A stretch of 64,000 nt of DNA from Martelella alba (lineage in GTDB: Bacteria; Pseudomonadota; Alphaproteobacteria; Rhizobiales; Rhizobiaceae): assembly GCF_006516955.1 (NCBI RefSeq), contig NZ_VHLG01000012.1, positions 124,001-188,000 of the forward strand. Direction: 5' to 3'. The notes beneath the pieces were generated by a model. The model saw nothing but the letters and a program-made list of their open reading frames with translations. It did no database searches and had not been told where the DNA came from. Shown here piece by piece: positions 1-64,000 of the stretch; positions within the stretch are counted from its first letter, which is position 1, and the number at the start of each line of letters is the position of its first letter. The position numbers were made by a program, and so were the translations under genes.

Positions 1-760
1 TGTCATCGGCGACGGCAATGACGGCGGCTTTTTCCGAACGTGGCTGCGGCGAGAAAATCCGCTTCACCACGGTGGGCGAGCCACGCAATCCACATTTCAG
101 CAGATCCTCGATACCGGCCTCTGCCGCCGACCAGGTGATCACTTCGGCGCGGGCGGCGCTGAGCGCATCATTGAGTGATCCACGGCGAATATCATTGGTG
201 CCTTCCAGCATGGTGATGAGGCAGGGCAGCTTTGTCTTCAGCACCTGTACGCCGCCCTCGGCGCGCCGCTCCACGGTGATGGCGCGGGCCTCCAGATCAA
301 GCGGGCCAAGTTTGGCGACATAGGTAAGCTGGTTGAGGCCGAGGCGCTTGGCGATACCGGGGCCGACCTGGGCAGTGTCGCCATCAATCGTCTGCTTGCC
401 GGTGAAAACCACATCGGGCGCGCCGAAATCGCGGCCGATCTTCTCGATCGCCGCCGACAGCGCGAACGAGGTGGCAAGCGTGTCGGAACCGGCAAAATAG
501 CGGTCCGTCAGCAGAACAGCGCGGTTGGCACCATAGGTGAGCGCCTTGCGCAGCGCATCCGCCGCCATCGGCGGCCCCATGGTCAAAACGGTCACTTCAC
601 CGCCATGGGTATCGCGCAGGCGCAGTGCCTCTTCCAGCGAGAAGAGATCATAAGGGTTGATGATGGTCGGAACGCCCTGTCGCATGATCGTATTGGTGAC
701 CGGGTGGACACGGATCTGCGCTGAGTCTGGAACCTGCTTGATACAGACGACAATATGCAT
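1..760 (-). CDS. fixA: Electron transfer flavoprotein beta subunit FixA (3' end beyond window)
   Basis: FixA is the beta subunit of the FixAB flavoprotein. With FixC and FixX it passes electrons from NADH by bifurcation to ferredoxin or flavodoxin, supplying reductant to nitrogenase at the membrane. The 253 visible residues start MHIVVCIKQVPDS and continue with the ETF-beta fold, including the TVLTMGPP and DALRKALTYGA segments typical of the FixA group. The gene runs off the left edge; the family is about 280-295 residues, so roughly 30-40 are missing, and fixBCX are expected beyond the edge. The ATG at 760 has an AAAGGCGG-like ribosome site. A sigma-54 promoter lies 44 bp upstream with a NifA site beyond it, so fixA has its own nif-type control although it follows nifW in the same direction. 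Confidence 0.93.
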   Translation of the reverse strand, partial: MHIVVCIKQVPDSAQIRVHPVTNTIMRQGVPTIINPYDLFSLEEALRLRDTHGGEVTVLTMGPPMAADALRKALTYGANRAVLLTDRYFAGSDTLATSFALSAAIEKIGRDFGAPDVVFTGKQTIDGDTAQVGPGIAKRLGLNQLTYVAKLGPLDLEARAITVERRAEGGVQVLKTKLPCLITMLEGTNDIRRGSLNDALSAARAEVITWSAAEAGIEDLLKCGLRGSPTVVKRIFSPQPRSEKAAVIAVADD

Positions 761-803
761 GTTTGTCCGCCTTTCGCGCTTGAAATATCTCTGGCAAAGA
801 AAA

Positions 804-819
804 AGCATAAAGCGTGCCA
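804..819 (-). promoter_or_regulatory. Sigma-54 (-24/-12) promoter of fixA
   Basis: The minus strand reads TGGCACGCTTTATGCT. The GG and GC dinucleotides are separated by exactly 10 bases, matching the RpoN consensus TGGCACG-N4-TTGCW at all invariant positions. It lies about 45 bp upstream of the fixA ATG, with a TGT-N10-ACA NifA site about 75 bp further upstream. Confidence 0.85.
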
Positions 820-892
820 CGCCTTGGGTGGCGGATTAAATTATTGATTTTTATGTATTTATTTTTGAAGTGTGACAGAGCGGGTTGGTCTT

Positions 893-908
893 TGTCGGCC
901 TTGCGACA
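893..908 (-). promoter_or_regulatory. NifA upstream activator site for fixA
   Basis: TGTCGGCCTTGCGACA fits the NifA binding consensus TGT-N10-ACA exactly. It is about 75 bp upstream of the fixA -24 element, a usual distance for an enhancer-type activator working through a DNA loop. Confidence 0.75.
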
Positions 909-1005
909 TAGAAGCGTCGGATCAGCGACAGCCAGCATCGGGCACGAAAAAAGGGCAGGTCCCGAAGAACCCGCCCAAGTTGGCACAGCATGCGCTTCAG
1001 GGAAC

Positions 1006-1386
1006 CTAAATCTCGTCGATCGGGCCGAGGATGGCCGAAAGCGGCACGAAGGCGCCGCGTTCCTCTGCCGGCCGGTCGGGATCATGGTCTTTCAGCACCT
1101 TGAAAACCCGTTTCGACAAAGGTGAGGCGCTTTCAAATTCGCCATAGGCGCGCTCCAGCGTGGCGCGCGCACGGGCAGCAACGATGCTGTCGGGCAGATC
1201 GTCAAAATCCTCTTCCGCCAGATATTGTCCCATGCGCTTCAGAATATGCAGCCGCGCCACATCCAGCACTTTCGGATCGTAGAAGACACCGAGCGCCATG
1301 AAGAAATCCTCTGCCGAGGACAGCTGCTTCAGCCGCTTCAATATATCCTTTACATCGATTTGCGGTGTCGATGAACATGAACTCAT
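1006..1386 (-). CDS. nifW: Nitrogenase-stabilizing/protective protein NifW
   Basis: The 126-residue protein matches NifW in length and in its central segment [19 protein letters not shown] followed by [15 protein letters not shown]. NifW associates with the MoFe protein and is linked to its maturation and protection from oxygen. The ATG overlaps the nifV stop by 4 bases, so the two genes are translationally coupled. It is the last gene of the iscA-nfu-nifS-nifV-nifW run; a 245-bp gap with a new promoter separates it from fixA. The N-terminus (SSCSSTPQ) is short and polar, with no signal peptide. Confidence 0.93.
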
Positions 1387-2564
1387 GGACCTGTCTCCCT
1401 GCTGCCGGCGGAAGCCGGGCTTTCGCGTTCAAGGGTCGAATAGAGCCGGACAAGATCGTCCGGCGGGATGGTGCGGCGCGTATCGGCGGCATGGCGGCGG
1501 ATCCGCGCGACGAGAAGGGCGGCAAGCTCCGGATCGGCGGTAATGCCTTTTTCCGCCAGAACATGGCAGACGGCTGCGGCACCGGAATGCTTGCCGATGA
1601 CAATGCGGTGGCAGCGGCCGATGATGGCCGGGTCGATGCCCTGATAGGTGCGGCTGTCCTTCAAGAGCCCGGCAACATGGATGCCGCTTTCATGGGTAAA
1701 GACATCGCGGCCGACAATCGCCTTGCCCGGCGCAATCGCCCGGCCCGAGGCCTCCGCCACCTGTTCGGCCAGTGCCGTGAGGCTTTGAAGATCAATGCCG
1801 GTGAGGCAGTCATTCCGGGTGGCAAGCGCCACCGCGATCTCTTCCAGCGCGGTATTGCCGGCGCGCTCGCCAAGCCCGCCAACGGTGACGGACAGGTGGT
1901 TGACGCCCGCTTTTACTGCGGCCAGCGCATTGGCCGTTGCCAGTCCCAGATCATTATGGGCGTGAAATTCCAGCGGAAGCTTTGCGTTTTCGCTGAGTGG
2001 CTGCAACAGGGCAAAGGTGGAAAACGGATCAAGAATGCCGACCGTGTCGGCGATCCGGACACGGAAGGCACCGGCTTCAGCGGCGACATGGATGACGTTG
2101 CCAAGATGGGCAGGATCGGCGCGCGAGCCATCCTCGCAGCCAACCGCCACCTCAAGCCCGGCCTGCCTAGCCCGGCGCACCATCTGGTCAATCCGCGCCA
2201 GTGCGGCTTCACGGCCAATGCCGAGCTTGGCGGAAAGCTGCAGGTCGGAGGCGGGCAGCGACAGGTTCACCGCCGTTACGCCGGACGCGCGGGCGGCTGC
2301 CAGGTCACGCTCGCTCATCCGGCACCAGGCCATCAGCCTGAGCGGCAGGTCGAGGGCCGAGACGGCGCGGATCGCAGCGATCTCGTCAGCCCCCATCACC
2401 GGTGTGCCGATCTCCAGTTCCGGCACGCCGCTCGCCGCCAGCGCCTCAGCAAGCTGCAATTTGTCGGTCAGGCTGAAGGCGACGCCTGGCGCCTGTTCAC
2501 CATCGCGCAGCGTGGTGTCGTTGAGGAAGATCATGCGCGGTTCAGACAGCGGATCGTCAGACAT
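1383..2564 (-). CDS. nifV: Homocitrate synthase NifV
   Basis: NifV condenses acetyl-CoA with 2-oxoglutarate to make (R)-homocitrate, the organic ligand of FeMo-cofactor. The 393-residue protein opens with the HMGL-like/isopropylmalate synthase TIM barrel motif [14 protein letters not shown], contains the metal-binding HAHNDLG and the second signature [16 protein letters not shown], and has a C-terminal helical region with HESGIHVAG and GKHSG typical of homocitrate synthases. It overlaps nifS upstream by 8 bases and nifW downstream by 4. Many symbiotic rhizobia lack nifV and take homocitrate from the plant; a complete gene here supports nitrogen fixation without a host. Confidence 0.95.
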
Positions 2565-3744
2565 GGGCTTCAGCCTTTTCAGGACGGGCGGGTGCCTCGG
2601 CTTTCAGGATTTGCGGCAGAACGGAAAGGACGTGATCAATCTCCGCAGCCGTGGTTTCGCGTGACAGCGAGAAGCGCAGGCCCGCGCGGGCATCCGCCTC
2701 GCGAAAGCCCATGGCGAGCAGAACCGGGCTTGGCAGCAATTGGCCCGCGCCGCAGGCCGAGCCGGCGGAACAGCAGATGCCGGCGCGATCAAGTCTGGTG
2801 AGCAGCGCATCGGTATTAAAATTGCGGAAGATGATCAGTGATGTGTTGGCGAGCCGGTTCAAGGTGCTGCCCACCGCCATGGCCTGCGGGCATAAGCGGA
2901 GAATGCCGGTTTCCAGCCGGTCGCGCAGTGCCGTCATCCGGCTTGCATCGTCTGCCATCCGCGTCATGGCGAGGTCGGCGGCGACGCCGAAGCCGACGGT
3001 TCCGGCGAGATTTTCGGTGCCGGCGCGGCGTCCGCGCTGCTGGCTACCGCCATGGATCAGCGGCGAGAAGCCAATCCCTTTTCTAAGGTAGAGCGCGCCG
3101 ATCCCCTGCGGCCCGTGCAGTTTGTGGGCCGAGAGTGTCAGCATGTCGATATCATCGGCGACGATATTGACCGGGATGCGGCCCGCCGCCTGCACGGCAT
3201 CGACATGGAACAGCGCACCGGCGGCATGGGCGATCTCGCCGATTACCTTGAGCGGAAAGATGATCCCGGTCTCATTATTGGCGGCCATGGTGCTGACGAG
3301 TGCGGTTTTCGGGCCAATGGCCGTCCTGAGCGCTTCGAGATCAAGCCCGCCTTCGCGGTCGACCGGGACAAGCCGCAGCCGCACCCCCTCACGCGCTTCA
3401 AGGTGGCGGCACAGCGTCAGGATGGCGGGGTGTTCGACGGTGGTGGTGACGATCTCGCTGCGACCCGGCAGGGCGGCAAGGCCGGCGCGGATGGCGGCAT
3501 TGTCGCCCTCGCTGCCGCCGGAGGTGAACAGGATCTCGCCATCGGAACGCGCGCCGACAAGATGCTGCACCGATTTGCGGGCCTTTCGAACCGCCGCTGC
3601 CGCTGCCGCGCCGGCCTGATGCTTCGCCGCGGCATTGCCGAAATGCGCGCCGAAATAGGGCAGCATGGCGGCGACAACCGCCGGATCGGGCCTTGTCGTG
3701 GCATTATTGTCGAGATAGGTCAGCATCGTGATCGTATCCGTCAA
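2557..3744 (-). CDS. nifS: Cysteine desulfurase NifS
   Basis: NifS is a PLP enzyme that takes sulfur from cysteine for nitrogenase Fe-S clusters. In this 395-residue protein the PLP lysine lies in SAHKLHG (Lys208), a conserved active-site histidine in TVEHPAI (His105), and the persulfide cysteine in [11 protein letters not shown] (about Cys331). The N-terminal YLDNNATT block is typical of the NifS/IscS class V fold. The ATG at 3744 overlaps the stop of the upstream NifU-like gene (ATGA); an in-frame ATG at 3726 is an alternative that matches many NifS starts. Its neighbours are an A-type carrier and an Nfu-type scaffold, so this is a dedicated nitrogenase Fe-S assembly unit. Confidence 0.95.
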
Positions 3745-4034
3745 CCGCCCATTACCGGCTGGATCCTCAGCGGCAGATTGGTCGCCTCGATCAGCTTTTG
3801 ACGGATGCCGTTCATTGTCAGCGCTGCAAGCTGGCAGCCGACACAGGTGCCAGTCAGCTTAAGCTTCACCGTATTGCCCTCGACGCCGACAAGTTCGCAA
3901 TTGCCGCCATCACGGGCAAGACGCGGGCGCAGGTCATCAATCGCCTTTTCGATCAGCCGGTATTTGACGGCGGCAAGCGCTTCGGTGGTTTCCAGCGCTT
4001 CAGCGGTGTTCTGGCGGGACATGGTCGCTTCCAT
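3741..4034 (-). CDS. NifU C-terminal (Nfu) domain protein
   Basis: This 97-residue protein consists of the Nfu domain only. It carries the CVGC cluster-binding motif (Cys64, Cys67) in the block KLTGTCVGCQLA, after an N-terminal helix region. Nfu domains carry a [4Fe-4S] cluster for transfer to nitrogenase proteins. The N-terminal IscU-like scaffold and central [2Fe-2S] domain of full NifU are absent; rhizobial nif-linked NifU is often reduced in this way. I chose the ATG at 4034 because GAGGAG lies 6 bases upstream; in that reading the ribosome site overlaps the stop of the A-type carrier gene. Longer in-frame starts would lie inside that gene. Confidence 0.88.
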   Translation of the reverse strand: MEATMSRQNTAEALETTEALAAVKYRLIEKAIDDLRPRLARDGGNCELVGVEGNTVKLKLTGTCVGCQLAALTMNGIRQKLIEATNLPLRIQPVMGG

Positions 4035-4044
4035 GGTCATCTCC

Positions 4045-4365
4045 TCAGCCGAAAGACTTGCCACAAGAGCATTTATTGGTTGCATTCGGGTTCTCGAACA
4101 CGAAGCCGGAGGATTCCAGACCGGTGATGAAATCAACCGTCATGCCGGCCACATGGGCCTGCGAGGCCTGATCGACGAAAACCTTGACGCCACCGCTTTC
4201 GATCACGGCATCGCCGTCACGGGTCGCCGTTTCCAGCCCCATCATATATTTGAACCCGGCGCAGCCGCCGGCCTCGACCATGATTCGAAGCCCTTCGGCC
4301 GGACCCTTTGCCTGGGAAAGCGCGGATTTGACGGCTGCGGCGGCATTGTCTGTCAGTGTGATCAT
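4045..4365 (-). CDS. A-type iron-sulfur carrier (IscA/HesB family, nif-linked)
   Basis: The 106-residue protein has the A-type carrier fold and its three conserved cysteines: Cys35 in EAGGCAGF and Cys99/Cys101 in the C-terminal CSCGKSF. Such proteins hold a [2Fe-2S] or [4Fe-4S] cluster and hand it to apo-proteins. It is the first gene of the nifS/nifV/nifW operon, behind a sigma-54 promoter. In Rhizobium etli the equivalent first gene of the nifU-nifS unit is called iscN; this is probably the same gene, but I assign only the family. Confidence 0.9.
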   Translation of the reverse strand: MITLTDNAAAAVKSALSQAKGPAEGLRIMVEAGGCAGFKYMMGLETATRDGDAVIESGGVKVFVDQASQAHVAGMTVDFITGLESSGFVFENPNATNKCSCGKSFG

Positions 4366-4405
4366 CGCTCAACTCCTTGAAACGGGTTTTTCGCAATGAT
4401 GACCA

Positions 4406-4421
4406 TGCAGATATCGTGCCA
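4406..4421 (-). promoter_or_regulatory. Sigma-54 (-24/-12) promoter of the iscA-nifSVW operon
   Basis: The minus strand reads TGGCACGATATCTGCA: a perfect TGGCACG -24 element and a GC at -12 with the required 10-base spacing. It lies about 40 bp upstream of the iscA-like start at 4365, with a NifA site about 50 bp further upstream. Confidence 0.85.
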
Positions 4422-4468
4422 CTGAAAATAAATATTATATTTCAGTTATTTATGTTGATTCTGTCGAA

Positions 4469-4484
4469 TGTCGAGAATCCGACA
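4469..4484 (-). promoter_or_regulatory. NifA upstream activator site for the iscA-nifSVW operon
   Basis: TGTCGAGAATCCGACA is an exact TGT-N10-ACA. A near-match (5 of 6 fixed bases, TGT-N10-ACG read on the plus strand) lies at 4516-4531, possibly a weaker second site. Confidence 0.72.
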
Positions 4485-4540
4485 ACGTCGTGTCTGCGAC
4501 AGAAAAAGTAGCTTTTGTCAAAAATCCGACGGGGATGGCT

Positions 4541-5167
4541 TCAACCGATCCGGGTTGTCAGAACCTTGATGGCAGCCAGGCCGAAAACGGCCGCAAAACA
4601 GGCCTCGAAGATGCGGTTAAGGCGGCGATAGATGCGCGCCACACCGGAAAGCGAAAACAGCATCGCATAGGTGACGAAGACAGCCGTGCTTTGAAGGCCG
4701 ACGGCGATGATGACCTCGGCCAGAGTTGCAGCTCCCGCCTGCGCTGGCACGCCGACAGAATAGAGCGCCGCAAAGAAGAAGATCGCCTTGGGATTGGTAA
4801 GATGTAGCATCAACCCCTTTATATAAAGGCGCCTGGTCGAGGCAGCAGCAAGCGCGCGGCTGTCAAGCTCCCCCTTTTTCATGGCCGCGCGGGCCGCCTT
4901 ATAGGCGAGAAAACCGAGATAGGCCGCACCGGCATAGCGCAGTATTTCAAACAGCGTGACGCTGGCCGCCATCAGGGCGGCAAGGCCGAAGGCTGCGGCA
5001 AGCGACCAGCTGAGCGAACCAGTGGCAACGCCCAGCGCCACCGACAATCCGGCGCGCCTGCCGGACGACAGTGACGTTCCGGCAATGGCAAGCGTTGCCG
5101 GTCCGGGCGAAGCAGTCGCCATGAATGCCGCCAGCAGGATCAGCGGCAGGTGAAGGCTCTCAGTCAT
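4541..5167 (-). CDS. LysE/RhtB family amino-acid exporter
   Basis: A 208-residue integral membrane protein with about six hydrophobic segments. The N-terminal ATASPGPATLAIAGTSLSSGRRAGL block is the family signature, and FAALYSVG-type segments follow. LysE/RhtB proteins export amino acids such as lysine, homoserine or threonine; the substrate cannot be read from sequence. It sits alone between the two nif promoter regions, reading away from nifH, with a weak ribosome site at the ATG at 5167. It has no known part in nitrogen fixation and shows no obvious sigma-54 element of its own. Confidence 0.85.
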   Translation of the reverse strand: MTESLHLPLILLAAFMATASPGPATLAIAGTSLSSGRRAGLSVALGVATGSLSWSLAAAFGLAALMAASVTLFEILRYAGAAYLGFLAYKAARAAMKKGELDSRALAAASTRRLYIKGLMLHLTNPKAIFFFAALYSVGVPAQAGAATLAEVIIAVGLQSTAVFVTYAMLFSLSGVARIYRRLNRIFEACFAAVFGLAAIKVLTTRIG

Positions 5168-5264
5168 GGTGTCCGGGTCCCGTTGGCATGGCCGTTTTCA
5201 CCTTGCATCCTGCCATTGCCGCGCATCGCCCGCAACCATCCCAACGGACAGGAACTGTCGCTTT

Positions 5265-5280
5265 TGTCGGGTGTGCGACA
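5265..5280 (+). promoter_or_regulatory. NifA upstream activator site for nifH
   Basis: TGTCGGGTGTGCGACA is an exact TGT-N10-ACA, about 105 bp upstream of the nifH -24 element. Confidence 0.75.
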
Positions 5281-5340
5281 GGAACTGTTGGGTTGCTGTC
5301 TGATGTGGCTGTCCGGATTGAAATCATATTAAGTAATTGA

Positions 5341-6378
<1,038 letters not shown>

Positions 6379-6388
6379 GCGGGGGCAT

Positions 6389-6453
6389 GCGGGGGCGGCG
6401 GCCTTGACCCGCCGCGCCCGCGACATATCCACCGGCGCCGACGGCGCGTTTTT
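6389..6453 (+). other. nifH-nifD intergenic hairpins
   Basis: Two inverted repeats lie in the gap. The first pairs 6389-6401 with 6409-6421 (13 positions, one mismatch, very GC-rich). The second pairs GCGCC at 6435-6439 with GGCGC at 6443-6447 and is followed by five T (6449-6453). Together they could stabilise the 3' end of nifH mRNA or partly terminate transcription, giving more nifH than nifDK, as known for nif operons elsewhere. The role here is inferred. Confidence 0.6.
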
Positions 6454-6478
6454 CTGACCCGTTGAAAAAGGCAAAGCC

Positions 6479-7987
6479 ATGAGCCTCGATTATGAAAATG
6501 ACAGCCAGCTCCACGAGAAACTGATCGAGGATGTGCTGTCGAAATATCCCGACAAGGCGGCCAAGCGCCGCAAAAAACATCTTTCGGTTGCCAAGGCCGC
6601 CGAAGGTGAAACAGAAAGCGCCGAGCCGGTTTCCGAATGTTCGGTCAAATCCAACATCAAATCCATTCCGGGCGTCATGACCATTCGCGGCTGCGCCTAT
6701 GCCGGTTCCAAGGGCGTTGTCTGGGGCCCGGTCAAGGATATGGTTCATATCTCGCACGGACCGGTTGGCTGCGGACAATATTCCTGGTCGCAGCGCCGCA
6801 ATTATTATATCGGCACCACCGGTATCGACAGTTTCGTCACCATGCAGTTCACCTCCGATTTTCAGGAGAAGGACATTGTCTTTGGTGGCGACAAGAAGCT
6901 CGAAAAGGTGATCGACGAGATCGAAGAGCTGTTCCCGCTTGCCAAGGGGATTTCGGTCCAGTCCGAATGTCCGATTGGCCTCATCGGTGACGACATCGAG
7001 GCGGTGTCGCGCAAGAAGAAGAAAGAGCTCAACAAGACCATCGTTCCGGTACGCTGCGAGGGCTTTCGCGGTGTGTCGCAGTCGCTTGGCCACCACATCG
7101 CCAATGATGCGATCCGCGACTGGGTGCTGGAAGACGAAGACAAGCACGCCGATTTCGAAGCCGGTCCCTACGATGTGAACATTGTCGGCGACTACAATAT
7201 CGGCGGTGATGCCTGGGCCTCGCGCATTCTGCTGGAGGAAATGGGCCTGCGCGTTGTCGGCAACTGGTCCGGTGATGCGACGCTGGCGGAGATGGAGCGC
7301 GCACCCAAGGCGAAGCTCAACCTGATCCATTGCTACCGGTCGATGAACTATATCTGCCGCTACATGGAAGAAAAATACGGCATCGCGTGGATGGAATATA
7401 ATTTCTTCGGCCCCTCGCAGATTGCCGCCTCTCTGCGTGCGATCGCCAAGCATTTCGGGCCGGAGATCGAGGAAAAGGCCGAAGCCGTCATCGCCAAGTA
7501 TCAGCCGATGGTTGACGCGGTGATCGCCAGATACAAGCCGCGCCTCGATGGCAAGACGGTGATGCTCTATGTCGGCGGCCTGCGCCCGCGTCACGTCATG
7601 ACGGCCTATGAGGATCTCGGCATGAAGATCGTCGGAACGGGTTACGAGTTTGCCCATAACGACGATTACCAGCGCACCGGCCATTACGTGAAGGATGGCA
7701 CGCTGATCTATGACGACGTCACCGGCTATGAGCTGGAAAAGTTCATCGAGGGGATCCGCCCCGATCTGGTCGGCTCCGGCATCAAGGAAAAATACCCGGT
7801 CCAGAAGATGGGCGTTCCCTTCCGCCAGATGCATAGCTGGGACTATTCCGGCCCCTATCACGGCTATGACGGCTTTGCGATCTTCGCCCGCGACATGGAT
7901 CTCGCCATCAACAATCCGGTCTGGGGTCTTTATGACGCCCCCTGGAAGAAGAAGGCAAACCCTTCGCAGCTTCTCGCGGCGGAATGA
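6479..7987 (+). CDS. nifD: Nitrogenase MoFe protein alpha chain NifD
   Basis: NifD holds FeMo-cofactor and half of the P-cluster ligands in the alpha2beta2 MoFe protein. In this 502-residue chain the P-cluster cysteines are Cys72 (RGCAYAG), Cys98 (GPVGCGQYS) and Cys164 (SECPIG). The FeMo-cofactor ligands are Cys285 ([10 protein letters not shown]) and His452 (QMHSWDY). The cofactor-pocket residues Gln201 and His205 (GVSQSLGHH) are also present. These match a molybdenum nitrogenase, with about 10 extra residues before the first ligand compared with the Azotobacter numbering I know. It follows nifH and precedes nifK. Confidence 0.98.
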
Positions 7988-8112
7988 TTTCGGCCCGGGC
8001 CGTCCCCGTCACGGCCCGCCATGCATGAGAACCGGGCTCTCTAAAGCCCATCAATTCCCCTTTCAAACGCCCGTGTCGCCGTATGGAGCTGCCGGGCAAA
8101 GAGGTGATCGTC

Positions 8113-9654
8113 ATGCCACAGTCGGCTGATAAAGTACTCGACCACGCGCCCCTGTTCCGCGAGCCCGAATATGTCGAAATGCTCAGGAACAAGAAGGAAA
8201 ACTTCGAATGCCCGCATCCGGGCGAATGGGTGGATGACCAGCGCGAATTCACCAAGTCGTGGGACTATCGCGAGAAGAACCTCGCCCGCGAGGCGCTCGT
8301 CGTCAATCCGGCCAAGGCCTGCCAGCCGCTCGGCGCGGTGTTTGCCGCTGCCGGCTTCGAGCGCACCATGTCTTTCGTTCATGGGTCGCAGGGCTGCGTC
8401 GCCTATTACCGCTCGCATCTGTCGCGCCACTTCAAGGAGCCGGCTTCGGCCGTCTCCTCATCGATGACCGAGGATGCTGCGGTGTTTGGCGGGCTGAAGA
8501 ACATGATCGACGGTCTGGCCAATACCTATTCGCTCTATGAGCCGAAGATGATTGCCGTCTCCACCACCTGCATGGCCGAAGTCATCGGTGATGACCTGCA
8601 TGGCTTCATCGAAAACGCCAAGAATGAAGGCTCGGTGCCGAAGGACTTCGATGTTCCCTTCGCCCATACGCCTGCTTTCGTCGGCTCCCATGTCGATGGC
8701 TATGACAATATGGTGCGCGGCGTTTTCGAACATTTCTGGAAGGGCAAGACCCGCGAGGAGGTGACCGGTCGCTTCAATCTGATCCCCGGTTTCGACGGCT
8801 ATTGCGTTGGCAATAACCGCGAGCTGAAGCGGATGCTGGCGCTGATGGGCGTTGAATACACTTTCATTCAGGATGCCTCCGACACCTATGATACGCCCTC
8901 GGACGGCGAGTTCCGTATGTATGACGGCGGCACGAAGCTTGAAGATATTGCCGATGCGCTGAATGCCGAATGGACGCTGTCGCTGCAGCATTACTGCACC
9001 AGAAAGACGCTGGAATATTGCGCCGAACAGGGCCAGAAGACCGCTTCGCTGCATTATCCGATGGGCGTTCGCGGCACGGATGATCTTTTGATGAAACTCT
9101 CGGAAATGACCGGCAAGGAGATCCCTGAAGCGCTCAGAATGGAGCGTGGCCGCCTCGTCGATGCCATGGCCGACAGTCAGGCCTATCTGCATGGCAAGCG
9201 CTATGCGATCTATGGCGATCCGGATTTCGTCTATGCCATGGCCCGCTTCATTCTGGAAACCGGCGGCGAGCCGGTCCATTGCCTGGCCACCAACGGCGGC
9301 AAGGTCTGGGCGCAGGAGATGCAGGATCTGTTCGACACTTCGCCCTTCGGCAAGGATTGCAAGGCCTGGCCGGGCAAGGATCTCTGGGCCATGCGCTCGC
9401 TGATGTTCACGGAACCGGTCGATCTCCTGATCGGCTCTTCCTATGGCAAATATCTGGAACGCGATACCGGCACGCCGTTGCTGCGGCTGACCTTCCCGAT
9501 CTTCGACCGGCATCACCATCACCGTTTCCCCACCATGGGCTATCAGGGCGGGCTGCGCGTGCTGACCGAGATCCTCGACAAGTTCTTCGATCTCGCCGAC
9601 CGCGAAACGGAAATCCCCGGCAAGACCGACTACTCCTTCGATCTCACTCGATAG
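8113..9654 (+). CDS. nifK: Nitrogenase MoFe protein beta chain NifK
   Basis: NifK is the beta subunit of the MoFe protein. The 513-residue chain carries the P-cluster cysteines at Cys70 ([11 protein letters not shown]), Cys95 ([10 protein letters not shown]) and Cys153 (STTCMAE), the same positions as in Azotobacter vinelandii NifK. The bridging-serine region follows. I chose the ATG at 8113 ([15 protein letters not shown]) over an in-frame ATG at 8083 because GAGGTG sits 6 bases upstream and the length then fits the family. A strong hairpin with a short T run follows the stop, separating nifHDK from nifENX. Confidence 0.98.
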
Positions 9655-9664
9655 GAGCAATTGA

Positions 9665-9697
9665 CCGGCCGCACAGTCCCTTCGTGCGGCCGGTTTT
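9665..9697 (+). terminator. Hairpin with T run between nifK and nifE
   Basis: A perfect 10-bp stem pairs CCGGCCGCAC (9665-9674) with GTGCGGCCGG (9684-9693) around a 9-base loop, followed by TTTT. It has the form of an intrinsic terminator. No -24/-12 promoter is visible in the remaining 36 bases before nifE, so it probably lets some transcription through and lowers nifEN relative to nifHDK. Confidence 0.7.
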
Positions 9698-9733
9698 CAC
9701 CTCAAGTGACATCAAAGCGGAAGGTGTGACGAC

Positions 9734-11239
9734 ATGGCGGAACTGAAGGCGAAAGTGGCTGATCTCTTCAACGAGCCGGGCTGCGACAAGAACCAGACCA
9801 AGGACGAAAAAGCCCGCAAGAAAGGCTGTTCCAAGCCGCTGACGCCGGGTGCGGCGGCTGGCGGCTGTGCCTTTGACGGCGCCAAGATCGTGCTGCAGCC
9901 GGTGACGGATGTCGCCCATCTGATCCATGCGCCGCTGGCCTGCGAGGGCAATAGCTGGGACAATCGTCATGCGGCGTCCTCGGGCCCGGATCTGTGGCGC
10001 CGTTCCTTCACCACCGATCTCACCGAGCTTGATATCGTCATGGGGCAGGGGGAGAAAAAGCTCTTCCGGGCCATTCGCGAGATCGCGGAGAAATACGCGC
10101 CGCCCGCAATTTTCGTCTATTCCACCTGTGTCACTGCACTGATCGGCGATGACATCGACGCCGTCTGTCGCCGGGCAGCGGAGAAATTCGGACTTCCGGT
10201 TATCCCTGTCAATGCGCCCGGTTTTGTTGGATCGAAGAACCTCGGCAACAAGCTCGCCGGCGAGGCGATGCTCGATCATGTCATCGGCACGCGTGAGCCT
10301 GACGATATCTCGCCGCTCGATATCAACATTCTCGGCGAATATAACCTTTCGGGCGAATTCTGGTCGGTGAAGCCGCTGATCGAAAAGCTTGGCATGCGCA
10401 TCCGCTGCGTCTTTCCGGGCGATGCGCGCTATCATGATATAGCCACTGCGCACCGCGCCAATGCGACGATGATGGTCTGTTCCACCGCGCTGATCAACCT
10501 CGCCCGCAAGATGGAGGAGCGCTATGGCATTCCCTATTTCGAAGGCTCTTTCTATGGCGTTTCCGATACGTCGGATGCGCTGCGGCAGCTGGCGACCATG
10601 CTGGTGGCGCGTGGCGCACCGCGCGATCTCCTTTCGCGAACGGAAGCGCTGATTGCCGAGGAGGAGGCGCTTGCCAATCAACGCCTTGCCGCCTTCCGCC
10701 CGCGCCTGGCCGGCAAGCGCGTGCTGCTCAATACCGGCGGGGTGAAAAGCTGGTCGGTGGTCAATGCGCTGCAATATGCCGGCATGGAGATCGTCGCCAC
10801 CTCGGTGAAGAAATCGACCGACGAGGACAAGGAGCGCATCAAGGCGATCTTCAAGGGGGAGAACCATTCCTTCGAGGCAATGGCACCGAAGGAGATCTAC
10901 GCCATGCTGAAGGAAAACCGCGCCGATATCATGCTGTCGGGCGGGCGCACCCAGTTTATCGCGCTGAAGGCCAAGATGCCCTGGCTCGACATCAATCAGG
11001 AGCGCCACAATCCCTATGCCGGCTATGACGGCATTGTCGAACTGGTGCGCCAGATCGACCTTGCCATTCACAACCCGGTTTTCGCTGCGGTGCGCGAACC
11101 CGCTCCCTTCGATGCCGATGGCAATCTCGTCGTCTGCAGCGACGGCGATGGCGCGGCTGTTGAAACGGAGATCGCTGCGCCGGTTCATGCATTCCGAAAA
11201 TTCGAGACAAGTGTTGTCGATGAGACGGGAGATTGCTGA
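9734..11239 (+). CDS. nifE: FeMo-cofactor scaffold subunit NifE
   Basis: NifE pairs with NifN to form the scaffold on which the NifB-cofactor precursor is matured with molybdenum and homocitrate. The 501-residue protein resembles NifD. It begins MAELKAKVADLFNEPGCDKN and contains the conserved NifE cysteines in the CSKPLTPGAAAGGCAFDGA block, in LACEGNSWDNR and in YSTCVTALIGDD. The later IHCY cofactor ligand region of NifD is replaced, as expected for NifE. It overlaps nifN by one base (TGATG). Antisense frames here are shadows. Confidence 0.96.
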   Translation: MAELKAKVADLFNEPGCDKNQTKDEKARKKGCSKPLTPGAAAGGCAFDGAKIVLQPVTDVAHLIHAPLACEGNSWDNRHAASSGPDLWRRSFTTDLTELDIVMGQGEKKLFRAIREIAEKYAPPAIFVYSTCVTALIGDDIDAVCRRAAEKFGLPVIPVNAPGFVGSKNLGNKLAGEAMLDHVIGTREPDDISPLDINILGEYNLSGEFWSVKPLIEKLGMRIRCVFPGDARYHDIATAHRANATMMVCSTALINLARKMEERYGIPYFEGSFYGVSDTSDALRQLATMLVARGAPRDLLSRTEALIAEEEALANQRLAAFRPRLAGKRVLLNTGGVKSWSVVNALQYAGMEIVATSVKKSTDEDKERIKAIFKGENHSFEAMAPKEIYAMLKENRADIMLSGGRTQFIALKAKMPWLDINQERHNPYAGYDGIVELVRQIDLAIHNPVFAAVREPAPFDADGNLVVCSDGDGAAVETEIAAPVHAFRKFETSVVDETGDC

Positions 11240-12630
11240 TGGCCGAAATTGTCAGCCAGAGCAAATATGCGGCCGAAAATCCGCTGAAATCCTCGCAGAC
11301 GCTGGGGGCAGCCTATGCCTATCTCGGTGTTGATGGCGCCATGCCGCTGTTTCACGGGTCTCAGGGCTGTACGGCCTTTGCGCTTGTCCTGTTTGTCCGC
11401 CATTTCAAGGAAGCGATCCCGCTGCAGACAACGGCGATGGATGAGGTTGCCACCATTCTCGGCGGTGCCGATCATCTGGAAGAAGCGATCCTCAACATCA
11501 AGAACCGCTCCAAACCGAAGCTGATCGGGCTTTGCACCACGGCGCTGGTGGAAACGCGCGGCGAGGACTTTGCCGGTGATCTTGCGCGCATCCGGAAAAA
11601 GCGTGCGGCAGAACTGGAAGGCACCGAGGTCGTCTTTGCCTCGACGCCGGATTTCGAAGGCTCGATCGAGGAGGGCTGGGCGCGCGCCGTCACAGCCATG
11701 ATCGAGACCATCACGCTTGAAACGATCGCCCCGCGTGATCGCCAAAAGATCGCCATCCTTGCCGGTTCCAATCTCACCGTGGCCGATATCGAGGATTTGC
11801 GCGACAGCGCCGAGGCCTTCTCGCTCACGCCGGTTATCCTGCCGGATATTTCCGGTGCGCTGGATGGCACGGTGCCGGATCGCTGGATCCCGACCACCTA
11901 TGGCGGCACCACTGTGGAGGATATCCGTGATCTCGGAACCTGCGCCCATGTGATTGCCGTTGGTGAACATATGCGTGGTCCGGCAGAGGCGCTGAAGCGC
12001 CGCACCGGGCTTGACTATACGCTGTTTCGCCAGCTGACCGGCCTGAAGGCCGCAGACCGTTTCATTCAGCTGCTGGCCACCCTGTCGGGGCAAAAGGTGC
12101 CGGCAAAGATCCGCCGCCGCCGGGCGCAGCTGCAGGATGCGCTGCTCGACGGGCATTTCTTCTTTTCCGGAAAGAAGATCGCCATCGCCGCCGAGCCGGA
12201 TCTTCTCTACCAGTTCTCGACCTTCTTTCTCGGGATGGGCGCTGAGATCGTCACTGCTGTGACCACGACAGGCACATCGAAGATCCTGCCGCATATGCCG
12301 GTAGAGGTCGTCAAGGTGGGTGATCTTTCCGATTTCGAGGATATGGCAGGCGTTGCCGGGGCTGATCTTCTCGTCACCCATTCTCATGGCCGTCAGGCCT
12401 CCGCCCGGCTGCACCTGCCGCTGATGCGGGTCGGCTTTCCGGTGTTCGACCGGCTTGGCAGTCAGCACCGCAAGACCATTCTCTATGAGGGCGCGCGCAA
12501 CCTGATTTTTGAGGCCGCCAATATTTTCCAGGCCGTGGATCACCATGCCACGCCGGAAGACCTGAACCCTTTCCTCAAACGGGAGCAAGACCATGACAGC
12601 CACCGTCCGCCGTCTCTCGCTCGTCACTGA
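11239..12630 (+). CDS. nifN: FeMo-cofactor scaffold subunit NifN
   Basis: NifN is the NifK-like partner of NifE. The 463-residue protein starts MAEIVSQSKYAAENPLKSSQTLGAAYA and carries the NifN block FHGSQGCTAFALVLFVRHFKEAIPLQTTAMDE, split by family-typical changes, and LCTTALVETRGED. The ATG at 11239 overlaps the nifE stop as TGATG, with GGGAG 8 bases upstream; an in-frame TTG at 11233 is less likely. The 3' end overlaps nifX by 38 bases, so nifE, nifN and nifX form a tightly coupled set. Confidence 0.96.
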   Translation: MAEIVSQSKYAAENPLKSSQTLGAAYAYLGVDGAMPLFHGSQGCTAFALVLFVRHFKEAIPLQTTAMDEVATILGGADHLEEAILNIKNRSKPKLIGLCTTALVETRGEDFAGDLARIRKKRAAELEGTEVVFASTPDFEGSIEEGWARAVTAMIETITLETIAPRDRQKIAILAGSNLTVADIEDLRDSAEAFSLTPVILPDISGALDGTVPDRWIPTTYGGTTVEDIRDLGTCAHVIAVGEHMRGPAEALKRRTGLDYTLFRQLTGLKAADRFIQLLATLSGQKVPAKIRRRRAQLQDALLDGHFFFSGKKIAIAAEPDLLYQFSTFFLGMGAEIVTAVTTTGTSKILPHMPVEVVKVGDLSDFEDMAGVAGADLLVTHSHGRQASARLHLPLMRVGFPVFDRLGSQHRKTILYEGARNLIFEAANIFQAVDHHATPEDLNPFLKREQDHDSHRPPSLARH

Positions 12631-13096
12631 TGCCGAGCGCGGGCCTGCGCCTGCGCGTCCAGCCGGGGCGCTTCGCATCGCGATTGCGACGCAGGATATG
12701 AAAAACCTTAACGCCCATTTCGGCTCGGCGCGGTTTTTCGCCCTTTACGATGTGACACCGGAGGAGGCGCGCTTTGTCGAGGCGCTGGCCTTTGACGATG
12801 TTTCGGCGGAGACCGGCGAACACAAAACCGACGGGGATGACCGGATCACGCCCAAGGTCGATGCGCTCAAGAGTGCGCATCTGCTCTTCTGCCTGGCAAT
12901 TGGCGGCCCGTCTGCGGCGAAAGTCGTTGCCGCGAAAATCCACCCGATCAAGGTGCCGGGCGAAAGTCCGATTTCCGAGGTGATCGCCCGCACCCAGACC
13001 ATGCTGAAGAACGCGCCGCCGCCCTGGCTCCGCAAGGTGCTGGCCGAGGCCGGCGTTGCGCCAAAGAAACCCGATTTCGATGATGATCAGGAGTGA
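12593..13096 (+). CDS. nifX: FeMo-cofactor carrier protein NifX
   Basis: NifX binds NifB-cofactor and the VK-cluster and passes them to NifEN. The 167-residue protein has a dinitrogenase iron-molybdenum cofactor domain (residues about 28-125) with the motif NLNAHFGSARFFALYDV and the segment CLAIGGPSAAKVVAAKIHPIK. A 27-residue N-terminal extension precedes the domain. The start lies 38 bases inside nifN, with GGGAGCAAG before it. The order nifE-nifN-nifX-DUF269-DUF683-fdxB is typical of alphaproteobacterial nif clusters. Confidence 0.94.
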   Translation: MTATVRRLSLVTDAERGPAPARPAGALRIAIATQDMKNLNAHFGSARFFALYDVTPEEARFVEALAFDDVSAETGEHKTDGDDRITPKVDALKSAHLLFCLAIGGPSAAKVVAAKIHPIKVPGESPISEVIARTQTMLKNAPPPWLRKVLAEAGVAPKKPDFDDDQE

Positions 13097-13100
13097 GAGA

Positions 13101-13589
13101 ATGACAGAGACTGCGCCCCTTGCCACCGCATCGCCGGCCATCACATCGCCGGATGGAGAAATGACATCCTTCATGAAAAGCCTGGTGCAGCTGATGCGCG
13201 CCCAGGATGTCTATGACACCTGGGAGGGGCGCAGCGATGCCTCCATCCTGGAGGATTACATCGTCACCAAAGCGCAGCGGAAGGACATTCCGATCATCGG
13301 TGATCCGGACCCGGATGTGCTGTGGCGGCTGGAGATCTATTATTCCGCCATCGGCCTCGCCATCGAGAAGGAGACCGGCATTATCGCCTCGCCGATGATG
13401 AAGATGCATCACGAAGGCTTCGGCCGGGTGCTTCTGACCTGCGGGCGGCTTGTCGTGCTGGTGAAATCGCTGCGCGATGTGCATCGTTTCGGCTTTGAAA
13501 GCCTGGAAAAGATGGATGAGGCAGGGTCGAAACTGGTGGCCGAAGCGGTGGCGATGGTCGCGGCCTGGCCTGACGTTGCAAAGCTTTGA
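13101..13589 (+). CDS. NifX-associated nitrogen fixation protein (DUF269)
   Basis: This 162-residue protein is the DUF269 family member that regularly follows nifX. Recognisable segments are SFMKSLVQLMRAQDVYDTWE and GDPDPDVLWRLEIYY, then GIIASPMMKMHHEGFGR. Its biochemical role is not established; genetic linkage implies a function in cofactor assembly or nitrogenase maturation. I chose the ATG at 13101 (MTETAPLAT) because AGGAGTGAGAGA lies just before it, 2 bp after the nifX stop region. Confidence 0.92.
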   Translation: MTETAPLATASPAITSPDGEMTSFMKSLVQLMRAQDVYDTWEGRSDASILEDYIVTKAQRKDIPIIGDPDPDVLWRLEIYYSAIGLAIEKETGIIASPMMKMHHEGFGRVLLTCGRLVVLVKSLRDVHRFGFESLEKMDEAGSKLVAEAVAMVAAWPDVAKL

Positions 13590-13599
13590 GGGCGGGCCG

Positions 13600-13803
13600 A
13601 TGAGCGATTTCGACGAAATGCAGAAGAAGGTTCGCAAGCTCAATTCGCGTGCTGGCAATGCCAAGATGGAGCTGCATGATCTGGCCGAGGACCTGCCGGT
13701 CAACTGGGGCGAGATCGTCGCTGTCGCCGAGAAGACCTATAAGGTCTTCGCCGAGCTTGATGCTGCCAAGAAGGAACTGGCAGCGATGGAGGCGGGCGCA
13801 TGA
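13600..13803 (+). CDS. Small nif-associated protein (DUF683, CCE_0567-like)
   Basis: The 67-residue protein MSDFDEMQKKVRKLNSRAG is almost entirely helical and belongs to the DUF683 group found in nif clusters between the DUF269 gene and fdxB. It probably forms a helical hairpin; its function is unknown. The ATG at 13600 follows GAGGGCGGG. The stop overlaps the fdxB ATG by 4 bases (ATGA). It is shorter than most annotated genes and easily missed, but its place in the operon and composition are convincing. Confidence 0.9.
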   Translation: MSDFDEMQKKVRKLNSRAGNAKMELHDLAEDLPVNWGEIVAVAEKTYKVFAELDAAKKELAAMEAGA

Positions 13804-14120
13804 GCGAGGATTTCAAGACCCGCGACGGCTCGGCCTGGATGCCGGAATATCTCACCGCGATTGACGGGGCGACCTGCATTGGCTGCGGCCGTTGCTACAA
13901 GGTCTGTTCGCGCGATGTGATGCATCTCTACGGCGTTGACGATGAGGGCGCGATTCTCGGCATCTGCGACGAGGATGAGGATGATGATTTCGACGGCGAG
14001 CTGAACCGCATGATCATGGTGGTGGACAAGGCCGGCGCCTGTATCGGTTGCGGCGCCTGTTCGCGGGTCTGTCCCAAGGGCTGCCAGACGCATGTCCCGG
14101 CGGCAGCGCTTGCCGCGTGA
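13800..14120 (+). CDS. fdxB: nif-specific ferredoxin III (2[4Fe-4S])
   Basis: The 106-residue ferredoxin has two cluster motifs: Cys26-x2-Cys29-x2-Cys32-x3-Cys36 (CIGCGRCYKVC) and Cys81-x2-Cys84-x2-Cys87-x3-Cys91 (CIGCGACSRVC), plus an extra cysteine at 95. A very acidic linker (DEDEDDDFDGE) separates them, a feature of the nif-specific FdxB group. It is thought to donate electrons to cofactor assembly or nitrogenase. It overlaps the DUF683 gene by 4 bases and is followed by a 155-bp gap before nifQ. Confidence 0.94.
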   Translation: MSEDFKTRDGSAWMPEYLTAIDGATCIGCGRCYKVCSRDVMHLYGVDDEGAILGICDEDEDDDFDGELNRMIMVVDKAGACIGCGACSRVCPKGCQTHVPAAALAA

Positions 14121-14275
14121 ACCTTCCCGTTAAGCGGGGATGGTCGGTGCGGGGGCGTGCTGGCGCTTCGATGCGCTCCCGCACCGGTTTGAAGACTGAC
14201 CGCATGAGCGCGCGCCGGTTTCGAGATTTGAAGGCGATGGTTCAAGCGCCGGGTCAACAGGAGAAGGAGAGCGAA

Positions 14276-14920
14276 ATGTTTGCCGATACCTATGCCTATC
14301 TTCTTGCCGCGCAATGGCCGGCGATTGATGCGGAAACCGGCTTTGACCGTCACGTGATGGCCTGCGTGCTGTCGCTTGCCCGCTTCGAGGTGGAGGAGGG
14401 GGCTAGTCCCTCTATCAGTGCGGCAACCGGTCTGACGCTGTCGGAGCTTTCACGCCTCATCAACCGCAATTTTCCCGGCCTGGATCGCCGGCTCTTCGAT
14501 TTCGTTGCCTGCGAAGCCCCCGTCATTGATGACGAAGAGGCGATGCTCCAGCAATTGCTGCTGCGCCATGCAGCCAACGGCCTGGAGCTTGCACCGCTCT
14601 TTGCCAGGATTGTGGCACGCCGCGCCATGCATGACGATCATCTCTGGCAGGATCTCGGTCTTTTCTCCCGGCCGGAACTGTCGCGTATGCTCTATCGGAA
14701 TTTTCCAACCCTTGCGGCAGGGAATACCAGCAACATGAAGTGGAAGAAGTACTTCTATCGGGCGCTGTGCGAGGCGGAGGGGTTTGTGCTGTGCACCGCG
14801 CCGTCCTGCAGGCAATGTGACGATTTCGAGGACTGCTTCGGGACTGAGGATGGTGAAAGCCGGCTGGCGCGGATCCGCAATGCCGCACCGGCCGAGGGCC
14901 TGTTTCACGCCGGGGCGTGA
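14276..14920 (+). CDS. nifQ: Molybdenum donor protein NifQ
   Basis: NifQ carries a [Mo-3Fe-4S] cluster and delivers molybdenum to NifEN/NifH for FeMo-cofactor. The 214-residue protein has the defining C-terminal motif Cys173-x4-Cys178-x2-Cys181-x5-Cys187 (CTAPSCRQCDDFEDC) and the family segment LSELSRLINRNFPGL. The ATG at 14276 follows GGAGAAGGAGAGCG; longer in-frame starts give no better ribosome site. It is directly followed by modE and the molybdate transporter, so molybdenum import and delivery genes are adjacent. Confidence 0.95.
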   Translation: MFADTYAYLLAAQWPAIDAETGFDRHVMACVLSLARFEVEEGASPSISAATGLTLSELSRLINRNFPGLDRRLFDFVACEAPVIDDEEAMLQQLLLRHAANGLELAPLFARIVARRAMHDDHLWQDLGLFSRPELSRMLYRNFPTLAAGNTSNMKWKKYFYRALCEAEGFVLCTAPSCRQCDDFEDCFGTEDGESRLARIRNAAPAEGLFHAGA

Positions 14921-14943
14921 TCCGGCAGTGATGTTGCCTTTCG

Positions 14944-14990
14944 TGTCAGGTTTCCGACCTGACGGGACCGCGATTGTCGGCTTTGTGACA
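14944..14990 (+). promoter_or_regulatory. Tandem NifA-type sites upstream of modE
   Basis: TGTCGGCTTTGTGACA at 14975-14990 is an exact TGT-N10-ACA. A second site at 14944-14959 reads TGT-N10-ACC, one base off consensus, 31 bp upstream and so on the same helix face. They lie 54 and 85 bp upstream of a perfect -24/-12 element. Confidence 0.68.
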
Positions 14991-15042
14991 CGGAAAGCCT
15001 ATATCGCCTGGCTGAATGCCCCTCAGCGAAGCGTTTCCGTTC

Positions 15043-15058
15043 TGGCACAGGGTTTGCT
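15043..15058 (+). promoter_or_regulatory. Sigma-54 (-24/-12) promoter of modE-modABC
   Basis: TGGCACAGGGTTTGCT has GG at 15044-15045 and GC at 15056-15057 with the exact 10-base spacing, and a full TTGC -12 block. Transcription would start near 15069, immediately before the Mo-box-like palindrome. A weak sigma-70-like pair (TTGCTT at 15054, TATGTA at 15076, 16-bp spacing) also overlaps this stretch. Confidence 0.75.
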
Positions 15059-15071
15059 TTGAGTCTGTCAT

Positions 15072-15098
15072 GCGTTATGTAGTCGAACTACATAACGC
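15072..15098 (+). promoter_or_regulatory. Mo-box-like ModE operator
   Basis: A perfect inverted repeat has 12-base arms: GCGTTATGTAGT (15072-15083) and ACTACATAACGC (15087-15098) around a 3-base centre. The outer CGTTAT...ATAACG matches the known ModE operator pattern (CGTTATAT-N-ATATAACG). It lies 23 bp upstream of the modE ATG and just downstream of the predicted sigma-54 start, so molybdate-bound ModE could block transcription there. Confidence 0.8.
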
Positions 15099-15120
15099 TC
15101 AAGCCAAGGGATCGAAGGAT

Positions 15121-15930
15121 ATGGTCAAGGGCAGCATTCAGCCAGCACTGACATTCGAAAACCAGACCGGTGACCGCGCCGGTGAGGAGCGTTTCGCCCT
15201 TCTGGCCGAGATTGACCGTCTCGGCTCGATTTCGGCAGCCGCAAAGGCAGTTGGCCTTTCCTACAAGGCCGCCTGGGATGCGGTGAACGCCATGAACAAC
15301 CTGTTTCCGCGTCCGCTGATCATCAAGCGGCCGGGTGGTGCCCACGGCGGCGGAGCCGAGGTGACCGAGGAGGGCCGGCGCGCGCTTGCCGTTCACCGGC
15401 TGCTCACCGCCACACTTGGCGAGATCATATCCGGTCTTGAAACCACGATTTCGGGTGATCCTTCGATTTCCTTTCCCGCCAACTCGCTTCTCTGGAGCCC
15501 CGTTATGCGAACCAGTGCCCGAAATTGCTATCACGGCACGATCGAGGCCGTGACCCACGGTGCCGTCAATGCCGAAGTTCTTCTGAAAATTTCACCCGAT
15601 GTCACGCTGACGGTGATCATTACCGAGCAGAGCGTCGCCAATCTGAAGATCGCGCCCGGCGTTCAGGCCTATGCGCTGATCAAGGCCTCGACCCCGATCC
15701 TGATCGAGGACGATGAAAAGATCATGACCTCGGCCCGCAACCGCATCACCGGCATGGTGATCTCGGTTGAACCCGGCGCGGTCAATGCCGAGGTCGTGCT
15801 CGATATCGGCGAGGGGAAGACGCTCTGTGCCATCGTTACCGATGACAGTGCCGAGGGGCTGGCGCTTGCCCCCGGCAAAAGCGTGACCGCGCTGATCAAA
15901 TCCTCCCAGATCATTCTCGCGCTCGGCTGA
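15121..15930 (+). CDS. modE: Molybdate-responsive transcriptional regulator ModE
   Basis: ModE binds molybdate and then represses molybdate uptake genes. The 269-residue protein has an N-terminal winged helix (about residues 22-105) with the ModE segments RLGSISAAAKAVGLSYKAAWDAVNAMN and GGAHGGGAEVTEEG, then two TOBE/Mop domains (about 129-195 and 201-268). Each TOBE domain starts with TSARN and contains a GAVNAEV motif. I chose the ATG at 15121, giving the family length; an in-frame ATG at 15070 would place the Mo-box inside the gene and is less likely. It is followed 24 bp later by modA, so it is first in modEABC. Confidence 0.95.
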   Translation: MVKGSIQPALTFENQTGDRAGEERFALLAEIDRLGSISAAAKAVGLSYKAAWDAVNAMNNLFPRPLIIKRPGGAHGGGAEVTEEGRRALAVHRLLTATLGEIISGLETTISGDPSISFPANSLLWSPVMRTSARNCYHGTIEAVTHGAVNAEVLLKISPDVTLTVIITEQSVANLKIAPGVQAYALIKASTPILIEDDEKIMTSARNRITGMVISVEPGAVNAEVVLDIGEGKTLCAIVTDDSAEGLALAPGKSVTALIKSSQIILALG

Positions 15931-15954
15931 GCGCCCTTAATCAGGATCGAAACG

Positions 15955-16701
15955 ATGAAAAAGACATTTGCCCTTCTTGCCGCTGTTGCAGCCCTTCTCC
16001 CGGCCGGAGCCTTTGCCGGTGAGATCAATGTTGCCGTGGCCGCCAATTTCACCGAGGCCGCCAAGGATATTGCCGCCGCCTTCAATCAGGAAACCGGTAA
16101 TGACGCCGTGCTGTCCTTCGGCTCCACCGGCAAGCTCTATACCCAGATCGCCAATGGTGCCCCCTTCACCGTCTTCCTCGCCGCTGATCAGGCCCGGCCG
16201 GAAAAGGCGGTGACGGAGGATCTCGCGGTCGAAGGCTCGGAATTCACCTATGCGATCGGCAAGCTGGTGCTTTACAGCAGCGATGCCGGACTGGTGGATG
16301 ATGAAGGCGCCGTGCTCAAGAGCGAGGACGGCTTCGACAAGATTGCCATCGCCAATCCCGATGCCGCACCTTACGGCGCTGCCGCCGTTGAAACCATGAA
16401 GGCGCTCGGTCTCTATGACACGCTGACGCCGAAGATCGTCCAGGGTGACAGCATTTCCCAGACCTATCAGTTCGTCACCACCGGCAATGCCGAGCTCGGC
16501 TTTGTCGCATTGTCGCAGGTGATTGATACCGAAGGCGGCTCGCAATGGGTGGTTCCGGCCGATCTCTATACGCCGATCAAACAGGATGCCGTTCTGCTCA
16601 AGACCGGAGCCGATGACGAAACGTCGAAGGCCTTTATGGACTTCCTGAAAAGCGACACCGCCCATAAGATCATTGAAAGCTATGGCTACGCCGTCGAATA
16701 G
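15955..16701 (+). CDS. modA: Molybdate-binding periplasmic protein ModA
   Basis: ModA is the substrate-binding protein of the ModABC molybdate importer. The 248-residue precursor starts with a signal peptide of about 21 residues (MKKTFALLAAVAALLPAGAFA). The mature part begins GEINVAVAANFTEAAKDIAAAF and contains the oxyanion-site motifs FGSTGKLYTQI and NPDAAPYG, with the C-terminal QSYG-like region replaced by KIIESYGYAV. It lies 24 bp after modE and 24 bp before the first possible modB start. Confidence 0.95.
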   Translation: MKKTFALLAAVAALLPAGAFAGEINVAVAANFTEAAKDIAAAFNQETGNDAVLSFGSTGKLYTQIANGAPFTVFLAADQARPEKAVTEDLAVEGSEFTYAIGKLVLYSSDAGLVDDEGAVLKSEDGFDKIAIANPDAAPYGAAAVETMKALGLYDTLTPKIVQGDSISQTYQFVTTGNAELGFVALSQVIDTEGGSQWVVPADLYTPIKQDAVLLKTGADDETSKAFMDFLKSDTAHKIIESYGYAVE

Positions 16702-16725
16702 CGCCGCGTTGCCAGTCACCACGCC

Positions 16726-17406
16726 TTGTTGGATTTCCCCATGGCCGAAGCCGTCTTTCTGACCTTGAAGCTCGCAGTCCTCACCACCGTTTTCCTTCTG
16801 GTGGTGGGGATTCCGATTGCCTGGTGGCTGGCGCGTTCGAAAGCCTGGTGGAAGGAGGCGGTGGGCGCCATTGTCTCCCTGCCGCTGGTGCTGCCGCCGA
16901 CCGTGCTCGGCTTTTATCTTCTGCTGGCCTTCAGTCCGCAAAGCGCACTTGGTCAGGCTTTGAAATCGGTGATCGGCTTCACGCTTCCCTTTACCTTTGC
17001 CGGTCTGGTCGTCGGATCGGTGATCTATTCGCTGCCCTTTGCCGTGCAGCCAATCCGCAATGCCTTCGAGGCTTTCGGCGAGGAACCGCTGGAGGCGGCG
17101 GCGACCCTCAGGGCAGGCCCGCTCGACCGCTTCTTCACTGTCGCCCTGCCGCTGGCCCGGCCGGGCATTCTCACCGGGGCCATTCTGGGCTTTGCCCATA
17201 CGGTCGGTGAATTCGGTGTCGTCTTGATGATTGGCGGCAATATTCCCGGCAAGACCAAGGTGCTCTCGGTGGCGATCTACGATTATGTCGAGACGCTGGA
17301 ATGGGGCAAGGCCAATATTCTGGCGGGCTCCATGGTGGTCTTTTCCTTCATCGTCATCTTGTCGATGATGCTGATCGAAAAGCGGCTGAGGAACCGGCTG
17401 TCATGA
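16726..17406 (+). CDS. modB: Molybdate ABC transporter permease ModB
   Basis: ModB is the membrane subunit of ModABC. The 226-residue protein has about five or six membrane segments and the permease EAA loop around [33 protein letters not shown], with [21 protein letters not shown] after it, a typical ModB block. The start is uncertain: TTG at 16726 aligns better with known ModB N-termini, ATG at 16741 gives 221 residues, and neither has a clear ribosome site. The stop overlaps the modC start (ATGA). Confidence 0.93.
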
Positions 17407-18494
17407 GTGAACCCATGCTTTCCGCCCGTTTTGCCGGTCCGCTCGGTTCCTTCCGGCTCGATGCCGATTTTGTCTTTCCGGCCAATGGCGTCACCGCGCT
17501 GTTCGGTCCGTCGGGCTGTGGCAAGACCTCTATCCTGCGCGCCTTTGCCGGGTTGAACCGGCTGCCGGAGGGACATTTTGCCATCGGCGGCGAGACCTGG
17601 CAGGACGGCGGAACCTTCCTTCCGGCCCACCGTCGCGCCGTCGGCTATGTCTTCCAGCAGGCCAATCTGTTTGCCCATCTCTCGGTCAGGGACAATCTCG
17701 TCTTCGGCCTGAAGCGGCTCGACCGGCCGGCGCGCGAAAAGGCACAGGCCCGTTTTGACCATCTGGTTTTGCTGCTTGGCATCGGCCATCTGCTGCAGCG
17801 CGCACCACGCAATCTGTCCGGCGGCGAACGGCAGCGCGTTGCGATCGGCCGCGCACTGCTGACCGAGCCGAAACTCCTCTTGATGGATGAACCGCTTTCG
17901 GCGCTTGATCTCGCCTCCAAGCGCGAAATCCTGCCCTATCTGGAATCCTTGCGCAAAAATCTGTCGATCCCGGTTGTCTACGTCACTCATGCGCCGGATG
18001 AGGTGGCACGGCTTGCCGATCATCTGGCTGTCGTGGAGGCGGGGCGGGTGCTGGCCTCCGGCCCGCTGACCGAGACGCTTGCAAGGCTCGATCTGCCGAT
18101 CCGCCGTGATGAAAATGCAGGCGTTGCCATCACCGCCACCGTTGAGGCGATCGACCCGCAATATCATCTGGCACGGGTCAGCTTTTCCGGCGGCACGCTT
18201 TTTGTGCGCGATCCCGGACTGCCGATCGGTTCGTCGCTCCGGGTCATGGTGCTGGCCCGCGATGTATCGCTTGGCCTTGGTGCCAGCGATACGCCGTCGT
18301 CCATCATGAACCGCTTCCCGGCGGTGGTCACCGAAATTGCCACCGGCGAGCATCCGGCGGTTCTGGCGGTGAAGATCGATGCTGGCGGCACGCCGCTTCT
18401 GGCCCGGCTGACGGCACGCTCGGCCGATCTGCTCGGCCTTCATCCCGGCATGGACGTCTTCGCCCAGGTAAAATCCGTGGCGATTGTCGAATAG
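17403..18494 (+). CDS. modC: Molybdate ABC transporter ATP-binding protein ModC
   Basis: ModC is the ATPase of the molybdate importer. The 363-residue protein has Walker [10 protein letters not shown], the signature [16 protein letters not shown], Walker [13 protein letters not shown] and the switch histidine in [10 protein letters not shown]. The C-terminal third (about residues 230-360) is the regulatory TOBE/Mop region, with two repeats, which can bind molybdate and feed back on transport. The ATG overlaps the modB stop by 4 bases. It ends the modEABC operon; the next gene is 92 bp away and unrelated. Confidence 0.94.
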
Positions 18495-18586
18495 GTGCCC
18501 TTTTTTCGTCATCTGCGGGTTACAGTCTGCGGCAAACCCCGTCCTGTCGCAGGTGACGGCAGCGACCATTGCCAGAGGATCCCAGA

Positions 18587-19435
18587 ATGCTCAACATCGC
18601 TCTTATCGGACTTGGTCATATGGGCCGCGCCATTGCCGCCCATCTGGCCGGAACCGGCGCCTGCCAGGTCAGCGCCTGGAACCGCTCCGGCGTCACGCTT
18701 GATGGCGTGGGCGTGCTTGGCGATCCGGCCGATGCCTTTGATGCCGATGTGGTGATCACCATGCTGTCCGATGATGATGCAATCCGTGCCGCCCTTCTCG
18801 ACAGCGGCGCTCTGGAAAGGGCAGGCAAGAACGCGATCCACATCGTCATGTCGACGATCTCGACCGGCTTTGCCGCTGAACTGACCGGCCTTCATGCCCG
18901 TCTCGGTCTTAACTTCCTGATGGCGCCGGTTTTTGGCCGCCCCGATGTGGCAGCGGCTGGCAAGCTCAATATCATCGCCGCCGGGGATGCTGCGGTCATC
19001 GCAAGGGCAAGGCCGGTTCTCGACCTGATCGGCCAGAAGACCTATATCGTCGGCGAAAGACCCGAAATGGCAAGCGCGGTAAAGCTTTCCGGCAACGCCA
19101 TGCTGGTCAATGCAGTGGAGGCGATGGCCGAGGCCGCGGCCATTTCCGAGACCTATGGTGTCTCGCGCGCCGCCTTTCTTGATATCATGCTCAATACGCT
19201 GTTTTCGGCGCCGGTCTACAAGGGGTATGGCGCCAAGATCATCAGCGGCGATGACAGCGTCGGCTTTACGCTCACCCTTGCCGCCAAGGATATCCGTCTG
19301 GCGCTGGCGGCGGCCGGTTCCGATGCCGACGTGCCGCTGATTGCGCTTCTGCGTGACCGGATCGCGCAAGGTATCGACGAGGGACACGGCAATGAGGACC
19401 TCGCCGCCCTGTCAAAGGTCAGCCTCAGGGGGTGA
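18587..19435 (+). CDS. NAD(P)-dependent oxidoreductase, beta-hydroxyacid dehydrogenase family
   Basis: This 282-residue protein has an N-terminal Rossmann fold with IGLGHMGRAIAAHL (dinucleotide-binding GxGxxG) and a C-terminal all-helical domain. The conserved lysine lies in SAVKLSGNAM (about residue 165) and the second signature in APVYKGYG. This is the 3-hydroxyisobutyrate/tartronate semialdehyde reductase superfamily, closer to the imine-reductase-like or glyoxylate reductase branches by the motif VFGRPDVAAAGKL. The substrate is unknown. The ATG at 18587 follows AGAGGAT. It is convergent with a cupin gene. Confidence 0.82.
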   Translation: MLNIALIGLGHMGRAIAAHLAGTGACQVSAWNRSGVTLDGVGVLGDPADAFDADVVITMLSDDDAIRAALLDSGALERAGKNAIHIVMSTISTGFAAELTGLHARLGLNFLMAPVFGRPDVAAAGKLNIIAAGDAAVIARARPVLDLIGQKTYIVGERPEMASAVKLSGNAMLVNAVEAMAEAAAISETYGVSRAAFLDIMLNTLFSAPVYKGYGAKIISGDDSVGFTLTLAAKDIRLALAAAGSDADVPLIALLRDRIAQGIDEGHGNEDLAALSKVSLRG

Positions 19436-19456
19436 TGAAGAATATTCCCCAGCGTT

Positions 19457-19846
19457 TCAGGCGGATGGCGGGGCCAGGCCATTCGGCAGTGAAATCCAGA
19501 TCACGGTCTGCGCTTCTGGCGAATGACGGGAGAGATGTCCCTTGCCATGCGTGTCCTCAACCAGCACGAATGTCCCGGCGGTGACGTGGCGAACCGCGCC
19601 GTCGCTTGTTTCATATTCAACCGCACCGTCGAGCCGTACTGTCAGAACCGGTTCCGGAACGGTGTGCCAGGCAACTTCGCGCATGCCGGCCGGAATGTGG
19701 GTGATGCGCATGCGTGATGCCGGATAGCTGGCGGTGACGTCGAAGGCAACCGCATCCGGATGCACGGCGGTCTTGGTTGTCGGCAGATCGATCTCGCCAA
19801 AATGAGATTCCCCGTCTGGCGTGGCATAGATGCGCAAGCAATGCAT
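19457..19846 (-). CDS. Small cupin-domain protein
   Basis: The 129-residue protein fits a single cupin beta-barrel with the pattern RITHIPAGMREVAWHTVPEPVLTVRLDG (first motif) and GTFVLVEDTHGKGHLSRH (second motif), where histidines could bind a metal. The function is unknown; such proteins may be isomerases, dioxygenases or sensors. It lies 57 bp after the pyruvate kinase-like gene on the same strand, so the two may be co-transcribed. Confidence 0.75.
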   Translation of the reverse strand: MHCLRIYATPDGESHFGEIDLPTTKTAVHPDAVAFDVTASYPASRMRITHIPAGMREVAWHTVPEPVLTVRLDGAVEYETSDGAVRHVTAGTFVLVEDTHGKGHLSRHSPEAQTVIWISLPNGLAPPSA

Positions 19847-19903
19847 GGCTGCAGCCTTTCCGAATTTTGGATCGAGGGCGGTGGAGGTCTGTTGTTGAAG
19901 TTT

Positions 19904-21388
19904 CTACCAACTCTTCAGCGCCCGCAATTCGGGCGTCTTCTTGAAGATGTGGGCATCCATGCGGGTGAGCAGGCGGTCGAGCACGGAAACGGCTTCGCCG
20001 ATCGCCGGGCCCTTGTTCAGCATCACGCATTCGGCGCGTGCGCCCATGGCGGCATCGGTCATCTCGCCGCGTGAGGGAACGCCGGATTTGACCAGGCTTT
20101 CCAGCACCTGGGTGGCCCAGATTACCGGCACGCTGGCCGCCTCGCAGATCCACAATATCTCCTCCTGCATCTCCGCCAGCCGTTCGAAGCCGATTTCGGC
20201 GGCAAGGTCGCCGCGGGCGATCATCACCGCAAAGGGGCGTTTTCCGGCAGCGCGGGCAATCAGCGCCGGCAGGTTTTTCACCGCCTCTGGCCGTTCGATC
20301 TTCGCCACCACGCCAAGGCCGGGATTGGCCGCACCCCCGGCAGACAGTTCCCGGTCGAGAAGGTCGAGATCTTCCGGCCGCGAGACGAAGGAATAGCCGA
20401 TCATATCGGCAAGGCCGATCACGCTTTTGATATCGGCCTCGTCCTTGGCGGTGAGGGGCGACAGGCCGAGCGCCGTGTCAGGCAGGTTCAGCCCCTTTTC
20501 CGGTTTCAGCTTCACCCCACCGGCCTTGACCCGCACGGCGCGAATGATCGCCTCGTTGTCGCTGATGCTTTCAACCACCGCTTCCATCTTGCCGTCATCA
20601 TAGAGCAGCCGGTCACCGACCTTTAGCCGCGTCACCATTTCCGGCAGTGAAACACAGGCGGAAAACCGGATGGTTTCGTCAATGCGCGGGATATCGCCGG
20701 TCAGAAGGCGGATCCTCTCGCCGGTCTCGATCCTGATCTTCCTTTCTGCCGTTGCCACGTTGCCGGTGCGGATTTTCGGCCCGGCAATATCCATCATCAG
20801 ATGCAATCGCCGTCCGGTCACCTTGCGGGCGGTCTCAAGATTGGCGGCCATGGCTGCCCAATCCTCAGGACTGTCATGGGCGCAGTTGATCCGGGCGATA
20901 TCCATGCCGCGCCGGGCAAGATCGCTCAGAAGCGCCGGGTCTGTCGCAGCGTCTTGAGGCAGGGTCACCATGATGCGGCTGCGCCGCGCGCCGCCCGGCC
21001 GGCCGAACATCAGATCAGCGGCTTCTTCCAGCCGTCGTTCACCATCAAAGAAGTCGCTCTGGTCCGGCAAAATAGCGGCGCTGTCGCGCCCGGCAAGGGC
21101 TGCAAGCGCCACAAGCACGGCATCAAGCGTTGGCAGAACACGGGCTTCAAGCCGTCCGAGTGAGGAGAGGCCATGGCGCATCAGCGCTTTTTGCAACGGC
21201 CGCAGATCATGATGGCGCAGTGCCAGATAATGGGCGAGGTTGCGCATTTCCGGCATGGCGGTTGCGTCAGGGCCGAAGCCGGTCAGGATCGCCTGTGCCT
21301 CGCTCAGCACCATGCCGCGCAGTGCAAAGACGCGGTCATGCAGGCTCCACAGATCGTCGATGTCGGTGAGATCGCTGAATTCGGCCAT
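19904..21388 (-). CDS. Atypical pyruvate kinase-like protein with N-terminal extension
   Basis: The 494-residue protein has the pyruvate kinase barrel in its later two thirds (about residues 135-475). It shows ARINCAHDSPEDW (substrate arginine), MMDIAGPKIRTG, the catalytic lysine in VVAKIERPEA (Lys363), ARGDLAAEIG and TQVLESLVKSG. It differs from housekeeping enzymes. A 130-residue helical N-terminal region (with SSLGRLEARVLPTLDAVL) comes first, the usual SGETA loop is replaced by LNKGPAIGEAV, and the C-terminal allosteric domain is missing. It may use phosphoenolpyruvate, but the physiological reaction is uncertain. Confidence 0.75.
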   Translation of the reverse strand: MAEFSDLTDIDDLWSLHDRVFALRGMVLSEAQAILTGFGPDATAMPEMRNLAHYLALRHHDLRPLQKALMRHGLSSLGRLEARVLPTLDAVLVALAALAGRDSAAILPDQSDFFDGERRLEEAADLMFGRPGGARRSRIMVTLPQDAATDPALLSDLARRGMDIARINCAHDSPEDWAAMAANLETARKVTGRRLHLMMDIAGPKIRTGNVATAERKIRIETGERIRLLTGDIPRIDETIRFSACVSLPEMVTRLKVGDRLLYDDGKMEAVVESISDNEAIIRAVRVKAGGVKLKPEKGLNLPDTALGLSPLTAKDEADIKSVIGLADMIGYSFVSRPEDLDLLDRELSAGGAANPGLGVVAKIERPEAVKNLPALIARAAGKRPFAVMIARGDLAAEIGFERLAEMQEEILWICEAASVPVIWATQVLESLVKSGVPSRGEMTDAAMGARAECVMLNKGPAIGEAVSVLDRLLTRMDAHIFKKTPELRALKSW

Positions 21389-21852
21389 GAGGTCCTCCCG
21401 TTTTCTCCGAGCATAGGAATGATCCTTGACCGTTCAATGACCGAACGGAGCGCTTTTGTCACCCCGGCATGATCCGCGCCGTGCAGACGGGACAGGTGCC
21501 ATGGCCGCTGCTGCCGATGCGGAGAAGAACCGCTTTGCCCTGATGCAGTCGCTGGCCAAGGATCAAGGGGCCCTGATCGCCTAAGGGCATGACGGTTAGT
21601 GACGCCGGCGAAGCGGCGATGATCAAGATGAGCAAAGTCGGTGCCCTCATGCCGGACGGCTGGATGAAGTCGGCAACGCCGGAACAGGCCAAGTTTATCA
21701 ACGATTATAATGCAATGAACTGATCCTGCTTCCGACACAAAGGCTCATCATGCGGGGATCGAAATCCTTGCCGGTAACGGGCTTGATGTATAATGTTCCC
21801 GATGTCGCCCTTGTTCAGATCAGCGCGTCAGGGCCTGCCTGGCGGCTGAGGC
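21389..21852. other. 464-bp gap with possible gene remnant
   Basis: No convincing gene lies here. Two short frames on the plus strand look protein-like but lack ribosome sites: 21501-21584 (27 codons, AADAEKNRFALMQSLAKDQG) and, in another frame, 21589-21723 (44 codons ending FINDYNAMN). They could be pieces of one decayed gene. The left part should hold the promoter of the leftward pyruvate kinase-like gene. Confidence 0.35.
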
Positions 21853-22608
21853 TCAGGTGAGCGGCACCAGCGGCGCTGGCATTTCCGACGTTTTTTCGGC
21901 CGCCTTGCAGAGATCTGCGATCACGCAGGCCTGACAGTCTGGCTTGCGCGCCTTGCAGCAATAGCGGCCATGCAGGATCAGCCAGTGATGGGCGTGGAAC
22001 AGGTAGTCCGGCGGGATCACCTTTTCGAGGCTTGCCTCCACCTTGTCCGGTGTCGGTCCGGGGGCAAGGCCGATCCGGTTGGCGATCCGGAAAATGTGCG
22101 TGTCGACGGCGATGGTGGCAATGCCAAAGGCCATCGACATCACGACATTGGCGGTCTTGCGGCCAACGCCGGGCAGCGTCACCAGTTCTTCCCGCGTCTT
22201 TGGCACCTCGCCGCCGAAATCGGTTATCAGCTTCTGGCTCATGGCGATGACATTCTTCGCCTTGTTGCGGTAAAGCCCGATGGTCTTAATATAGCCGATC
22301 AGCCGTTCCTCGCCGAGATCAAGCATTTGCTGCGGCGTGTCGACCACGGCAAAAAGCGCCCGCGTCGCCTTGTTGACCCCGACATCGGTGGCCTGCGCGG
22401 AAAGCGCCACGGCGACCAGAAGCGTGAAGGCATTGGTGTGGTCCAGCTCGCCCTTGGGTTCCGGCCGCTGGATCGAAAACCGGCGAAAGATCTCGCGGAT
22501 TTCCTCAGGCGTATAAGATGTCAGCTTCGTCTTTGCCGATGCTCGCTTTGAAGGATTTGACTTTCGGGCGCTGGCGGTGCTGGATACGGGTCTGGCTTTT
22601 TTGATCAT
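21853..22608 (-). CDS. nth: Endonuclease III
   Basis: Nth is a DNA glycosylase/AP lyase that removes oxidised pyrimidines. The 251-residue protein has the helix-hairpin-helix LPGVGRKTANVVM with the catalytic lysine, the catalytic aspartate in IAVDTHIFR, and the C-terminal [4Fe-4S] motif C-x6-C-x2-C-x5-C (CKARKPDCQACVIADLC). A basic N-terminal tail of about 30 residues (KSNPSKRASAK) precedes the core. I chose the ATG at 22608 because longer frames cross into the divergent DUF2244 gene, only 12 bp away. Confidence 0.95.
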   Translation of the reverse strand: MIKKARPVSSTASARKSNPSKRASAKTKLTSYTPEEIREIFRRFSIQRPEPKGELDHTNAFTLLVAVALSAQATDVGVNKATRALFAVVDTPQQMLDLGEERLIGYIKTIGLYRNKAKNVIAMSQKLITDFGGEVPKTREELVTLPGVGRKTANVVMSMAFGIATIAVDTHIFRIANRIGLAPGPTPDKVEASLEKVIPPDYLFHAHHWLILHGRYCCKARKPDCQACVIADLCKAAEKTSEMPAPLVPLT

Positions 22609-22620
22609 TCTCAAGTTCCC

Positions 22621-23118
22621 ATGAGCGAGCACGTAATCGACATTTCCGGCGATCCGCCCGTCTTTTCGGCGGAACTTTTCCCCCATCGGTCGCTGGGGCG
22701 CAAGGGTTTTCGCGCTCTGATCGGGCTTTCGGGGCTTGTCGCTATGACTGAATTGATCGCTTTCCTGCATCAGGGCGCCTGGCCGATCGCGCTTTTTGCG
22801 GTGCTGCCGGTCGCGGCCATCATCACTGCCTTTGCCGTCTCCAATCGCGCTGCACGCATGCGCGAGGCCGTTTTTGTCAGCCGCGAGACCATCCTGGTGC
22901 GCCGCCTTTTCCCCTCCGGGAGGCTGGAAGAGCGACGCTTCAACCCCTTTGGCGCGCGGCTGGATGTGGACCGTTCGGCCGGTATCGGCATTGTCGCCAT
23001 GCGGATTGCCGCGAGAGGCGAGGGGACGGAGATCGGCGCCTTCCTCAACCCGGAAGAGCGCGAGAGTTTTGCGCATGCATTCCGGGCCGCTCTTGCCAGC
23101 GTGACACGGCGGATCTGA
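22621..23118 (+). CDS. DUF2244 family membrane protein
   Basis: The 165-residue protein begins MSEHVIDISGDPPVFSAELFPHRSLG and has two adjacent hydrophobic segments (about residues 35-50 and 55-75) followed by a soluble beta-rich tail with RRLFPSGRLEERRFNPFGARL. This matches the alphaproteobacterial DUF2244 family, of unknown function and commonly next to nth. It is divergent from nth with a 12-bp gap, so the promoters must overlap coding sequence or be shared. Confidence 0.85.
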   Translation: MSEHVIDISGDPPVFSAELFPHRSLGRKGFRALIGLSGLVAMTELIAFLHQGAWPIALFAVLPVAAIITAFAVSNRAARMREAVFVSRETILVRRLFPSGRLEERRFNPFGARLDVDRSAGIGIVAMRIAARGEGTEIGAFLNPEERESFAHAFRAALASVTRRI

Positions 23119-23190
23119 GCCTCCGGCAAGAAACGGGTGGCGGCATGTCCACCGGCGTGCTTTGCTCGCATTTCCGCAGGAGAACGTGAG

Positions 23191-24075
23191 ATGAATGCCC
23201 ATCTGGAACGCATGACAGGCCCCGCAACGGACATTACGCCCGCCGGCGATGATTACCGGATCATCTGCGATGTGATCGCGCTGATCAGCGAGGATTATCG
23301 CGATCAGCCGGGCCTTGAGGAAATTGCGGCCAGTCTCGGCCTCAGTCAAAGCGTGCTGCAGAAAACCTTCAGCCGCTGGGCCGGGCTTTCGCCCAAGGCC
23401 TTTCTGCAGGCCGTGACGCTGAACCATGCCAAACGGCTTTTGGGGGCCGAGCAATTGCCGCTGCTGGAAGCCTCCTATGAAGTCGGCCTGTCCGGTCCCG
23501 GCCGGCTTCATGATCTCTTCGTCACCCATGAGGCGATGTCGCCGGGTGAGTGGAAGGCGCGCGGTGCCGGACTTGAAATCCGCTATGGCTTTGCTGCCTC
23601 GCCCTTCGGTCAGGCGCTCGTCATGGCGACCCGGCGCGGCCTTGCCGGCCTTGCCTTTGCTGATCCGGGTGAGGAACAGGCCGCCTTTGACGATATGGCC
23701 AGCCGCTGGCCGGAGGCGACCTATATCGCCGATGATGCGCTTGCCGCCCGCTATGCCGCGCGCATCTTCAATCCGGCCGAATGGTCGGCGGACAAGCCGT
23801 TGCGGGTGGTGCTGATCGGAACCGATTTTCAGGTCAAGGTCTGGGAGCGGCTGTTGCAGATCCCCATGGGCCGTGCCGTCACCTATTCCGATATTGCCGG
23901 TGATATCGGCCAGCCCAAGGCCTCACGCGCCGTTGGCGCGGCGGTTGGCCGCAACCCCGTCTCCTTTGTCGTGCCCTGCCATCGCGCACTCGGCAAAAGC
24001 GGGGCGCTGACCGGCTATCACTGGGGGATCACCCGCAAACGGGCAATGCTCGGCTGGGAGCAGGGGCAGCTGTGA
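23191..24075 (+). CDS. Ada-like methylated-DNA--protein-cysteine methyltransferase with AraC-type domain
   Basis: The 294-residue protein joins an AraC-type helix-turn-helix domain (about 25-120; IAASLGLSQSVLQKTFSRWAGLSP) to an O6-alkylguanine methyltransferase domain (about 130-290) with the acceptor cysteine in VPCHRALGKSG (Cys263) and the DNA-binding ASRAVGAAVGRNP. It repairs O6-methylguanine and may act as a regulator. The N-terminal zinc/methylphosphotriester domain of E. coli Ada is absent, so sensing by that route is not expected. The ATG at 23191 follows GCAGGAG. Confidence 0.92.
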   Translation: MNAHLERMTGPATDITPAGDDYRIICDVIALISEDYRDQPGLEEIAASLGLSQSVLQKTFSRWAGLSPKAFLQAVTLNHAKRLLGAEQLPLLEASYEVGLSGPGRLHDLFVTHEAMSPGEWKARGAGLEIRYGFAASPFGQALVMATRRGLAGLAFADPGEEQAAFDDMASRWPEATYIADDALAARYAARIFNPAEWSADKPLRVVLIGTDFQVKVWERLLQIPMGRAVTYSDIAGDIGQPKASRAVGAAVGRNPVSFVVPCHRALGKSGALTGYHWGITRKRAMLGWEQGQL

Positions 24076-24359
24076 CGTGAAAATTTCCCTACATGGACTT
24101 GAGCGCGGTCAAACCGTCATCTAAATCGATTGATATGATGTGTTGACTTGGAAATGACGGGTGAGCCGCATGCCCGATGCCGTTTGTTGTCAAACCTGGC
24201 CTTGCGTCCGGCGCCTTTTATTGCCAACAGTCATGCAACAAACATCACAGCGCGCTATCCATTGGATAGGGCGTTGCTGCTGTTGAAGCGGCCCGGGAGG
24301 CTCGCCGCGCCCGACCGTTCAAAATGGGTTTGCCGGCAAGAGATATGAAGGAAATCATC
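24076..24359 (+). other. Upstream region of transaldolase
   Basis: This 284-bp gap holds no gene. A perfect palindrome, CTATCC-ATT-GGATAG at 24255-24269, lies about 90 bp upstream of the transaldolase start and could be an operator. The sequence before it is moderately AT-rich (24100-24150). Confidence 0.35.
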
Positions 24360-25316
24360 ATGACCTCTAAACTTGACCAATTGCGCGAAATGACCACGGT
24401 TGTTGCCGATACCGGTGACATTGAAGCAGTTGCCCGGATCAAGCCGGTCGATTGCACCACCAATCCAAGCATTGTTCTGAAGGCGCTTTCGACCGAAATG
24501 TTCGCCGATGCCGTTGAAAGCGCGGTCAAGTGGGGCAAAAGCCAGGGCGGCGACAAGGAAGCCGTCATCGGCGCCGTCGCCAGCCGTCTGGCCATCGATG
24601 TCGGCGAAGCCCTCGTCAAGATCGTTCCCGGCCGCGTTTCGACCGAAGTTGACGCTGACCTGTCCTTCAATGTCGCGGCTTCGATCGACAAGGCGCATGA
24701 AATCATCGCCGCCTATGAAGCCCGCGGCATTACCCGCGACCGCATCCTGATCAAGCTTGCCTCCACCTGGGAAGGCATCCGCGCCTGCGAAGTGCTGCAG
24801 AAGGAAGGCATTGACTGCAATCTGACGCTGCTCTTCTCCAAATGCCAGGCCATTGCCTGCGCTGATGCCGGCGCTTTCCTGATCTCGCCCTTCGTCGGCC
24901 GCATCCTCGACTGGTACAAGAAGGACACCGGCGAAACCTACACGACCGAAACCGATCCGGGCGTGCTTTCCGTCCGTTCGATCTACAACTACTACAAGTC
25001 CAACGACATCAAGACCGTCGTCATGGGCGCTTCCTTCCGCAATATCGGCGAAATCGAAGGTCTGGCCGGTTGCGACCGCCTGACAATTGCGCCGAACCTT
25101 CTCGAAGAGCTCGCCAATGACCAGGGCGATCTGCCGCGCGTGCTGTCGCCGGAAAAGATTACCGACGAGCCCAAGATCGACATGGACGAAAAGACGTTCC
25201 GCTGGATGCTGAACGAGGATGCCATGGCCACCGAGAAGCTGGCTGAAGGTATCCGTAACTTCGCCAAGGACCTCGGCAAGCTGCGCACCATCGTTTCTGC
25301 CAAGCTTGATGCCTGA
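24360..25316 (+). CDS. tal: Transaldolase
   Basis: Transaldolase moves a dihydroxyacetone unit between sugar phosphates in the pentose phosphate pathway. The 318-residue protein is the classical TalA/TalB type: [12 protein letters not shown] near the N-terminus, the Schiff-base lysine in [13 protein letters not shown] (Lys134-135 region), NLTLLFS and [14 protein letters not shown] chose the ATG at 24360 ([12 protein letters not shown]) since GAAGGAAATC precedes it. An intrinsic terminator follows, so the gene is monocistronic. Confidence 0.96.
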
Positions 25317-25344
25317 TTTCAGCAAAGTTCGGTAACAAATCGAG

Positions 25345-25376
25345 GGGTCTGGCGGCTTTCGCCAGGCCCTTTTTTC
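25345..25376 (+). terminator. Intrinsic terminator after transaldolase
   Basis: GGGTCTGGCG (25345-25354) pairs with CGCCAGGCCC (25360-25369) with one G-U pair, a 5-base loop and a run of six T. It lies 29 bp after the transaldolase stop. Confidence 0.85.
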
Positions 25377-25703
25377 ATGCGGGTCGTTCGGTTTTCGGCG
25401 AATTTTCACCCAATCTGATTTTTTTCAAACCCGGTCCGATCTTGTCAGGGCCTGTTGTTCATATCTTTGGCATATTGAAAATAAGTATTTAAAATCAATT
25501 ATATGGCGAGCATGCAGAGTCCGTGGGCGTGTGGCCACTGATCGTGCAATTGCTCATTTTTTCAGCGCAGTCACGAATTTTGTGAACAATGCGATTACAA
25601 TTTTCGACTTGTTAAGGCAGTTTTCCTTTCCTATTTAATCAATCGAACAAACAAACAAGTGCAGCGCGGCGCAAACCAAGGCTGCACACCCAAGGAGATG
25701 GAA
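25377..25703 (+). promoter_or_regulatory. AT-rich promoter region of the small exported protein array
   Basis: This 327-bp AT-rich stretch has no gene. The best promoter is TTGTTA (25609-25614), 17 bp, TATTTA (25632-25637), giving a start near 25644 and a leader of about 60 bases before the first array gene. A TCAC-N7-GTGA palindrome lies near 25570-25585. Confidence 0.55.
25659..25687 (+). promoter_or_regulatory. Leader hairpin of array gene 1
   Basis: GTGCAGC (25659-25665) pairs with GCTGCAC (25681-25687) around a 15-base loop. The stem ends directly before ACCCAAGGAG, the ribosome site of gene 1. Confidence 0.6.
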
Positions 25704-25943
25704 ATGACCAAGATTATTGCTTCGCTCGCCGTTGTCTCAAGCATTGCGCTTGCTCCGGCCGCTTTCGCCGCTCAGCCTGTTTCTCCGGTTGCCCCCGACG
25801 CCAGCCACCTGACCAAGTCGCCCGCTGGCAGCGTCGTCGAGATTTCCGGCCAGAACCAGTATGGCAACACGACTAACTACGTCTACAAGGTTCAGCAGGA
25901 CGGCTCGCTGAAGCTCGTCTTTGCGGCTCAGCAGAACGACTGA
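25704..25943 (+). CDS. Small exported protein, array copy 1 (unknown family)
   Basis: The 79-residue precursor has a signal peptide ending AFA, with likely cleavage before AQPV after residue 22. The mature 57 residues contain the array core LTKSPAGSVVEISGQNQYGN and KVQQDGSLKLV, ending AQQND. There are no cysteines and no recognised domain; the core reads as two or three beta strands. The ATG at 25704 has AAGGAG 8 bases upstream. It is first of five tandem relatives and is preceded by the only clear promoter of the set. Function unknown; export to the periplasm or outside is inferred from the signal peptide. Confidence 0.85.
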   Translation: MTKIIASLAVVSSIALAPAAFAAQPVSPVAPDASHLTKSPAGSVVEISGQNQYGNTTNYVYKVQQDGSLKLVFAAQQND

Positions 25944-25972
25944 TTGATCTTGTAACAAATTGGAACTCTAAT

Positions 25973-25999
25973 CGCTGTGCCCCGTTTTAAGGAACAGCG
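25973..25999 (+). promoter_or_regulatory. Leader hairpin of array gene 2
   Basis: CGCTGT (25973-25978) pairs with ACAGCG (25994-25999) around a 15-base loop, the same loop length as gene 1 but unrelated arm sequence. It ends 8 bases before AAGGAG (26008-26013). Confidence 0.55.
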
Positions 26000-26020
26000 A
26001 GGCAAATAAGGAGCATCATC

Positions 26021-26269
26021 ATGAAGAAGCTGATTGCATCCGCCGCATTTGCTGCTGCCCTTGTCGCAGCTCCGTTCGCCCTTGCCGCCCAGTCAGATAA
26101 CCCGGTGGCACCGGATGCGGCACATCTGACCAAATCGCCTCCGGGCAGTGTGGTCACGATCGTTGGCACGAACAAGGCTGGTAATGAGACCAATTTCTAC
26201 TATCGCGTCCAGCCAGACGGCTCGTTGAAGCTCATCTTCCAGGAAGCGATCAACGACAGCGACCGTTGA
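26021..26269 (+). CDS. Small exported protein, array copy 2 (divergent)
   Basis: The 82-residue precursor is the most diverged array member. A signal peptide (MKKLIASAAFAAALVAAPFALA) precedes AQSDNPVAPDAAHLTKSPPGS, then GTNKAGNETNFYYRV and QPDGSLKLIFQ, ending NDSDR. The spacing of the core to its relatives is unchanged, so the fold is probably the same; substitutions are concentrated in the signal peptide and the middle strand. AAGGAG lies 7 bases before the ATG. No function can be assigned. Confidence 0.85.
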   Translation: MKKLIASAAFAAALVAAPFALAAQSDNPVAPDAAHLTKSPPGSVVTIVGTNKAGNETNFYYRVQPDGSLKLIFQEAINDSDR

Positions 26270-26314
26270 TCTTGAGAGGCATTGAGCCTGCCAAAGATCC
26301 CGGTCGCAACGACA

Positions 26315-26350
26315 GCTCCCGATCAAGCCCCGGACACAGAGGGCGGGAGC
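26315..26350 (+). promoter_or_regulatory. Leader hairpin of array gene 3
   Basis: GCTCCC (26315-26320) pairs with GGGAGC (26345-26350). Inside, GCCC (26327-26330) pairs with GGGC (26341-26344), leaving a 6-base bulge and a 10-base loop. The stem abuts ACCCAAGGAG. Confidence 0.6.
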
Positions 26351-26367
26351 ACCCAAGGAGAGATAAA

Positions 26368-26616
26368 ATGAACATGAAGATTGTATCGGCCGCGCTTGCC
26401 GCTGGCCTTATCGCTGCCCCTGCCGCTTTTGCCGCCCAGCCGGTTGCTCCGGTTGCTCCGAATGCGACGCACCTGACCAAGTCCCCTGCCGGCAGCGTTG
26501 TTGAAATCACTGGCCAGAACCAGTTCGGCAATGAAACCAACTACGTCTACAAGGTCCAGCAGGACGGTTCGCTGAAGCTCGAGTTCCAGAACACGGTTGA
26601 AGACAGCGACAACTGA
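26368..26616 (+). CDS. Small exported protein, array copy 3
   Basis: The 82-residue precursor has a signal peptide MNMKIVSAALAAGLIAAPA (cleavage after AFA) and a mature part that is identical to array copy 4: AQPVAPVAPNATHLTKSPAG through KVQQDGSLKLEFQNTVEDSDN. The differences from copy 4 are confined to two signal peptide residues. Start codon ATG 26368 follows ACCCAAGGAG. Together with copy 4 it marks a recent duplication. Confidence 0.87.
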   Translation: MNMKIVSAALAAGLIAAPAAFAAQPVAPVAPNATHLTKSPAGSVVEITGQNQFGNETNYVYKVQQDGSLKLEFQNTVEDSDN

Positions 26617-26668
26617 TCGGCAATGGCGGAGTTCCGCCGGCCCTCAGTCCCGTCCAATAAAGATGAAG

Positions 26669-26704
26669 GCTCCCGATCAAACCCCGGTCACTGAGGGTGG
26701 GAGC
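26669..26704 (+). promoter_or_regulatory. Leader hairpin of array gene 4
   Basis: GCTCCC (26669-26674) pairs with GGGAGC (26699-26704), and ACCC (26681-26684) with GGGT (26695-26698). Relative to gene 3 the inner G-C pair has become A-T on both sides, a compensatory change. ACCCAAGGAG follows directly. Confidence 0.62.
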
Positions 26705-26721
26705 ACCCAAGGAGAAATACA

Positions 26722-26970
26722 ATGAACATGAAGATTGCTTCGGCCGCACTTGTTGCAGGCCTCATCGCCGCCCCTGCCGCTTTTGCCGCCCAGCCGGTTG
26801 CTCCGGTTGCCCCGAATGCGACGCACCTGACCAAATCCCCTGCCGGCAGCGTTGTTGAAATCACTGGCCAGAACCAGTTCGGCAATGAAACCAACTACGT
26901 CTACAAGGTCCAGCAGGACGGTTCGCTGAAGCTCGAGTTCCAGAACACGGTTGAAGACAGCGACAACTGA
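26722..26970 (+). CDS. Small exported protein, array copy 4
   Basis: The 82-residue precursor differs from copy 3 only at two signal-peptide positions (IASAALVAG for IVSAALAAG), and the mature protein is identical. The leader and first 100 bases are nearly identical to copy 5. It begins with ATG at 26722 after ACCCAAGGAG. The perfect conservation of the mature part, with silent changes nearby, suggests either very recent duplication or selection on the protein. Confidence 0.87.
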   Translation: MNMKIASAALVAGLIAAPAAFAAQPVAPVAPNATHLTKSPAGSVVEITGQNQFGNETNYVYKVQQDGSLKLEFQNTVEDSDN

Positions 26971-27022
26971 TCGGCAACGGCGGATTTCCGCCGGCCCTCA
27001 GTCCCGTCCAATAAAAATGAAG

Positions 27023-27058
27023 GCTCCCGATCAAACCCCGGTCACAGAGGGTGGGAGC
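27023..27058 (+). promoter_or_regulatory. Leader hairpin of array gene 5
   Basis: GCTCCC (27023-27028) pairs with GGGAGC (27053-27058), with the inner ACCC (27035-27038)/GGGT (27049-27052) pairs as in gene 4. ACCCAAGGAG follows. Confidence 0.6.
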
Positions 27059-27075
27059 ACCCAAGGAGAAATATC

Positions 27076-27306
27076 ATGAACATGAAGATTGCTTCGGCCG
27101 CACTCGTTGCCGGCCTCATCGCCGCCCCTGCCGCTTTCGCCGCTCAGCCGGTTGCTCCGAATGCAAGCCCGCTGACCAAGTCCCCCGCCGGCAGCGTCGT
27201 CGAGATCTCCGGTCAGAACCAGTATGGCAACACGACCAACTACGTCTACAAGGTGCAGCAGGACGGTTCTCTGAAGCTTGTCTACCAGGCTCAGCAGAAC
27301 GACTAA
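27076..27306 (+). CDS. Small exported protein, array copy 5 (mosaic)
   Basis: The 76-residue precursor is a hybrid. Its signal peptide and leader match copy 4, while its second half (EISGQNQYGNTTNYVYKVQQ, then LKLVYQAQQND) matches copy 1. Four residues of the repeated VAP linker are missing (AQPVAPNASPLTKS). The pattern suggests gene conversion or unequal crossing-over between the ends of the array. It is followed by a terminator, so it is the last member. Confidence 0.86.
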   Translation: MNMKIASAALVAGLIAAPAAFAAQPVAPNASPLTKSPAGSVVEISGQNQYGNTTNYVYKVQQDGSLKLVYQAQQND

Positions 27307-27371
27307 GAGATTGCATTGATCACTTGGCGGGCCACTGAACGTGCCGGTCCGCTGATTGATCCTTGGAAAAG

Positions 27372-27393
27372 GGCGGTTTGACGCCGCCTTTTT
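27372..27393 (+). terminator. Intrinsic terminator after the small protein array
   Basis: GGCGG (27372-27376) pairs with CCGCC (27384-27388), followed by five T. It lies 65 bp after array gene 5. Confidence 0.7.
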
Positions 27394-27407
27394 CATCTCC
27401 TGGGGAT

Positions 27408-27435
27408 AGCCCGTGGCGGAAAACCGCCACGGGCT
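27408..27435 (-). terminator. Hairpin downstream of pgi
   Basis: A perfect 12-bp stem pairs AGCCCGTGGCGG (27408-27419) with CCGCCACGGGCT (27424-27435) around AAAA. It lies just after the pgi stop on the minus strand and, with the hairpin at 27372, insulates the two convergent units. No long T run follows on the minus strand. Confidence 0.6.
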
Positions 27436-27448
27436 GTTTCCGTATGTG

Positions 27449-29074
27449 CTATCGCGCCATTGAAAGCAGTGTTGCGACAAGCCCCTTGGTCGAGCTGTCG
27501 TGTCCGTCTGCCGTTTCGGTTCCCGAAACGACCGGCAGAAGCCCGGTTGCAAGCTCCTTGCCGAGTTCCACGCCCCACTGATCAAAGGAATTGATGTTGA
27601 ACAGCGCGCCTTCGACAAAGACACGATGTTCATAAAGCGCGATCAGGCGGCCAAGTGCGAAGGGCGTCAGGCTGTCATAGACAAAGGTGATTGACGGGCG
27701 GTTGCCGGAAAAGACCCGGTGCGGACCGATCTTGGCCGCCGTCGCCTCATCGGCGCCCTTGGCCAGAAGCTGGCCCTTGGCCTCTTCCAGCGAACGGCCC
27801 TTCATCAGTGCTTCTGACTGGGCCAGGCAATTGGCCATCAACAGCTGGTGCTGATGCCTGAGTTTCGGCTCGAAACCATTGGCAGCAATCATGAACTCGA
27901 TCGGGATGATATTGGTGCCCTGGTGCAGCAGCTGGAAGAAGGCGTGCTGGCCATTGGTTCCGGGCTCGCCCCAGACGATCGGGCCCGTCGGCGTCGTTAC
28001 ATCCTTGGAATCGATTGTCACCGACTTGCCGTTGGATTCCATGTCGAGCTGCTGCAGATAGGCGGCAAAGCGTGACAGGCGCTGATCATAGGGAATGACC
28101 GCGCGCGACGGATAGCCGAGCACGACCCGCTGGTAAAAGCCGAGAAGACCGAGCATGAAGGGCAGGTTCTCACGTGTCGGCGCGGTTCGGAAATGATTGT
28201 CCATCGCATGGGCGCCGTCGAGGAAGCCGAGGAAATCAGCCTTGCCGATGGCGATCATCAGCGGCAGGCCGATCGCCGACCAGATCGAGTAGCGCCCGCC
28301 GACCCAATCCCAGAAACCGAAGATCCGGTCTTCGGCGATGCCGAAGGCGGCGACCTTGTCGAGTGCCGTTGAAACGGCAGCAAAATGGGCGCCGACAGCC
28401 TCTTCACCCAGCGCATCGGCAATGAAGGCACGCGCCGTCCCGGCGTTGGTCATTGTCTCGATTGTGGTGAAGGTCTTGGAGGCCACGATGAACAGGGTCG
28501 TCGCCGGATCGAGTTCCTTGATCGTGTCGGCGATATGGGCGCCGTCAACATTGGATACGTAATGGAGCTTCGGGCCATCATGGAAAGGCGCCAGCGCCAG
28601 CGTCGTCATGGCGGGGCCGAGATCGGAGCCGCCAATGCCGATATTGACGACGTCGGTGAAAGCCTTGCCGGTCGCACCGGTCAGCGCGCCCGAGCGGATC
28701 GCCTCGGCAAAGACGCCCATGGCGTCGAGTACGGCATTGACATCCGGCATGACATCGGCGCCATCGACCAGAACCGGCGTGTTGGAGCGGTTGCGCAGCG
28801 CGGTGTGCAGAACGGCACGGTCCTCGGTCAGGTTGATTTTCTCGCCGGCAAACATCGCCGCACGCTTCTCGGTAACACCGGCCTTGTCGGCGAGCGTCTC
28901 CAGAAGTGCGAGGATCTCGTCATTGACCGCCGATTTGGAGAAGTCCATCACCAGATCGTCAAAACGGATGCTGTAGCGCGAAAACCGGCCGGGATCAGTT
29001 GCAAAGGCGGCGCGCAGGTCGGTCGCGCCGGTCTTTTCGGCGGCCGTCTTTAGCTCTTGAATGATTGCGTCCAT
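27449..29074 (-). CDS. pgi: Glucose-6-phosphate isomerase
   Basis: Pgi interconverts glucose 6-phosphate and fructose 6-phosphate. The 541-residue protein has both family signatures: [16 protein letters not shown] and the later [18 protein letters not shown], the catalytic glutamate block [18 protein letters not shown], and the C-terminal [14 protein letters not shown]. Length is normal for the long bacterial form. It is followed by a strong hairpin and shares no operon with neighbours. Confidence 0.97.
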
Positions 29075-29374
29075 GGGAAAGCTCCTTGGGAATGTCCGGA
29101 AAAATCGCCGGAAGATCGCTGCAATTCTAGACTGTATTTAAAACGATTGAATGGACAAATGTCAGCTTCGCAAGGATAAATACCCTTACGCCATGACATT
29201 CAAGGCAGGCGAAACGACAAAATCAAGTCGGGCATCTGCTTTTCGTGGACCAAAGAGCTTCGCGGGGAGCGGCACACGCACGCTTGCCGCGCAGGCGCCG
29301 TGCGCTGCTGCGCGATCACAATGGCTGCGCCAGGAAACGGCGCGTCGGGCGCGCCGTCAGTTCATGCCCGTGTC
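29075..29374 (-). other. Gap upstream of pgi with terminator of the preceding gene
   Basis: This 300-bp stretch has no gene. Its left part is AT-rich (about 29125-29160) and probably holds the pgi promoter. At 29337-29357 ACGGCGCG pairs with CGCGCCGT around 5 bases, followed on the minus strand by TTT, a likely terminator of the membrane protein gene at 29375-29791. Confidence 0.5.
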
Positions 29375-29791
29375 TCAGACTTTTCCCAACTTGTGAGGAG
29401 CATTGCTTTCGGCATCGCGGCGATGGGCAAACAGCATGAAATAGATGAAGAAGAAGGGGATCGCCGAGAGATAGCAGATATCCTTGTGATGCCCCATGTC
29501 ATTGGCCCGGAACACGGTGAAACGCCCGAAAGCAAGCCCCGGGATGATGGCATAGGCCGAAAGCCCGACATAATAGGCGGTCGAGAGCGCAAGCCCCGTG
29601 CCTCCGACAGCGCTTTCCAGCGGAAAGGCGAAATCAAGAAGATAGGAAATCACCAGGTTGACGACAAAAATCAGCCCGGCACGCAAGATATAATCGGTGC
29701 GGTTGTACTTGTATTTTCCGGTCGTCAGATAGACGCCAATCAAAACACCCGCAGCGCTGGTCGCATAGGGCAAAAAGAAAAGTCCAGACAT
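29375..29791 (-). CDS. Small integral membrane protein of unknown function
   Basis: The 138-residue protein has four hydrophobic segments: GLFFLPYATSAAGVLIGVYL, LIFVVNLVISYLL, LSTAYYVGLSAYAIIPGLAF and YLSAIPFFFIYFMLFA, joined by short polar loops. It resembles no family that I can name with confidence. I chose the ATG at 29791 (MSGLFFLP) because GGGAGG sits upstream at good spacing. Its upstream region carries two direct repeats of ATTGTCGCAT and, further off, an FNR/FixK-type site. Confidence 0.72.
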   Translation of the reverse strand: MSGLFFLPYATSAAGVLIGVYLTTGKYKYNRTDYILRAGLIFVVNLVISYLLDFAFPLESAVGGTGLALSTAYYVGLSAYAIIPGLAFGRFTVFRANDMGHHKDICYLSAIPFFFIYFMLFAHRRDAESNAPHKLGKV

Positions 29792-30333
29792 TTCAATTCC
29801 TCCCGATGTTCTTGTTATGCGATTATTGTCGCATGTGTCAGATTGTCGCATATCCTTGCGCCCTTGTCGATTATAATGACGTGAACGTCAAAACAGGGGC
29901 CGTCCGGGCGTAATCGTAAGCATTGCCGGGCCTTGTCGGCGGCCGGTACGGTTCGGGGAACGGGGCTGTCACAAGGTTGATGTGAGTCAATGCCGACGGT
30001 GTGTGTCGTCCCGCACGAACGTAAATTTCCTGATATTGGTCAAAAACGGCTTCAAAAACGGCGAAAAGAGTGATGAAATCCGGTCACAAGGATGACGAAA
30101 ATGCGGCCTTGTGCCAAAATGCCACAGTGGCGGGACTCACGTTTTCTTGAAAACTGCGTTAAGAGGCCGCAAAGCGCTTGTCTCTCCGAAAGGGGAGATA
30201 GGCTTTATTATAACTTTCACGTGCATTCTGGCATGATGGCAGCCGTCGCGGGGACCGGCGGTCGCGAAAGTGTCAAGTGCTAAGGGACAACCCAGTCCGG
30301 ATCCTCCGCGCGGTTCCGGCATGTCGCTAGAGA
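29792..30333. other. 542-bp divergent region before cyoA
   Basis: No gene is visible. The plus-strand repeats ATTGTCGCAT at 29825-29834 and 29842-29851 are 17 bp apart, just upstream of the leftward membrane protein gene. TTGA-N6-TCAA at 29977-29990 fits the FNR/FixK family. The rest should include the cyoA promoter; I could not fix its position. Confidence 0.5.
29977..29990 (+). promoter_or_regulatory. FNR/FixK-type box
   Basis: TTGATGTGAGTCAA fits the core TTGA-N6-TCAA and differs by one base from the ideal TTGAT-N4-ATCAA anaerobox. It sits between the membrane protein gene and cyoA, so it could tie a terminal oxidase to oxygen level. Short motif; chance occurrence is possible. Confidence 0.45.
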
Positions 30334-31449
30334 GTGAAGACGATTGTGAACCTTCTTAAGTTTTTGAAACCGGCGCTGCTTCTACCTTTTGCGCTTCTCC
30401 TTTCGGGCTGTCAGCTGGTGCTTCTCAATCCTGCGGGTTGGGTAGCAGCACAGGAACGCGACCTTCTGGTGGTCTCGACGATCCTGATGCTGATCATCAT
30501 CATTCCGGTGCTGATCATGGGCGTCTACATGCCTTGGCGTTACCGCGCCTCGCGCCCGAACACCGATGATTATGATCCTGAATTCGAACATTCTTCCGTC
30601 TTCGAAGCATTTATCTGGGGTGTACCTGTTCTCATCATCATCGCGCTTGGCGCGCTGACATGGATCTATACCCACAAGCTCGATCCCTATAAGCCGCTCG
30701 CCCATATCGACGCCAAACCGATCGAGGTTGAGGCGGTTTCGATGGACTGGAAGTGGCTGTTCATCTATCCCGAGCTGAACATTGCTTCGGTCAATGAGCT
30801 GGTGATACCCACGGGCCGCCCGGTCAATATGAAGCTGACCTCGACCTCGGTGATGAACACCTTCTCGGTTCCCGCGCTTGCCGGCATGATCTATTCCATG
30901 GCTGGCATGGAGACGAAGCTGCATTTCGTTGCTGACGAATCGGGCAAGTATTATGGCCGCTCGGCCAATTATTCCGGCCCTGGTTTCGCGCATATGGATT
31001 TCGTGACCTATGCGGTCAACGAGGACAATTTCGACAGCTGGGTCGACAAGGTGAAGAGCCAGGGCTCCGATCTTTCGATCGACAATTACCGCGTGCTTGA
31101 AAAGCCCTCCGTTGCCAACAGCGTTTCCTATTATAATGGCGTTGCTGACGGCCTGTTCGACAAGATCGTCGGTCTCTGCGTCGATCCGGGCAAGGTCTGC
31201 CTCGGTGACATGATGATGCAGGACATGATGGGCGGCGGCGGCCTTGACGGCATCAAGGACAAGGAAAAATACGTCTATGACGAGTTCACCCCTGGCGAAG
31301 GCTTTGACAGCCACGAATTCCAGGAAACTCTGCATGGCAATCCTGATGAGCCGACCAAGGGCCCGCTCGATGTCCGCAATCCCGACCAGACCGCCATGCT
31401 GATCAAGAACGGCACGACGCTCAACAATGACAAGGCGAGGCAGGAATGA
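30334..31449 (+). CDS. cyoA: Cytochrome bo3-type ubiquinol oxidase subunit II
   Basis: CyoA is the membrane-anchored subunit II of the cytochrome bo3 quinol oxidase. The 371-residue precursor has a lipoprotein signal (LLLSGC at about residue 26), two membrane helices ([18 protein letters not shown] and [18 protein letters not shown]) and a periplasmic cupredoxin-like domain. The copper ligands of cytochrome c oxidases are missing, as in quinol oxidases. The C-terminal tail beyond residue 300 is longer than in E. coli. Start GTG at 30334. Operon cyoABCD has 4-base overlaps throughout. Confidence 0.95.
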
Positions 31450-33431
31450 GCTCTGAAAACCTTCAACACCTCTTGCTGGGCAAGCTGGACTGGTCACAGA
31501 TCCCCTATAATGTCCTGATTCTCGACTTCACCTTCGCCGGTGTCGTCATTGCCGGTCTCGCCGTTCTCGGCGTGATCACCTATTACAAGAAGTGGGGCTA
31601 TCTCTGGAGTGAGTGGTTCACCTCGGTCGACCACAAGAAGATCGGTATCATGTATATCGTTCTGGCGCTGGTCATGCTGTTCCGCGGCTTCACCGATGCC
31701 ATCATGATGCGAACCCAGCAGGCGATTGCCGCCGGTGGTGCGCAGGGCTATCTGCCACCGCATCACTTCGACCAGATCTTCTCGGCTCACGGCACGATCA
31801 TGATCTTCTTCTTCGCCATGGCCATGCTGGTCGGGGTGATGAACGTGGCCATGCCGCTGCAGATCGGCGCACGTGACGTTGCCTTTCCGTGGCTGAACAA
31901 CTTCTCCTTCTGGATGACGGTGTCCGGCGCGATCCTGATCAACCTGTCGCTGTTCATCGGCCTGTTCTCGCGCACCGGCTGGCTTGCCATGCCGCCGCTG
32001 TCGGGGATTGCCTATTCACCGGATGTGGGTGTCGACTATTACATATGGGCGCTACAAATAGCGGGCATAGGCACGACCCTATCGGGCGTGAACATGATCG
32101 CGACCATCTTCAAGATGCGCGCCCCTGGCATGACGCTGATGCGCATGCCGGTCTTCACCTGGACCACGCTTTGCGCCAATGTTCTGATCGTCGCAGCCTT
32201 CCCGGTTCTGACGGCAACGCTGGCCATGCTCGCCCTTGACCGTTATTTCGGCATGCATTTCTTCACGAATGACATGGGCGGCAATCCGATGATGTATGTG
32301 AACCTCATCTGGATCTGGGGCCACCCGGAAGTCTACATCCTGATCCTGCCCTGCTTCGGCATCTTCTCCGAAGTGGTCGCCACCTTCTCCGGCAAGCCGC
32401 TGTTCGGCTATCGCTCGATGGTTTATGCGACGGCCTGCATCATGGTTCTGTCCTTCGTCGTCTGGCTCCACCACTTCTTCACCATGGGGTCGGGCGCCAA
32501 CGTCAATACCTTCTTCGGTATTGCCACGATGGTGATCGCGGTTCCGACCGGTGCGAAGATCTTCAACTGGCTGTTCACGCTCTATCGCGGCAAGGTTCGC
32601 TTTGAGACCCCGATGTACTGGACGGTTGGCTTCCTGATCACCTTCACCATCGGTGGCATGACCGGCGTCATGCTGGCTGTTCCGCCGGCTGACTTCCAGC
32701 TGCACAACACGCTCTTCCTGATTGCCCACTTCCATAACGTCATTATCGGCGGCGTGGTCTTCGGCCTGATGGCGGGCTACACCTACTGGTGGCCGAAAAT
32801 GCTCGGCTTCCGCCTTGACGACAAGTGGGGCCGCCGGTCCTTCTGGTTCTGGTTTGTCGGCTTCTACTTCGCCTTCATGCCGCTTTACGTTCTCGGTCTG
32901 ATGGGTGTTACCCGCCGTCTGCAGAGCTATTCGGATGCGTCCTGGCAGATCTACTTCGTCATCGCCTTCTTCGGTGCGCTTCTGATCGCCTGCGGCATTG
33001 CCTGCACGGTTATCCAGCTCTTCGTGTCGATCAAGAACCGCGAGCAGCTGAAATGCGGTCCCGATCCGTGGAACGGCCGCACGCTGGAATGGGCAACCGC
33101 TTCGCCGTGCCCGCCCTATAACTTCCCGGGCGAGATCGAAGTTCACGGCCGTGATGCCTTCTGGCAGATGAAGAAGGACGGCTTTGAATGGCCGACCGAC
33201 TACAAGCCGATCCATATGCCGAAATATACCTGGGCCGGTATCATCCCGGCGGGTATCTGCCTCATCCTCGGCTTTGCTCTGGTGTGGCATATCTGGTGGC
33301 TCGTCATCGTCGCCTTCCTTGGCGCCGTCGGCTCCATCATCGCCCACACCTTCAATTTCGATCGTGACTATTACATCCCGGCCGACGTGGTCGCCGAGAC
33401 CGAAGCCAAGGCCAAGGAGGCTTACGTATGA
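31446..33431 (+). CDS. cyoB: Cytochrome bo3-type ubiquinol oxidase subunit I
   Basis: CyoB contains the low-spin heme b, heme o3 and CuB and pumps protons. The 661-residue protein has the heme-copper oxidase core: [15 protein letters not shown] with a heme ligand, [15 protein letters not shown] with the CuB histidine-tyrosine pair, [10 protein letters not shown] with two CuB histidines, and [10 protein letters not shown] with the heme histidines. Fifteen or so helices are expected. The quinol-oxidase type is supported by neighbours and the N-terminal extension. Overlaps cyoA and cyoC by 4 bases. Confidence 0.97.
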
Positions 33432-34039
33432 CGAGTGCACACGCCACGGCTGACGCTCACCACGACGAGCACGAGGGCCATCACGACAGCCCGACGGCGC
33501 TCGGCTTCTGGATCTACCTGATGAGCGACTGCCTGATTTTCGGCACGCTCTTCGCAACCTATGCCGTGCTCGGCCGCTCCTATGCGGGCGGCCCGGCGCC
33601 GCAGGACCTGTTCGAACTCGACTTCGCGCTGATTGAAACCGCGTTGCTGCTGTTCTCCTCGGTCACCTTCGGCGTCGGCATGCTGAAGATGGACAAGGGC
33701 GACAAGGCCGGCCTGATGAAATGGCTGGTTGTTGCCGGGCTCTTTGCCATCGGCTTCCTGGCGATGGAACTCTATGAATTCCATCACTTCATCGAGATCG
33801 GCGCAGGTCCGGACCGTTCGGCCTTCCTGTCGGCCTATTTCACCCTGGTCGGCACCCACGGCCTGCATGTGACCTTCGGCACGATCTGGCTGATCACGCT
33901 TCTGTTTCAGCTGTCGCGCAAGAATCTGAGCGAGGCCATGCGCCGCCGCGTTGCGACGCTGTCGATGTTCTGGCACTTCCTTGACCTGGTCTGGATCGGT
34001 GTCTTCTCGCTCGTCTATCTCACGGGAGTTGTTCTATGA
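33428..34039 (+). CDS. cyoC: Cytochrome bo3-type ubiquinol oxidase subunit III
   Basis: CyoC is the third core subunit of the oxidase. The 203-residue protein has five helices and the subunit III motifs [34 protein letters not shown] and [17 protein letters not shown], ending [18 protein letters not shown] histidine-rich N-terminus ([13 protein letters not shown]) is present. Tightly overlapping with cyoB and cyoD. Confidence 0.96.
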
Positions 34040-34485
34040 GTGGCGCCAACCAACACGTTTCCCACGGCCATGGCAGCATGAAGAGCCTGATGACCGGCTT
34101 TGTGCTGGCCATCGTGCTCACCATCATCCCCTTCGGCCTTGTCATGGCCGATGCGATCTCCAGCAAGGCCTTCCTGCTGACGGTGATCATGATCTGCGCC
34201 GTTGCCCAGATCCTGGTGCATCTGAAATATTTCCTGCTTCTGTCCTCGTCGCAGGAAGAGGGCTTTACCATGGCGGCCGCGCTGCTGGCGCTGATCCTTC
34301 TTTTGATCATCCTGGCCGGTTCGCTCTGGGTCATGCACAACATGAACGAGAACATGATGCCGATCCCGACCGTGGGCGTGACCTATCTGGAAGATGGCAC
34401 GATCATCTGCGAAACCCCGGAAATCGCCCAGCAGCTGCGCGATGCGGGTGTTACCGGCAATATCGTCGTCAAGCCAGCCCAGTAA
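34036..34485 (+). CDS. cyoD: Cytochrome bo3-type ubiquinol oxidase subunit IV, extended
   Basis: CyoD is the small subunit that stabilises the CuB site. Residues 1-105 follow the family: three helices and the segment QILVHLKYFLLLSSSQEEGFT. The 149-residue protein is longer than the about 110 of E. coli; the extra 40 residues (PTVGVTYLEDGTIICETPEI onward) follow the last helix and look soluble and beta-rich. An intrinsic terminator follows 25 bp later, so cyoD ends the operon; no cyoE is seen here. Confidence 0.92.
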   Translation: MSGANQHVSHGHGSMKSLMTGFVLAIVLTIIPFGLVMADAISSKAFLLTVIMICAVAQILVHLKYFLLLSSSQEEGFTMAAALLALILLLIILAGSLWVMHNMNENMMPIPTVGVTYLEDGTIICETPEIAQQLRDAGVTGNIVVKPAQ

Positions 34486-34510
34486 GGTCTGCTGCGATCC
34501 ATCGATTTTG

Positions 34511-34545
34511 CGCCTCCCTCCGGTCTTTCCGCGGGGAGGCGTTTT
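34511..34545 (+). terminator. Intrinsic terminator after cyoD
   Basis: CGCCTCCC (34511-34518) pairs with GGGAGGCG (34534-34541), followed by TTTT. It separates cyoABCD from the SURF1 gene. Confidence 0.75.
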
Positions 34546-34644
34546 GCTTGAAGCGGCAAATCGTCCGCTGCCCTGATCGGCTTTGCCTCTCCGTCTGCGG
34601 GGCGTTATAAGCCGCCACAGCGCCGTCACCGATAAGGAATTCTT

Positions 34645-35400
34645 ATGTCTGCCAGCATCAACAACCGCCGTCGCATCGCTGTTGCCACGCTTCTGGCCGC
34701 CTTCTTCTTCGCGGTTTTCGCAAGCCTTGGTATCTGGCAGATCTATCGGCTGCAGTGGAAGCTGGACCTGATCGCCCGCGTTGATGCCCGTGTTACAGCA
34801 CCGGCCGTGCCTGCACCTGGCAAGGCGGAATGGGCCGGGATCACCAGTGAAAAGGACAGCTACCGTCATGTCACGGTGCATGGCACTTTTCTGAATGATG
34901 ATGAGGTGCAGGTCTATTACTCGACCTCGCTCGGCCCGGGCTATTTCGTCATGACGCCGCTGAAACGCGATGACGGCACGATCGTGATGATCAATCGCGG
35001 CTATGTGCCGGAGGAAAAGCGCGATCCTTCGACCCGCGAACCGGTATCGGGCGAGACGACCGTGACGGGGCTTCTGCGCATGTCTGAAGACCATGGCTGG
35101 CTGTTTTCGCAGGACAACAAGCCGGATCAGGGCCGCTGGTACCGCCGTGACGTCGGTGCGATTGCCAGTGCCAAGGGTCTGTCCGACGTCGCGCCCTATT
35201 TCATCGATGCCGACAACACGCCCAATCCGGGAACCTATCCGATCGGCGGGCTGACGGTGGTGTCCTTCCGCAACGCGCATTTGAGCTACATCATCACCTG
35301 GTTCGGCATGGCGCTGGGCACGCTGATCGTCTACGGCGTGGTGTTGCGCCAGTTCGGTGTATGGGGCAAGCCGATACGTGACCCGGAAGACGAGGACTGA
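34645..35400 (+). CDS. SURF1 family oxidase assembly protein
   Basis: SURF1 proteins help insert heme into terminal oxidases. The 251-residue protein has the expected two helices near the ends (VATLLAAFFFAVFASLGIWQ and YIITWFGMALGTLIVYGVVL) with a large periplasmic middle part, and the signatures GIWQIYRLQWK and MINRGYVPEEKRDP. It follows cyoABCD, so the bo3 oxidase is the likely client. AAGGAATTCTT precedes the ATG. Only 5 bp separate it from the guanine deaminase gene. Confidence 0.9.
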   Translation: MSASINNRRRIAVATLLAAFFFAVFASLGIWQIYRLQWKLDLIARVDARVTAPAVPAPGKAEWAGITSEKDSYRHVTVHGTFLNDDEVQVYYSTSLGPGYFVMTPLKRDDGTIVMINRGYVPEEKRDPSTREPVSGETTVTGLLRMSEDHGWLFSQDNKPDQGRWYRRDVGAIASAKGLSDVAPYFIDADNTPNPGTYPIGGLTVVSFRNAHLSYIITWFGMALGTLIVYGVVLRQFGVWGKPIRDPEDED

Positions 35401-35405
35401 GAGCG

Positions 35406-36776
35406 ATGGATCTGTGCGGAGGCTTCATTCTCGCCGATGGTTTTCATGCCCCCGTCGCCGGCGCGGTGGACGTACTGGACAAGGTGCTGATCGCCATTGA
35501 CGGCCAGGGCGTGATCACTGCGGTAACGCGGCCGGATGCGCCCGACTATGCCGCCCGGCTGGCCGCAGCAAAAGCGTCGGGCCGGTTGGAACGGCTGGGG
35601 CAGGGGCAGTATCTGCTTCCGGGCTTTGTCGATTGCCATGTTCATGCGCCGCAATATCCCCAGCTCGGCAATGCACTGGACGTGCCGCTGGAGGTCTGGC
35701 TTCAGACCTATACCTTCCCGCTTGAGGCGCGCTATGCCGATCTTGACTTCGCCAGACAGGCCTATGGCCTGCTGGTTGATGATCTGATTGCAGGCGGCAC
35801 TACGACAGCGCTCTATTTCGCCACAGTGCATGCGGAAGCGACCGAGTTGCTGGCTGATCTTTGCATCGAGAAGGGCCAGCGTGCGTTGGTCGGCAAGGTG
35901 GCAATGGATAATGCCGAAAGCTGCCCTGATTTCTACCGCGATGCCTCTTCTGAGGCCGCCATTGCCGGCACGCGGCGGCTGATCGACTACATCCGCAATC
36001 ACCCTGAAAATCGCGAAAACCGGGTTCTGCCCGTTGTCACCCCTCGTTTCGTGCCGGCCTGCAGCGATGCGGCGCTGGAAGGGCTTGGAAAGCTGGCAGG
36101 CGAATGTGACTGCCATATTCAGACCCACTGTTCGGAGAGCGACTGGGAGCATGGTTACGTGTTGGAACGGCACGGTGTCAGCGATACCGAAAGCCTTGAC
36201 CGTTTTGGCCTTTTGACGCGCAAGACCATGCTGGCCCATTCCAACCTGATGTCGCCTGCCGATATGGACCGGGTGCAGGAACGCGGTGCGGGCGTTGCCC
36301 ATTGCCCGCTTTCCAACGCCTATTTTGCCGGGGCGGTCTTTCCGCTGCGCCGGGCGCTGGAAAAGGGGGTTCATGTCGGGCTGGGGACAGATATTTCCGG
36401 CGGGCCCAGCGCCTTCATGCTGGAAAATGCCCGTGCTGCCGTCATGGCGTCGCGCATGCTGGAAACCGGCGTGGACCCGGATTTAAGCCCGGACAAGCGG
36501 GCAAGCGGCGCGCCGGCGCGGATCGATTTCCGCCATGCCTTCCATGTCGCGACCGCCGGCGGTGCCGAAGCGCTGGATCTGCCGGTCGGACGGTTCGAGC
36601 CCGGCTATCGTTTCGATGCTGTGGTGGTCGATACAAGCGCCGATAAGGGGACGATCCGCCTGTTTGACGGGCTTGATACCGGCGAAGGGATTTTGCAGAA
36701 GATCGTCTACACCGCAAGCCGCGCCAATATTGCCCGTGTTTTTGTCGATGGGCGACGGGTGCATGGCGATCCGTAA
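35406..36776 (+). CDS. guaD: Guanine deaminase
   Basis: GuaD hydrolyses guanine to xanthine in purine salvage and degradation. The 456-residue amidohydrolase has zinc ligands in LPGFVDCHVHAPQYPQ, HCSESDWEHGYV and LGTDISGGPSAFM, and the catalytic-site pattern NDAHSNL-like HSNLMSPADM. The motif set CHVHAPQ plus QTYTFPLEARYAD is characteristic of guanine deaminase rather than other amidohydrolases. Starts 5 bp after the SURF1 gene and is convergent with the dipeptidase gene. Confidence 0.92.
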   Translation: MDLCGGFILADGFHAPVAGAVDVLDKVLIAIDGQGVITAVTRPDAPDYAARLAAAKASGRLERLGQGQYLLPGFVDCHVHAPQYPQLGNALDVPLEVWLQTYTFPLEARYADLDFARQAYGLLVDDLIAGGTTTALYFATVHAEATELLADLCIEKGQRALVGKVAMDNAESCPDFYRDASSEAAIAGTRRLIDYIRNHPENRENRVLPVVTPRFVPACSDAALEGLGKLAGECDCHIQTHCSESDWEHGYVLERHGVSDTESLDRFGLLTRKTMLAHSNLMSPADMDRVQERGAGVAHCPLSNAYFAGAVFPLRRALEKGVHVGLGTDISGGPSAFMLENARAAVMASRMLETGVDPDLSPDKRASGAPARIDFRHAFHVATAGGAEALDLPVGRFEPGYRFDAVVVDTSADKGTIRLFDGLDTGEGILQKIVYTASRANIARVFVDGRRVHGDP

Positions 36777-36792
36777 GGCGTGCGGCGGGGCT

Positions 36793-37857
36793 TCAGGCCT
36801 CGCCCCAGCTCTTGGCCAGCACCCGCAGCCAGTTGTCCTGGCACAGCTTCTTCATCAGTGCGTCATCATAGCCATGCGCCTTCATCGCCGTGCGCAGTTT
36901 CGGCAGGCCGGCGACATCGCCGATCGCATTCGGCACCATGGCGCCGTCGAAATCCGAGCCGAATCCGACGCGGTCCTCGCCAAGACGGTCAATCAGATGA
37001 TCGAGATGGCGCAGCATCACCTCCAGCGGCGTTTCGGAGACCATGCGGCCATCCGGGCGCAGGAAGGCGGTGGCGAAGTTGAGCCCGACCATGCCGTCGC
37101 TTTCGGCAATCACATCAAGCTGACGGTCGGTCAGGTTGCGGGCATGCGGTGAGACCGCATGGGCATTGGAATGGGTGGCGACGATCGGCGCATCGGTGAT
37201 GGCGGCGACGTCGTCAAAGCCCTTCTCGTTCAGATGCGACATGTCGAGCATGATCTTCAGCCGGTTGCACTGGCGCACCAGTTCCTTGCCAAGATCGGTT
37301 AGACCCGGTCCGGTGTCGCCGGTGGACGGGAAGCGGAAGGGCACGCCATGGGCAAAGATGGTCGGCCGGCTCCAGACGGGGCCGAGTGAGCGCAGCCCGG
37401 CCGCATAAAGTGTTTCCAGCGTGTCGAATTCCGGATCAATGGCTTCCGCCCCTTCTAGATGCAGGATGGCGGCCAGCCGGTCGGTTTCAAGCGTAGCGCG
37501 GATCTCGGCCGTGGTGGTGCAGCCGATGATCATGCCGGCAGTCTCAAGGCGGCGGAAAATGGCGATCTCACCGATCACGGTCTTGATGGCGTCTGCCCAT
37601 TCGACCATGGGCGGCAGCGGCACGTCATAGCGCAGCCCGGCCATGGCCTCGCTGCTGGAGCGGCCGCCCGTGGCGCGCGACGGCACCCAGATGGCGAAAA
37701 ACCCGCCGCCGAAGCCGCCGGAGACCGCGCGCGGCAGGTCGATCTGGCCGCTTTCGACCCCCTCTATCGCCTGATCGATCGTGATGGCGCGCGATAGGAT
37801 CCGCAGCATGAAATCATTATGGCCATCAAAGATCTTCGGCAGTGCGTCTGCGTTCAT
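36793..37857 (-). CDS. Membrane dipeptidase-type peptidase (M19 family)
   Basis: The 354-residue protein belongs to the renal dipeptidase family M19, zinc enzymes that hydrolyse dipeptides. It has the N-terminal metal motif FDGHNDFML, HLEGAEAIDPEFDTLETLYAAGLR, MLDMSHLNEKGFDDV and THSNAHAVSPHARNLTDRQL, and the late FGSDFDGAMVPNAIGD. The ATG at 37857 follows GAGGATTGAAACC; the longer frame to 38022 has no ribosome site. No signal peptide is seen. Many such enzymes in bacteria act on unusual substrates, so the substrate is open. Confidence 0.9.
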   Translation of the reverse strand: MNADALPKIFDGHNDFMLRILSRAITIDQAIEGVESGQIDLPRAVSGGFGGGFFAIWVPSRATGGRSSSEAMAGLRYDVPLPPMVEWADAIKTVIGEIAIFRRLETAGMIIGCTTTAEIRATLETDRLAAILHLEGAEAIDPEFDTLETLYAAGLRSLGPVWSRPTIFAHGVPFRFPSTGDTGPGLTDLGKELVRQCNRLKIMLDMSHLNEKGFDDVAAITDAPIVATHSNAHAVSPHARNLTDRQLDVIAESDGMVGLNFATAFLRPDGRMVSETPLEVMLRHLDHLIDRLGEDRVGFGSDFDGAMVPNAIGDVAGLPKLRTAMKAHGYDDALMKKLCQDNWLRVLAKSWGEA

Positions 37858-38642
37858 GGTTTCAATCCTCGGAAAGGGAAACACCCGATAGCGGTCCGTG
37901 GGAAAGGGAGCCAGTCTCAGGCCGTTTTGTCGGGAAAGCGCGGCCCCTCGACTGGCGGCTATAAAAACACCGCCCGCCTGCCTGTCAAGCGGCGTATCGG
38001 CGGGACCTGTCGCAATGAGCAAGCTGGGTCACGTCATGGCAGAGATATCCTTGGCCACGTGGAAAAGGAGGATTTTTGCGCTCCTTTTGTGGGTTCAACC
38101 TGTGGTCGCTGGAACGGGGCCGGGGTGTGGAGCGAAAACGGGGCGTGACGGAAATCAAGTCCCTGCCATGCAGGTTTAATTTACCCGTCAGGTGATTCGA
38201 AACCCTTTTCTGAAGGGGCAGGAAGCGGTTGGGACATTTCAACCCGTAATCGCCAAAATTCATCTCCCTGTTACCGAACTGTGCGAAATCTGATAATCGC
38301 TAAAACAATATGTTGACGTCTGAGGCCGACGTATTACGATATCTTGTGTTGTCGATGGTTCCTGTCGATTCGTCCCAGCGTAACCTTGTATGGCCACCAG
38401 CTTCCCTTTGTGATGTGTGCGGCGGTCTTTTTCAGGCGGTAGCGAGTTTCGGTTCTCCGCCTGCGGGTTTCTGCCGCCTTTTGCGTGGCTCAGGACGGGC
38501 CTTGGAGTGATTGGACAATGCCGGGGATGGGCTTGCAGCATGAAGCGTGATCGCGCTCAGCGTGTGGTCTGTTGCCGGGTTCGGGACAACCGCCATTCAA
38601 GACGGTCACCGCTTGTTGATGCATTAAATTTGCGAGGACGAA
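37858..38642 (+). promoter_or_regulatory. 785-bp gap: dipeptidase upstream region and long nrdH leader
   Basis: No gene is seen. The left third contains the promoter side of the leftward dipeptidase. A pair of NrdR-like boxes and a promoter lie at 38302-38348, giving nrdH a leader of about 290 bases. Within the leader AGGCGGTAG (38434-38442) pairs with CTGCCGCCT (38471-38479), followed by TTTT, an attenuator-like hairpin. Confidence 0.55.
38302..38348 (+). promoter_or_regulatory. Pair of NrdR-like boxes overlapping the nrdHIEF promoter
   Basis: Two ATAT-centred sites (AAAACAATATGTTGAC at 38302-38317 and ATTACGATATCTTGTG at 38333-38348) have centres exactly 31 bp apart, three helical turns, the spacing expected of NrdR boxes. 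A promoter with TTGACG at 38313-38318 and TACGAT at 38335-38340 (16-bp spacing) overlaps both. Confidence 0.65.
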
Positions 38643-38864
38643 ATGAAGATCACTGTCTATTCGAAGCCGGCCTGTGTGCAGTGCAACGCCACCACCCGCG
38701 CGCTGGAGCGAAAGGGCCTGGATTACGAAATCATCGACGTTTCGGTTGACAGTGACGCCTATGACTATGTCGTCGGCATGGGCTATCGCCAGGTTCCGGT
38801 CGTGGTTGCCGGTGAGCAGCACTGGTCCGGTTTCCGTCCCGACATGATCGGCACGCTCGCCTGA
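38643..38864 (+). CDS. nrdH: Glutaredoxin-like protein NrdH
   Basis: NrdH reduces the class Ib ribonucleotide reductase. The 73-residue protein has the active-site motif Cys11-VQ-Cys14 ([10 protein letters not shown]) and the end segment [10 protein letters not shown] typical of NrdH. It is first in nrdHIEF and is preceded by a leader of about 290 bases. GCGAGGACGAA lies before the ATG. Confidence 0.95.
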
Positions 38865-38895
38865 TAAAAGTGAAACGGCAGATCGGGGAACGGCA

Positions 38896-39297
38896 ATGGC
38901 GGGGCTTCTCGTCTATTATTCCAGCGCTACGGGCAATACCCATCGCTTCGTCGAGAAGACCGGGCTGAAGGCAAAGCGCCTGCCGCCGCAGGGAGAGACA
39001 AGCGCTGTCGAAGAGCCTTATGTGCTGGTGGTCCCCACCTATGCCGGCGGAGACGGGCGGGGCGCTGTGCCCAAGCCCGTCATCCAATTTCTGAACAAGC
39101 CGGAAAATCGCGCTTACATCAAGGGTGTGATCGCGGCCGGCAATTCAAACTTCGGCGAAACCTTTGGCATAGCCGGCGATATCATCGCAAAGAAATGCCA
39201 GGTGCCGTACCTCTACCGTTTCGAGCTTTTGGGAACGCAGGAGGATGTGATCAACGTCAGACAGGGACTGGAAGAATTTTGGAAACGGCAGAACTGA
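38896..39297 (+). CDS. nrdI: Flavodoxin-like protein NrdI
   Basis: NrdI supplies the oxidant that forms the dimanganese-tyrosyl radical cofactor in NrdF. The 133-residue protein has the FMN-binding [17 protein letters not shown], the [14 protein letters not shown] loop and [12 protein letters not shown]. It lies 31 bp after nrdH and overlaps the likely nrdE start by 19 bases. Confidence 0.95.
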
Positions 39298-41468
39298 CGA
39301 CGGCAAGCCGCGCCGAAGCGCCCAAGCGCACGGAAAAGACCGCCAAGCCGCAGGGCACGACGCTCGATTACCATGCGCTCAACGCCATGCTGAACCTCTA
39401 TGATGAAAACGGTCATATCCAGTTCGACAAGGACCGGATGGCGGCGAAGCAGTATTTTCTGCAGCATGTGAACCAGAATACGGTGTTTTTCCATAACCTT
39501 CGCGAAAAGCTCGATTATCTGGTCGATGAGGGCTATTACGAGCAGGAGGTGCTGGATCAGTATGCCTTCAATTTCGTCCGCGATCTCTATGATTACGCCT
39601 ATGACAAGAAGTTCCGCTTCCAGACCTTCCTCGGCGCCTTCAAATATTACACCGCCTATACGCTGAAGACCTTTGACGGAAAGCGCTATCTCGAGCGCTA
39701 TGAAGACCGCGTCTGCATGGTCGCCATGTCGCTTGCCGCTGGCAATGAAGAGCTGGCGCGCGCGTTGGTCGATGAAATGCTGTCGGGCCGGTTCCAGCCG
39801 GCAACGCCGACATTCCTCAATGCCGGCAAGAAGAGCCGCGGCGAGCTGGTCTCCTGCTTCCTGCTGCGCGTCGAAGACAATATGGAGAGCATCGGCCGCT
39901 CGATCAATTCGGCGCTGCAGCTGTCCAAGCGCGGCGGCGGTGTTGCGCTGTCGCTCACCAATATCCGCGAGGCCGGTGCGCCGATCAAGAAGATCGAGAA
40001 CCAGTCTTCCGGCGTCATTCCGGTGATGAAGCTTCTGGAAGACTCATTCTCCTACGCCAACCAGCTTGGCGCGCGCCAGGGCGCGGGGGCGGTCTATCTC
40101 AACGCCCACCACCCCGATATCATGCGCTTCCTCGATACCAAGCGCGAAAATGCCGATGAGAAGATCCGCATCAAGACGCTGTCGCTCGGCGTCGTCATTC
40201 CCGATATCACCTTCGAACTCGCCCGCAACAACGAGGACATGTATCTGTTCTCGCCCTATGACGTCGAACGGGTTTACGGCCAGGCGATGACCGAGATCTC
40301 GGTCTCCGAGAAATATCGCGAGATGGTCGACAATCCCGAGATCCGCAAGAAGAAGATCAATGCCCGCGCCTTTTTCCAGACGCTGGCCGAACTTCAGTTT
40401 GAAAGCGGCTATCCCTACATCATGTTCGAAGACACGGTGAACCGCGCCAATCCGGTTGCCGGCCGGATTTCGATGAGCAATCTCTGCTCGGAAATCCTGC
40501 AGGTCTCGGAAGCTTCGGAATTCGACGACGACCTGTCCTACAAGCATATGGGCAAGGATATTTCCTGCAATCTCGGCTCGATGAACATTGCCATGGCCAT
40601 GGACACGCCCGACTTTGGCAAAACCGTCGATACCGCCATTCGCGCCTTGACCGCCGTTTCCGACATGAGCCACATTTCCTCGGTTCCCTCCGTCGAGAAG
40701 GGCAATGATGAAAGCCACGCCATCGGCCTTGGCCAGATGAACCTGCATGGCTTCCTCGCCCGCGAGCGCATTTATTACGGCTCGGAAGAAGGCGTCGACT
40801 TCACCAATATGTATTTCTATGCCGTGACCTATCACGCGCTCAAGGCCTCGAACCGCATCGCCGTTGAACGCGGCGTCAGCTTTTCGGGGTTTGAGAATTC
40901 GAAATATGCCAGCGGTGAATATTTCGACAAATATACCGAGCAGGACTGGGCGCCGGCGACCGAAACCGTGCGGGCGCTGTTTGAAAAGGCCGGCATTGAA
41001 CTGCCGACGCGCGCTGACTGGGAACAGCTGAAGGCCGATGTCATGGCGGGCGGGCTTTACAACCGCAACCTCCAGGCTGTGCCGCCGACGGGATCGATCT
41101 CCTATATCAACAATTCGACCGCCTCGATCCATCCGATCGTCTCGAAGATCGAGATCCGCAAGGAAGGCAAGATCGGCCGCGTTTATTACCCGGCGCCGTT
41201 CATGTCGAACGATAATCTCGATTATTATCAGGATGCCTATGAGATCGGGCCGGAAAAGATCATCGACACCTATGCGGCAGCCACCCAGCATGTCGATCAG
41301 GGTCTGTCGCTGACGCTGTTCTTCCGCGACACCGCGACCACGCGCGATGTCAACAAGGCGCAGATCTACGCCTGGAAGAAGGGCATCAAGACCATCTATT
41401 ACATCCGCCTGCGTCAGATGGCGCTTTCGGGCACCGAGGTTGAAGGCTGCGTTTCCTGCAGCCTGTAA
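39279..41468 (+). CDS. nrdE: Class Ib ribonucleotide reductase alpha subunit
   Basis: NrdE reduces ribonucleoside diphosphates. The 729-residue protein has [37 protein letters not shown] with active-site cysteine, NLCSEI and the radical-site [18 protein letters not shown], and the C-terminal CVSC pair used for reduction by NrdH. The start is not certain. The best candidate is TTG at 39279 ([10 protein letters not shown]), with GGAAG 5 bases upstream, inside the end of nrdI; no ATG lies before the conserved core in this frame except well upstream at 39195. Confidence 0.94.
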
Positions 41469-41479
41469 GACCTGATTGA

Positions 41480-42466
<987 letters not shown>

Positions 42467-42499
42467 TCCTTCTGTCTGATCCGGCACATTTGTCTTCTA

Positions 42500-42520
42500 G
42501 GCCCGCCACTGGCGGGCCTT
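42500..42520 (+). terminator. Intrinsic terminator after nrdF
   Basis: GGCCCGCC (42500-42507) and GGCGGGCC (42511-42518) form a perfect stem around ACT, followed by only two T, then CTGTTTG. The same hairpin occurs again at 42732. Confidence 0.6.
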
Positions 42521-42642
42521 CTGTTTGTTGACGAACCTCACCCCCTTCACTGACATCATGCCTGTGCTTGGTCCACAGGTATCCAGTCAACGCGCGTCTG
42601 TGCGAAGAAAAAACTGTTTATTCAATGCCTTATGAAACTGGA

Positions 42643-42663
42643 TCCCCGTGACAAGCACGGGGA
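42643..42663. repeat. Short intergenic palindrome
   Basis: TCCCCGTG (42643-42650) and CACGGGGA (42656-42663) flank ACAAG. This form of palindrome within GGAT...ATGACG is common between genes in alphaproteobacterial genomes and is probably a dispersed repeat rather than a terminator. Confidence 0.55.
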
Positions 42664-42731
42664 TGACGACGGAGGGGGAGGCTATTCCACCTCAAACAAG
42701 CGATCTGAATGGCTTTGTCAGCAGTCTGAAG

Positions 42732-42754
42732 GCCCGCCACTGGCGGGCTTTTTT
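42732..42754 (+). terminator. Second copy of the GCCCGCC hairpin, with T run
   Basis: GCCCGCC (42732-42738), ACT, GGCGGGC (42742-42748), then six T: a complete intrinsic terminator. The 17-base core repeats the one after nrdF, 232 bp upstream. Confidence 0.7.
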
Positions 42755-42891
42755 ACATCTGCGCTTCTGCCGGGACGATGATCCCGAAAACCCGAAAATG
42801 TGAGCGGGAGATGCGCGCGGCGGCAACGTTCAACAAACAAAGGGCGCTGCCCGGCTTCGGGCGGCGCCCTGTTCGAAAGGCATGGAGATGG

Positions 42892-44055
42892 TCAGACCGT
42901 GCGGCGGGTCAGTTGCGCCAGCATGCCCTTCTGCAGGCTTGGCACCGCGACGATGTAATCGACCTTGTTCTTTTGGAAGGCCTCGAGGAACTTGTTATAG
43001 TTCTTGAACACAAGGCAACCGTGGGAATCGCCGGGCGTTGACAGCATATAGGTGTGCGCCAAAAGTCCTGTGCGGCCAAGCGGATCGGTGCCATCGACCG
43101 AGGTCATGCGCAGTGCCTGAACGCCGTGGAACAGCGATTCGCGCAAGGTCAGCTTGTAGGTTGCTGCCGGCACGGCGCCAGCCATCTTCAGATGGGTATA
43201 ATCCGGGTTATCGCGATATTTGCCGCGACCGGAATGCGCCTCGAGAACGCTGCCGTCGGGCATATAGACCTTTGCAGTGGAGATATCGTAGACGGCGACC
43301 TTGGAGGTCGTTTCAGGCACGGCGTTGAAGAGCGTGCCGAGACTGTCGGTCTTGAGCGCGGCATAGGCCAGAGCCGTTCCGGCAGGACGCGGCTCGGGTA
43401 CGGGGACCTCACCCGGCGCCATGCGGTTCTTGTCAGCGCCCTGCAGCACCAGCTTGAAGGCGTTTCCGGCATCGGTGCCGGTATCGGCGCTGGCAACAAG
43501 CGCCGATGCTGCCGTCACAGGTTCTGCCTTCGTCGCTGGGCGCGCGGCGGGTCTGCTCTGTGCAATGGTTCTGCTGGCTGCGGGCTTGGGCTGAAGTTCC
43601 GGCGGCGGGCTGGCAAGGGCGACCTGCACGGCGGCGCTGTTTTCCTCAACCTGCTTATTGATGATGTCGCGCTGGAGATTGGCAAGGGCAATCTTGCCGA
43701 ATTGCTCAAGGCGTTGATGGAGCGCAGAGGTGCGAATATCGTCTGCCGTCAGGCCGCCGGCACGGTCCTGTCCCGAGCGGGCGGCGATCAGGCGTGCCGA
43801 TTTATCGCTCTGGGCGCGTTCAGGCGCGCGGAAGGACGGGGCAATCATCAGGCGTGACAGGCCGGCTGTTTCATTGCCGCGCCCCGCGACGCTGCCCATC
43901 AGCACGGGCGCTGCCGCGATGGTGATGAAGGCACCACCAACCACGATGAAAGCAGATGCTGCAGCAGCAAGGCCAAGCAAACCGCCTTTTGCTTTTCGGG
44001 ACCGTTCCGGGTTTTCGCTGTTGTTCAACGCCACGTCGCAAAACTCTCTACGCAT
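42892..44055 (-). CDS. DUF2778 family exported or membrane-anchored protein (peptidoglycan-amidase-like)
   Basis: The 387-residue protein has a membrane segment (about residues 25-50: LLGLAAAASAFIVVGGAFITI), a long low-complexity linker rich in Pro and Ala (residues about 130-190), and a C-terminal domain of about 150 residues. That domain contains LEAHSGRGKYRDNPDYTHLK and GDSHGCLVF, with a histidine-cysteine pair like that of L,D-transpeptidases and Tlde1-type amidases. A role in cell wall cutting or crosslinking is inferred. The start is uncertain: ATG 44055 or GTG 44034. A terminator at 42835-42869 follows on the minus strand. Confidence 0.8.
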   Translation of the reverse strand: MRREFCDVALNNSENPERSRKAKGGLLGLAAAASAFIVVGGAFITIAAAPVLMGSVAGRGNETAGLSRLMIAPSFRAPERAQSDKSARLIAARSGQDRAGGLTADDIRTSALHQRLEQFGKIALANLQRDIINKQVEENSAAVQVALASPPPELQPKPAASRTIAQSRPAARPATKAEPVTAASALVASADTGTDAGNAFKLVLQGADKNRMAPGEVPVPEPRPAGTALAYAALKTDSLGTLFNAVPETTSKVAVYDISTAKVYMPDGSVLEAHSGRGKYRDNPDYTHLKMAGAVPAATYKLTLRESLFHGVQALRMTSVDGTDPLGRTGLLAHTYMLSTPGDSHGCLVFKNYNKFLEAFQKNKVDYIVAVPSLQKGMLAQLTRRTV

Positions 44056-44429
44056 TACTCGAAGGTGGCGAACCAGCCGCCGAGAAGAGGATAAGAGAAA
44101 CAGGGTAAATAAATCCTTATGCGTTGATCGACTGTTCGGAACGCGCACCGTCTTTTCCGGTCGGCGCGGAACAATAAGTCCGCCATTCCGTTGTCCTTTG
44201 TTGTCTGTCCTTAGTGATGCGGCCCGTGGTGAGACCCCTGCCGCATTTTTGCTCTAGAAAAGAAAATAGGCAAAAATAAAGCAGCTCAGGCTAATTTAGT
44301 AAAGGCTGCAATAATGAAAGTTACCGCTTACATCCCTGTGGCGCCGCGGATCTTGACAATGAAAAAGCCAGCGCCGCGGCGCTGGCCTTGTGGTCTTGAT
44401 CAAAGGCAAGGTGAAGGGTGGTTTCGGCC
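44056..44429. other. 374-bp gap upstream of the DUF2778 gene
   Basis: No gene seen. It contains the promoter side of the leftward DUF2778 gene, AT-rich around 44250-44330, and the terminator of the upstream iron-type operon at 44362-44386. Confidence 0.45.
44362..44386 (-). terminator. Intrinsic terminator of the ABC importer operon
   Basis: GCCAGCGC (44367-44374) pairs with GCGCTGGC (44379-44386) around four bases. On the minus strand the stem is followed by TTTTT. It lies 44 bp after the last gene of the operon. Confidence 0.8.
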
Positions 44430-44939
44430 TCACAACAGCCTTGCGGTGTAGATCGCGTCTGCTGCAAGCGGGAGGAGCCGCTCTGCCATCTCGCGCTTCA
44501 AATTTTCGTGACGTGCGATTTCATCCGCGCTCTTGTCCTTTTTCGCGCCGAGCGTGACGAATTCTTCCAGCACATGTCCCGGTTTGATGACGGCTTCAGC
44601 GGTTTTGCCGCGATAGCTGAAGCGGAAAAGATAGGGGCCGGGCGGATCGGAGATCACGTCGCGGCCGCCGAGCTCGCGTTTGACCGTCAGGCGGCCATCG
44701 GTGAGGGCGCGGGTTACCATTTCCAGGGCATCGCGGCCGCCGGGGCCGGTAAAGGCGGTGAGGATTTCGATTTCACGCCGCTCCGGCGGTGTTTCGCTGA
44801 GCAGCGGGAAGGCGGCCTGCATGGCCTTCAGCCCGTGGACAACGCCACCGGGAAAGCCGCCGCCGTGATAGGCCAGGATGTCATCGAAAGAAAACGTCAG
44901 TTCAGTGCCGTTTTCGCAAACGGTGATGGTGTCATGCAT
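44430..44939 (-). CDS. Hypothetical protein, possibly FmdE-like
   Basis: The 169-residue soluble protein has no clear signature. Its N-terminal part FDDILAYHGGGFPGGVVHGLK recalls the HGxxCPG block of FmdE-family proteins, but the cysteine is absent, and a central part EILTAFTGPGGRDALEMVTRALTDGRL follows. The similarity is suggestive only. It overlaps the gene upstream by 8 bases and is last in an operon with a FecBCD-like importer, so a role in handling the imported metal or chelate is a reasonable guess. Confidence 0.55.
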   Translation of the reverse strand: MHDTITVCENGTELTFSFDDILAYHGGGFPGGVVHGLKAMQAAFPLLSETPPERREIEILTAFTGPGGRDALEMVTRALTDGRLTVKRELGGRDVISDPPGPYLFRFSYRGKTAEAVIKPGHVLEEFVTLGAKKDKSADEIARHENLKREMAERLLPLAADAIYTARLL

Positions 44940-46236
44940 GGATGAAGGCTTTCAGATTGGGAATGAAGCGATCGAGAAACCGGGTCGTTGCCGGCATGAA
45001 ATGCGAGCCGTGGTGAAACATCGGATCAAGCGAGGAGACGATCATCCGGCCATTGGTGGAAACCGTATCGATGTAGAAGATCGCCCGCCCCTCGCCATCC
45101 TTCGCCAGCACGTCCGCGCCTTCCGGGGGCGTGAACCAGCCATGCAGGTGCCAGGTGACATCGCGGTTTTGAATACCGCGCATCAGCGGATGATCAGGCT
45201 GGGTGATCGAGACGCCGAGATCGGCCTCGGGATCAAGCCACCACCACCAGTTTGTCGGTGTCGGCGTGAAGGCGATTTCCGGCAGGAACAGCTGTGACTG
45301 GCTCTCGCCAAGCGCGATCACGGTTCCGCCGGCATCAAGATGACGGTCAATCACGGCACGCTGTGCCATCATGCGCCTGGCCGGTGTGCGGCATGGCACC
45401 CAGAGCACGTCGCCGGGCTGAAGCGTTTCGCTAAGCGCCTCGGGCGTGGTGATTACGTCAAACGCATCGCCGAAGGCCGGACCTTCAAGGCTGCGGATAT
45501 GATAATAAGTGCCGGAGGAGGCTGCAACGAGACGCCTGCCTGCGTGGCTATTGCTGCTATGGCCGCCAAAGGTCTCGGCTTTGGCGATTGGCAGTTCTTC
45601 CAGTGGCGTTGCGGGCTGCACGGCATCCGTATCGATGCAGGCGCCGCCTTGCGCCCAGGTGATGATGCGCTCTGCCAGAAGCGGCGGCAGGCCGGTTTCC
45701 TGCCCCATGGTGGAAAGATCATTGCCGGCATGGGAGAAGATCCGGCCGCCATCTTCGCGCGGCCAGACCCAGTCGACCGGAACAGCCTTAGGGCCGAGGC
45801 CATTGATGGCAATGGCCCCGTCGGGCAATGGGTTGCAGCCGCGCCCGTAAAAGCCGGCAACCCCCTTATTGGTTTCGATCGCTTTCAGATCGATATCCTC
45901 GAAAATCGGATGCGGATTGATCGCGGCAAGATCGAAATCGGCGCGCTTAGGATGGGCGATCGAGCGATGCTGCGCCATGCCATCGACAAGAGGGCGCACC
46001 ATCAGCCCGTTGAAAAACCAGCGGCCGCCGCGCGCCAGAAAGGCCTCAAGCGCCGGTTTGAAGGCCAGCATGGCATCCTGATCGAGCTGATTGCCGGTGA
46101 TCAGGCCGGAATGGCTTTCAAGATGCGCTGCTGAAAACGCTTCCTGTGTGATGATGGTGAGCCGGCCATCGGCGGCGGCCTGGCGGAAGGTGGCGGAGGG
46201 GCCCTCATGGGCCGATTGCAGATAAAGAACGGGCAT
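44932..46236 (-). CDS. Hypothetical protein with ThuA/glutamine-amidotransferase-like fold
   Basis: The 434-residue protein begins MPVLYLQSAHEGPSATFRQA and contains LESHSGLITGNQLDQDAML, GGRWFFNGLMVRPLVDG and GGTVIALGESQSQLFLPEI, resembling the alternating beta-alpha pattern of ThuA-type or class I glutamine amidotransferase-like folds, repeated in two halves. There is no clear catalytic cysteine. The function is unknown. It lies 2 bp downstream of the ATPase gene and overlaps the following gene, so it is part of the importer operon. Confidence 0.6.
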   Translation of the reverse strand: MPVLYLQSAHEGPSATFRQAAADGRLTIITQEAFSAAHLESHSGLITGNQLDQDAMLAFKPALEAFLARGGRWFFNGLMVRPLVDGMAQHRSIAHPKRADFDLAAINPHPIFEDIDLKAIETNKGVAGFYGRGCNPLPDGAIAINGLGPKAVPVDWVWPREDGGRIFSHAGNDLSTMGQETGLPPLLAERIITWAQGGACIDTDAVQPATPLEELPIAKAETFGGHSSNSHAGRRLVAASSGTYYHIRSLEGPAFGDAFDVITTPEALSETLQPGDVLWVPCRTPARRMMAQRAVIDRHLDAGGTVIALGESQSQLFLPEIAFTPTPTNWWWWLDPEADLGVSITQPDHPLMRGIQNRDVTWHLHGWFTPPEGADVLAKDGEGRAIFYIDTVSTNGRMIVSSLDPMFHHGSHFMPATTRFLDRFIPNLKAFIHA

Positions 46237-46238
46237 GT

Positions 46239-46994
46239 TCAGTGTTCCCTTCCGGCAAAGGCCGGAACAATGGCGCGGCGTTTGCCGCCATCATCGCCTT
46301 CGACATCGACCCAGCGCATCGTCACATCGTAAAGCGCCGATAGCGGTTCCGGCTGGATCATCTCGTCCACCGTGCCGAAGCGCTCGTGCCCGTCAGGCAT
46401 CATCAGCAGCACGTCATCGGCCGCCGCCAGTGCGTGGTTGGGGTCATGGGTGGTAAACAGGATCGCCTTGTCACGGCGGGCCCGCAAAAGGTTCAGAAGA
46501 TCGAGGGTTTTGGCCTGATTGCCGAGGTCAAGCGCCGAGGTCGGTTCATCGAAAATCAGCGCCTCGGAACCGGTTGCGAGCGCGCGGGCAATCAGGATCA
46601 TCTGCCGCTGGCCGCCCGACATCCGGTCATAGCGCAGCGCGGCGAGCTTTGATGCGCCCACGGTTTCAAGCGCCTGGCGGGCCGCTTCAATATCTTCGCC
46701 TCCCGGTTGGCCAAACAGGCCGATCCGTGCGGCATGGCCCATCACCACGACATCGAGACCGGAGAGCTTTGCAGCCGACGCCCCGTGCTGCGGTACATAG
46801 CCGGCGATTTTCGGGGCCCGGCGTTTACCCTCCTTCAGCGGCTGGAAACCGAGCAGGGCGCGCAAAAGCGTGGTCTTGCCGCGGCCATTGGGCCCGAGAA
46901 CCGCCATGGACCGGCCAACCGGAAGCGTGAAGCTGACATTTGCGAAGATGGTTTTGGCGCCGAAGGCGACACTGGCATTGTCGAGCCCGATCAT
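46239..46994 (-). CDS. ABC transporter ATP-binding protein, FecE-like
   Basis: The 251-residue ATPase has Walker A GPNGRGKTT (Arg where Ala is usual), signature MSGGQRQMILIARALA, Walker B ALIFDEPTSALD and the switch histidine in LFTTHDPNHAL. The closest type is the FecE/BtuD group of importers for iron chelates, heme or vitamin B12. It overlaps the permease gene by 4 bases. Substrate assignment rests on the operon, not on this protein. Confidence 0.92.
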   Translation of the reverse strand: MIGLDNASVAFGAKTIFANVSFTLPVGRSMAVLGPNGRGKTTLLRALLGFQPLKEGKRRAPKIAGYVPQHGASAAKLSGLDVVVMGHAARIGLFGQPGGEDIEAARQALETVGASKLAALRYDRMSGGQRQMILIARALATGSEALIFDEPTSALDLGNQAKTLDLLNLLRARRDKAILFTTHDPNHALAAADDVLLMMPDGHERFGTVDEMIQPEPLSALYDVTMRWVDVEGDDGGKRRAIVPAFAGREH

Positions 46995-48046
46995 GGCCGT
47001 TCCGCCTTTGAAAAATGCCGGCGCAGAAGCAGGCCGAAAACCGGTGCGCCAATCAGTGCCGTCAGCACGCCAAGCGGGATTTCTGCAGCTGTCAGCGTGC
47101 GTGCCAGCGTGTCGATGAAGGTCAGATAGGCCGCACCCAGTATGGCCGATGCAGGGATCAGCACGCGATGATCCTCGCCGACGAGAATGCGCGCCGCATG
47201 CGGAATGACGAGGCCGATCCAGCCGATGATCCCGGCAACGGCAACGGAGGTCGCTGTTGTCAGCGCTGTTGCAATGAAGATGATCCAGCGCTCGCGATCC
47301 GGATTGACGCCGAGCGAGCGGGCTTCGGTATCTTCCAGCGCCAGAAGGTTCAGCCGGTAGCGGAACAGGAAGATCACAGCCATGCCAATCACAAGGCCGG
47401 GCAGGCCGAGGAAGAGACGCGGCCAGGTGGCCGTCGAGAACGAGCCCATCAGCCAGTAGACGATTGCGGGCAGCGATGTATTGGGATCGGCAACGAACTG
47501 GACGACGGAGACGAGGGCGGCAAACAGTGCGCCGATCACCATGCCCGACAGAATGACGGTGACCACCTCGGTGCGTCCGTTGATGCGGGCGAGAAGCCCG
47601 ACCATGACGAGAGCGGCAAGGCCGAAGAAGAAGGCAATGCCGAGCAGCGTGACGCCGGAAAAGCCGACGAGAATGGAAAGCGCACCGCCAAAGGCCGCCC
47701 CCTGGCTGATGCCCAGCACCTGCTGGGAGACCAGCGGATTGCGGAACACGCCCTGAAGCGCGGCCCCGCCGACCCCGAGCGCCGCCCCGGTGACGGCGGC
47801 GAGCAGCACGCGCGGCATGCGCACCAGAAGGACGATGCGCTGATCGATCGTTTCAAGCGGGGCTGAGGGATCGGCAATCCAGGTCAGGACGATCTCGGCG
47901 ATCCTTGCCGGCGAGACTGCAAAGCGTCCCGCGCCGATGGCAAAGATCATCGCAGCAACAAGAGCGATCACCATGGTGGCAAAGAGGCCGATGCGCAGGG
48001 AGCCGGCCGCACGGAAGTTGCGCGACCCGGCTGAAATATCGGTCAT
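46991..48046 (-). CDS. FecCD-family ABC transporter permease
   Basis: The 351-residue protein has about ten membrane helices and the FecCD/BtuC motifs RMPRVLLAAVTGAALGVGGAALQGVFRNPL and the later GWIGLVIPHAARILVGEDHR. It imports a chelated metal or corrinoid across the inner membrane with the ATPase and binding protein of this operon. ATG 48046 overlaps the binding-protein stop by 4 bases. It is a single permease gene, so a homodimer is likely. Confidence 0.93.
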   Translation of the reverse strand: MTDISAGSRNFRAAGSLRIGLFATMVIALVAAMIFAIGAGRFAVSPARIAEIVLTWIADPSAPLETIDQRIVLLVRMPRVLLAAVTGAALGVGGAALQGVFRNPLVSQQVLGISQGAAFGGALSILVGFSGVTLLGIAFFFGLAALVMVGLLARINGRTEVVTVILSGMVIGALFAALVSVVQFVADPNTSLPAIVYWLMGSFSTATWPRLFLGLPGLVIGMAVIFLFRYRLNLLALEDTEARSLGVNPDRERWIIFIATALTTATSVAVAGIIGWIGLVIPHAARILVGEDHRVLIPASAILGAAYLTFIDTLARTLTAAEIPLGVLTALIGAPVFGLLLRRHFSKAERP

Positions 48047-49128
48047 GACCGGCTCTTGAACTGATCGTAATTGGCGGCACCTGCATTCAGGTCCATCCAC
48101 AGGATCTGGTCGATATCCTCATCGCTCAGATCATAGTCATAGATGGTCTTGTAGGCCGTCTTCATCTCGGAGCGCAGGTCAAAGTCAAAGAGTTCGGGAT
48201 GCAGAATATCGGCCAGCCACATCCAGGTCAGCGGACTTTCCTGGTTCGGCGGATCCCAGCGATAGCCGCCGAGCGGCATGCGATAGACCTTGTGGTTCTG
48301 GGCGGCATTGGTGAGTGAAAGGATCGGATCGGAGTAGATCCGCTCCGGGGATATGTCGCTTTCGAAATTGTTGAGCAGGATCACATCCGGATTCCAGCTG
48401 GCGATCTGCTCTGGATTGATGGTCACGCCATTGCCGACAAGATCGGCCGCGGCATTCTGGCCACCGGCAAGATCGATATACCAGGCATTATAGTTGCCTT
48501 CGGTGCCCGAGGCCTTGATGCCGTCCATGGCGCGCAGCAGATAGAGCACTTTCGGCCGGTCGCTGTCGCCAAGGCCCTCTGTCTTCGACTTGATGTCGGA
48601 TGCCACCTCTTCGCGCCAGTCGATCAGCGGGGCGATGCGCTCGGGCTTGCCCATGGCTTCGGCCGTCATCGTCATATAGGCGCGGGCCTTTTCTTCGGTG
48701 CCGTAGGAAATCAGCATCGCGGTCATGCCGGCATTGGTGATCGGATCGACATAATCAGGGCCGCGATCGGCCCACTGGATCACCAGATCAGGATTGGTCG
48801 CCGCCAGTTCCTCGACATTCGGGATGAAATTCGGGGCCGTGATATCGGAGGGAATATCCTTTGCCTCAGGGAAGATCTTGCCGAGAATACCGTCCATGAT
48901 CGCCTGCTTGGCTGAAGGGTTCATGCCGACCAGCCTGTCGGTGCCGCCGTCAATGGCAATCAGCGTCGAGGCCATCGGGATCGGGATCGAAGCGATGCGG
49001 CTTGCCGGTTCATCCAGCGTTACCGTCCGGTTTTCCTGGTCGGTGAAGGTGATCGGGTCGGCGAGCGCCGGTCCGGCGAGAAGCAAAGCGACGGCCGCCC
49101 CCAAATGGCGGGCTTTGACGATAGTCAT
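48043..49128 (-). CDS. Periplasmic substrate-binding protein of FecB/BtuF type
   Basis: The 361-residue precursor has a signal peptide (about 23 residues, ending ALA) and a mature part with the TroA/FecB-type fold: DQENRTVTLDEPASRIASIP, VEELAATNPDLVIQWADRG and EQIASWNPDVILLNNFESD. It delivers substrate to the FecCD-type permease encoded next. A possible iron-responsive box precedes it, which favours an iron chelate as substrate, though the family also includes B12, heme and molybdate/tungstate binders. Confidence 0.88.
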   Translation of the reverse strand: MTIVKARHLGAAVALLLAGPALADPITFTDQENRTVTLDEPASRIASIPIPMASTLIAIDGGTDRLVGMNPSAKQAIMDGILGKIFPEAKDIPSDITAPNFIPNVEELAATNPDLVIQWADRGPDYVDPITNAGMTAMLISYGTEEKARAYMTMTAEAMGKPERIAPLIDWREEVASDIKSKTEGLGDSDRPKVLYLLRAMDGIKASGTEGNYNAWYIDLAGGQNAAADLVGNGVTINPEQIASWNPDVILLNNFESDISPERIYSDPILSLTNAAQNHKVYRMPLGGYRWDPPNQESPLTWMWLADILHPELFDFDLRSEMKTAYKTIYDYDLSDEDIDQILWMDLNAGAANYDQFKSRS

Positions 49129-49427
49129 CGGAAAATCCTGATTTTAATGGTCAACTATTGTACGGTCTTTTTACAAACATGATTATAATTATCAAGATAA
49201 AAAACGCAAAAATGCGACACTGTGCCGCGACCGGCTGTGCCGCGCCGCATCAGGCCCGGATCATTTCAGCAGGTGCAAAGACTGCGCAGCTGTGTCAGAT
49301 TTGACAGGTGTCACCCGCTGGTGACCCGTCCCGGGGGAGTTTACATTTCAGCGCTGGCGAGTGCATAAGTCATTATATTGAATTTCTACTTTTCATTCCG
49401 TTCCGCTTTCTGGGGCCATTTGTTTTC
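49129..49427. promoter_or_regulatory. Divergent region between the iron-type importer and SLC13 permease
   Basis: This 299-bp gap has no gene. Its left part is strongly AT-rich (49141-49215) and contains a palindrome at 49180-49194. The SLC13 ATG at 49428 lacks a strong ribosome site. Confidence 0.5.
49180..49194 (-). promoter_or_regulatory. Iron-Rhodo-box-like palindrome
   Basis: TGATTATAATTATCA fits TGA-N9-TCA, the pattern reported for RirA iron-responsive operators in rhizobia, with a nearly complete inverted repeat (6 of 7 pairs). It lies 52 bp upstream of the binding-protein start, a fitting place to repress the importer in iron-replete cells. The motif is short and AT-rich. Confidence 0.5.
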
Positions 49428-51254
49428 ATGGATTCGATCCATCTGATACTCACTTTTGTCATTATCGCGGGCGCTGTGATTGCCTTTGCGGTTGACCGTT
49501 TTTCCATCGAGGTCGTGTCGCTGGGCATCTTGTCGGCGCTTCTGGTTCTGTTCGGCACCTTTCCCTACACGTCGGGCAGCGGCGCGGTTCTTTCCATCGA
49601 TCAATTGCTGGCCGGGTTTTCATCGCCAGCACTGGTGACCGTTCTGGCGCTGCTGATCGTCGGCAAGGGGCTTTTCGCCACCGATGCGCTGGAAGGGGTT
49701 GCCGATGTCATCGGGCGGATGAATCGCGGCAATCCGAAGCTTGCCGTCGTGGTGATCCTCGTCGTGGTTGGCGTTACTTCCGCCTTCCTCAACAATACGC
49801 CGGTGGTGGTGATCTTCATCCCGGTACTGACATCGCTGGCCGCGCGCTACCGCCTGTCGCCCTACCAGATCTTCATGCCGCTTTCCTTCGTCACCATTTT
49901 GGGTGGCATGACGACGATGATCGGTTCGTCGACCAATATGATTGCTGTCGGTCTTGCCAACCAGCTCGGCGTGAAGATGGGTTTTTTCTCGATCACCGGC
50001 ATGGGCGTCATTCTGGCGGTGGTCGGCTATCTCTATGTGCTTCTTGTCATGCCGCGGGTGCTGTCGGGGCGCAAGGCGGAGGTCAAGCCTGCCGAGGATA
50101 CCGATGGCACGCAATTTGTCGGCGACCTGGTCATTCTGCCCAATAGCCGCTTTATTGGCGAGCGGCCGCGCTCGGGCTTTTTTCCTGATCTCGCGCCGAT
50201 GGCGCTGCATGTGCTGACGCGGGCGGATGGCACCACGCTCCTGCCGCCTTATGATGACAGCCTCGTTCTGGCGCCGGGCGACCGGCTGCAGCTGATCGGA
50301 ACCCGAAAGGGCTTCATGGATCTGATCGCCAAGAGCGAATTCGACCTGACTGCCCCGCCTGATGGCTCGCTGCCGCGTGATCCGCGCAAGGCGGGTCCGC
50401 GCTATCATCTGGCCGAGGCGGTGGTTGCACCGGGGTCGATGTTTGAGGGCCGCACTGTACGTTTCAGTGGCATTCAGGCGCGTTTCAATGTCACTGTATT
50501 CGGGGTCCGGCGAAAATCGCGCATGGGCCGCATTCCGCTGACCTATATCCGGCTGGAGGCAGGCGACACATTGTTGCTTGGCGGTACGGAGGAAGATTTC
50601 GCCAGCACCCGCGGCAATCATGATGTGCTGCTGCTGGAACATTCCGCAGAACCGGTGCCGCCGCGCGACAAGTCCATTCTGGCGGCACTGATCTTTCTTG
50701 CCATCGTGGTGCTGTCGGCAACCGGTATTTCGCCGATCGCCGTCAATGCGGTTGCCGGCGCGGTGCTGATGGTGGCGTTTGGCTGCCTCACATTGCAGCA
50801 GGCAGCCCGCGCCTTTGACCGGCAGATCTTCCTGTTGATCGGCGCCTCGATCGGCATGGCGACGGCGCTGGAGGCGACCGGCGGGGCAAAGCTGATTGCC
50901 GAAACCGTGGTCGATCTCAGTGGCGGTGCCTCGGCGCCGGTGGTGATCACCATCCTGTTCATCACCGTGGCGATCCTTACCAATCTCCTGTCCAACAATG
51001 CCGCCGCCGCGCTGTTCATCCCGATCGCCATCAACATGGCGCGTCAGGTCGGCGCGCCACCGGAAGCCTTTGCCGCCGCCGTCATCTATGCGGCCAACTG
51101 CTCCTTTGCCACGCCGATCGGCTATCAGACCAATCTCATGGTCATGGGGCCGGGCCATTACAGCTTCAGGGATTTTATCCGTGCCGGCTTTCCGCTGGTG
51201 CTGGTGGTGACCATCACCTTCGCGCTTGTGGCACCGTGGTATTACGATCTCTGA
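49428..51254 (+). CDS. SLC13-family permease with TrkA-C domains
   Basis: The 608-residue protein has about 10-12 membrane helices in two blocks (residues 1-190 and 420-608) around a cytoplasmic part with two TrkA-C (RCK_C) domains: LRADGTTLLPPYDDSLVLAPGD and VRFSGIQARFNVTVFGVRRK. The permease motifs TSAFLNNTPVVVIFIPVL and IGSSTNMIAVGLANQLG place it in the divalent anion/sodium symporter (DASS) group. Substrate is not readable: sulfate, dicarboxylate or another anion. Ends 22 bp before the convergent nadC. Confidence 0.85.
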   Translation: MDSIHLILTFVIIAGAVIAFAVDRFSIEVVSLGILSALLVLFGTFPYTSGSGAVLSIDQLLAGFSSPALVTVLALLIVGKGLFATDALEGVADVIGRMNRGNPKLAVVVILVVVGVTSAFLNNTPVVVIFIPVLTSLAARYRLSPYQIFMPLSFVTILGGMTTMIGSSTNMIAVGLANQLGVKMGFFSITGMGVILAVVGYLYVLLVMPRVLSGRKAEVKPAEDTDGTQFVGDLVILPNSRFIGERPRSGFFPDLAPMALHVLTRADGTTLLPPYDDSLVLAPGDRLQLIGTRKGFMDLIAKSEFDLTAPPDGSLPRDPRKAGPRYHLAEAVVAPGSMFEGRTVRFSGIQARFNVTVFGVRRKSRMGRIPLTYIRLEAGDTLLLGGTEEDFASTRGNHDVLLLEHSAEPVPPRDKSILAALIFLAIVVLSATGISPIAVNAVAGAVLMVAFGCLTLQQAARAFDRQIFLLIGASIGMATALEATGGAKLIAETVVDLSGGASAPVVITILFITVAILTNLLSNNAAAALFIPIAINMARQVGAPPEAFAAAVIYAANCSFATPIGYQTNLMVMGPGHYSFRDFIRAGFPLVLVVTITFALVAPWYYDL

Positions 51255-51276
51255 ATGGATACCGGCTCCGGCCGAA

Positions 51277-52131
51277 TTATGCGCTCGAGACGAAATCAAG
51301 GCCGATATCGAGGATGGGCGCGGAATGGGTGAGCCAGCCGACCGAGATCAGGTCGACGCCGGCACGGGCAAGCGCTCCGGCCGTTTCCGGCGTAATGCCG
51401 CCCGAGGCTTCGGTGATCGCGCGGCCATCGACGATTGCGACAGCCTCGGCCAGCATGTCCGGTCCCATATTGTCGAGCAGCACGGCATCAATGCCGATAT
51501 CCATCACGTCGCGAAGCTGGTCGAGCGTGTCGACCTCGACTTCGATCTTCACCATATGGCCGGCATTTTTCTTTGCCCGGTCGATGGCGGTGGCGATATT
51601 GCCCGCAATGGCAATGTGATTGTCCTTGATCAGTACAGCATCGAACAGGCCGAAGCGGTGATTGCCGCCGCCGCCCATGCGCACGGCGTATTTTTCCAGC
51701 GCGCGAAGTCCAGGCGTTGTCTTGCGGGTGCACACCACGGCAGCGCCCGTGCCGGCAACCGCCGCAACAATGCCAGCGGTAACGCTGGCAATGCCGGAGA
51801 GGTGTGACAGGATGTTGAGCGCAGTGCGCTCCCCGGTCAGAAGCCCGCGTGAGGGACCGGACAGCGTTGCGATCCGTGTGCCTGGCGAAACGGCATCGCC
51901 ATCCTCCACATGCCGGGTCATGGTGATCGCCGGATCGACCAGCTCAAAGGCAAGCGCTGCCGCATCAAGCCCGGCCACCACGCCCTTCTTTCGGGTTGCC
52001 ATGGTGACGGTGGAGCGATGACCGGCCGGGATCACCGCATTGGAGGTGATATCGCCGGCAAGGCCCAGATCCTCGACAAGGGCATTGCGGATCACGGGTT
52101 CGATCATCGGGCGGAGAAGGGGGGCAGTCAT
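51277..52131 (-). CDS. nadC: Nicotinate-nucleotide pyrophosphorylase (carboxylating)
   Basis: NadC converts quinolinate and PRPP to nicotinate mononucleotide. The 284-residue protein has the typical RKTTPGLRALEKYAVRMGGGGNHRFGLFD block with VLIKDNH, and EVEVDTLDQLRDVMDIGIDAVLLDNM. It is last in nadQ-nadA-nadB-nadC, 3 bp after nadB. Confidence 0.96.
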   Translation of the reverse strand: MTAPLLRPMIEPVIRNALVEDLGLAGDITSNAVIPAGHRSTVTMATRKKGVVAGLDAAALAFELVDPAITMTRHVEDGDAVSPGTRIATLSGPSRGLLTGERTALNILSHLSGIASVTAGIVAAVAGTGAAVVCTRKTTPGLRALEKYAVRMGGGGNHRFGLFDAVLIKDNHIAIAGNIATAIDRAKKNAGHMVKIEVEVDTLDQLRDVMDIGIDAVLLDNMGPDMLAEAVAIVDGRAITEASGGITPETAGALARAGVDLISVGWLTHSAPILDIGLDFVSSA

Positions 52132-52134
52132 GGT

Positions 52135-53667
52135 TCAGGCACTCCGGGCAAGGGGGATGAGATTGCGGGCATGGTCGAGGATTGCATCGAGATCCATCCG
52201 GTTCCGGATCGCGCTCGTCCGCTTCTGCGGAAAGTCGGTGCGGGCATGGCCGCCACGCGTCTCCTCGCGCAGATCGGCGAAGACGGCGACTGCCAGCGCC
52301 ACCAGCGCCGGATCGGCGTCGGCACCATCGGCGTCATAATGGGCAAGCAGCTCAGGGATTGCCTGATGAAGCCCGTCGGCCGAGCGCAGTACGCCGAGAT
52401 GGCGGCTCATGATCGGGCGAATACGACCAGTCGTGGAACGCGCCTCCGGCAGAGCTTGGCTGAAACGTGCCGTTGCAATGGCGCGGTTTGGCGTTGCGGC
52501 CCCTGCTGCGGCTATATCTGCCGCTGCCCGCGCCCCGGTCACCACCGCCTCCGTCAGCGAATTGCTGGCCAGCCGGTTGGCGCCGTGCAGACCGGTCGCA
52601 GCGCATTCACCGGCTGCCCAGAGACCGGGAACAGAGGTTCGGGCGTGTTCGTCAACATCGATCCCGCCCATGTGATAATGCTGGGCCGGTGCCACGGGGA
52701 TCAGATCGCGGGCGGGGTCAATACCGGCTTCCCGGCAGATCGCGGTGATCGCCGGGAAACGGGCGTAAAAGCCTGTGCCAAGGCAGGCGCGGGCATCGAG
52801 AAACACTTTGTTGCCGCGAGAAATCTCGGCGAAAATCGCCCGTGCTACCACGTCGCGCGGCGCAAGTTCGGCACCTTTGGCTGCGGCCATGAAGCGCTCG
52901 CCATGGTCATTGATCAGCACCGCACCTTCGCCGCGCACCGCCTCGCTGATCAGCGGAACCGGACGCGCATCAACGGCAAGGCCGGTCGGATGGAATTGGA
53001 CGAATTCCATATCAGCAAGATGCGCGCCCGCGCGCGCGGCCAGCATGACGCCCTGGCCGAAATTGCCGGGTGGATTGGTCGAGGTCGCGTAAAGCCCGCC
53101 AATGCCGCCGGTTGCCAGCAGTACGCGGTCGCTCGAAAGGGTGAAAAACCGACCGCTTCTTTCGGCAAGTACGCCTTCTATCCGGCCTTCGCGGACAATC
53201 AGCCGCCGCACCGATGTGTCCGGCATCAGCGTGATTGACGGTGTTGACAGGACCCGGCTTGCAAGGGCTGCAACAATGGCGGCACCTGATCCGTCGCCGC
53301 CGGCATGCAATACGCGCCTGCGGCAATGGGCGGCTTCCAGCGCCAGGGCATAGGTGCCATCGTCATTGCGATCAAAAATAACGCCGTGGCGTTCCAGGCG
53401 CTGAATGGCTGCCGGTGCCTGGTTCAGGATGACTGCCGCAGCGACCGGATCGCAAAGCCCGTCGCCGGCCCGAAGCGTGTCTTCAAGCTGCAGTGCCGGG
53501 GCGTCATCCGGCGCCATGGCGGCAGCTATGCCGCCCTGGGCGAGCGCGCTGGAACTCTTCTCGCCGGCGCCTGCCCGGGTGATCAGCGTGACTGGCAGCG
53601 GCGCAAGCTCGAGCGCTGCCACAAGACCGGCAATGCCGCTGCCGATAATGATGACGGGCGTGTTCAT
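52135..53667 (-). CDS. nadB: L-aspartate oxidase
   Basis: NadB oxidises L-aspartate to iminoaspartate, the first step of de novo NAD synthesis. The 510-residue flavoprotein has an FAD-binding N-terminus [55 protein letters not shown] and [19 protein letters not shown]. It overlaps nadA by 4 bases. Confidence 0.96.
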
Positions 53668-54635
53668 AGGGCCAGCATCCGCTCAACGGCACGGCGCGCA
53701 TCACCGGCGATTGCCGGGTCGACGGTCACGGCGTGGCGGTTGTTTTCCAGTGCGTCGCGGATGTTCTTCAATGTGATCCGCTTCATATGCGGGCAGAGAT
53801 TGCAGGGCCGGACGAAATCGACCTCCGGGTGATCGACAGCGACATTGTCGCTCATCGAACATTCGGTCAGAAGCACCACACGCGCCGGCTTGTTGTCGCC
53901 GACATAGGCCGACATCAGCGCGGTCGAACCGGCGAAATCGGCTTCAGCCACCACATCGGGCGGACATTCGGGATGGGCCAGCACCTGAACGCCCGGCCAG
54001 GCCTCACGCATCTCGCGCACATCCTCGGCGGTGAAGAGTTCATGCACTTCGCAATGGCCCTTCCAGGTGATGATCTCGACATCGGTTTCGCGGGCAATGT
54101 TCTGGGCGAGATATTCATCCGGGATCATGATCACCTTCGGCACGCCAAGGCCTTCGACGATCTTTTTCGCATTGCCGGAGGTACAGCAGATATCCGATGC
54201 CGCCTTTACCGCAGCCGATGTGTTGACATAGGTGATCACCGGAACACCGGGATGGGCGGCGCGCAGCAGCGCCACATCTTCAGGTGTGATCGAATCGGCG
54301 AGCGAACAGCCTGCCCCCATATCGGGGATCAGCACGGTCTTTTCCGGGTTCAGGAGCTTGGCGGTTTCGGCCATGAAATGCACGCCCGCCAGAACGATGA
54401 TATCGGCCTCCGCTTCTGCTGCCTTTCGGGCCAGCGCCAGGCTGTCGCCGACAATGTCGGCAACACCGTGGAAAATATCCGGCGTCTGGTAGTTGTGGGC
54501 GAGAATAACGGCATTCTTCTCATGTTTAAGCGCTAAAATGGCCTCCACGTCATCCGCATGGCTCAGCCATTCGGCCTTTGGCATTACCCGTGACACGCGC
54601 TCATACAGTCTGTTGGCGTCAAAACCGGCATTCAT
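53664..54635 (-). CDS. nadA: Quinolinate synthase A
   Basis: NadA condenses iminoaspartate with dihydroxyacetone phosphate using a [4Fe-4S] cluster. The 323-residue protein has the cluster cysteines in [17 protein letters not shown] and [16 protein letters not shown], and the [26 protein letters not shown] motif. It is preceded by two palindromes and by nadQ. Confidence 0.96.
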
Positions 54636-54648
54636 CGCTTTCTCCTTA

Positions 54649-54700
54649 ATACTCTATTTGAGTATATTTAGAGCGCGATTCATATTCTCTCATTGAGTTT
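54649..54700 (-). promoter_or_regulatory. Tandem palindromic operators before nadA
   Basis: A perfect inverted repeat ATACTC-TATTT-GAGTAT spans 54649-54665. A weaker copy ATTCTC-TCATT-GAGTTT spans 54684-54700, 35 bp away centre to centre. Both lie between nadQ and nadA, where the NadQ repressor would be expected to act; their assignment to NadQ is inferred. Confidence 0.65.
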
Positions 54701-54703
54701 ATG

Positions 54704-55612
54704 TCAATGGCGGGTGGTGGGGAGACGTGATCCGGAGAGCGCGCGCTCTTCGAGGATGGCATGGCGGTAGCGGAACAGCTTGGCGGGTCTGCCGCCGGTT
54801 TCAGCTGTCACAGCGCCGGTTTCCTCGATCAGTGCCTGCTGATCGATCTGGCGGCGGAAATTGGGCTTGTGCAGCCTGAGCCCCGCCAGCGCTTCGACGG
54901 CGCGCTGCAATTGCAAAAGCGTGAATTGCTCCGGCATCAGCTCGAAGACGACGGGGCGGTATTTGATCTTGGCGCGCAGCCTGGCAATGCCGGTCGCAAG
55001 AATGCGCCGGTGATCGGCGGCCATCGGCTTGCCGAACCAGAAGGCCGGTGCTGACCCGGCCTCGGCCACCAGCTTGGCCTCATACATCAGCTCATAGCGC
55101 TGCAGCACCAGATCCTCATTCCATGCGGCGCCGTTGAGGCCGAAGGCAAAATCGAGACGATGGCGGCGATAATCGCGGCCGGGCCGCTCGCTCTCGGCCC
55201 ATTGGCGAAGCATGTCGACGATGTTTTCGAGGATGTCCGGGCGTCCGCCGCGCAGATCCTCCCAGGGAAAATAGCTGTACCAGTCCTTCCACAATGGCCG
55301 GCCGCCGCCGGGCGGGGCCTGCTCGCGCACCAGTCCGAGATAGGAGATTGAAATGATGTGCCGGTCATCGTCGCTGCGCGCGCCGCCGCGATCGCGATCG
55401 GCAAAGGTGTAAAGCTGCTCAAGATAGCCGACCGGATGGCCGGTCTGGTCCTCGACCCAGTCGCGAAGGCCGGCCTGAAGGCTGCGATGGCCGGAGATAA
55501 ACGGGCCGGAGGGCAATTTCACGCCGGCCTCCACCGTCATCACACGCGGTGCATCCTCTGTCACGGCGGCAAGCACAGCAATCAGTTCGGCATGGGCGTT
55601 GGCATCGGTCAC
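54704..55612 (-). CDS. nadQ: NAD biosynthesis repressor NadQ (COG4111 type)
   Basis: The 302-residue protein matches the alphaproteobacterial NadQ/COG4111 group: a Nudix-like N-terminal region (FISGHRSLQAGLRDWVEDQTGHPVGYLEQLYTFADRDR) and a C-terminal winged-helix part (FELMPEQFTLLQLQRAVEALAGLRLHKPNFRR). In this group the protein represses nadABC in response to NAD status. The catalytic Nudix box is not intact, fitting a sensor role. It lies upstream of nadA in the same direction, with a pair of palindromes between. Confidence 0.85.
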   Translation of the reverse strand: MTDANAHAELIAVLAAVTEDAPRVMTVEAGVKLPSGPFISGHRSLQAGLRDWVEDQTGHPVGYLEQLYTFADRDRGGARSDDDRHIISISYLGLVREQAPPGGGRPLWKDWYSYFPWEDLRGGRPDILENIVDMLRQWAESERPGRDYRRHRLDFAFGLNGAAWNEDLVLQRYELMYEAKLVAEAGSAPAFWFGKPMAADHRRILATGIARLRAKIKYRPVVFELMPEQFTLLQLQRAVEALAGLRLHKPNFRRQIDQQALIEETGAVTAETGGRPAKLFRYRHAILEERALSGSRLPTTRH

Positions 55613-55759
55613 GGGCGGCTTGTCCTCAATTCTCCATCAATGGCGGTAGCACGGATGGGCTGTCGCGCCAATGACGACCGATAAAAGGATGAGGCTGTTA
55701 CAGACATGTCATGCGTGACGCGTAGAGAGCGGAAATCCGATTTAACCAAAGACATTGCC

Positions 55760-56581
55760 ATGCTCCGCCTTTTCACTGCCCTTTTCATTTCGCTTTTCCT
55801 TGGCTTTCCGGCTCTTGCCGTAACGCCGCTTGATCACGCTCATGCCCATAATGACTATTGGCACGAACGCCCGCTTTTCGATGCGCTGGATCATGGTTTC
55901 ATGAGTATCGAGGCCGATATCATGCTGCGCGACGGCAGGCTTCTGGTCGGCCATACGGCCTCGGAACTCAGCGATGAGCGCACTCTGCAGGCGCTCTATC
56001 TTGATCCGCTTCAGGCTCTGATCCGCGATCAGGGCGGCAAGGTCTATCCCGGTCAGGATCAGCCGCTGATCCTGCTGGTCGATCTGAAGCAGGATGGACC
56101 GGATACCTATCGGGCGCTCGAAAAACTGCTGCCCGCCTATGCCGATATGCTGACAAGCTATCGCGATGGCGTGGTCACGCCCGGTGCCGTCACGCTGGTG
56201 CTGACCGGATCGTCCGCTTGGCAGGTGCTGCGCATGGAAAAGGAGCGCTACGCCTTCACCGATGCCAGCTATGTCGAGCTGAACCTCAACATGCCACCCG
56301 AGGCCATGGTGATGCTGAGCCAGAAATGGACGCAGATTACCCACTGGAAGGGCGAGGGGCCGCTGAACGAGAACGAGGACCGCTTCATCCGCAAGATCAT
56401 CGCCAAGGGCCATGAACGCGGTGCCAAAGTGCGTTTCTATGCCACGCCGGATGAGCCGGGGCCGGGGCGCGATGCGGTCTGGACCTATCTTCTCGACGCT
56501 GGTGTCGATCTCATCAATACCGATGATCTTGACGGGCTTTCCGACTTCTTTGCCGCGCGTGCAGCCTCAGCCGAAAAATAA
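55760..56581 (+). CDS. Exported phosphodiesterase-like protein (PLC/GDPD-like barrel, AIM6-like)
   Basis: The 273-residue precursor has a signal peptide (MLRLFTALFISLFLGFPALA) followed by HAHNDYWHERPLFDALDHGFMSIEADIML, the opening pattern of glycerophosphodiester phosphodiesterase/PLC-like TIM barrels with catalytic-type His, Asn and Glu. Later parts are RFYATPDEPGPGRDAVW and INTDDLDGLSDFF. The AIM6-like group has this form; its substrate is unknown. The end overlaps the convergent Nudix gene by 15 bases. I chose the ATG at 55760 because the signal peptide begins there. Confidence 0.78.
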   Translation: MLRLFTALFISLFLGFPALAVTPLDHAHAHNDYWHERPLFDALDHGFMSIEADIMLRDGRLLVGHTASELSDERTLQALYLDPLQALIRDQGGKVYPGQDQPLILLVDLKQDGPDTYRALEKLLPAYADMLTSYRDGVVTPGAVTLVLTGSSAWQVLRMEKERYAFTDASYVELNLNMPPEAMVMLSQKWTQITHWKGEGPLNENEDRFIRKIIAKGHERGAKVRFYATPDEPGPGRDAVWTYLLDAGVDLINTDDLDGLSDFFAARAASAEK

Positions 56582-57085
56582 CGGCAGGCGCGGGCGGATG
56601 CGCTCATCCACCGCATCAATAGACGTAACGGGAAACCATTCGGCCGCCTTCACCTCCGCCAGATCGGGGGTGAGGGTGCCGGACAGCCGGGCAGCGAAGC
56701 GGATATCGAGGTGATAATGCTCTGGCTCCTGCTTCTTGGGATTTTCGGCAATCCGGTGGAGATCGATGCTGATCGGCGTGGCGTCGGGCTTGAGTTCGGC
56801 CATCAGCCCGGTTTCCTCGCGGGTCTCGCGAAAGGCGGCACCCGTCAGGCTCTCGCCGGGTTCCAGGTGCCCGCCTGGCTGAAACCAGCGGCCGATGATC
56901 TTGTGATGGATCAGCAGCACGGCCGAAAGATCATCCGAAAACCCGAACAGCGAGGCGGTGACATGGACCGGAAAGGTCGAGCGCGCCGTATAGTCCCGGT
57001 CCTGCGCCACGAAATCGGCATAACGCGTCCAAAACCGGGCATCATAGGCGGCGATCACCTCTCGGATATGGTCGTTTTGCTCCAC
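56567..57085 (-). CDS. Nudix hydrolase
   Basis: The 172-residue protein has a complete Nudix box GHLEPGESLTGAAFRETREETGL (G-x5-E-x7-REUxEExGU), so a metal-dependent pyrophosphatase is expected. The substrate cannot be read. The start is GTG at 57085 (VEQNDHIREVIAAYD), after GAGGAGACAGGC; no ATG is well placed. A terminator stands between it and the GH3 gene upstream. Confidence 0.85.
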   Translation of the reverse strand: MEQNDHIREVIAAYDARFWTRYADFVAQDRDYTARSTFPVHVTASLFGFSDDLSAVLLIHHKIIGRWFQPGGHLEPGESLTGAAFRETREETGLMAELKPDATPISIDLHRIAENPKKQEPEHYHLDIRFAARLSGTLTPDLAEVKAAEWFPVTSIDAVDERIRPRLPLFFG

Positions 57086-57146
57086 GCTGCCTGTCTCCTC
57101 GTTTGCCGGGCGAGTTTCAGCGTCTTGCGGCGTTGAAATCAAGTCC

Positions 57147-57183
57147 AAAAAATCCGCCCGTCCGGGGAGGGCCGGACGGGCGG
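57147..57183 (-). terminator. Intrinsic terminator after the GH3 gene
   Basis: CCGCCCGTCCGG (57154-57165) pairs perfectly with CCGGACGGGCGG (57172-57183). On the minus strand the stem is followed by TTTTTT. It ends the GH3 transcript. Confidence 0.85.
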
Positions 57184-57245
57184 TCAGTGACACCCGGACA
57201 TGGGAGGGAGGAGAACCGGGTGCAATCTCTTGCCTGACGGTACAG

Positions 57246-59726
57246 TCAGGGCTTTTCGATCCAGTCGTTTTCAAGCGTCAGCGTCAGCCGGGCGCGTATA
57301 TCCGTGGCACTGGCGGCTATGATGATTTCATAGTCGCCTGCATCGGCTCTGAAGGCGTGATCTTCAGCGCAGAAATAGGCGAGATCACGCGGCGACAGCG
57401 ACAGGTTTGCCGTGCGAGTCTCACCGGGATCAAGCGTCAGACGGGCAAAGGCCTTCAGCTCCTTTATCGGCCGTTCGGCTTGCGGATTGTTCTCGCCGAT
57501 ATAAAGCTGCACGACGTCTGAGCCGCGCCGCGCGCCGGTATTGGTCACGTCAATCTCGATGCTCACGCCATCCTCGTCGATTGTCGCGGCTGAAAGTGAC
57601 GGTTTGCCCCAACGGAATTCGGTATAGGAAAGCCCGAAGCCAAAGGGAAAGGCCGGATCTATCCCCGCGCGGTCGAAATGGCGGTAGCCGACGAAAATGC
57701 CTTCGCGATATTCCACATGTCCGTCGCGGCCGGGATAGCCGAGCGTGTCATTGCCGAAGGCGGAGACATCGTGGAGACGGGACGGAAAGGTCTGCGGCAA
57801 CCGGCCGCCGGGCTCTGCCGCGCCAAACAGCAGATCGGCTGCGGCGTGGCCCAGCTCCTGGCCCGGATACCACATCTCGATCACGGCACGGACGCGCGAC
57901 AGCCAGGGCATTTCCACCGGACCGCCGGTCTGAAGCACCACGATCGTATCAGGATTTTCGGCTGCAACGCGCGCGATCAGTTCATCCTGACGGCCGGGAA
58001 GCTGCATATCCGGCAGGTCGAGGCCTTCCGTATCCCATTCGCCTTGCCGCCCGACAAACAGCACGGCGATATCGGCTGCCTTGGCGGCCTCCACGGCAGC
58101 ATCAATCTCGGTCTCGCCCAGCACATATTCAATGCCGAAGCGCATGGCACGAATATTGATGCCTTCTTCCTTCTCGTCGACCGGACGGTATTCGGCGGTG
58201 ATTTCATAGCGCCGCCCGGCCAGAAGCTCGACCTTTGCGCGGCGCTCGTCATTGCCGGTGCCGAAATAATTATTGCCGCGCTTCCAGCCCGTTTCGCCAT
58301 CAATCACCTTCTCCCCGTCAAGGAAGAGATTGGCAAGACCGGCATTGGTGAGGCCCAGCTCGTAAAGCCCGGTTTTTTCCGCGACAAAGCTGCCGGTGAT
58401 GCGCACCGAAAAATCGTCGAGATCGATTTCCTTGTTCGGCATGTCGAACCAGAAAAAGTCACTCGCCTCCGCCGTGGTGACGTGAACTGGCGCGCCGGCC
58501 AGTTCGGTGCCCTGATAAAAGGCGACGGCAAGCGGCGTCTCCATCAGGCTTGCCAGCCGGTTGTTGGAGCAGCCGATTGCGGTCAGTACGGCATCATCGC
58601 CCAGGAGCGCCTTCAGCCCCTCCGCCGGACTGATGCGGTAATGGGCGTTGATCTGCGCGCTACCGCCGCCCATGATGCGGGCAACTGTTGCATTGGGGCC
58701 GATCGCGGCGATTTTCCGCACTCCGTTCTGTGTCAGCGGTAAAATGCCGTCATTCTTCAAAAGCACGCTGCCATCAGCGGCGAGTTTACGGATCAGGGCG
58801 CGGATTTCTGGTGTGTCGAGCGACGTTTCCGCCGGAATTTCGGGATCATCGAACGCGCCGACCCGCTCGATCAGCCTCAGCATGCGGGTCGCCGATGCCG
58901 CAACAAAATCGGCATCGAGCGCACCGCTTCTGACAGCGTCGACAAGCTTTTCGCCGCGGTCGCGCGTCGGGCCCGGCATTTCAAGGTCAAGCCCGGCCTT
59001 CACCGTGGCGATGGTGGAATGGGAGCCGAACCAGTCGGACATGACGATGCCGTCATAGCCCCATTCCTCACGCAACACCGTGGTCAAAAGCCAGCCGTTT
59101 TCGCTCGTATAGGTGCCGTTCAGCCGGTTATAGGAGGACATCACCGCCCAGACACCAGCCTTTTTCACCGCGGCCTCAAAGGGGGGCAGATAGATTTCGC
59201 GCAGCGTCCGTTCGTCAATGTCGGAGGAGATTGTCTGGCGCTGATATTCGGAATCATTGCCGACGAAATGCTTGATCGTCGCGGCAACACCATTGTCCTG
59301 CAGGCCGGCAATGTAGCCGACGGCAAGACCGGCCGTCAGTGCCGGATCTTCCGAATAGCATTCGAAATTGCGCCCGTTGAGACCTGAACGGTGGATGTTG
59401 ACGGTCGGTGCCAGAAGCACGGCAGCCCCTTTCGAGCGGGCCTCCTTCGCCAGCGCCGCGCCCATCGCATAGGCTGCATCCGGGCTCCAGGAGGCGCCAA
59501 GCGCGATGGCACAGGGAAAGCAGCTTGCCTTGACGCCGCCAACCAGAGAACCACCGCCGCGCGCGCCATTGGGGCCATCGGAAACCTTGATTTTGGGGAC
59601 GCCAAGCCGTGTCACGGCATTGGTGGTCCAGGAATCCGCACCGGAAAGCAGCGACACCTGCTCCTCAAGCGTCATGTCCTTCACCAGTGCTTCAATGGCG
59701 CGATTTGGTGCTACGGCATTGTCCAT
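57246..59726 (-). CDS. Beta-glucosidase, glycoside hydrolase family 3 with PA14 domain
   Basis: The 826-residue protein has an N-terminal GH3 barrel with KHFVGNDSEYQRQT and nucleophile motif VMSDWFGSHST, a second alpha/beta domain with GRQGEWDTEGLDLPDM, an inserted PA14-like domain of about 150 residues (FFWFDMPNKEIDLDDFSVRI), and a fibronectin-like end. It has no signal peptide, so it probably acts on imported beta-glucosides. I chose the ATG at 59726 because GGAGG precedes it. It is divergent from a TetR-type regulator. Confidence 0.93.
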   Translation of the reverse strand: MDNAVAPNRAIEALVKDMTLEEQVSLLSGADSWTTNAVTRLGVPKIKVSDGPNGARGGGSLVGGVKASCFPCAIALGASWSPDAAYAMGAALAKEARSKGAAVLLAPTVNIHRSGLNGRNFECYSEDPALTAGLAVGYIAGLQDNGVAATIKHFVGNDSEYQRQTISSDIDERTLREIYLPPFEAAVKKAGVWAVMSSYNRLNGTYTSENGWLLTTVLREEWGYDGIVMSDWFGSHSTIATVKAGLDLEMPGPTRDRGEKLVDAVRSGALDADFVAASATRMLRLIERVGAFDDPEIPAETSLDTPEIRALIRKLAADGSVLLKNDGILPLTQNGVRKIAAIGPNATVARIMGGGSAQINAHYRISPAEGLKALLGDDAVLTAIGCSNNRLASLMETPLAVAFYQGTELAGAPVHVTTAEASDFFWFDMPNKEIDLDDFSVRITGSFVAEKTGLYELGLTNAGLANLFLDGEKVIDGETGWKRGNNYFGTGNDERRAKVELLAGRRYEITAEYRPVDEKEEGINIRAMRFGIEYVLGETEIDAAVEAAKAADIAVLFVGRQGEWDTEGLDLPDMQLPGRQDELIARVAAENPDTIVVLQTGGPVEMPWLSRVRAVIEMWYPGQELGHAAADLLFGAAEPGGRLPQTFPSRLHDVSAFGNDTLGYPGRDGHVEYREGIFVGYRHFDRAGIDPAFPFGFGLSYTEFRWGKPSLSAATIDEDGVSIEIDVTNTGARRGSDVVQLYIGENNPQAERPIKELKAFARLTLDPGETRTANLSLSPRDLAYFCAEDHAFRADAGDYEIIIAASATDIRARLTLTLENDWIEKP

Positions 59727-59858
59727 GGGGGTCCTCCGGCTTTTCTTCCACATAAAGATAGTATGATTGCGAGAAAAAGCTACCAAGCAGTAGGTAAATT
59801 ATTCATGATTGTGCTGTCATCGCTTTTGCAGAAGAAAGAGGCGAGCAGAGGAGTGCTG
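59727..59858. promoter_or_regulatory. Divergent promoter region between GH3 gene and TetR gene
   Basis: This 132-bp gap contains TACC (59781-59784)-N8-GGTA (59793-59796), with an overlapping CTAC-N6-GTAG. It could be the operator of the adjacent TetR-type protein. Confidence 0.4.
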
Positions 59859-60512
59859 ATGGGAAAGCTGGATATGGGTGGCGGGACACAACTCAAAAGC
59901 AGGGGCGAGACGGTGCGCAAACGCTCGGCAAAGGGTGAGAAGCGGCGCGCCGAGATCGTGGCTGCTGCGGTCGAGATCTTCTCGCGTGAAGGCTATCGCG
60001 GTGCTTCGATTGCCTCTGTGGCGGCGCAGGTCGGCCTTACCCTTCCGGGTCTTTTGCATTATTTTCCCAGTAAGGTTGATCTGCTGTTGGAGGTGCTGGC
60101 CTGGCGTGACCGCCAGTCGGAGCGCAGTTTCGATCCTGATGTGGTTCACTGGCAGGCGCTGCTTGATCAACTGCTCGCCGCCAATCGCGCCAATGCCGGT
60201 ATTCCCGACATGATCCGTGTGTTTTCGGTGCTAAATGCCGAGGGGCTCAGCGAAGATCACCCCGCCCATGACTGGTTTCGCGGCCGTTTCGACCGGATCA
60301 CCCGGATGATGGCGGGTGCCTTTGCCCGCGGCATCGAAGCAGGCGAGGTGCGCCCCGACTGCGATCCTGAAGGCCTTGCCGTGGAAATTGTCGCGGTGAT
60401 GGACGGGCTGCAGGTCGCCTGGCTCAGGGCGCCGGAAAAGGTCGATCTCGTCCAGCGTTTCGAGGCCTATGTCGCCCGGCTTAAAGCCTCGATCGCGGTG
60501 ACGGCAGTCTGA
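59859..60512 (+). CDS. TetR/AcrR-family transcriptional regulator
   Basis: The 217-residue protein has an N-terminal TetR helix-turn-helix (EIVAAAVEIFSREGYRGASIASVAAQVGLTLPGLLHYFPSK, residues about 33-70) and a C-terminal ligand-binding region ending VQRFEAYVARLKA. The opening is preceded by a basic tail. Divergent from the GH3 gene, which it may control. ATG 59859 follows GAGGAG at 7 bases; upstream in-frame starts lack a ribosome site. The ligand is unknown. Confidence 0.88.
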   Translation: MGKLDMGGGTQLKSRGETVRKRSAKGEKRRAEIVAAAVEIFSREGYRGASIASVAAQVGLTLPGLLHYFPSKVDLLLEVLAWRDRQSERSFDPDVVHWQALLDQLLAANRANAGIPDMIRVFSVLNAEGLSEDHPAHDWFRGRFDRITRMMAGAFARGIEAGEVRPDCDPEGLAVEIVAVMDGLQVAWLRAPEKVDLVQRFEAYVARLKASIAVTAV

Positions 60513-61008
60513 CTGTTCCACGACGATGCGCATGTCTTTCTGCAGTTATTCACGCTTTCCACATCAAGATGACAGGTATCAACCTTTGGGTTGAGCGCAA
60601 CAGACGCGAAATTGTGACAGCCTTAGCGAAATGAAAATGCGTAAAGCCGGTCATATTTTCGCGCAACGCCCGTTTCGGCTGAAAAACGCAGGTCTTTGGT
60701 GGTTGTGGCGTGATCACAATGGCCAAAATCGGGCTAAATTTGATTGCACGGTCAAAAAAAAAGACTAGTCTCCCAGCACGCAAAGCGCGTGGCGCCGGGC
60801 CCTGATTGTTGCAACGGTCCCGTCACGAAGGCGCGTTACTCTCGCACGGTGGGTCGCGCAGGGTGCGCTTCTTCTCAAAGGCTTGGTTCGGAGGAAACAT
60901 CTTGCAGATAGGCTGGTCTGCCTGATCACAGGCGTTCTTTCGGACCGTGATGAGTGGGGCCGCCCAGCTTGAAACAGCCGAGGCCCCGGTTTTTACAAGG
61001 GGAAAACC
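60513..61008 (+). promoter_or_regulatory. 496-bp leader/promoter region of dppABC
   Basis: No gene is seen. A possible promoter TTGATT-N17-GACTAG lies near 60738-60766. At 60956-60994 GGGGCC pairs with GGCCCC over 20 bases and is followed by GG and five T, only 15 bases before the dppA ATG. It is a terminator-like hairpin in the leader. Confidence 0.45.
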
Positions 61009-62607
61009 ATGAAAAATTTCAAGGCTTTGGCTTTGGCGACCACGGTATTCGTGGCGCTCAGCGGTGCTGCGAGCGCCAAGACGCTCGTCTATTGCTCGGA
61101 AGGCTCGCCAGAGGGCTTTGACCCGTCCGCCTATACCAGCGGCACGACTTTCGACGCATCCTCGCGCACGATCTTCAACCGTCTGGTCGAGTTCAAGCAT
61201 GGCAGCACGGAGACCGAACCCGGTCTTGCCACCAGCTATGACATTTCCGATGACGGACTGACCTATACGTTCCACCTGCGCCCGGGCGTCAAGTTCCAGA
61301 CCACCGATTTCTTCACGCCGACGCGTGACATGAATGCCGATGATGTCGTGTTCTCCTTTGAGCGCCAGCTCGACAAGAATAATGAATGGTATTCCTATGC
61401 ACCGGGTATTTCCTGGGAATATTTTGATGCGATGAGCTTCCCGAGCCTGATTGCGAGCGTCGAGAAGGTCGATGACATGACGGTCAAGTTCACCCTGAAC
61501 CGTCCGGAAGCACCCTTCATCGCCGATCTGGCCATGGATTTTGCCTCGATCGTGTCGAAGGAATATGCCGATCAGCTCGCCGCTGCCGGTACCAAGGAAC
61601 AGTTCAACCAGAAGCCGGTCGGCACGGGGCCGTTCCAGTTCGTTGCCTATCAGCAGGATGCGGTGATCCGCTACAAGGCATTTCCGGATTACTGGGCCGG
61701 CAAGCAGCCGATTGACGATCTCGTTTTCGCCATCACCACGGATGCCTCCGTTCGCCGTCAGAAGCTTGAAGCTGGCGAATGCCAGATCATGCCCTATCCC
61801 TCACCTGCCGATGTCGAGGCACTGAAGGGCAATGACAAGCTGAATGTCGAGGAAAGTGCCGGTCTCAACATCGGCTATCTCGCCTATAACACCACCCAGG
61901 CGCCCTTCGACAATCCGAAGGTCCGCAAGGCGCTCAACATGGCGATCGACAAGCAGGCCATCATCGATGCCGTGTTCCAGGGCACGGGCCAGGTTGCCAA
62001 GAACCCGATCCCGCCGACCATGTGGTCTTACAATGACGCGGTTCAGGATGACCCCTATGATCCCGATGCCGCCAAGAAGATGCTGGAAGATGCCGGTGTT
62101 ACCGATCTTTCGATGAAGATCTGGGCGATGCCGGTTCAGCGTCCCTATAACCCCAATGCCCGCCGCATGGCCGAGCTTCTGCAGGCCGATTTCGCCAAGG
62201 TCGGCGTCAAGGCCGAGATCGTCTCTTATGAATGGGGCGAATATCTCTCGCGTGCCGGCGAAAAGGACCATGACGGTGCGGTTCTGCTCGGCTGGACCGG
62301 TGACAACGGCGATCCGGACAACTTCCTCGCCACGCTGCTCGGCTGCGATGCCGTCGGCACCACTTCGAATGTCGCCGAATTCTGCTATCAGCCCTATGAG
62401 GATCTGATCCAGAAGGCCAAGGTTACCTCGGACATGGCCGAGCGCACCAAGCTTTACGAACAGGCGCAGGTCGTCTTCAAGGAACAGGCACCGTGGGCGA
62501 CGATTGCCCATTCCACGGTCTATATTCCGATGACCAAGTCGGTTGAAAACTTCGTCATCGATCCGCTCGGCTATCACCGTTTCGACGGTGTCGATATCGC
62601 TGATTAA
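61009..62607 (+). CDS. dppA: Dipeptide-binding periplasmic protein DppA
   Basis: DppA is the binding protein of the peptide importer. The 532-residue precursor has a signal peptide (about 23 residues, ending ASA) and a mature start KTLVYCSEGSPEGFDPSAYT like E. coli DppA, with TYTFHLRPGVKF, RPEAPFIADLAMDFASI, AMPVQRPYNPNARRMAELL and GWTGDNGDPDNFLATLLGC. These match DppA closely, so dipeptide (possibly also heme) uptake is likely. A strong hairpin follows before dppB. Confidence 0.93.
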   Translation: MKNFKALALATTVFVALSGAASAKTLVYCSEGSPEGFDPSAYTSGTTFDASSRTIFNRLVEFKHGSTETEPGLATSYDISDDGLTYTFHLRPGVKFQTTDFFTPTRDMNADDVVFSFERQLDKNNEWYSYAPGISWEYFDAMSFPSLIASVEKVDDMTVKFTLNRPEAPFIADLAMDFASIVSKEYADQLAAAGTKEQFNQKPVGTGPFQFVAYQQDAVIRYKAFPDYWAGKQPIDDLVFAITTDASVRRQKLEAGECQIMPYPSPADVEALKGNDKLNVEESAGLNIGYLAYNTTQAPFDNPKVRKALNMAIDKQAIIDAVFQGTGQVAKNPIPPTMWSYNDAVQDDPYDPDAAKKMLEDAGVTDLSMKIWAMPVQRPYNPNARRMAELLQADFAKVGVKAEIVSYEWGEYLSRAGEKDHDGAVLLGWTGDNGDPDNFLATLLGCDAVGTTSNVAEFCYQPYEDLIQKAKVTSDMAERTKLYEQAQVVFKEQAPWATIAHSTVYIPMTKSVENFVIDPLGYHRFDGVDIAD

Positions 62608-62621
62608 GGTTTCAGAGACAA

Positions 62622-62649
62622 GAAGAGGGCCGCCTGAACGGCCCTCTTC
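62622..62649 (+). other. Hairpin between dppA and dppB
   Basis: GAAGAGGGCCG (62622-62632) pairs with CGGCCCTCTTC (62639-62649), a perfect 11-bp stem with a 6-base loop and no long T run. It may protect dppA mRNA and limit dppB-downstream expression, as binding proteins are needed in excess. Confidence 0.65.
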
Positions 62650-62666
62650 CCTATCAGGGCATACCC

Positions 62667-63674
62667 ATGATCAAATTCATTCTCGGCAAGCTCCTGCTGA
62701 TTGTGCCGACCTTTATCGGCATCACCATTGTCGCCTTTGGTTTCGTTCGCGTGCTGCCGGGCGATCCGATCCTGCTGATGGCTGGCGAACATGGCATTTC
62801 ACCGGAACGCTATCAGGAACTGGTCCATCAGTTCGGCTATGACCGGCCGATCGTCATTCAATATTTCGATTATGTCTGGGGGCTTTTGCACGGCGATTTC
62901 GGCATTTCGCTGTCGACCAAGCAGCCGGTGCTGACCGAATTTCTCGCCCGCTTCCCGGCAACGGCGGAGCTTTCCATCTGCGCCATGATCCTGGCGATTG
63001 CCATCGGTCTTCCGGCTGGTGTTCTGGCGGCGGTCAAGCGCGGCTCCTGGTTCGATCAGGCGGCCATGGGGGCGGCTTTGACGGGCTATTCCATGCCGAT
63101 CTTCTGGTGGGGCCTGCTGCTGATCATCCTGTTTTCCGGTGTTTTGGGCTGGACACCGGTCTCCGGGCGTATCTCGCTTCTCTATTATTTCCCGGCCGTC
63201 ACCGGCTTCATGACGATCGATTCCCTGCTTTCGGGTCAGGCGGGCGCGTTTACCTCGGCGCTGTCGCATCTCATCTTGCCTGCGATCGTGCTTGGCACCA
63301 TTCCGCTGGCGGTGATTGCGCGGCAGACGCGCTCGGCTATGCTGGAAGTCATGGGCGAGGACTATGTCCGCACCGCCCGCGCCAAGGGCCTGTCGGGCAG
63401 CCGCGTCATCGGGGTTCATGCGCTCAGAAACGCGCTGATCCCGGTGGTCACCACGATCGGCCTCCAGGTCGGCATGCTGATGGCGGGCGCGATCCTGACG
63501 GAAACGATCTTTTCCTGGCCGGGTATCGGCAAGTGGATGATCGATTCCATTTCGCGCCGCGACTATCCCGTCGTCCAGGGCGGCCTCGTCCTGATCGCCG
63601 GTCTCGTCATGCTGGTCAACCTTGTGGTCGATCTCATGTATGGCCTTATCAATCCGCGTATTCGCCACCAATAG
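62667..63674 (+). CDS. dppB: Dipeptide ABC transporter permease DppB
   Basis: The 335-residue permease has six helices and the binding-protein-dependent transport motif EDYVRTARAKGLSGSRVIGVHALRNALIPVV. The first segment KLLLIVPTFIGITIVAFGFVRVLPGDP is typical of DppB/OppB. Starts 59 bp after dppA and is followed by dppC, 10 bp later. Confidence 0.95.
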   Translation: MIKFILGKLLLIVPTFIGITIVAFGFVRVLPGDPILLMAGEHGISPERYQELVHQFGYDRPIVIQYFDYVWGLLHGDFGISLSTKQPVLTEFLARFPATAELSICAMILAIAIGLPAGVLAAVKRGSWFDQAAMGAALTGYSMPIFWWGLLLIILFSGVLGWTPVSGRISLLYYFPAVTGFMTIDSLLSGQAGAFTSALSHLILPAIVLGTIPLAVIARQTRSAMLEVMGEDYVRTARAKGLSGSRVIGVHALRNALIPVVTTIGLQVGMLMAGAILTETIFSWPGIGKWMIDSISRRDYPVVQGGLVLIAGLVMLVNLVVDLMYGLINPRIRHQ

Positions 63675-63684
63675 GAGGACCGCC

Positions 63685-64000
63685 ATGACCGATAACGTCA
63701 CCGTCACTGCGGCCCAGCGCAGACATGTCCGCCTGCAGATGATCGCCGAGTTCTGGCACTATTTCAGCCAGAGCAAGGGCGCAGTCATCGGCCTTGCCAT
63801 CATTGTCGCGCTCATTCTCGTGGCGATTTTCGCCCCCTTTCTTGCCCCGCATAATCCCGATCAGCAAAATGTCGCCATGCGGCTGACCCCGCCGGTCTGG
63901 GAGGCCAAGGGCACTGTCACCTATCTGCTTGGCACCGATGCACTTGGCCGCGATATTCTCTCGCGACTGATCTTCGGCTCGCGCTTCTCGCTGCTGATCG
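63685..64000 (+). CDS. dppC: Dipeptide ABC transporter permease DppC (5' part)
   Basis: The 105 visible residues start MTDNVTVTAAQRRHVRLQMIAEFWHYF and contain a first helix GLAIIVALILVAIFAPFLAPHNP and HLLGTDALGRDILSRLIFGSR-like LLGTDALGRDILSRLIFGSR, the DppC signature. The gene is cut by the right edge; the full length is about 290-300 residues. GGAGG lies before the ATG. Confidence 0.9.
   Translation, partial: MTDNVTVTAAQRRHVRLQMIAEFWHYFSQSKGAVIGLAIIVALILVAIFAPFLAPHNPDQQNVAMRLTPPVWEAKGTVTYLLGTDALGRDILSRLIFGSRFSLLI

Follow-up and report, generated by a model that had tools for sequence, protein, structure and literature searches.

A tandem array of genes for small exported proteins in Martelella alba and its relationship to small lipoproteins of the Rhizobiaceae

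The locus described here raises the question of why Martelella alba carries, within the 64,000-nucleotide stretch of DNA that was analysed (the window), five consecutive genes for one kind of small exported protein, what that protein is related to, and what the repetition of its gene might serve. The preliminary description had reported five tandem genes encoding 76–82-residue precursors with signal peptides, and this is confirmed, with all five on the forward strand. They lie between two genes that, from their sequences, we take to be transaldolase-like and glucose-6-phosphate isomerase-like, and the features of the region are as follows.

24324..25316, + strand, upstream neighbour, presumed transaldolase-like gene
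25609..25637, + strand, candidate promoter TTGTTA - 17 nt - TATTTA, proposed by inspection and absent from the consensus-scan list
25659..25687, + strand, leader hairpin immediately before the Shine-Dalgarno sequence of gene 1 (RNA fold)
25704..25943, + strand, gene 1, 79-residue precursor
25973..25999, + strand, hairpin CGCTGT...ACAGCG upstream of gene 2 (z -0.9, no better than shuffles)
26021..26269, + strand, gene 2, 82-residue precursor, the most divergent copy
26315..26350, + strand, hairpin GCTCCC...GGGAGC upstream of gene 3 (z -2.6)
26368..26616, + strand, gene 3, 82-residue precursor, within the 354 bp repeat unit
26669..26704, + strand, hairpin GCTCCC...GGGAGC upstream of gene 4 (z -1.5)
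26722..26970, + strand, gene 4, 82-residue precursor, mature part the same as that of gene 3
27023..27058, + strand, hairpin GCTCCC...GGGAGC upstream of gene 5 (z -1.2)
27076..27306, + strand, gene 5, 76-residue precursor, mature part close to that of gene 1
27366..27394, + strand, intrinsic-terminator-like hairpin followed by a T run (RNA fold)
27449..29074, - strand, downstream neighbour, presumed glucose-6-phosphate isomerase-like gene

The starts of genes 1 to 5 are separated by 317, 347, 354 and 354 bp, in agreement with the exact 354 bp interval first noted for genes 3, 4 and 5, and Tandem Repeats Finder reports a period of 354 with 2.7 copies and 91 % matches. Between the precursors of genes 3 and 4 (P0003 and P0004) the sole differences are at residues 6 and 11; because both positions fall within the signal peptide, the mature products are identical, as had been claimed, provided that cleavage follows AFA, a site proposed from signal peptides (ending in AFA or ALA) that were judged by eye. 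The mature parts of the five proteins share the segments LTKSPxGSVVxIxG and YxVQxDGSLKL, and, with a curli-like functional amyloid in mind, we note that glutamine and asparagine are abundant in the window copies, less so in most other Martelella copies when the alignment is read. A cysteine after residue 20 is found in none of the 63 members from Martelella loci, which upholds the earlier remark that the family lacks this residue. The window array encodes four distinct mature proteins and that of another genome of the genus (G007) six, so some specialisation among copies is possible.

Nor did a recognised domain emerge, again as first described, since no displayed Pfam or NCBIfam score reached its curated cut-off, examples being Tox-HDC (17 versus 21 bits) and BRANT (21.5 versus 44). 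The whole-alignment scans of these libraries give scores for the first member and E-values alone for the others, among which the best are T7SS_ESX1_EccB (3e-5, 2/121), BRANT (3.6e-4, 4/40), the LPAM_1 lipid attachment site (4.2e-4, 5/121) and midcut_by_XrtH (7e-4, 5/40). An AlphaFold2 model built from 121 family sequences (mean pLDDT 73.3, pTM 0.53) has a disordered N-terminus followed by a three-stranded meander, with strands at residues 22–28, 34–41 and 47–54 of the 60-residue mature part and block means of 84–88, and an earlier model from 40 sequences agrees with it. Foldseek found no match in the PDB at E ≤ 0.001, and the fold is thus predicted to be a small beta sheet to which no relative can be assigned; profile and structure searches together yielded no confident match to a characterised family. 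Designed propeller proteins in the PDB (best E 1e-9, with one protein) were considered and set aside, since the match covers one beta hairpin and is absent from the profile searches.

The family was matched in all 13 genomes of the genus that were searched, with at least two tandem copies at each main array, and an iterative profile collected the 63 members from the window and 21 fetched loci, 22 sources in all. The main arrays hold five copies in the window's own genome (G000; 4.99 Mb, 55 contigs), three in G001, five in G002, three each in G003, G004 and G005, four in G006, six in G007, four in G008, three each in G009 and G010, five in G011 and two in G012, where the counts for G002, G006 and G008 each include one degenerate end copy. 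Copy number thus varies from 2 to 6 among related genomes, and because tandem copies are present in every one of the 13, the array is not an artefact of assembly, an objection that the preliminary description had itself raised. In the three arrays with a degenerate last copy (L042 9474, L046 8204 and L048 6401) that copy keeps its signal peptide and has lost the mature core, and those of G006 and G008 are alike. By tblastn the transaldolase-like gene adjoins the array in 12 of the 13 genomes, the window's included, and the isomerase-like gene lies near it in 7; neither was found by tblastn in the stretch fetched from G001.

The window's genome holds further copies, namely an array of three (C48), an array of two (C33) and, both diverged, a pair (C44) and a single gene (C11); the C48 and C33 arrays are recent copies of each other (94 % identity over 761 bp). 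A strongly diverged second tandem pair, with starts 463–465 bp apart, is present in both G000 and G011.

L039, 7882-8121 and 8336-8584, diverged pair of the family
L052, 7568-7807 and 8024-8272, diverged pair of the family

We also note a dispersed element, some 250 bp long and bearing inverted ends, presumably a RIME/ABC-like element of the Rhizobiales, which occurs in the window (42513-42736), in L037 (9241-9515), in L040 (8608-8821) and three times in L038 (8583-8820, 9593-9856 and 13541-13789), with copies 78–85 % identical to that of L037. It adjoins both the C48 and the C33 array, in whose copying it may have had a part.

The repeats show clear signs of concerted evolution outside the coding sequences. 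The spacers between genes 3 and 4 and between genes 4 and 5 are 94 % identical to each other within G000 and 97 % within its sister genome G011, but only 75–80 % identical between the two genomes, and the repeat period is 354 bp in the one and 348 bp in the other; because they are alike within a genome and less so between genomes, these spacers evolve in concert. The spacer between genes 1 and 2 is 97 % identical between the genomes, and genes 1 and 2 themselves look like ordinary orthologues, at 98 and 94 % identity. Homogenisation of the coding parts is a weak signal, less clear than in the spacers: genes 3 and 4 are 96 % identical within G000 and gene 3 is 97 % identical between G000 and G011, and gene 5 of G000 is 77–80 % like genes 3 and 4 of the same genome and 93 % like gene 5 of G011. 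Replacement changes are few. Within the mature part synonymous changes outnumber them in all six pairs counted (gene 5 left out), with synonymous to replacement counts between G000 and G011 of 4:0 for gene 1, 7:2 for gene 2, 3:2 for gene 3 and 7:1 for gene 4, and the family core is kept across the genus.

Codon usage gives an indirect indication of expression. Codon adaptation is 0.726–0.760 for genes 3–5 and the C48 and C33 copies, 0.662 for gene 1 and 0.612 for gene 2, against 0.653–0.782 for nine ribosomal reference genes (values that include themselves) and a mean of 0.558 (sd 0.084, maximum 0.747) for 81 background ORFs of at least 200 residues, which were chosen by length so that some may not be genes. 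Values as high as those of genes 3–5 are also reached by 5.8–8.4 % of 75-codon stretches drawn at random from the background. Within the measured set, namely the window array (C55) together with those of C48 and C33, and leaving aside the C44 and C11 genes, 8 of 10 genes have ribosomal-protein-like codon usage, a pattern that would suggest high expression.

Signals that might govern such expression surround and punctuate the array. The candidate promoter is favoured because CTTGTT stands at the matching place in G011 and in most other main arrays; the consensus scan gave instead TTGGCA-17-TAAAAT at 25467-25495 and a weaker overlapping site. The terminator previously suggested at the array end is supported as a terminator-like hairpin with a 12-pair stem (-18.5 kcal/mol, z -4.04), which a simple terminator scan had missed. 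The leader (25639-25703) folds at -15.7 kcal/mol (z -1.87), with 11 of 200 shuffles equal or better, and covariation of its hairpin over nine first genes amounts to one pair only, a level reached by 114 of 500 shuffles. Before the Shine-Dalgarno sequences of internal array genes, hairpins are more stable than dinucleotide shuffles (mean z -1.73, versus -0.46 for 91 script-picked control genes), with z below -2 for 16 of 39 array genes and 4 of 91 controls, although a count of at least six pairs near the Shine-Dalgarno sequence shows no excess (28/39 versus 74/123 intergenic controls, p 0.13); the hairpins are a possible mRNA-stability element. When the leaders of the first genes of L042, L043, L044, L045, L046, L048, L049, L050 and L051 are aligned, the 3′ arm of the leader hairpin, GATGA, is seen to have an alternative potential partner, TCATC, close to the start codon; such pairing would place the Shine-Dalgarno sequence in a loop and could constitute a translational switch. 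Rfam returned three matches (E 0.11–0.48), all far below their gathering scores, and there is no tRNA in the window.

A dyad element, CTTGTTRRTCRNNYGATTAAA, is present at the promoters of most Martelella arrays, with 17 exact matches in 11 of the 13 genomes, every one at a main array; it occurs twice per array, the second time inside it, in G001, G003, G004, G005, G009 and G010. The single promoter and single regulated unit suggested in the preliminary description may therefore be regarded as a possibility only. Allowing two mismatches adds seven matches, one of them adjoining the G012 array, and none within this limit was found in G000 or G011. This distribution would point to no wider regulon, and words of the element found nothing relevant among the literature matches listed. 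The published site of the MarR regulator LdtR, given as ATATTCCTTGTATTTTAA in the portion of PMC5481520 consulted, was compared by eye and is unlike the array promoters, so membership of the LdtR regulon was rejected; the CenR site appears in excerpts of PMC9275681 as TGA-N8-TGA.

What, then, is the protein related to? The preliminary description had presented the family as unrecognised, and this picture has to be corrected, in that the family does not stand alone: profile searches reveal a wider one in the Rhizobiaceae. Of 199 genomes sampled from the bacterial family, 41 were matched by a Martelella profile at E ≤ 0.001, some through the signal peptide alone, and most of the other matches have a lipobox and the core EPIPGSITYGGQPRTKLTKSPVGS...ETYxIQPDRSLKL. 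The core of the wider family, a small Rhizobiaceae lipoprotein, can be written PGSITYGGQPRTKLTKSPVGS...ETYxIQPDRSLKL, and a core profile, A4 (25 rows, two from the window), matched 57 of 297 genomes in the family sample, representing 22 of 109 genera, at E ≤ 1e-5. The window copies match A4 with a best E of 1.5e-17 (two of its rows being their own), and in the opposite direction profiles made from Martelella alone find the lipoproteins. In samples which, like that of the family, are draws from larger groups, the core was matched in 5 of 297 genomes of the order, all Rhizobiaceae, and in 1 of 289 of the class at E ≤ 1e-4, the window's own genome; none of the sampled order and class genomes outside the Rhizobiaceae has it. 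In a plasmid collection 158 records match one of the lipoproteins, and the tally consists of Rhizobiaceae genus names throughout. Reading of the rows shows that no listed Martelella member has a lipobox, and because the core is present and the lipobox cysteine is missing, the Martelella copies are classed as homologues and not as lipoproteins. Judged by sequence, the Martelella family would be a branch, without lipobox, of a wider Rhizobiaceae family whose fetched members are mostly lipoproteins.

The state of the lipobox can be set beside the size of arrays. Among 88 non-Martelella members in the fetched loci, which cover part of the places matched by A4 and were counted with script-chosen start codons after removal of overlapping-locus repeats within a genome, 62 have a lipobox by regular expression and 26 do not. 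Ten of the 62 stand in pairs, in Sinorhizobium meliloti and in four genomes of one Sinorhizobium-looking genus, and none is in an array of three or more, whereas 9 of the 26 are in arrays, of four in G073 and five in G534. Arrays of at least three in the fetched loci are thus confined to members without a lipobox, in three genera (Martelella, g62 and g107). In a midpoint-rooted and poorly resolved tree of the 58-column core, with 21 of 135 inner branches starred as well supported, the arrays fall in separate places, that of G073 (92), the G534 group (99, starred) and the clade of the Martelella array (81, open). Among the rows without lipobox the array label needs six changes, of which starred branches force three, and the lipobox label needs eight on the best tree, of which they force one. 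It is conceivable, if somewhat doubtful, that on more than one occasion a minor lipoprotein became, through lack of the anchor, a soluble envelope protein made in bulk, and that tandem amplification and concerted evolution followed. The single forced lipobox change and the midpoint rooting of the tree count against such repeated switching, and the array label requires at least three changes.

With some hesitation, and at a little less than an even chance, we favour the view that tandem duplication has raised the dosage of an abundant soluble protein of the envelope, either periplasmic or secreted. The product, predicted to consist of a signal peptide, a short linker that is disordered and a beta meander of three strands and about 40 residues, is homologous to the Rhizobiaceae lipoprotein and lacks its lipid anchor. 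It would probably work as an abundant envelope component, periplasmic or secreted, and unequal crossing over or gene conversion would act on the repeats. The computations establish the tandem copies, the homology, the missing lipobox, the concerted evolution of spacers, the small number of replacements and the high codon adaptation of most copies; high expression, the location, the selection of dosage as a trait and this route of recombination we infer. The preliminary description had offered dosage need or recombination-driven variation as reasons for copy-number amplification of a small exported protein. Tandem amplification itself is supported, and the homogenised spacers and genes 3–4 and the ribosomal-like codon usage of most copies moderately favour dosage over variation driven by recombination. 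Against this reading weigh the distinct mature proteins within each array, the only partial homogenisation of the coding sequences, the lower adaptation of genes 1 and 2 and the share of background stretches that match genes 3–5 in codon adaptation.

The several distinct mature proteins per array, together with export of the products, differences in copy number between species, the strong divergence of gene 2 and the unlikeness of gene 5 to genes 3 and 4, might instead describe a diversifying set of secreted factors for antagonism, competition or host contact, with recombination creating the variants. We consider this unlikely: within a genome the spacers and genes 3–4 have become alike, replacements are outnumbered by synonymous changes in each of the six pairs counted, the core persists throughout the genus, and neither PADLOC nor PHROGs gave a match at E ≤ 0.01 for the 25 core sequences scanned. 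Unequal crossing over might also have duplicated the genes in a near-neutral way, with no selection for dosage, which would fit copy numbers spanning 2 to 6, arrays ending in degenerate copies and recently copied arrays such as C48 and C33. This seems improbable, as all 13 genomes have at least two copies, arrays occur also in two other genera on different branches, and codon adaptation is high in most copies.

More doubtful still is the idea of a small periplasmic inhibitor or adhesin with a known beta fold that escaped the sequence searches. There is a weak structural likeness to the cystatin 7pk4 (probability 0.82, E 0.51), and the biofilm adhesin 6xi3 matches the core profile with a whole-sequence E of 1.3e-6, but no single repeat of the adhesin passes, such repeats score -3.3 to 7.8 bits with the A2 profile, Foldseek has nothing at E ≤ 0.001 and only three strands are predicted. 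Among these readings, the abundant envelope protein with raised dosage is the one that we retain.

Five peptide words of the family have no occurrence in the literature text searched, and nothing on the family was seen among the matches listed for Martelella genomes or, as judged from the listed records, for Martelella salt transcriptomics, small tandem lipoproteins and lipoprotein concerted evolution. Two S. meliloti proteins invite comparison. SMb21440, a hypothetical protein with a signal peptide whose gene is bound by ChvI and induced by acid, according to the parts of PMC2651895, PMC8343143 and PMC3687685 consulted, resembles the family in being exported; it is by name a pSymB gene, and because pSymB of strain 1021 has no match to profile A4 it is not a member by this test. 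LppA (SMc00067) is likewise a short envelope lipoprotein of the Rhizobiales, and acts on ExoR-ExoS-ChvI, but its length of 148 residues and the alpha helix predicted for it, both given in the consulted part of PMC10659215, set it apart.

The closest known relatives are the Rhizobiaceae lipoproteins themselves, which include a tandem pair in S. meliloti Ak57 (LZK74_26965 and LZK74_26970), both annotated as hypothetical proteins. We note that the record carrying the pair, CP090106.1 (L110), is titled pSymB of this strain, although at 3.72 Mb it is chromosome-sized and pSymB of strain 1021 lacks a match; the title is probably wrong. Like the window proteins, the lipoproteins are exported, of similar size, and have the K(A/S)PxGS turn, Y-x-(V/I) and D-x-S-L; they differ in their lipobox cysteine and fuller PGSITYGGQPRTKL segment and, unlike the Martelella copies, never stand three or more in a row in the loci fetched. 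The comparison defines a Rhizobiaceae protein family that has no name in the profile libraries searched and offers a compact, testable example of an exported bacterial protein whose gene has been amplified in tandem recurrently; if abundant, the Martelella proteins would be unstudied components of the envelope with lipoprotein relatives in Sinorhizobium and Rhizobium.
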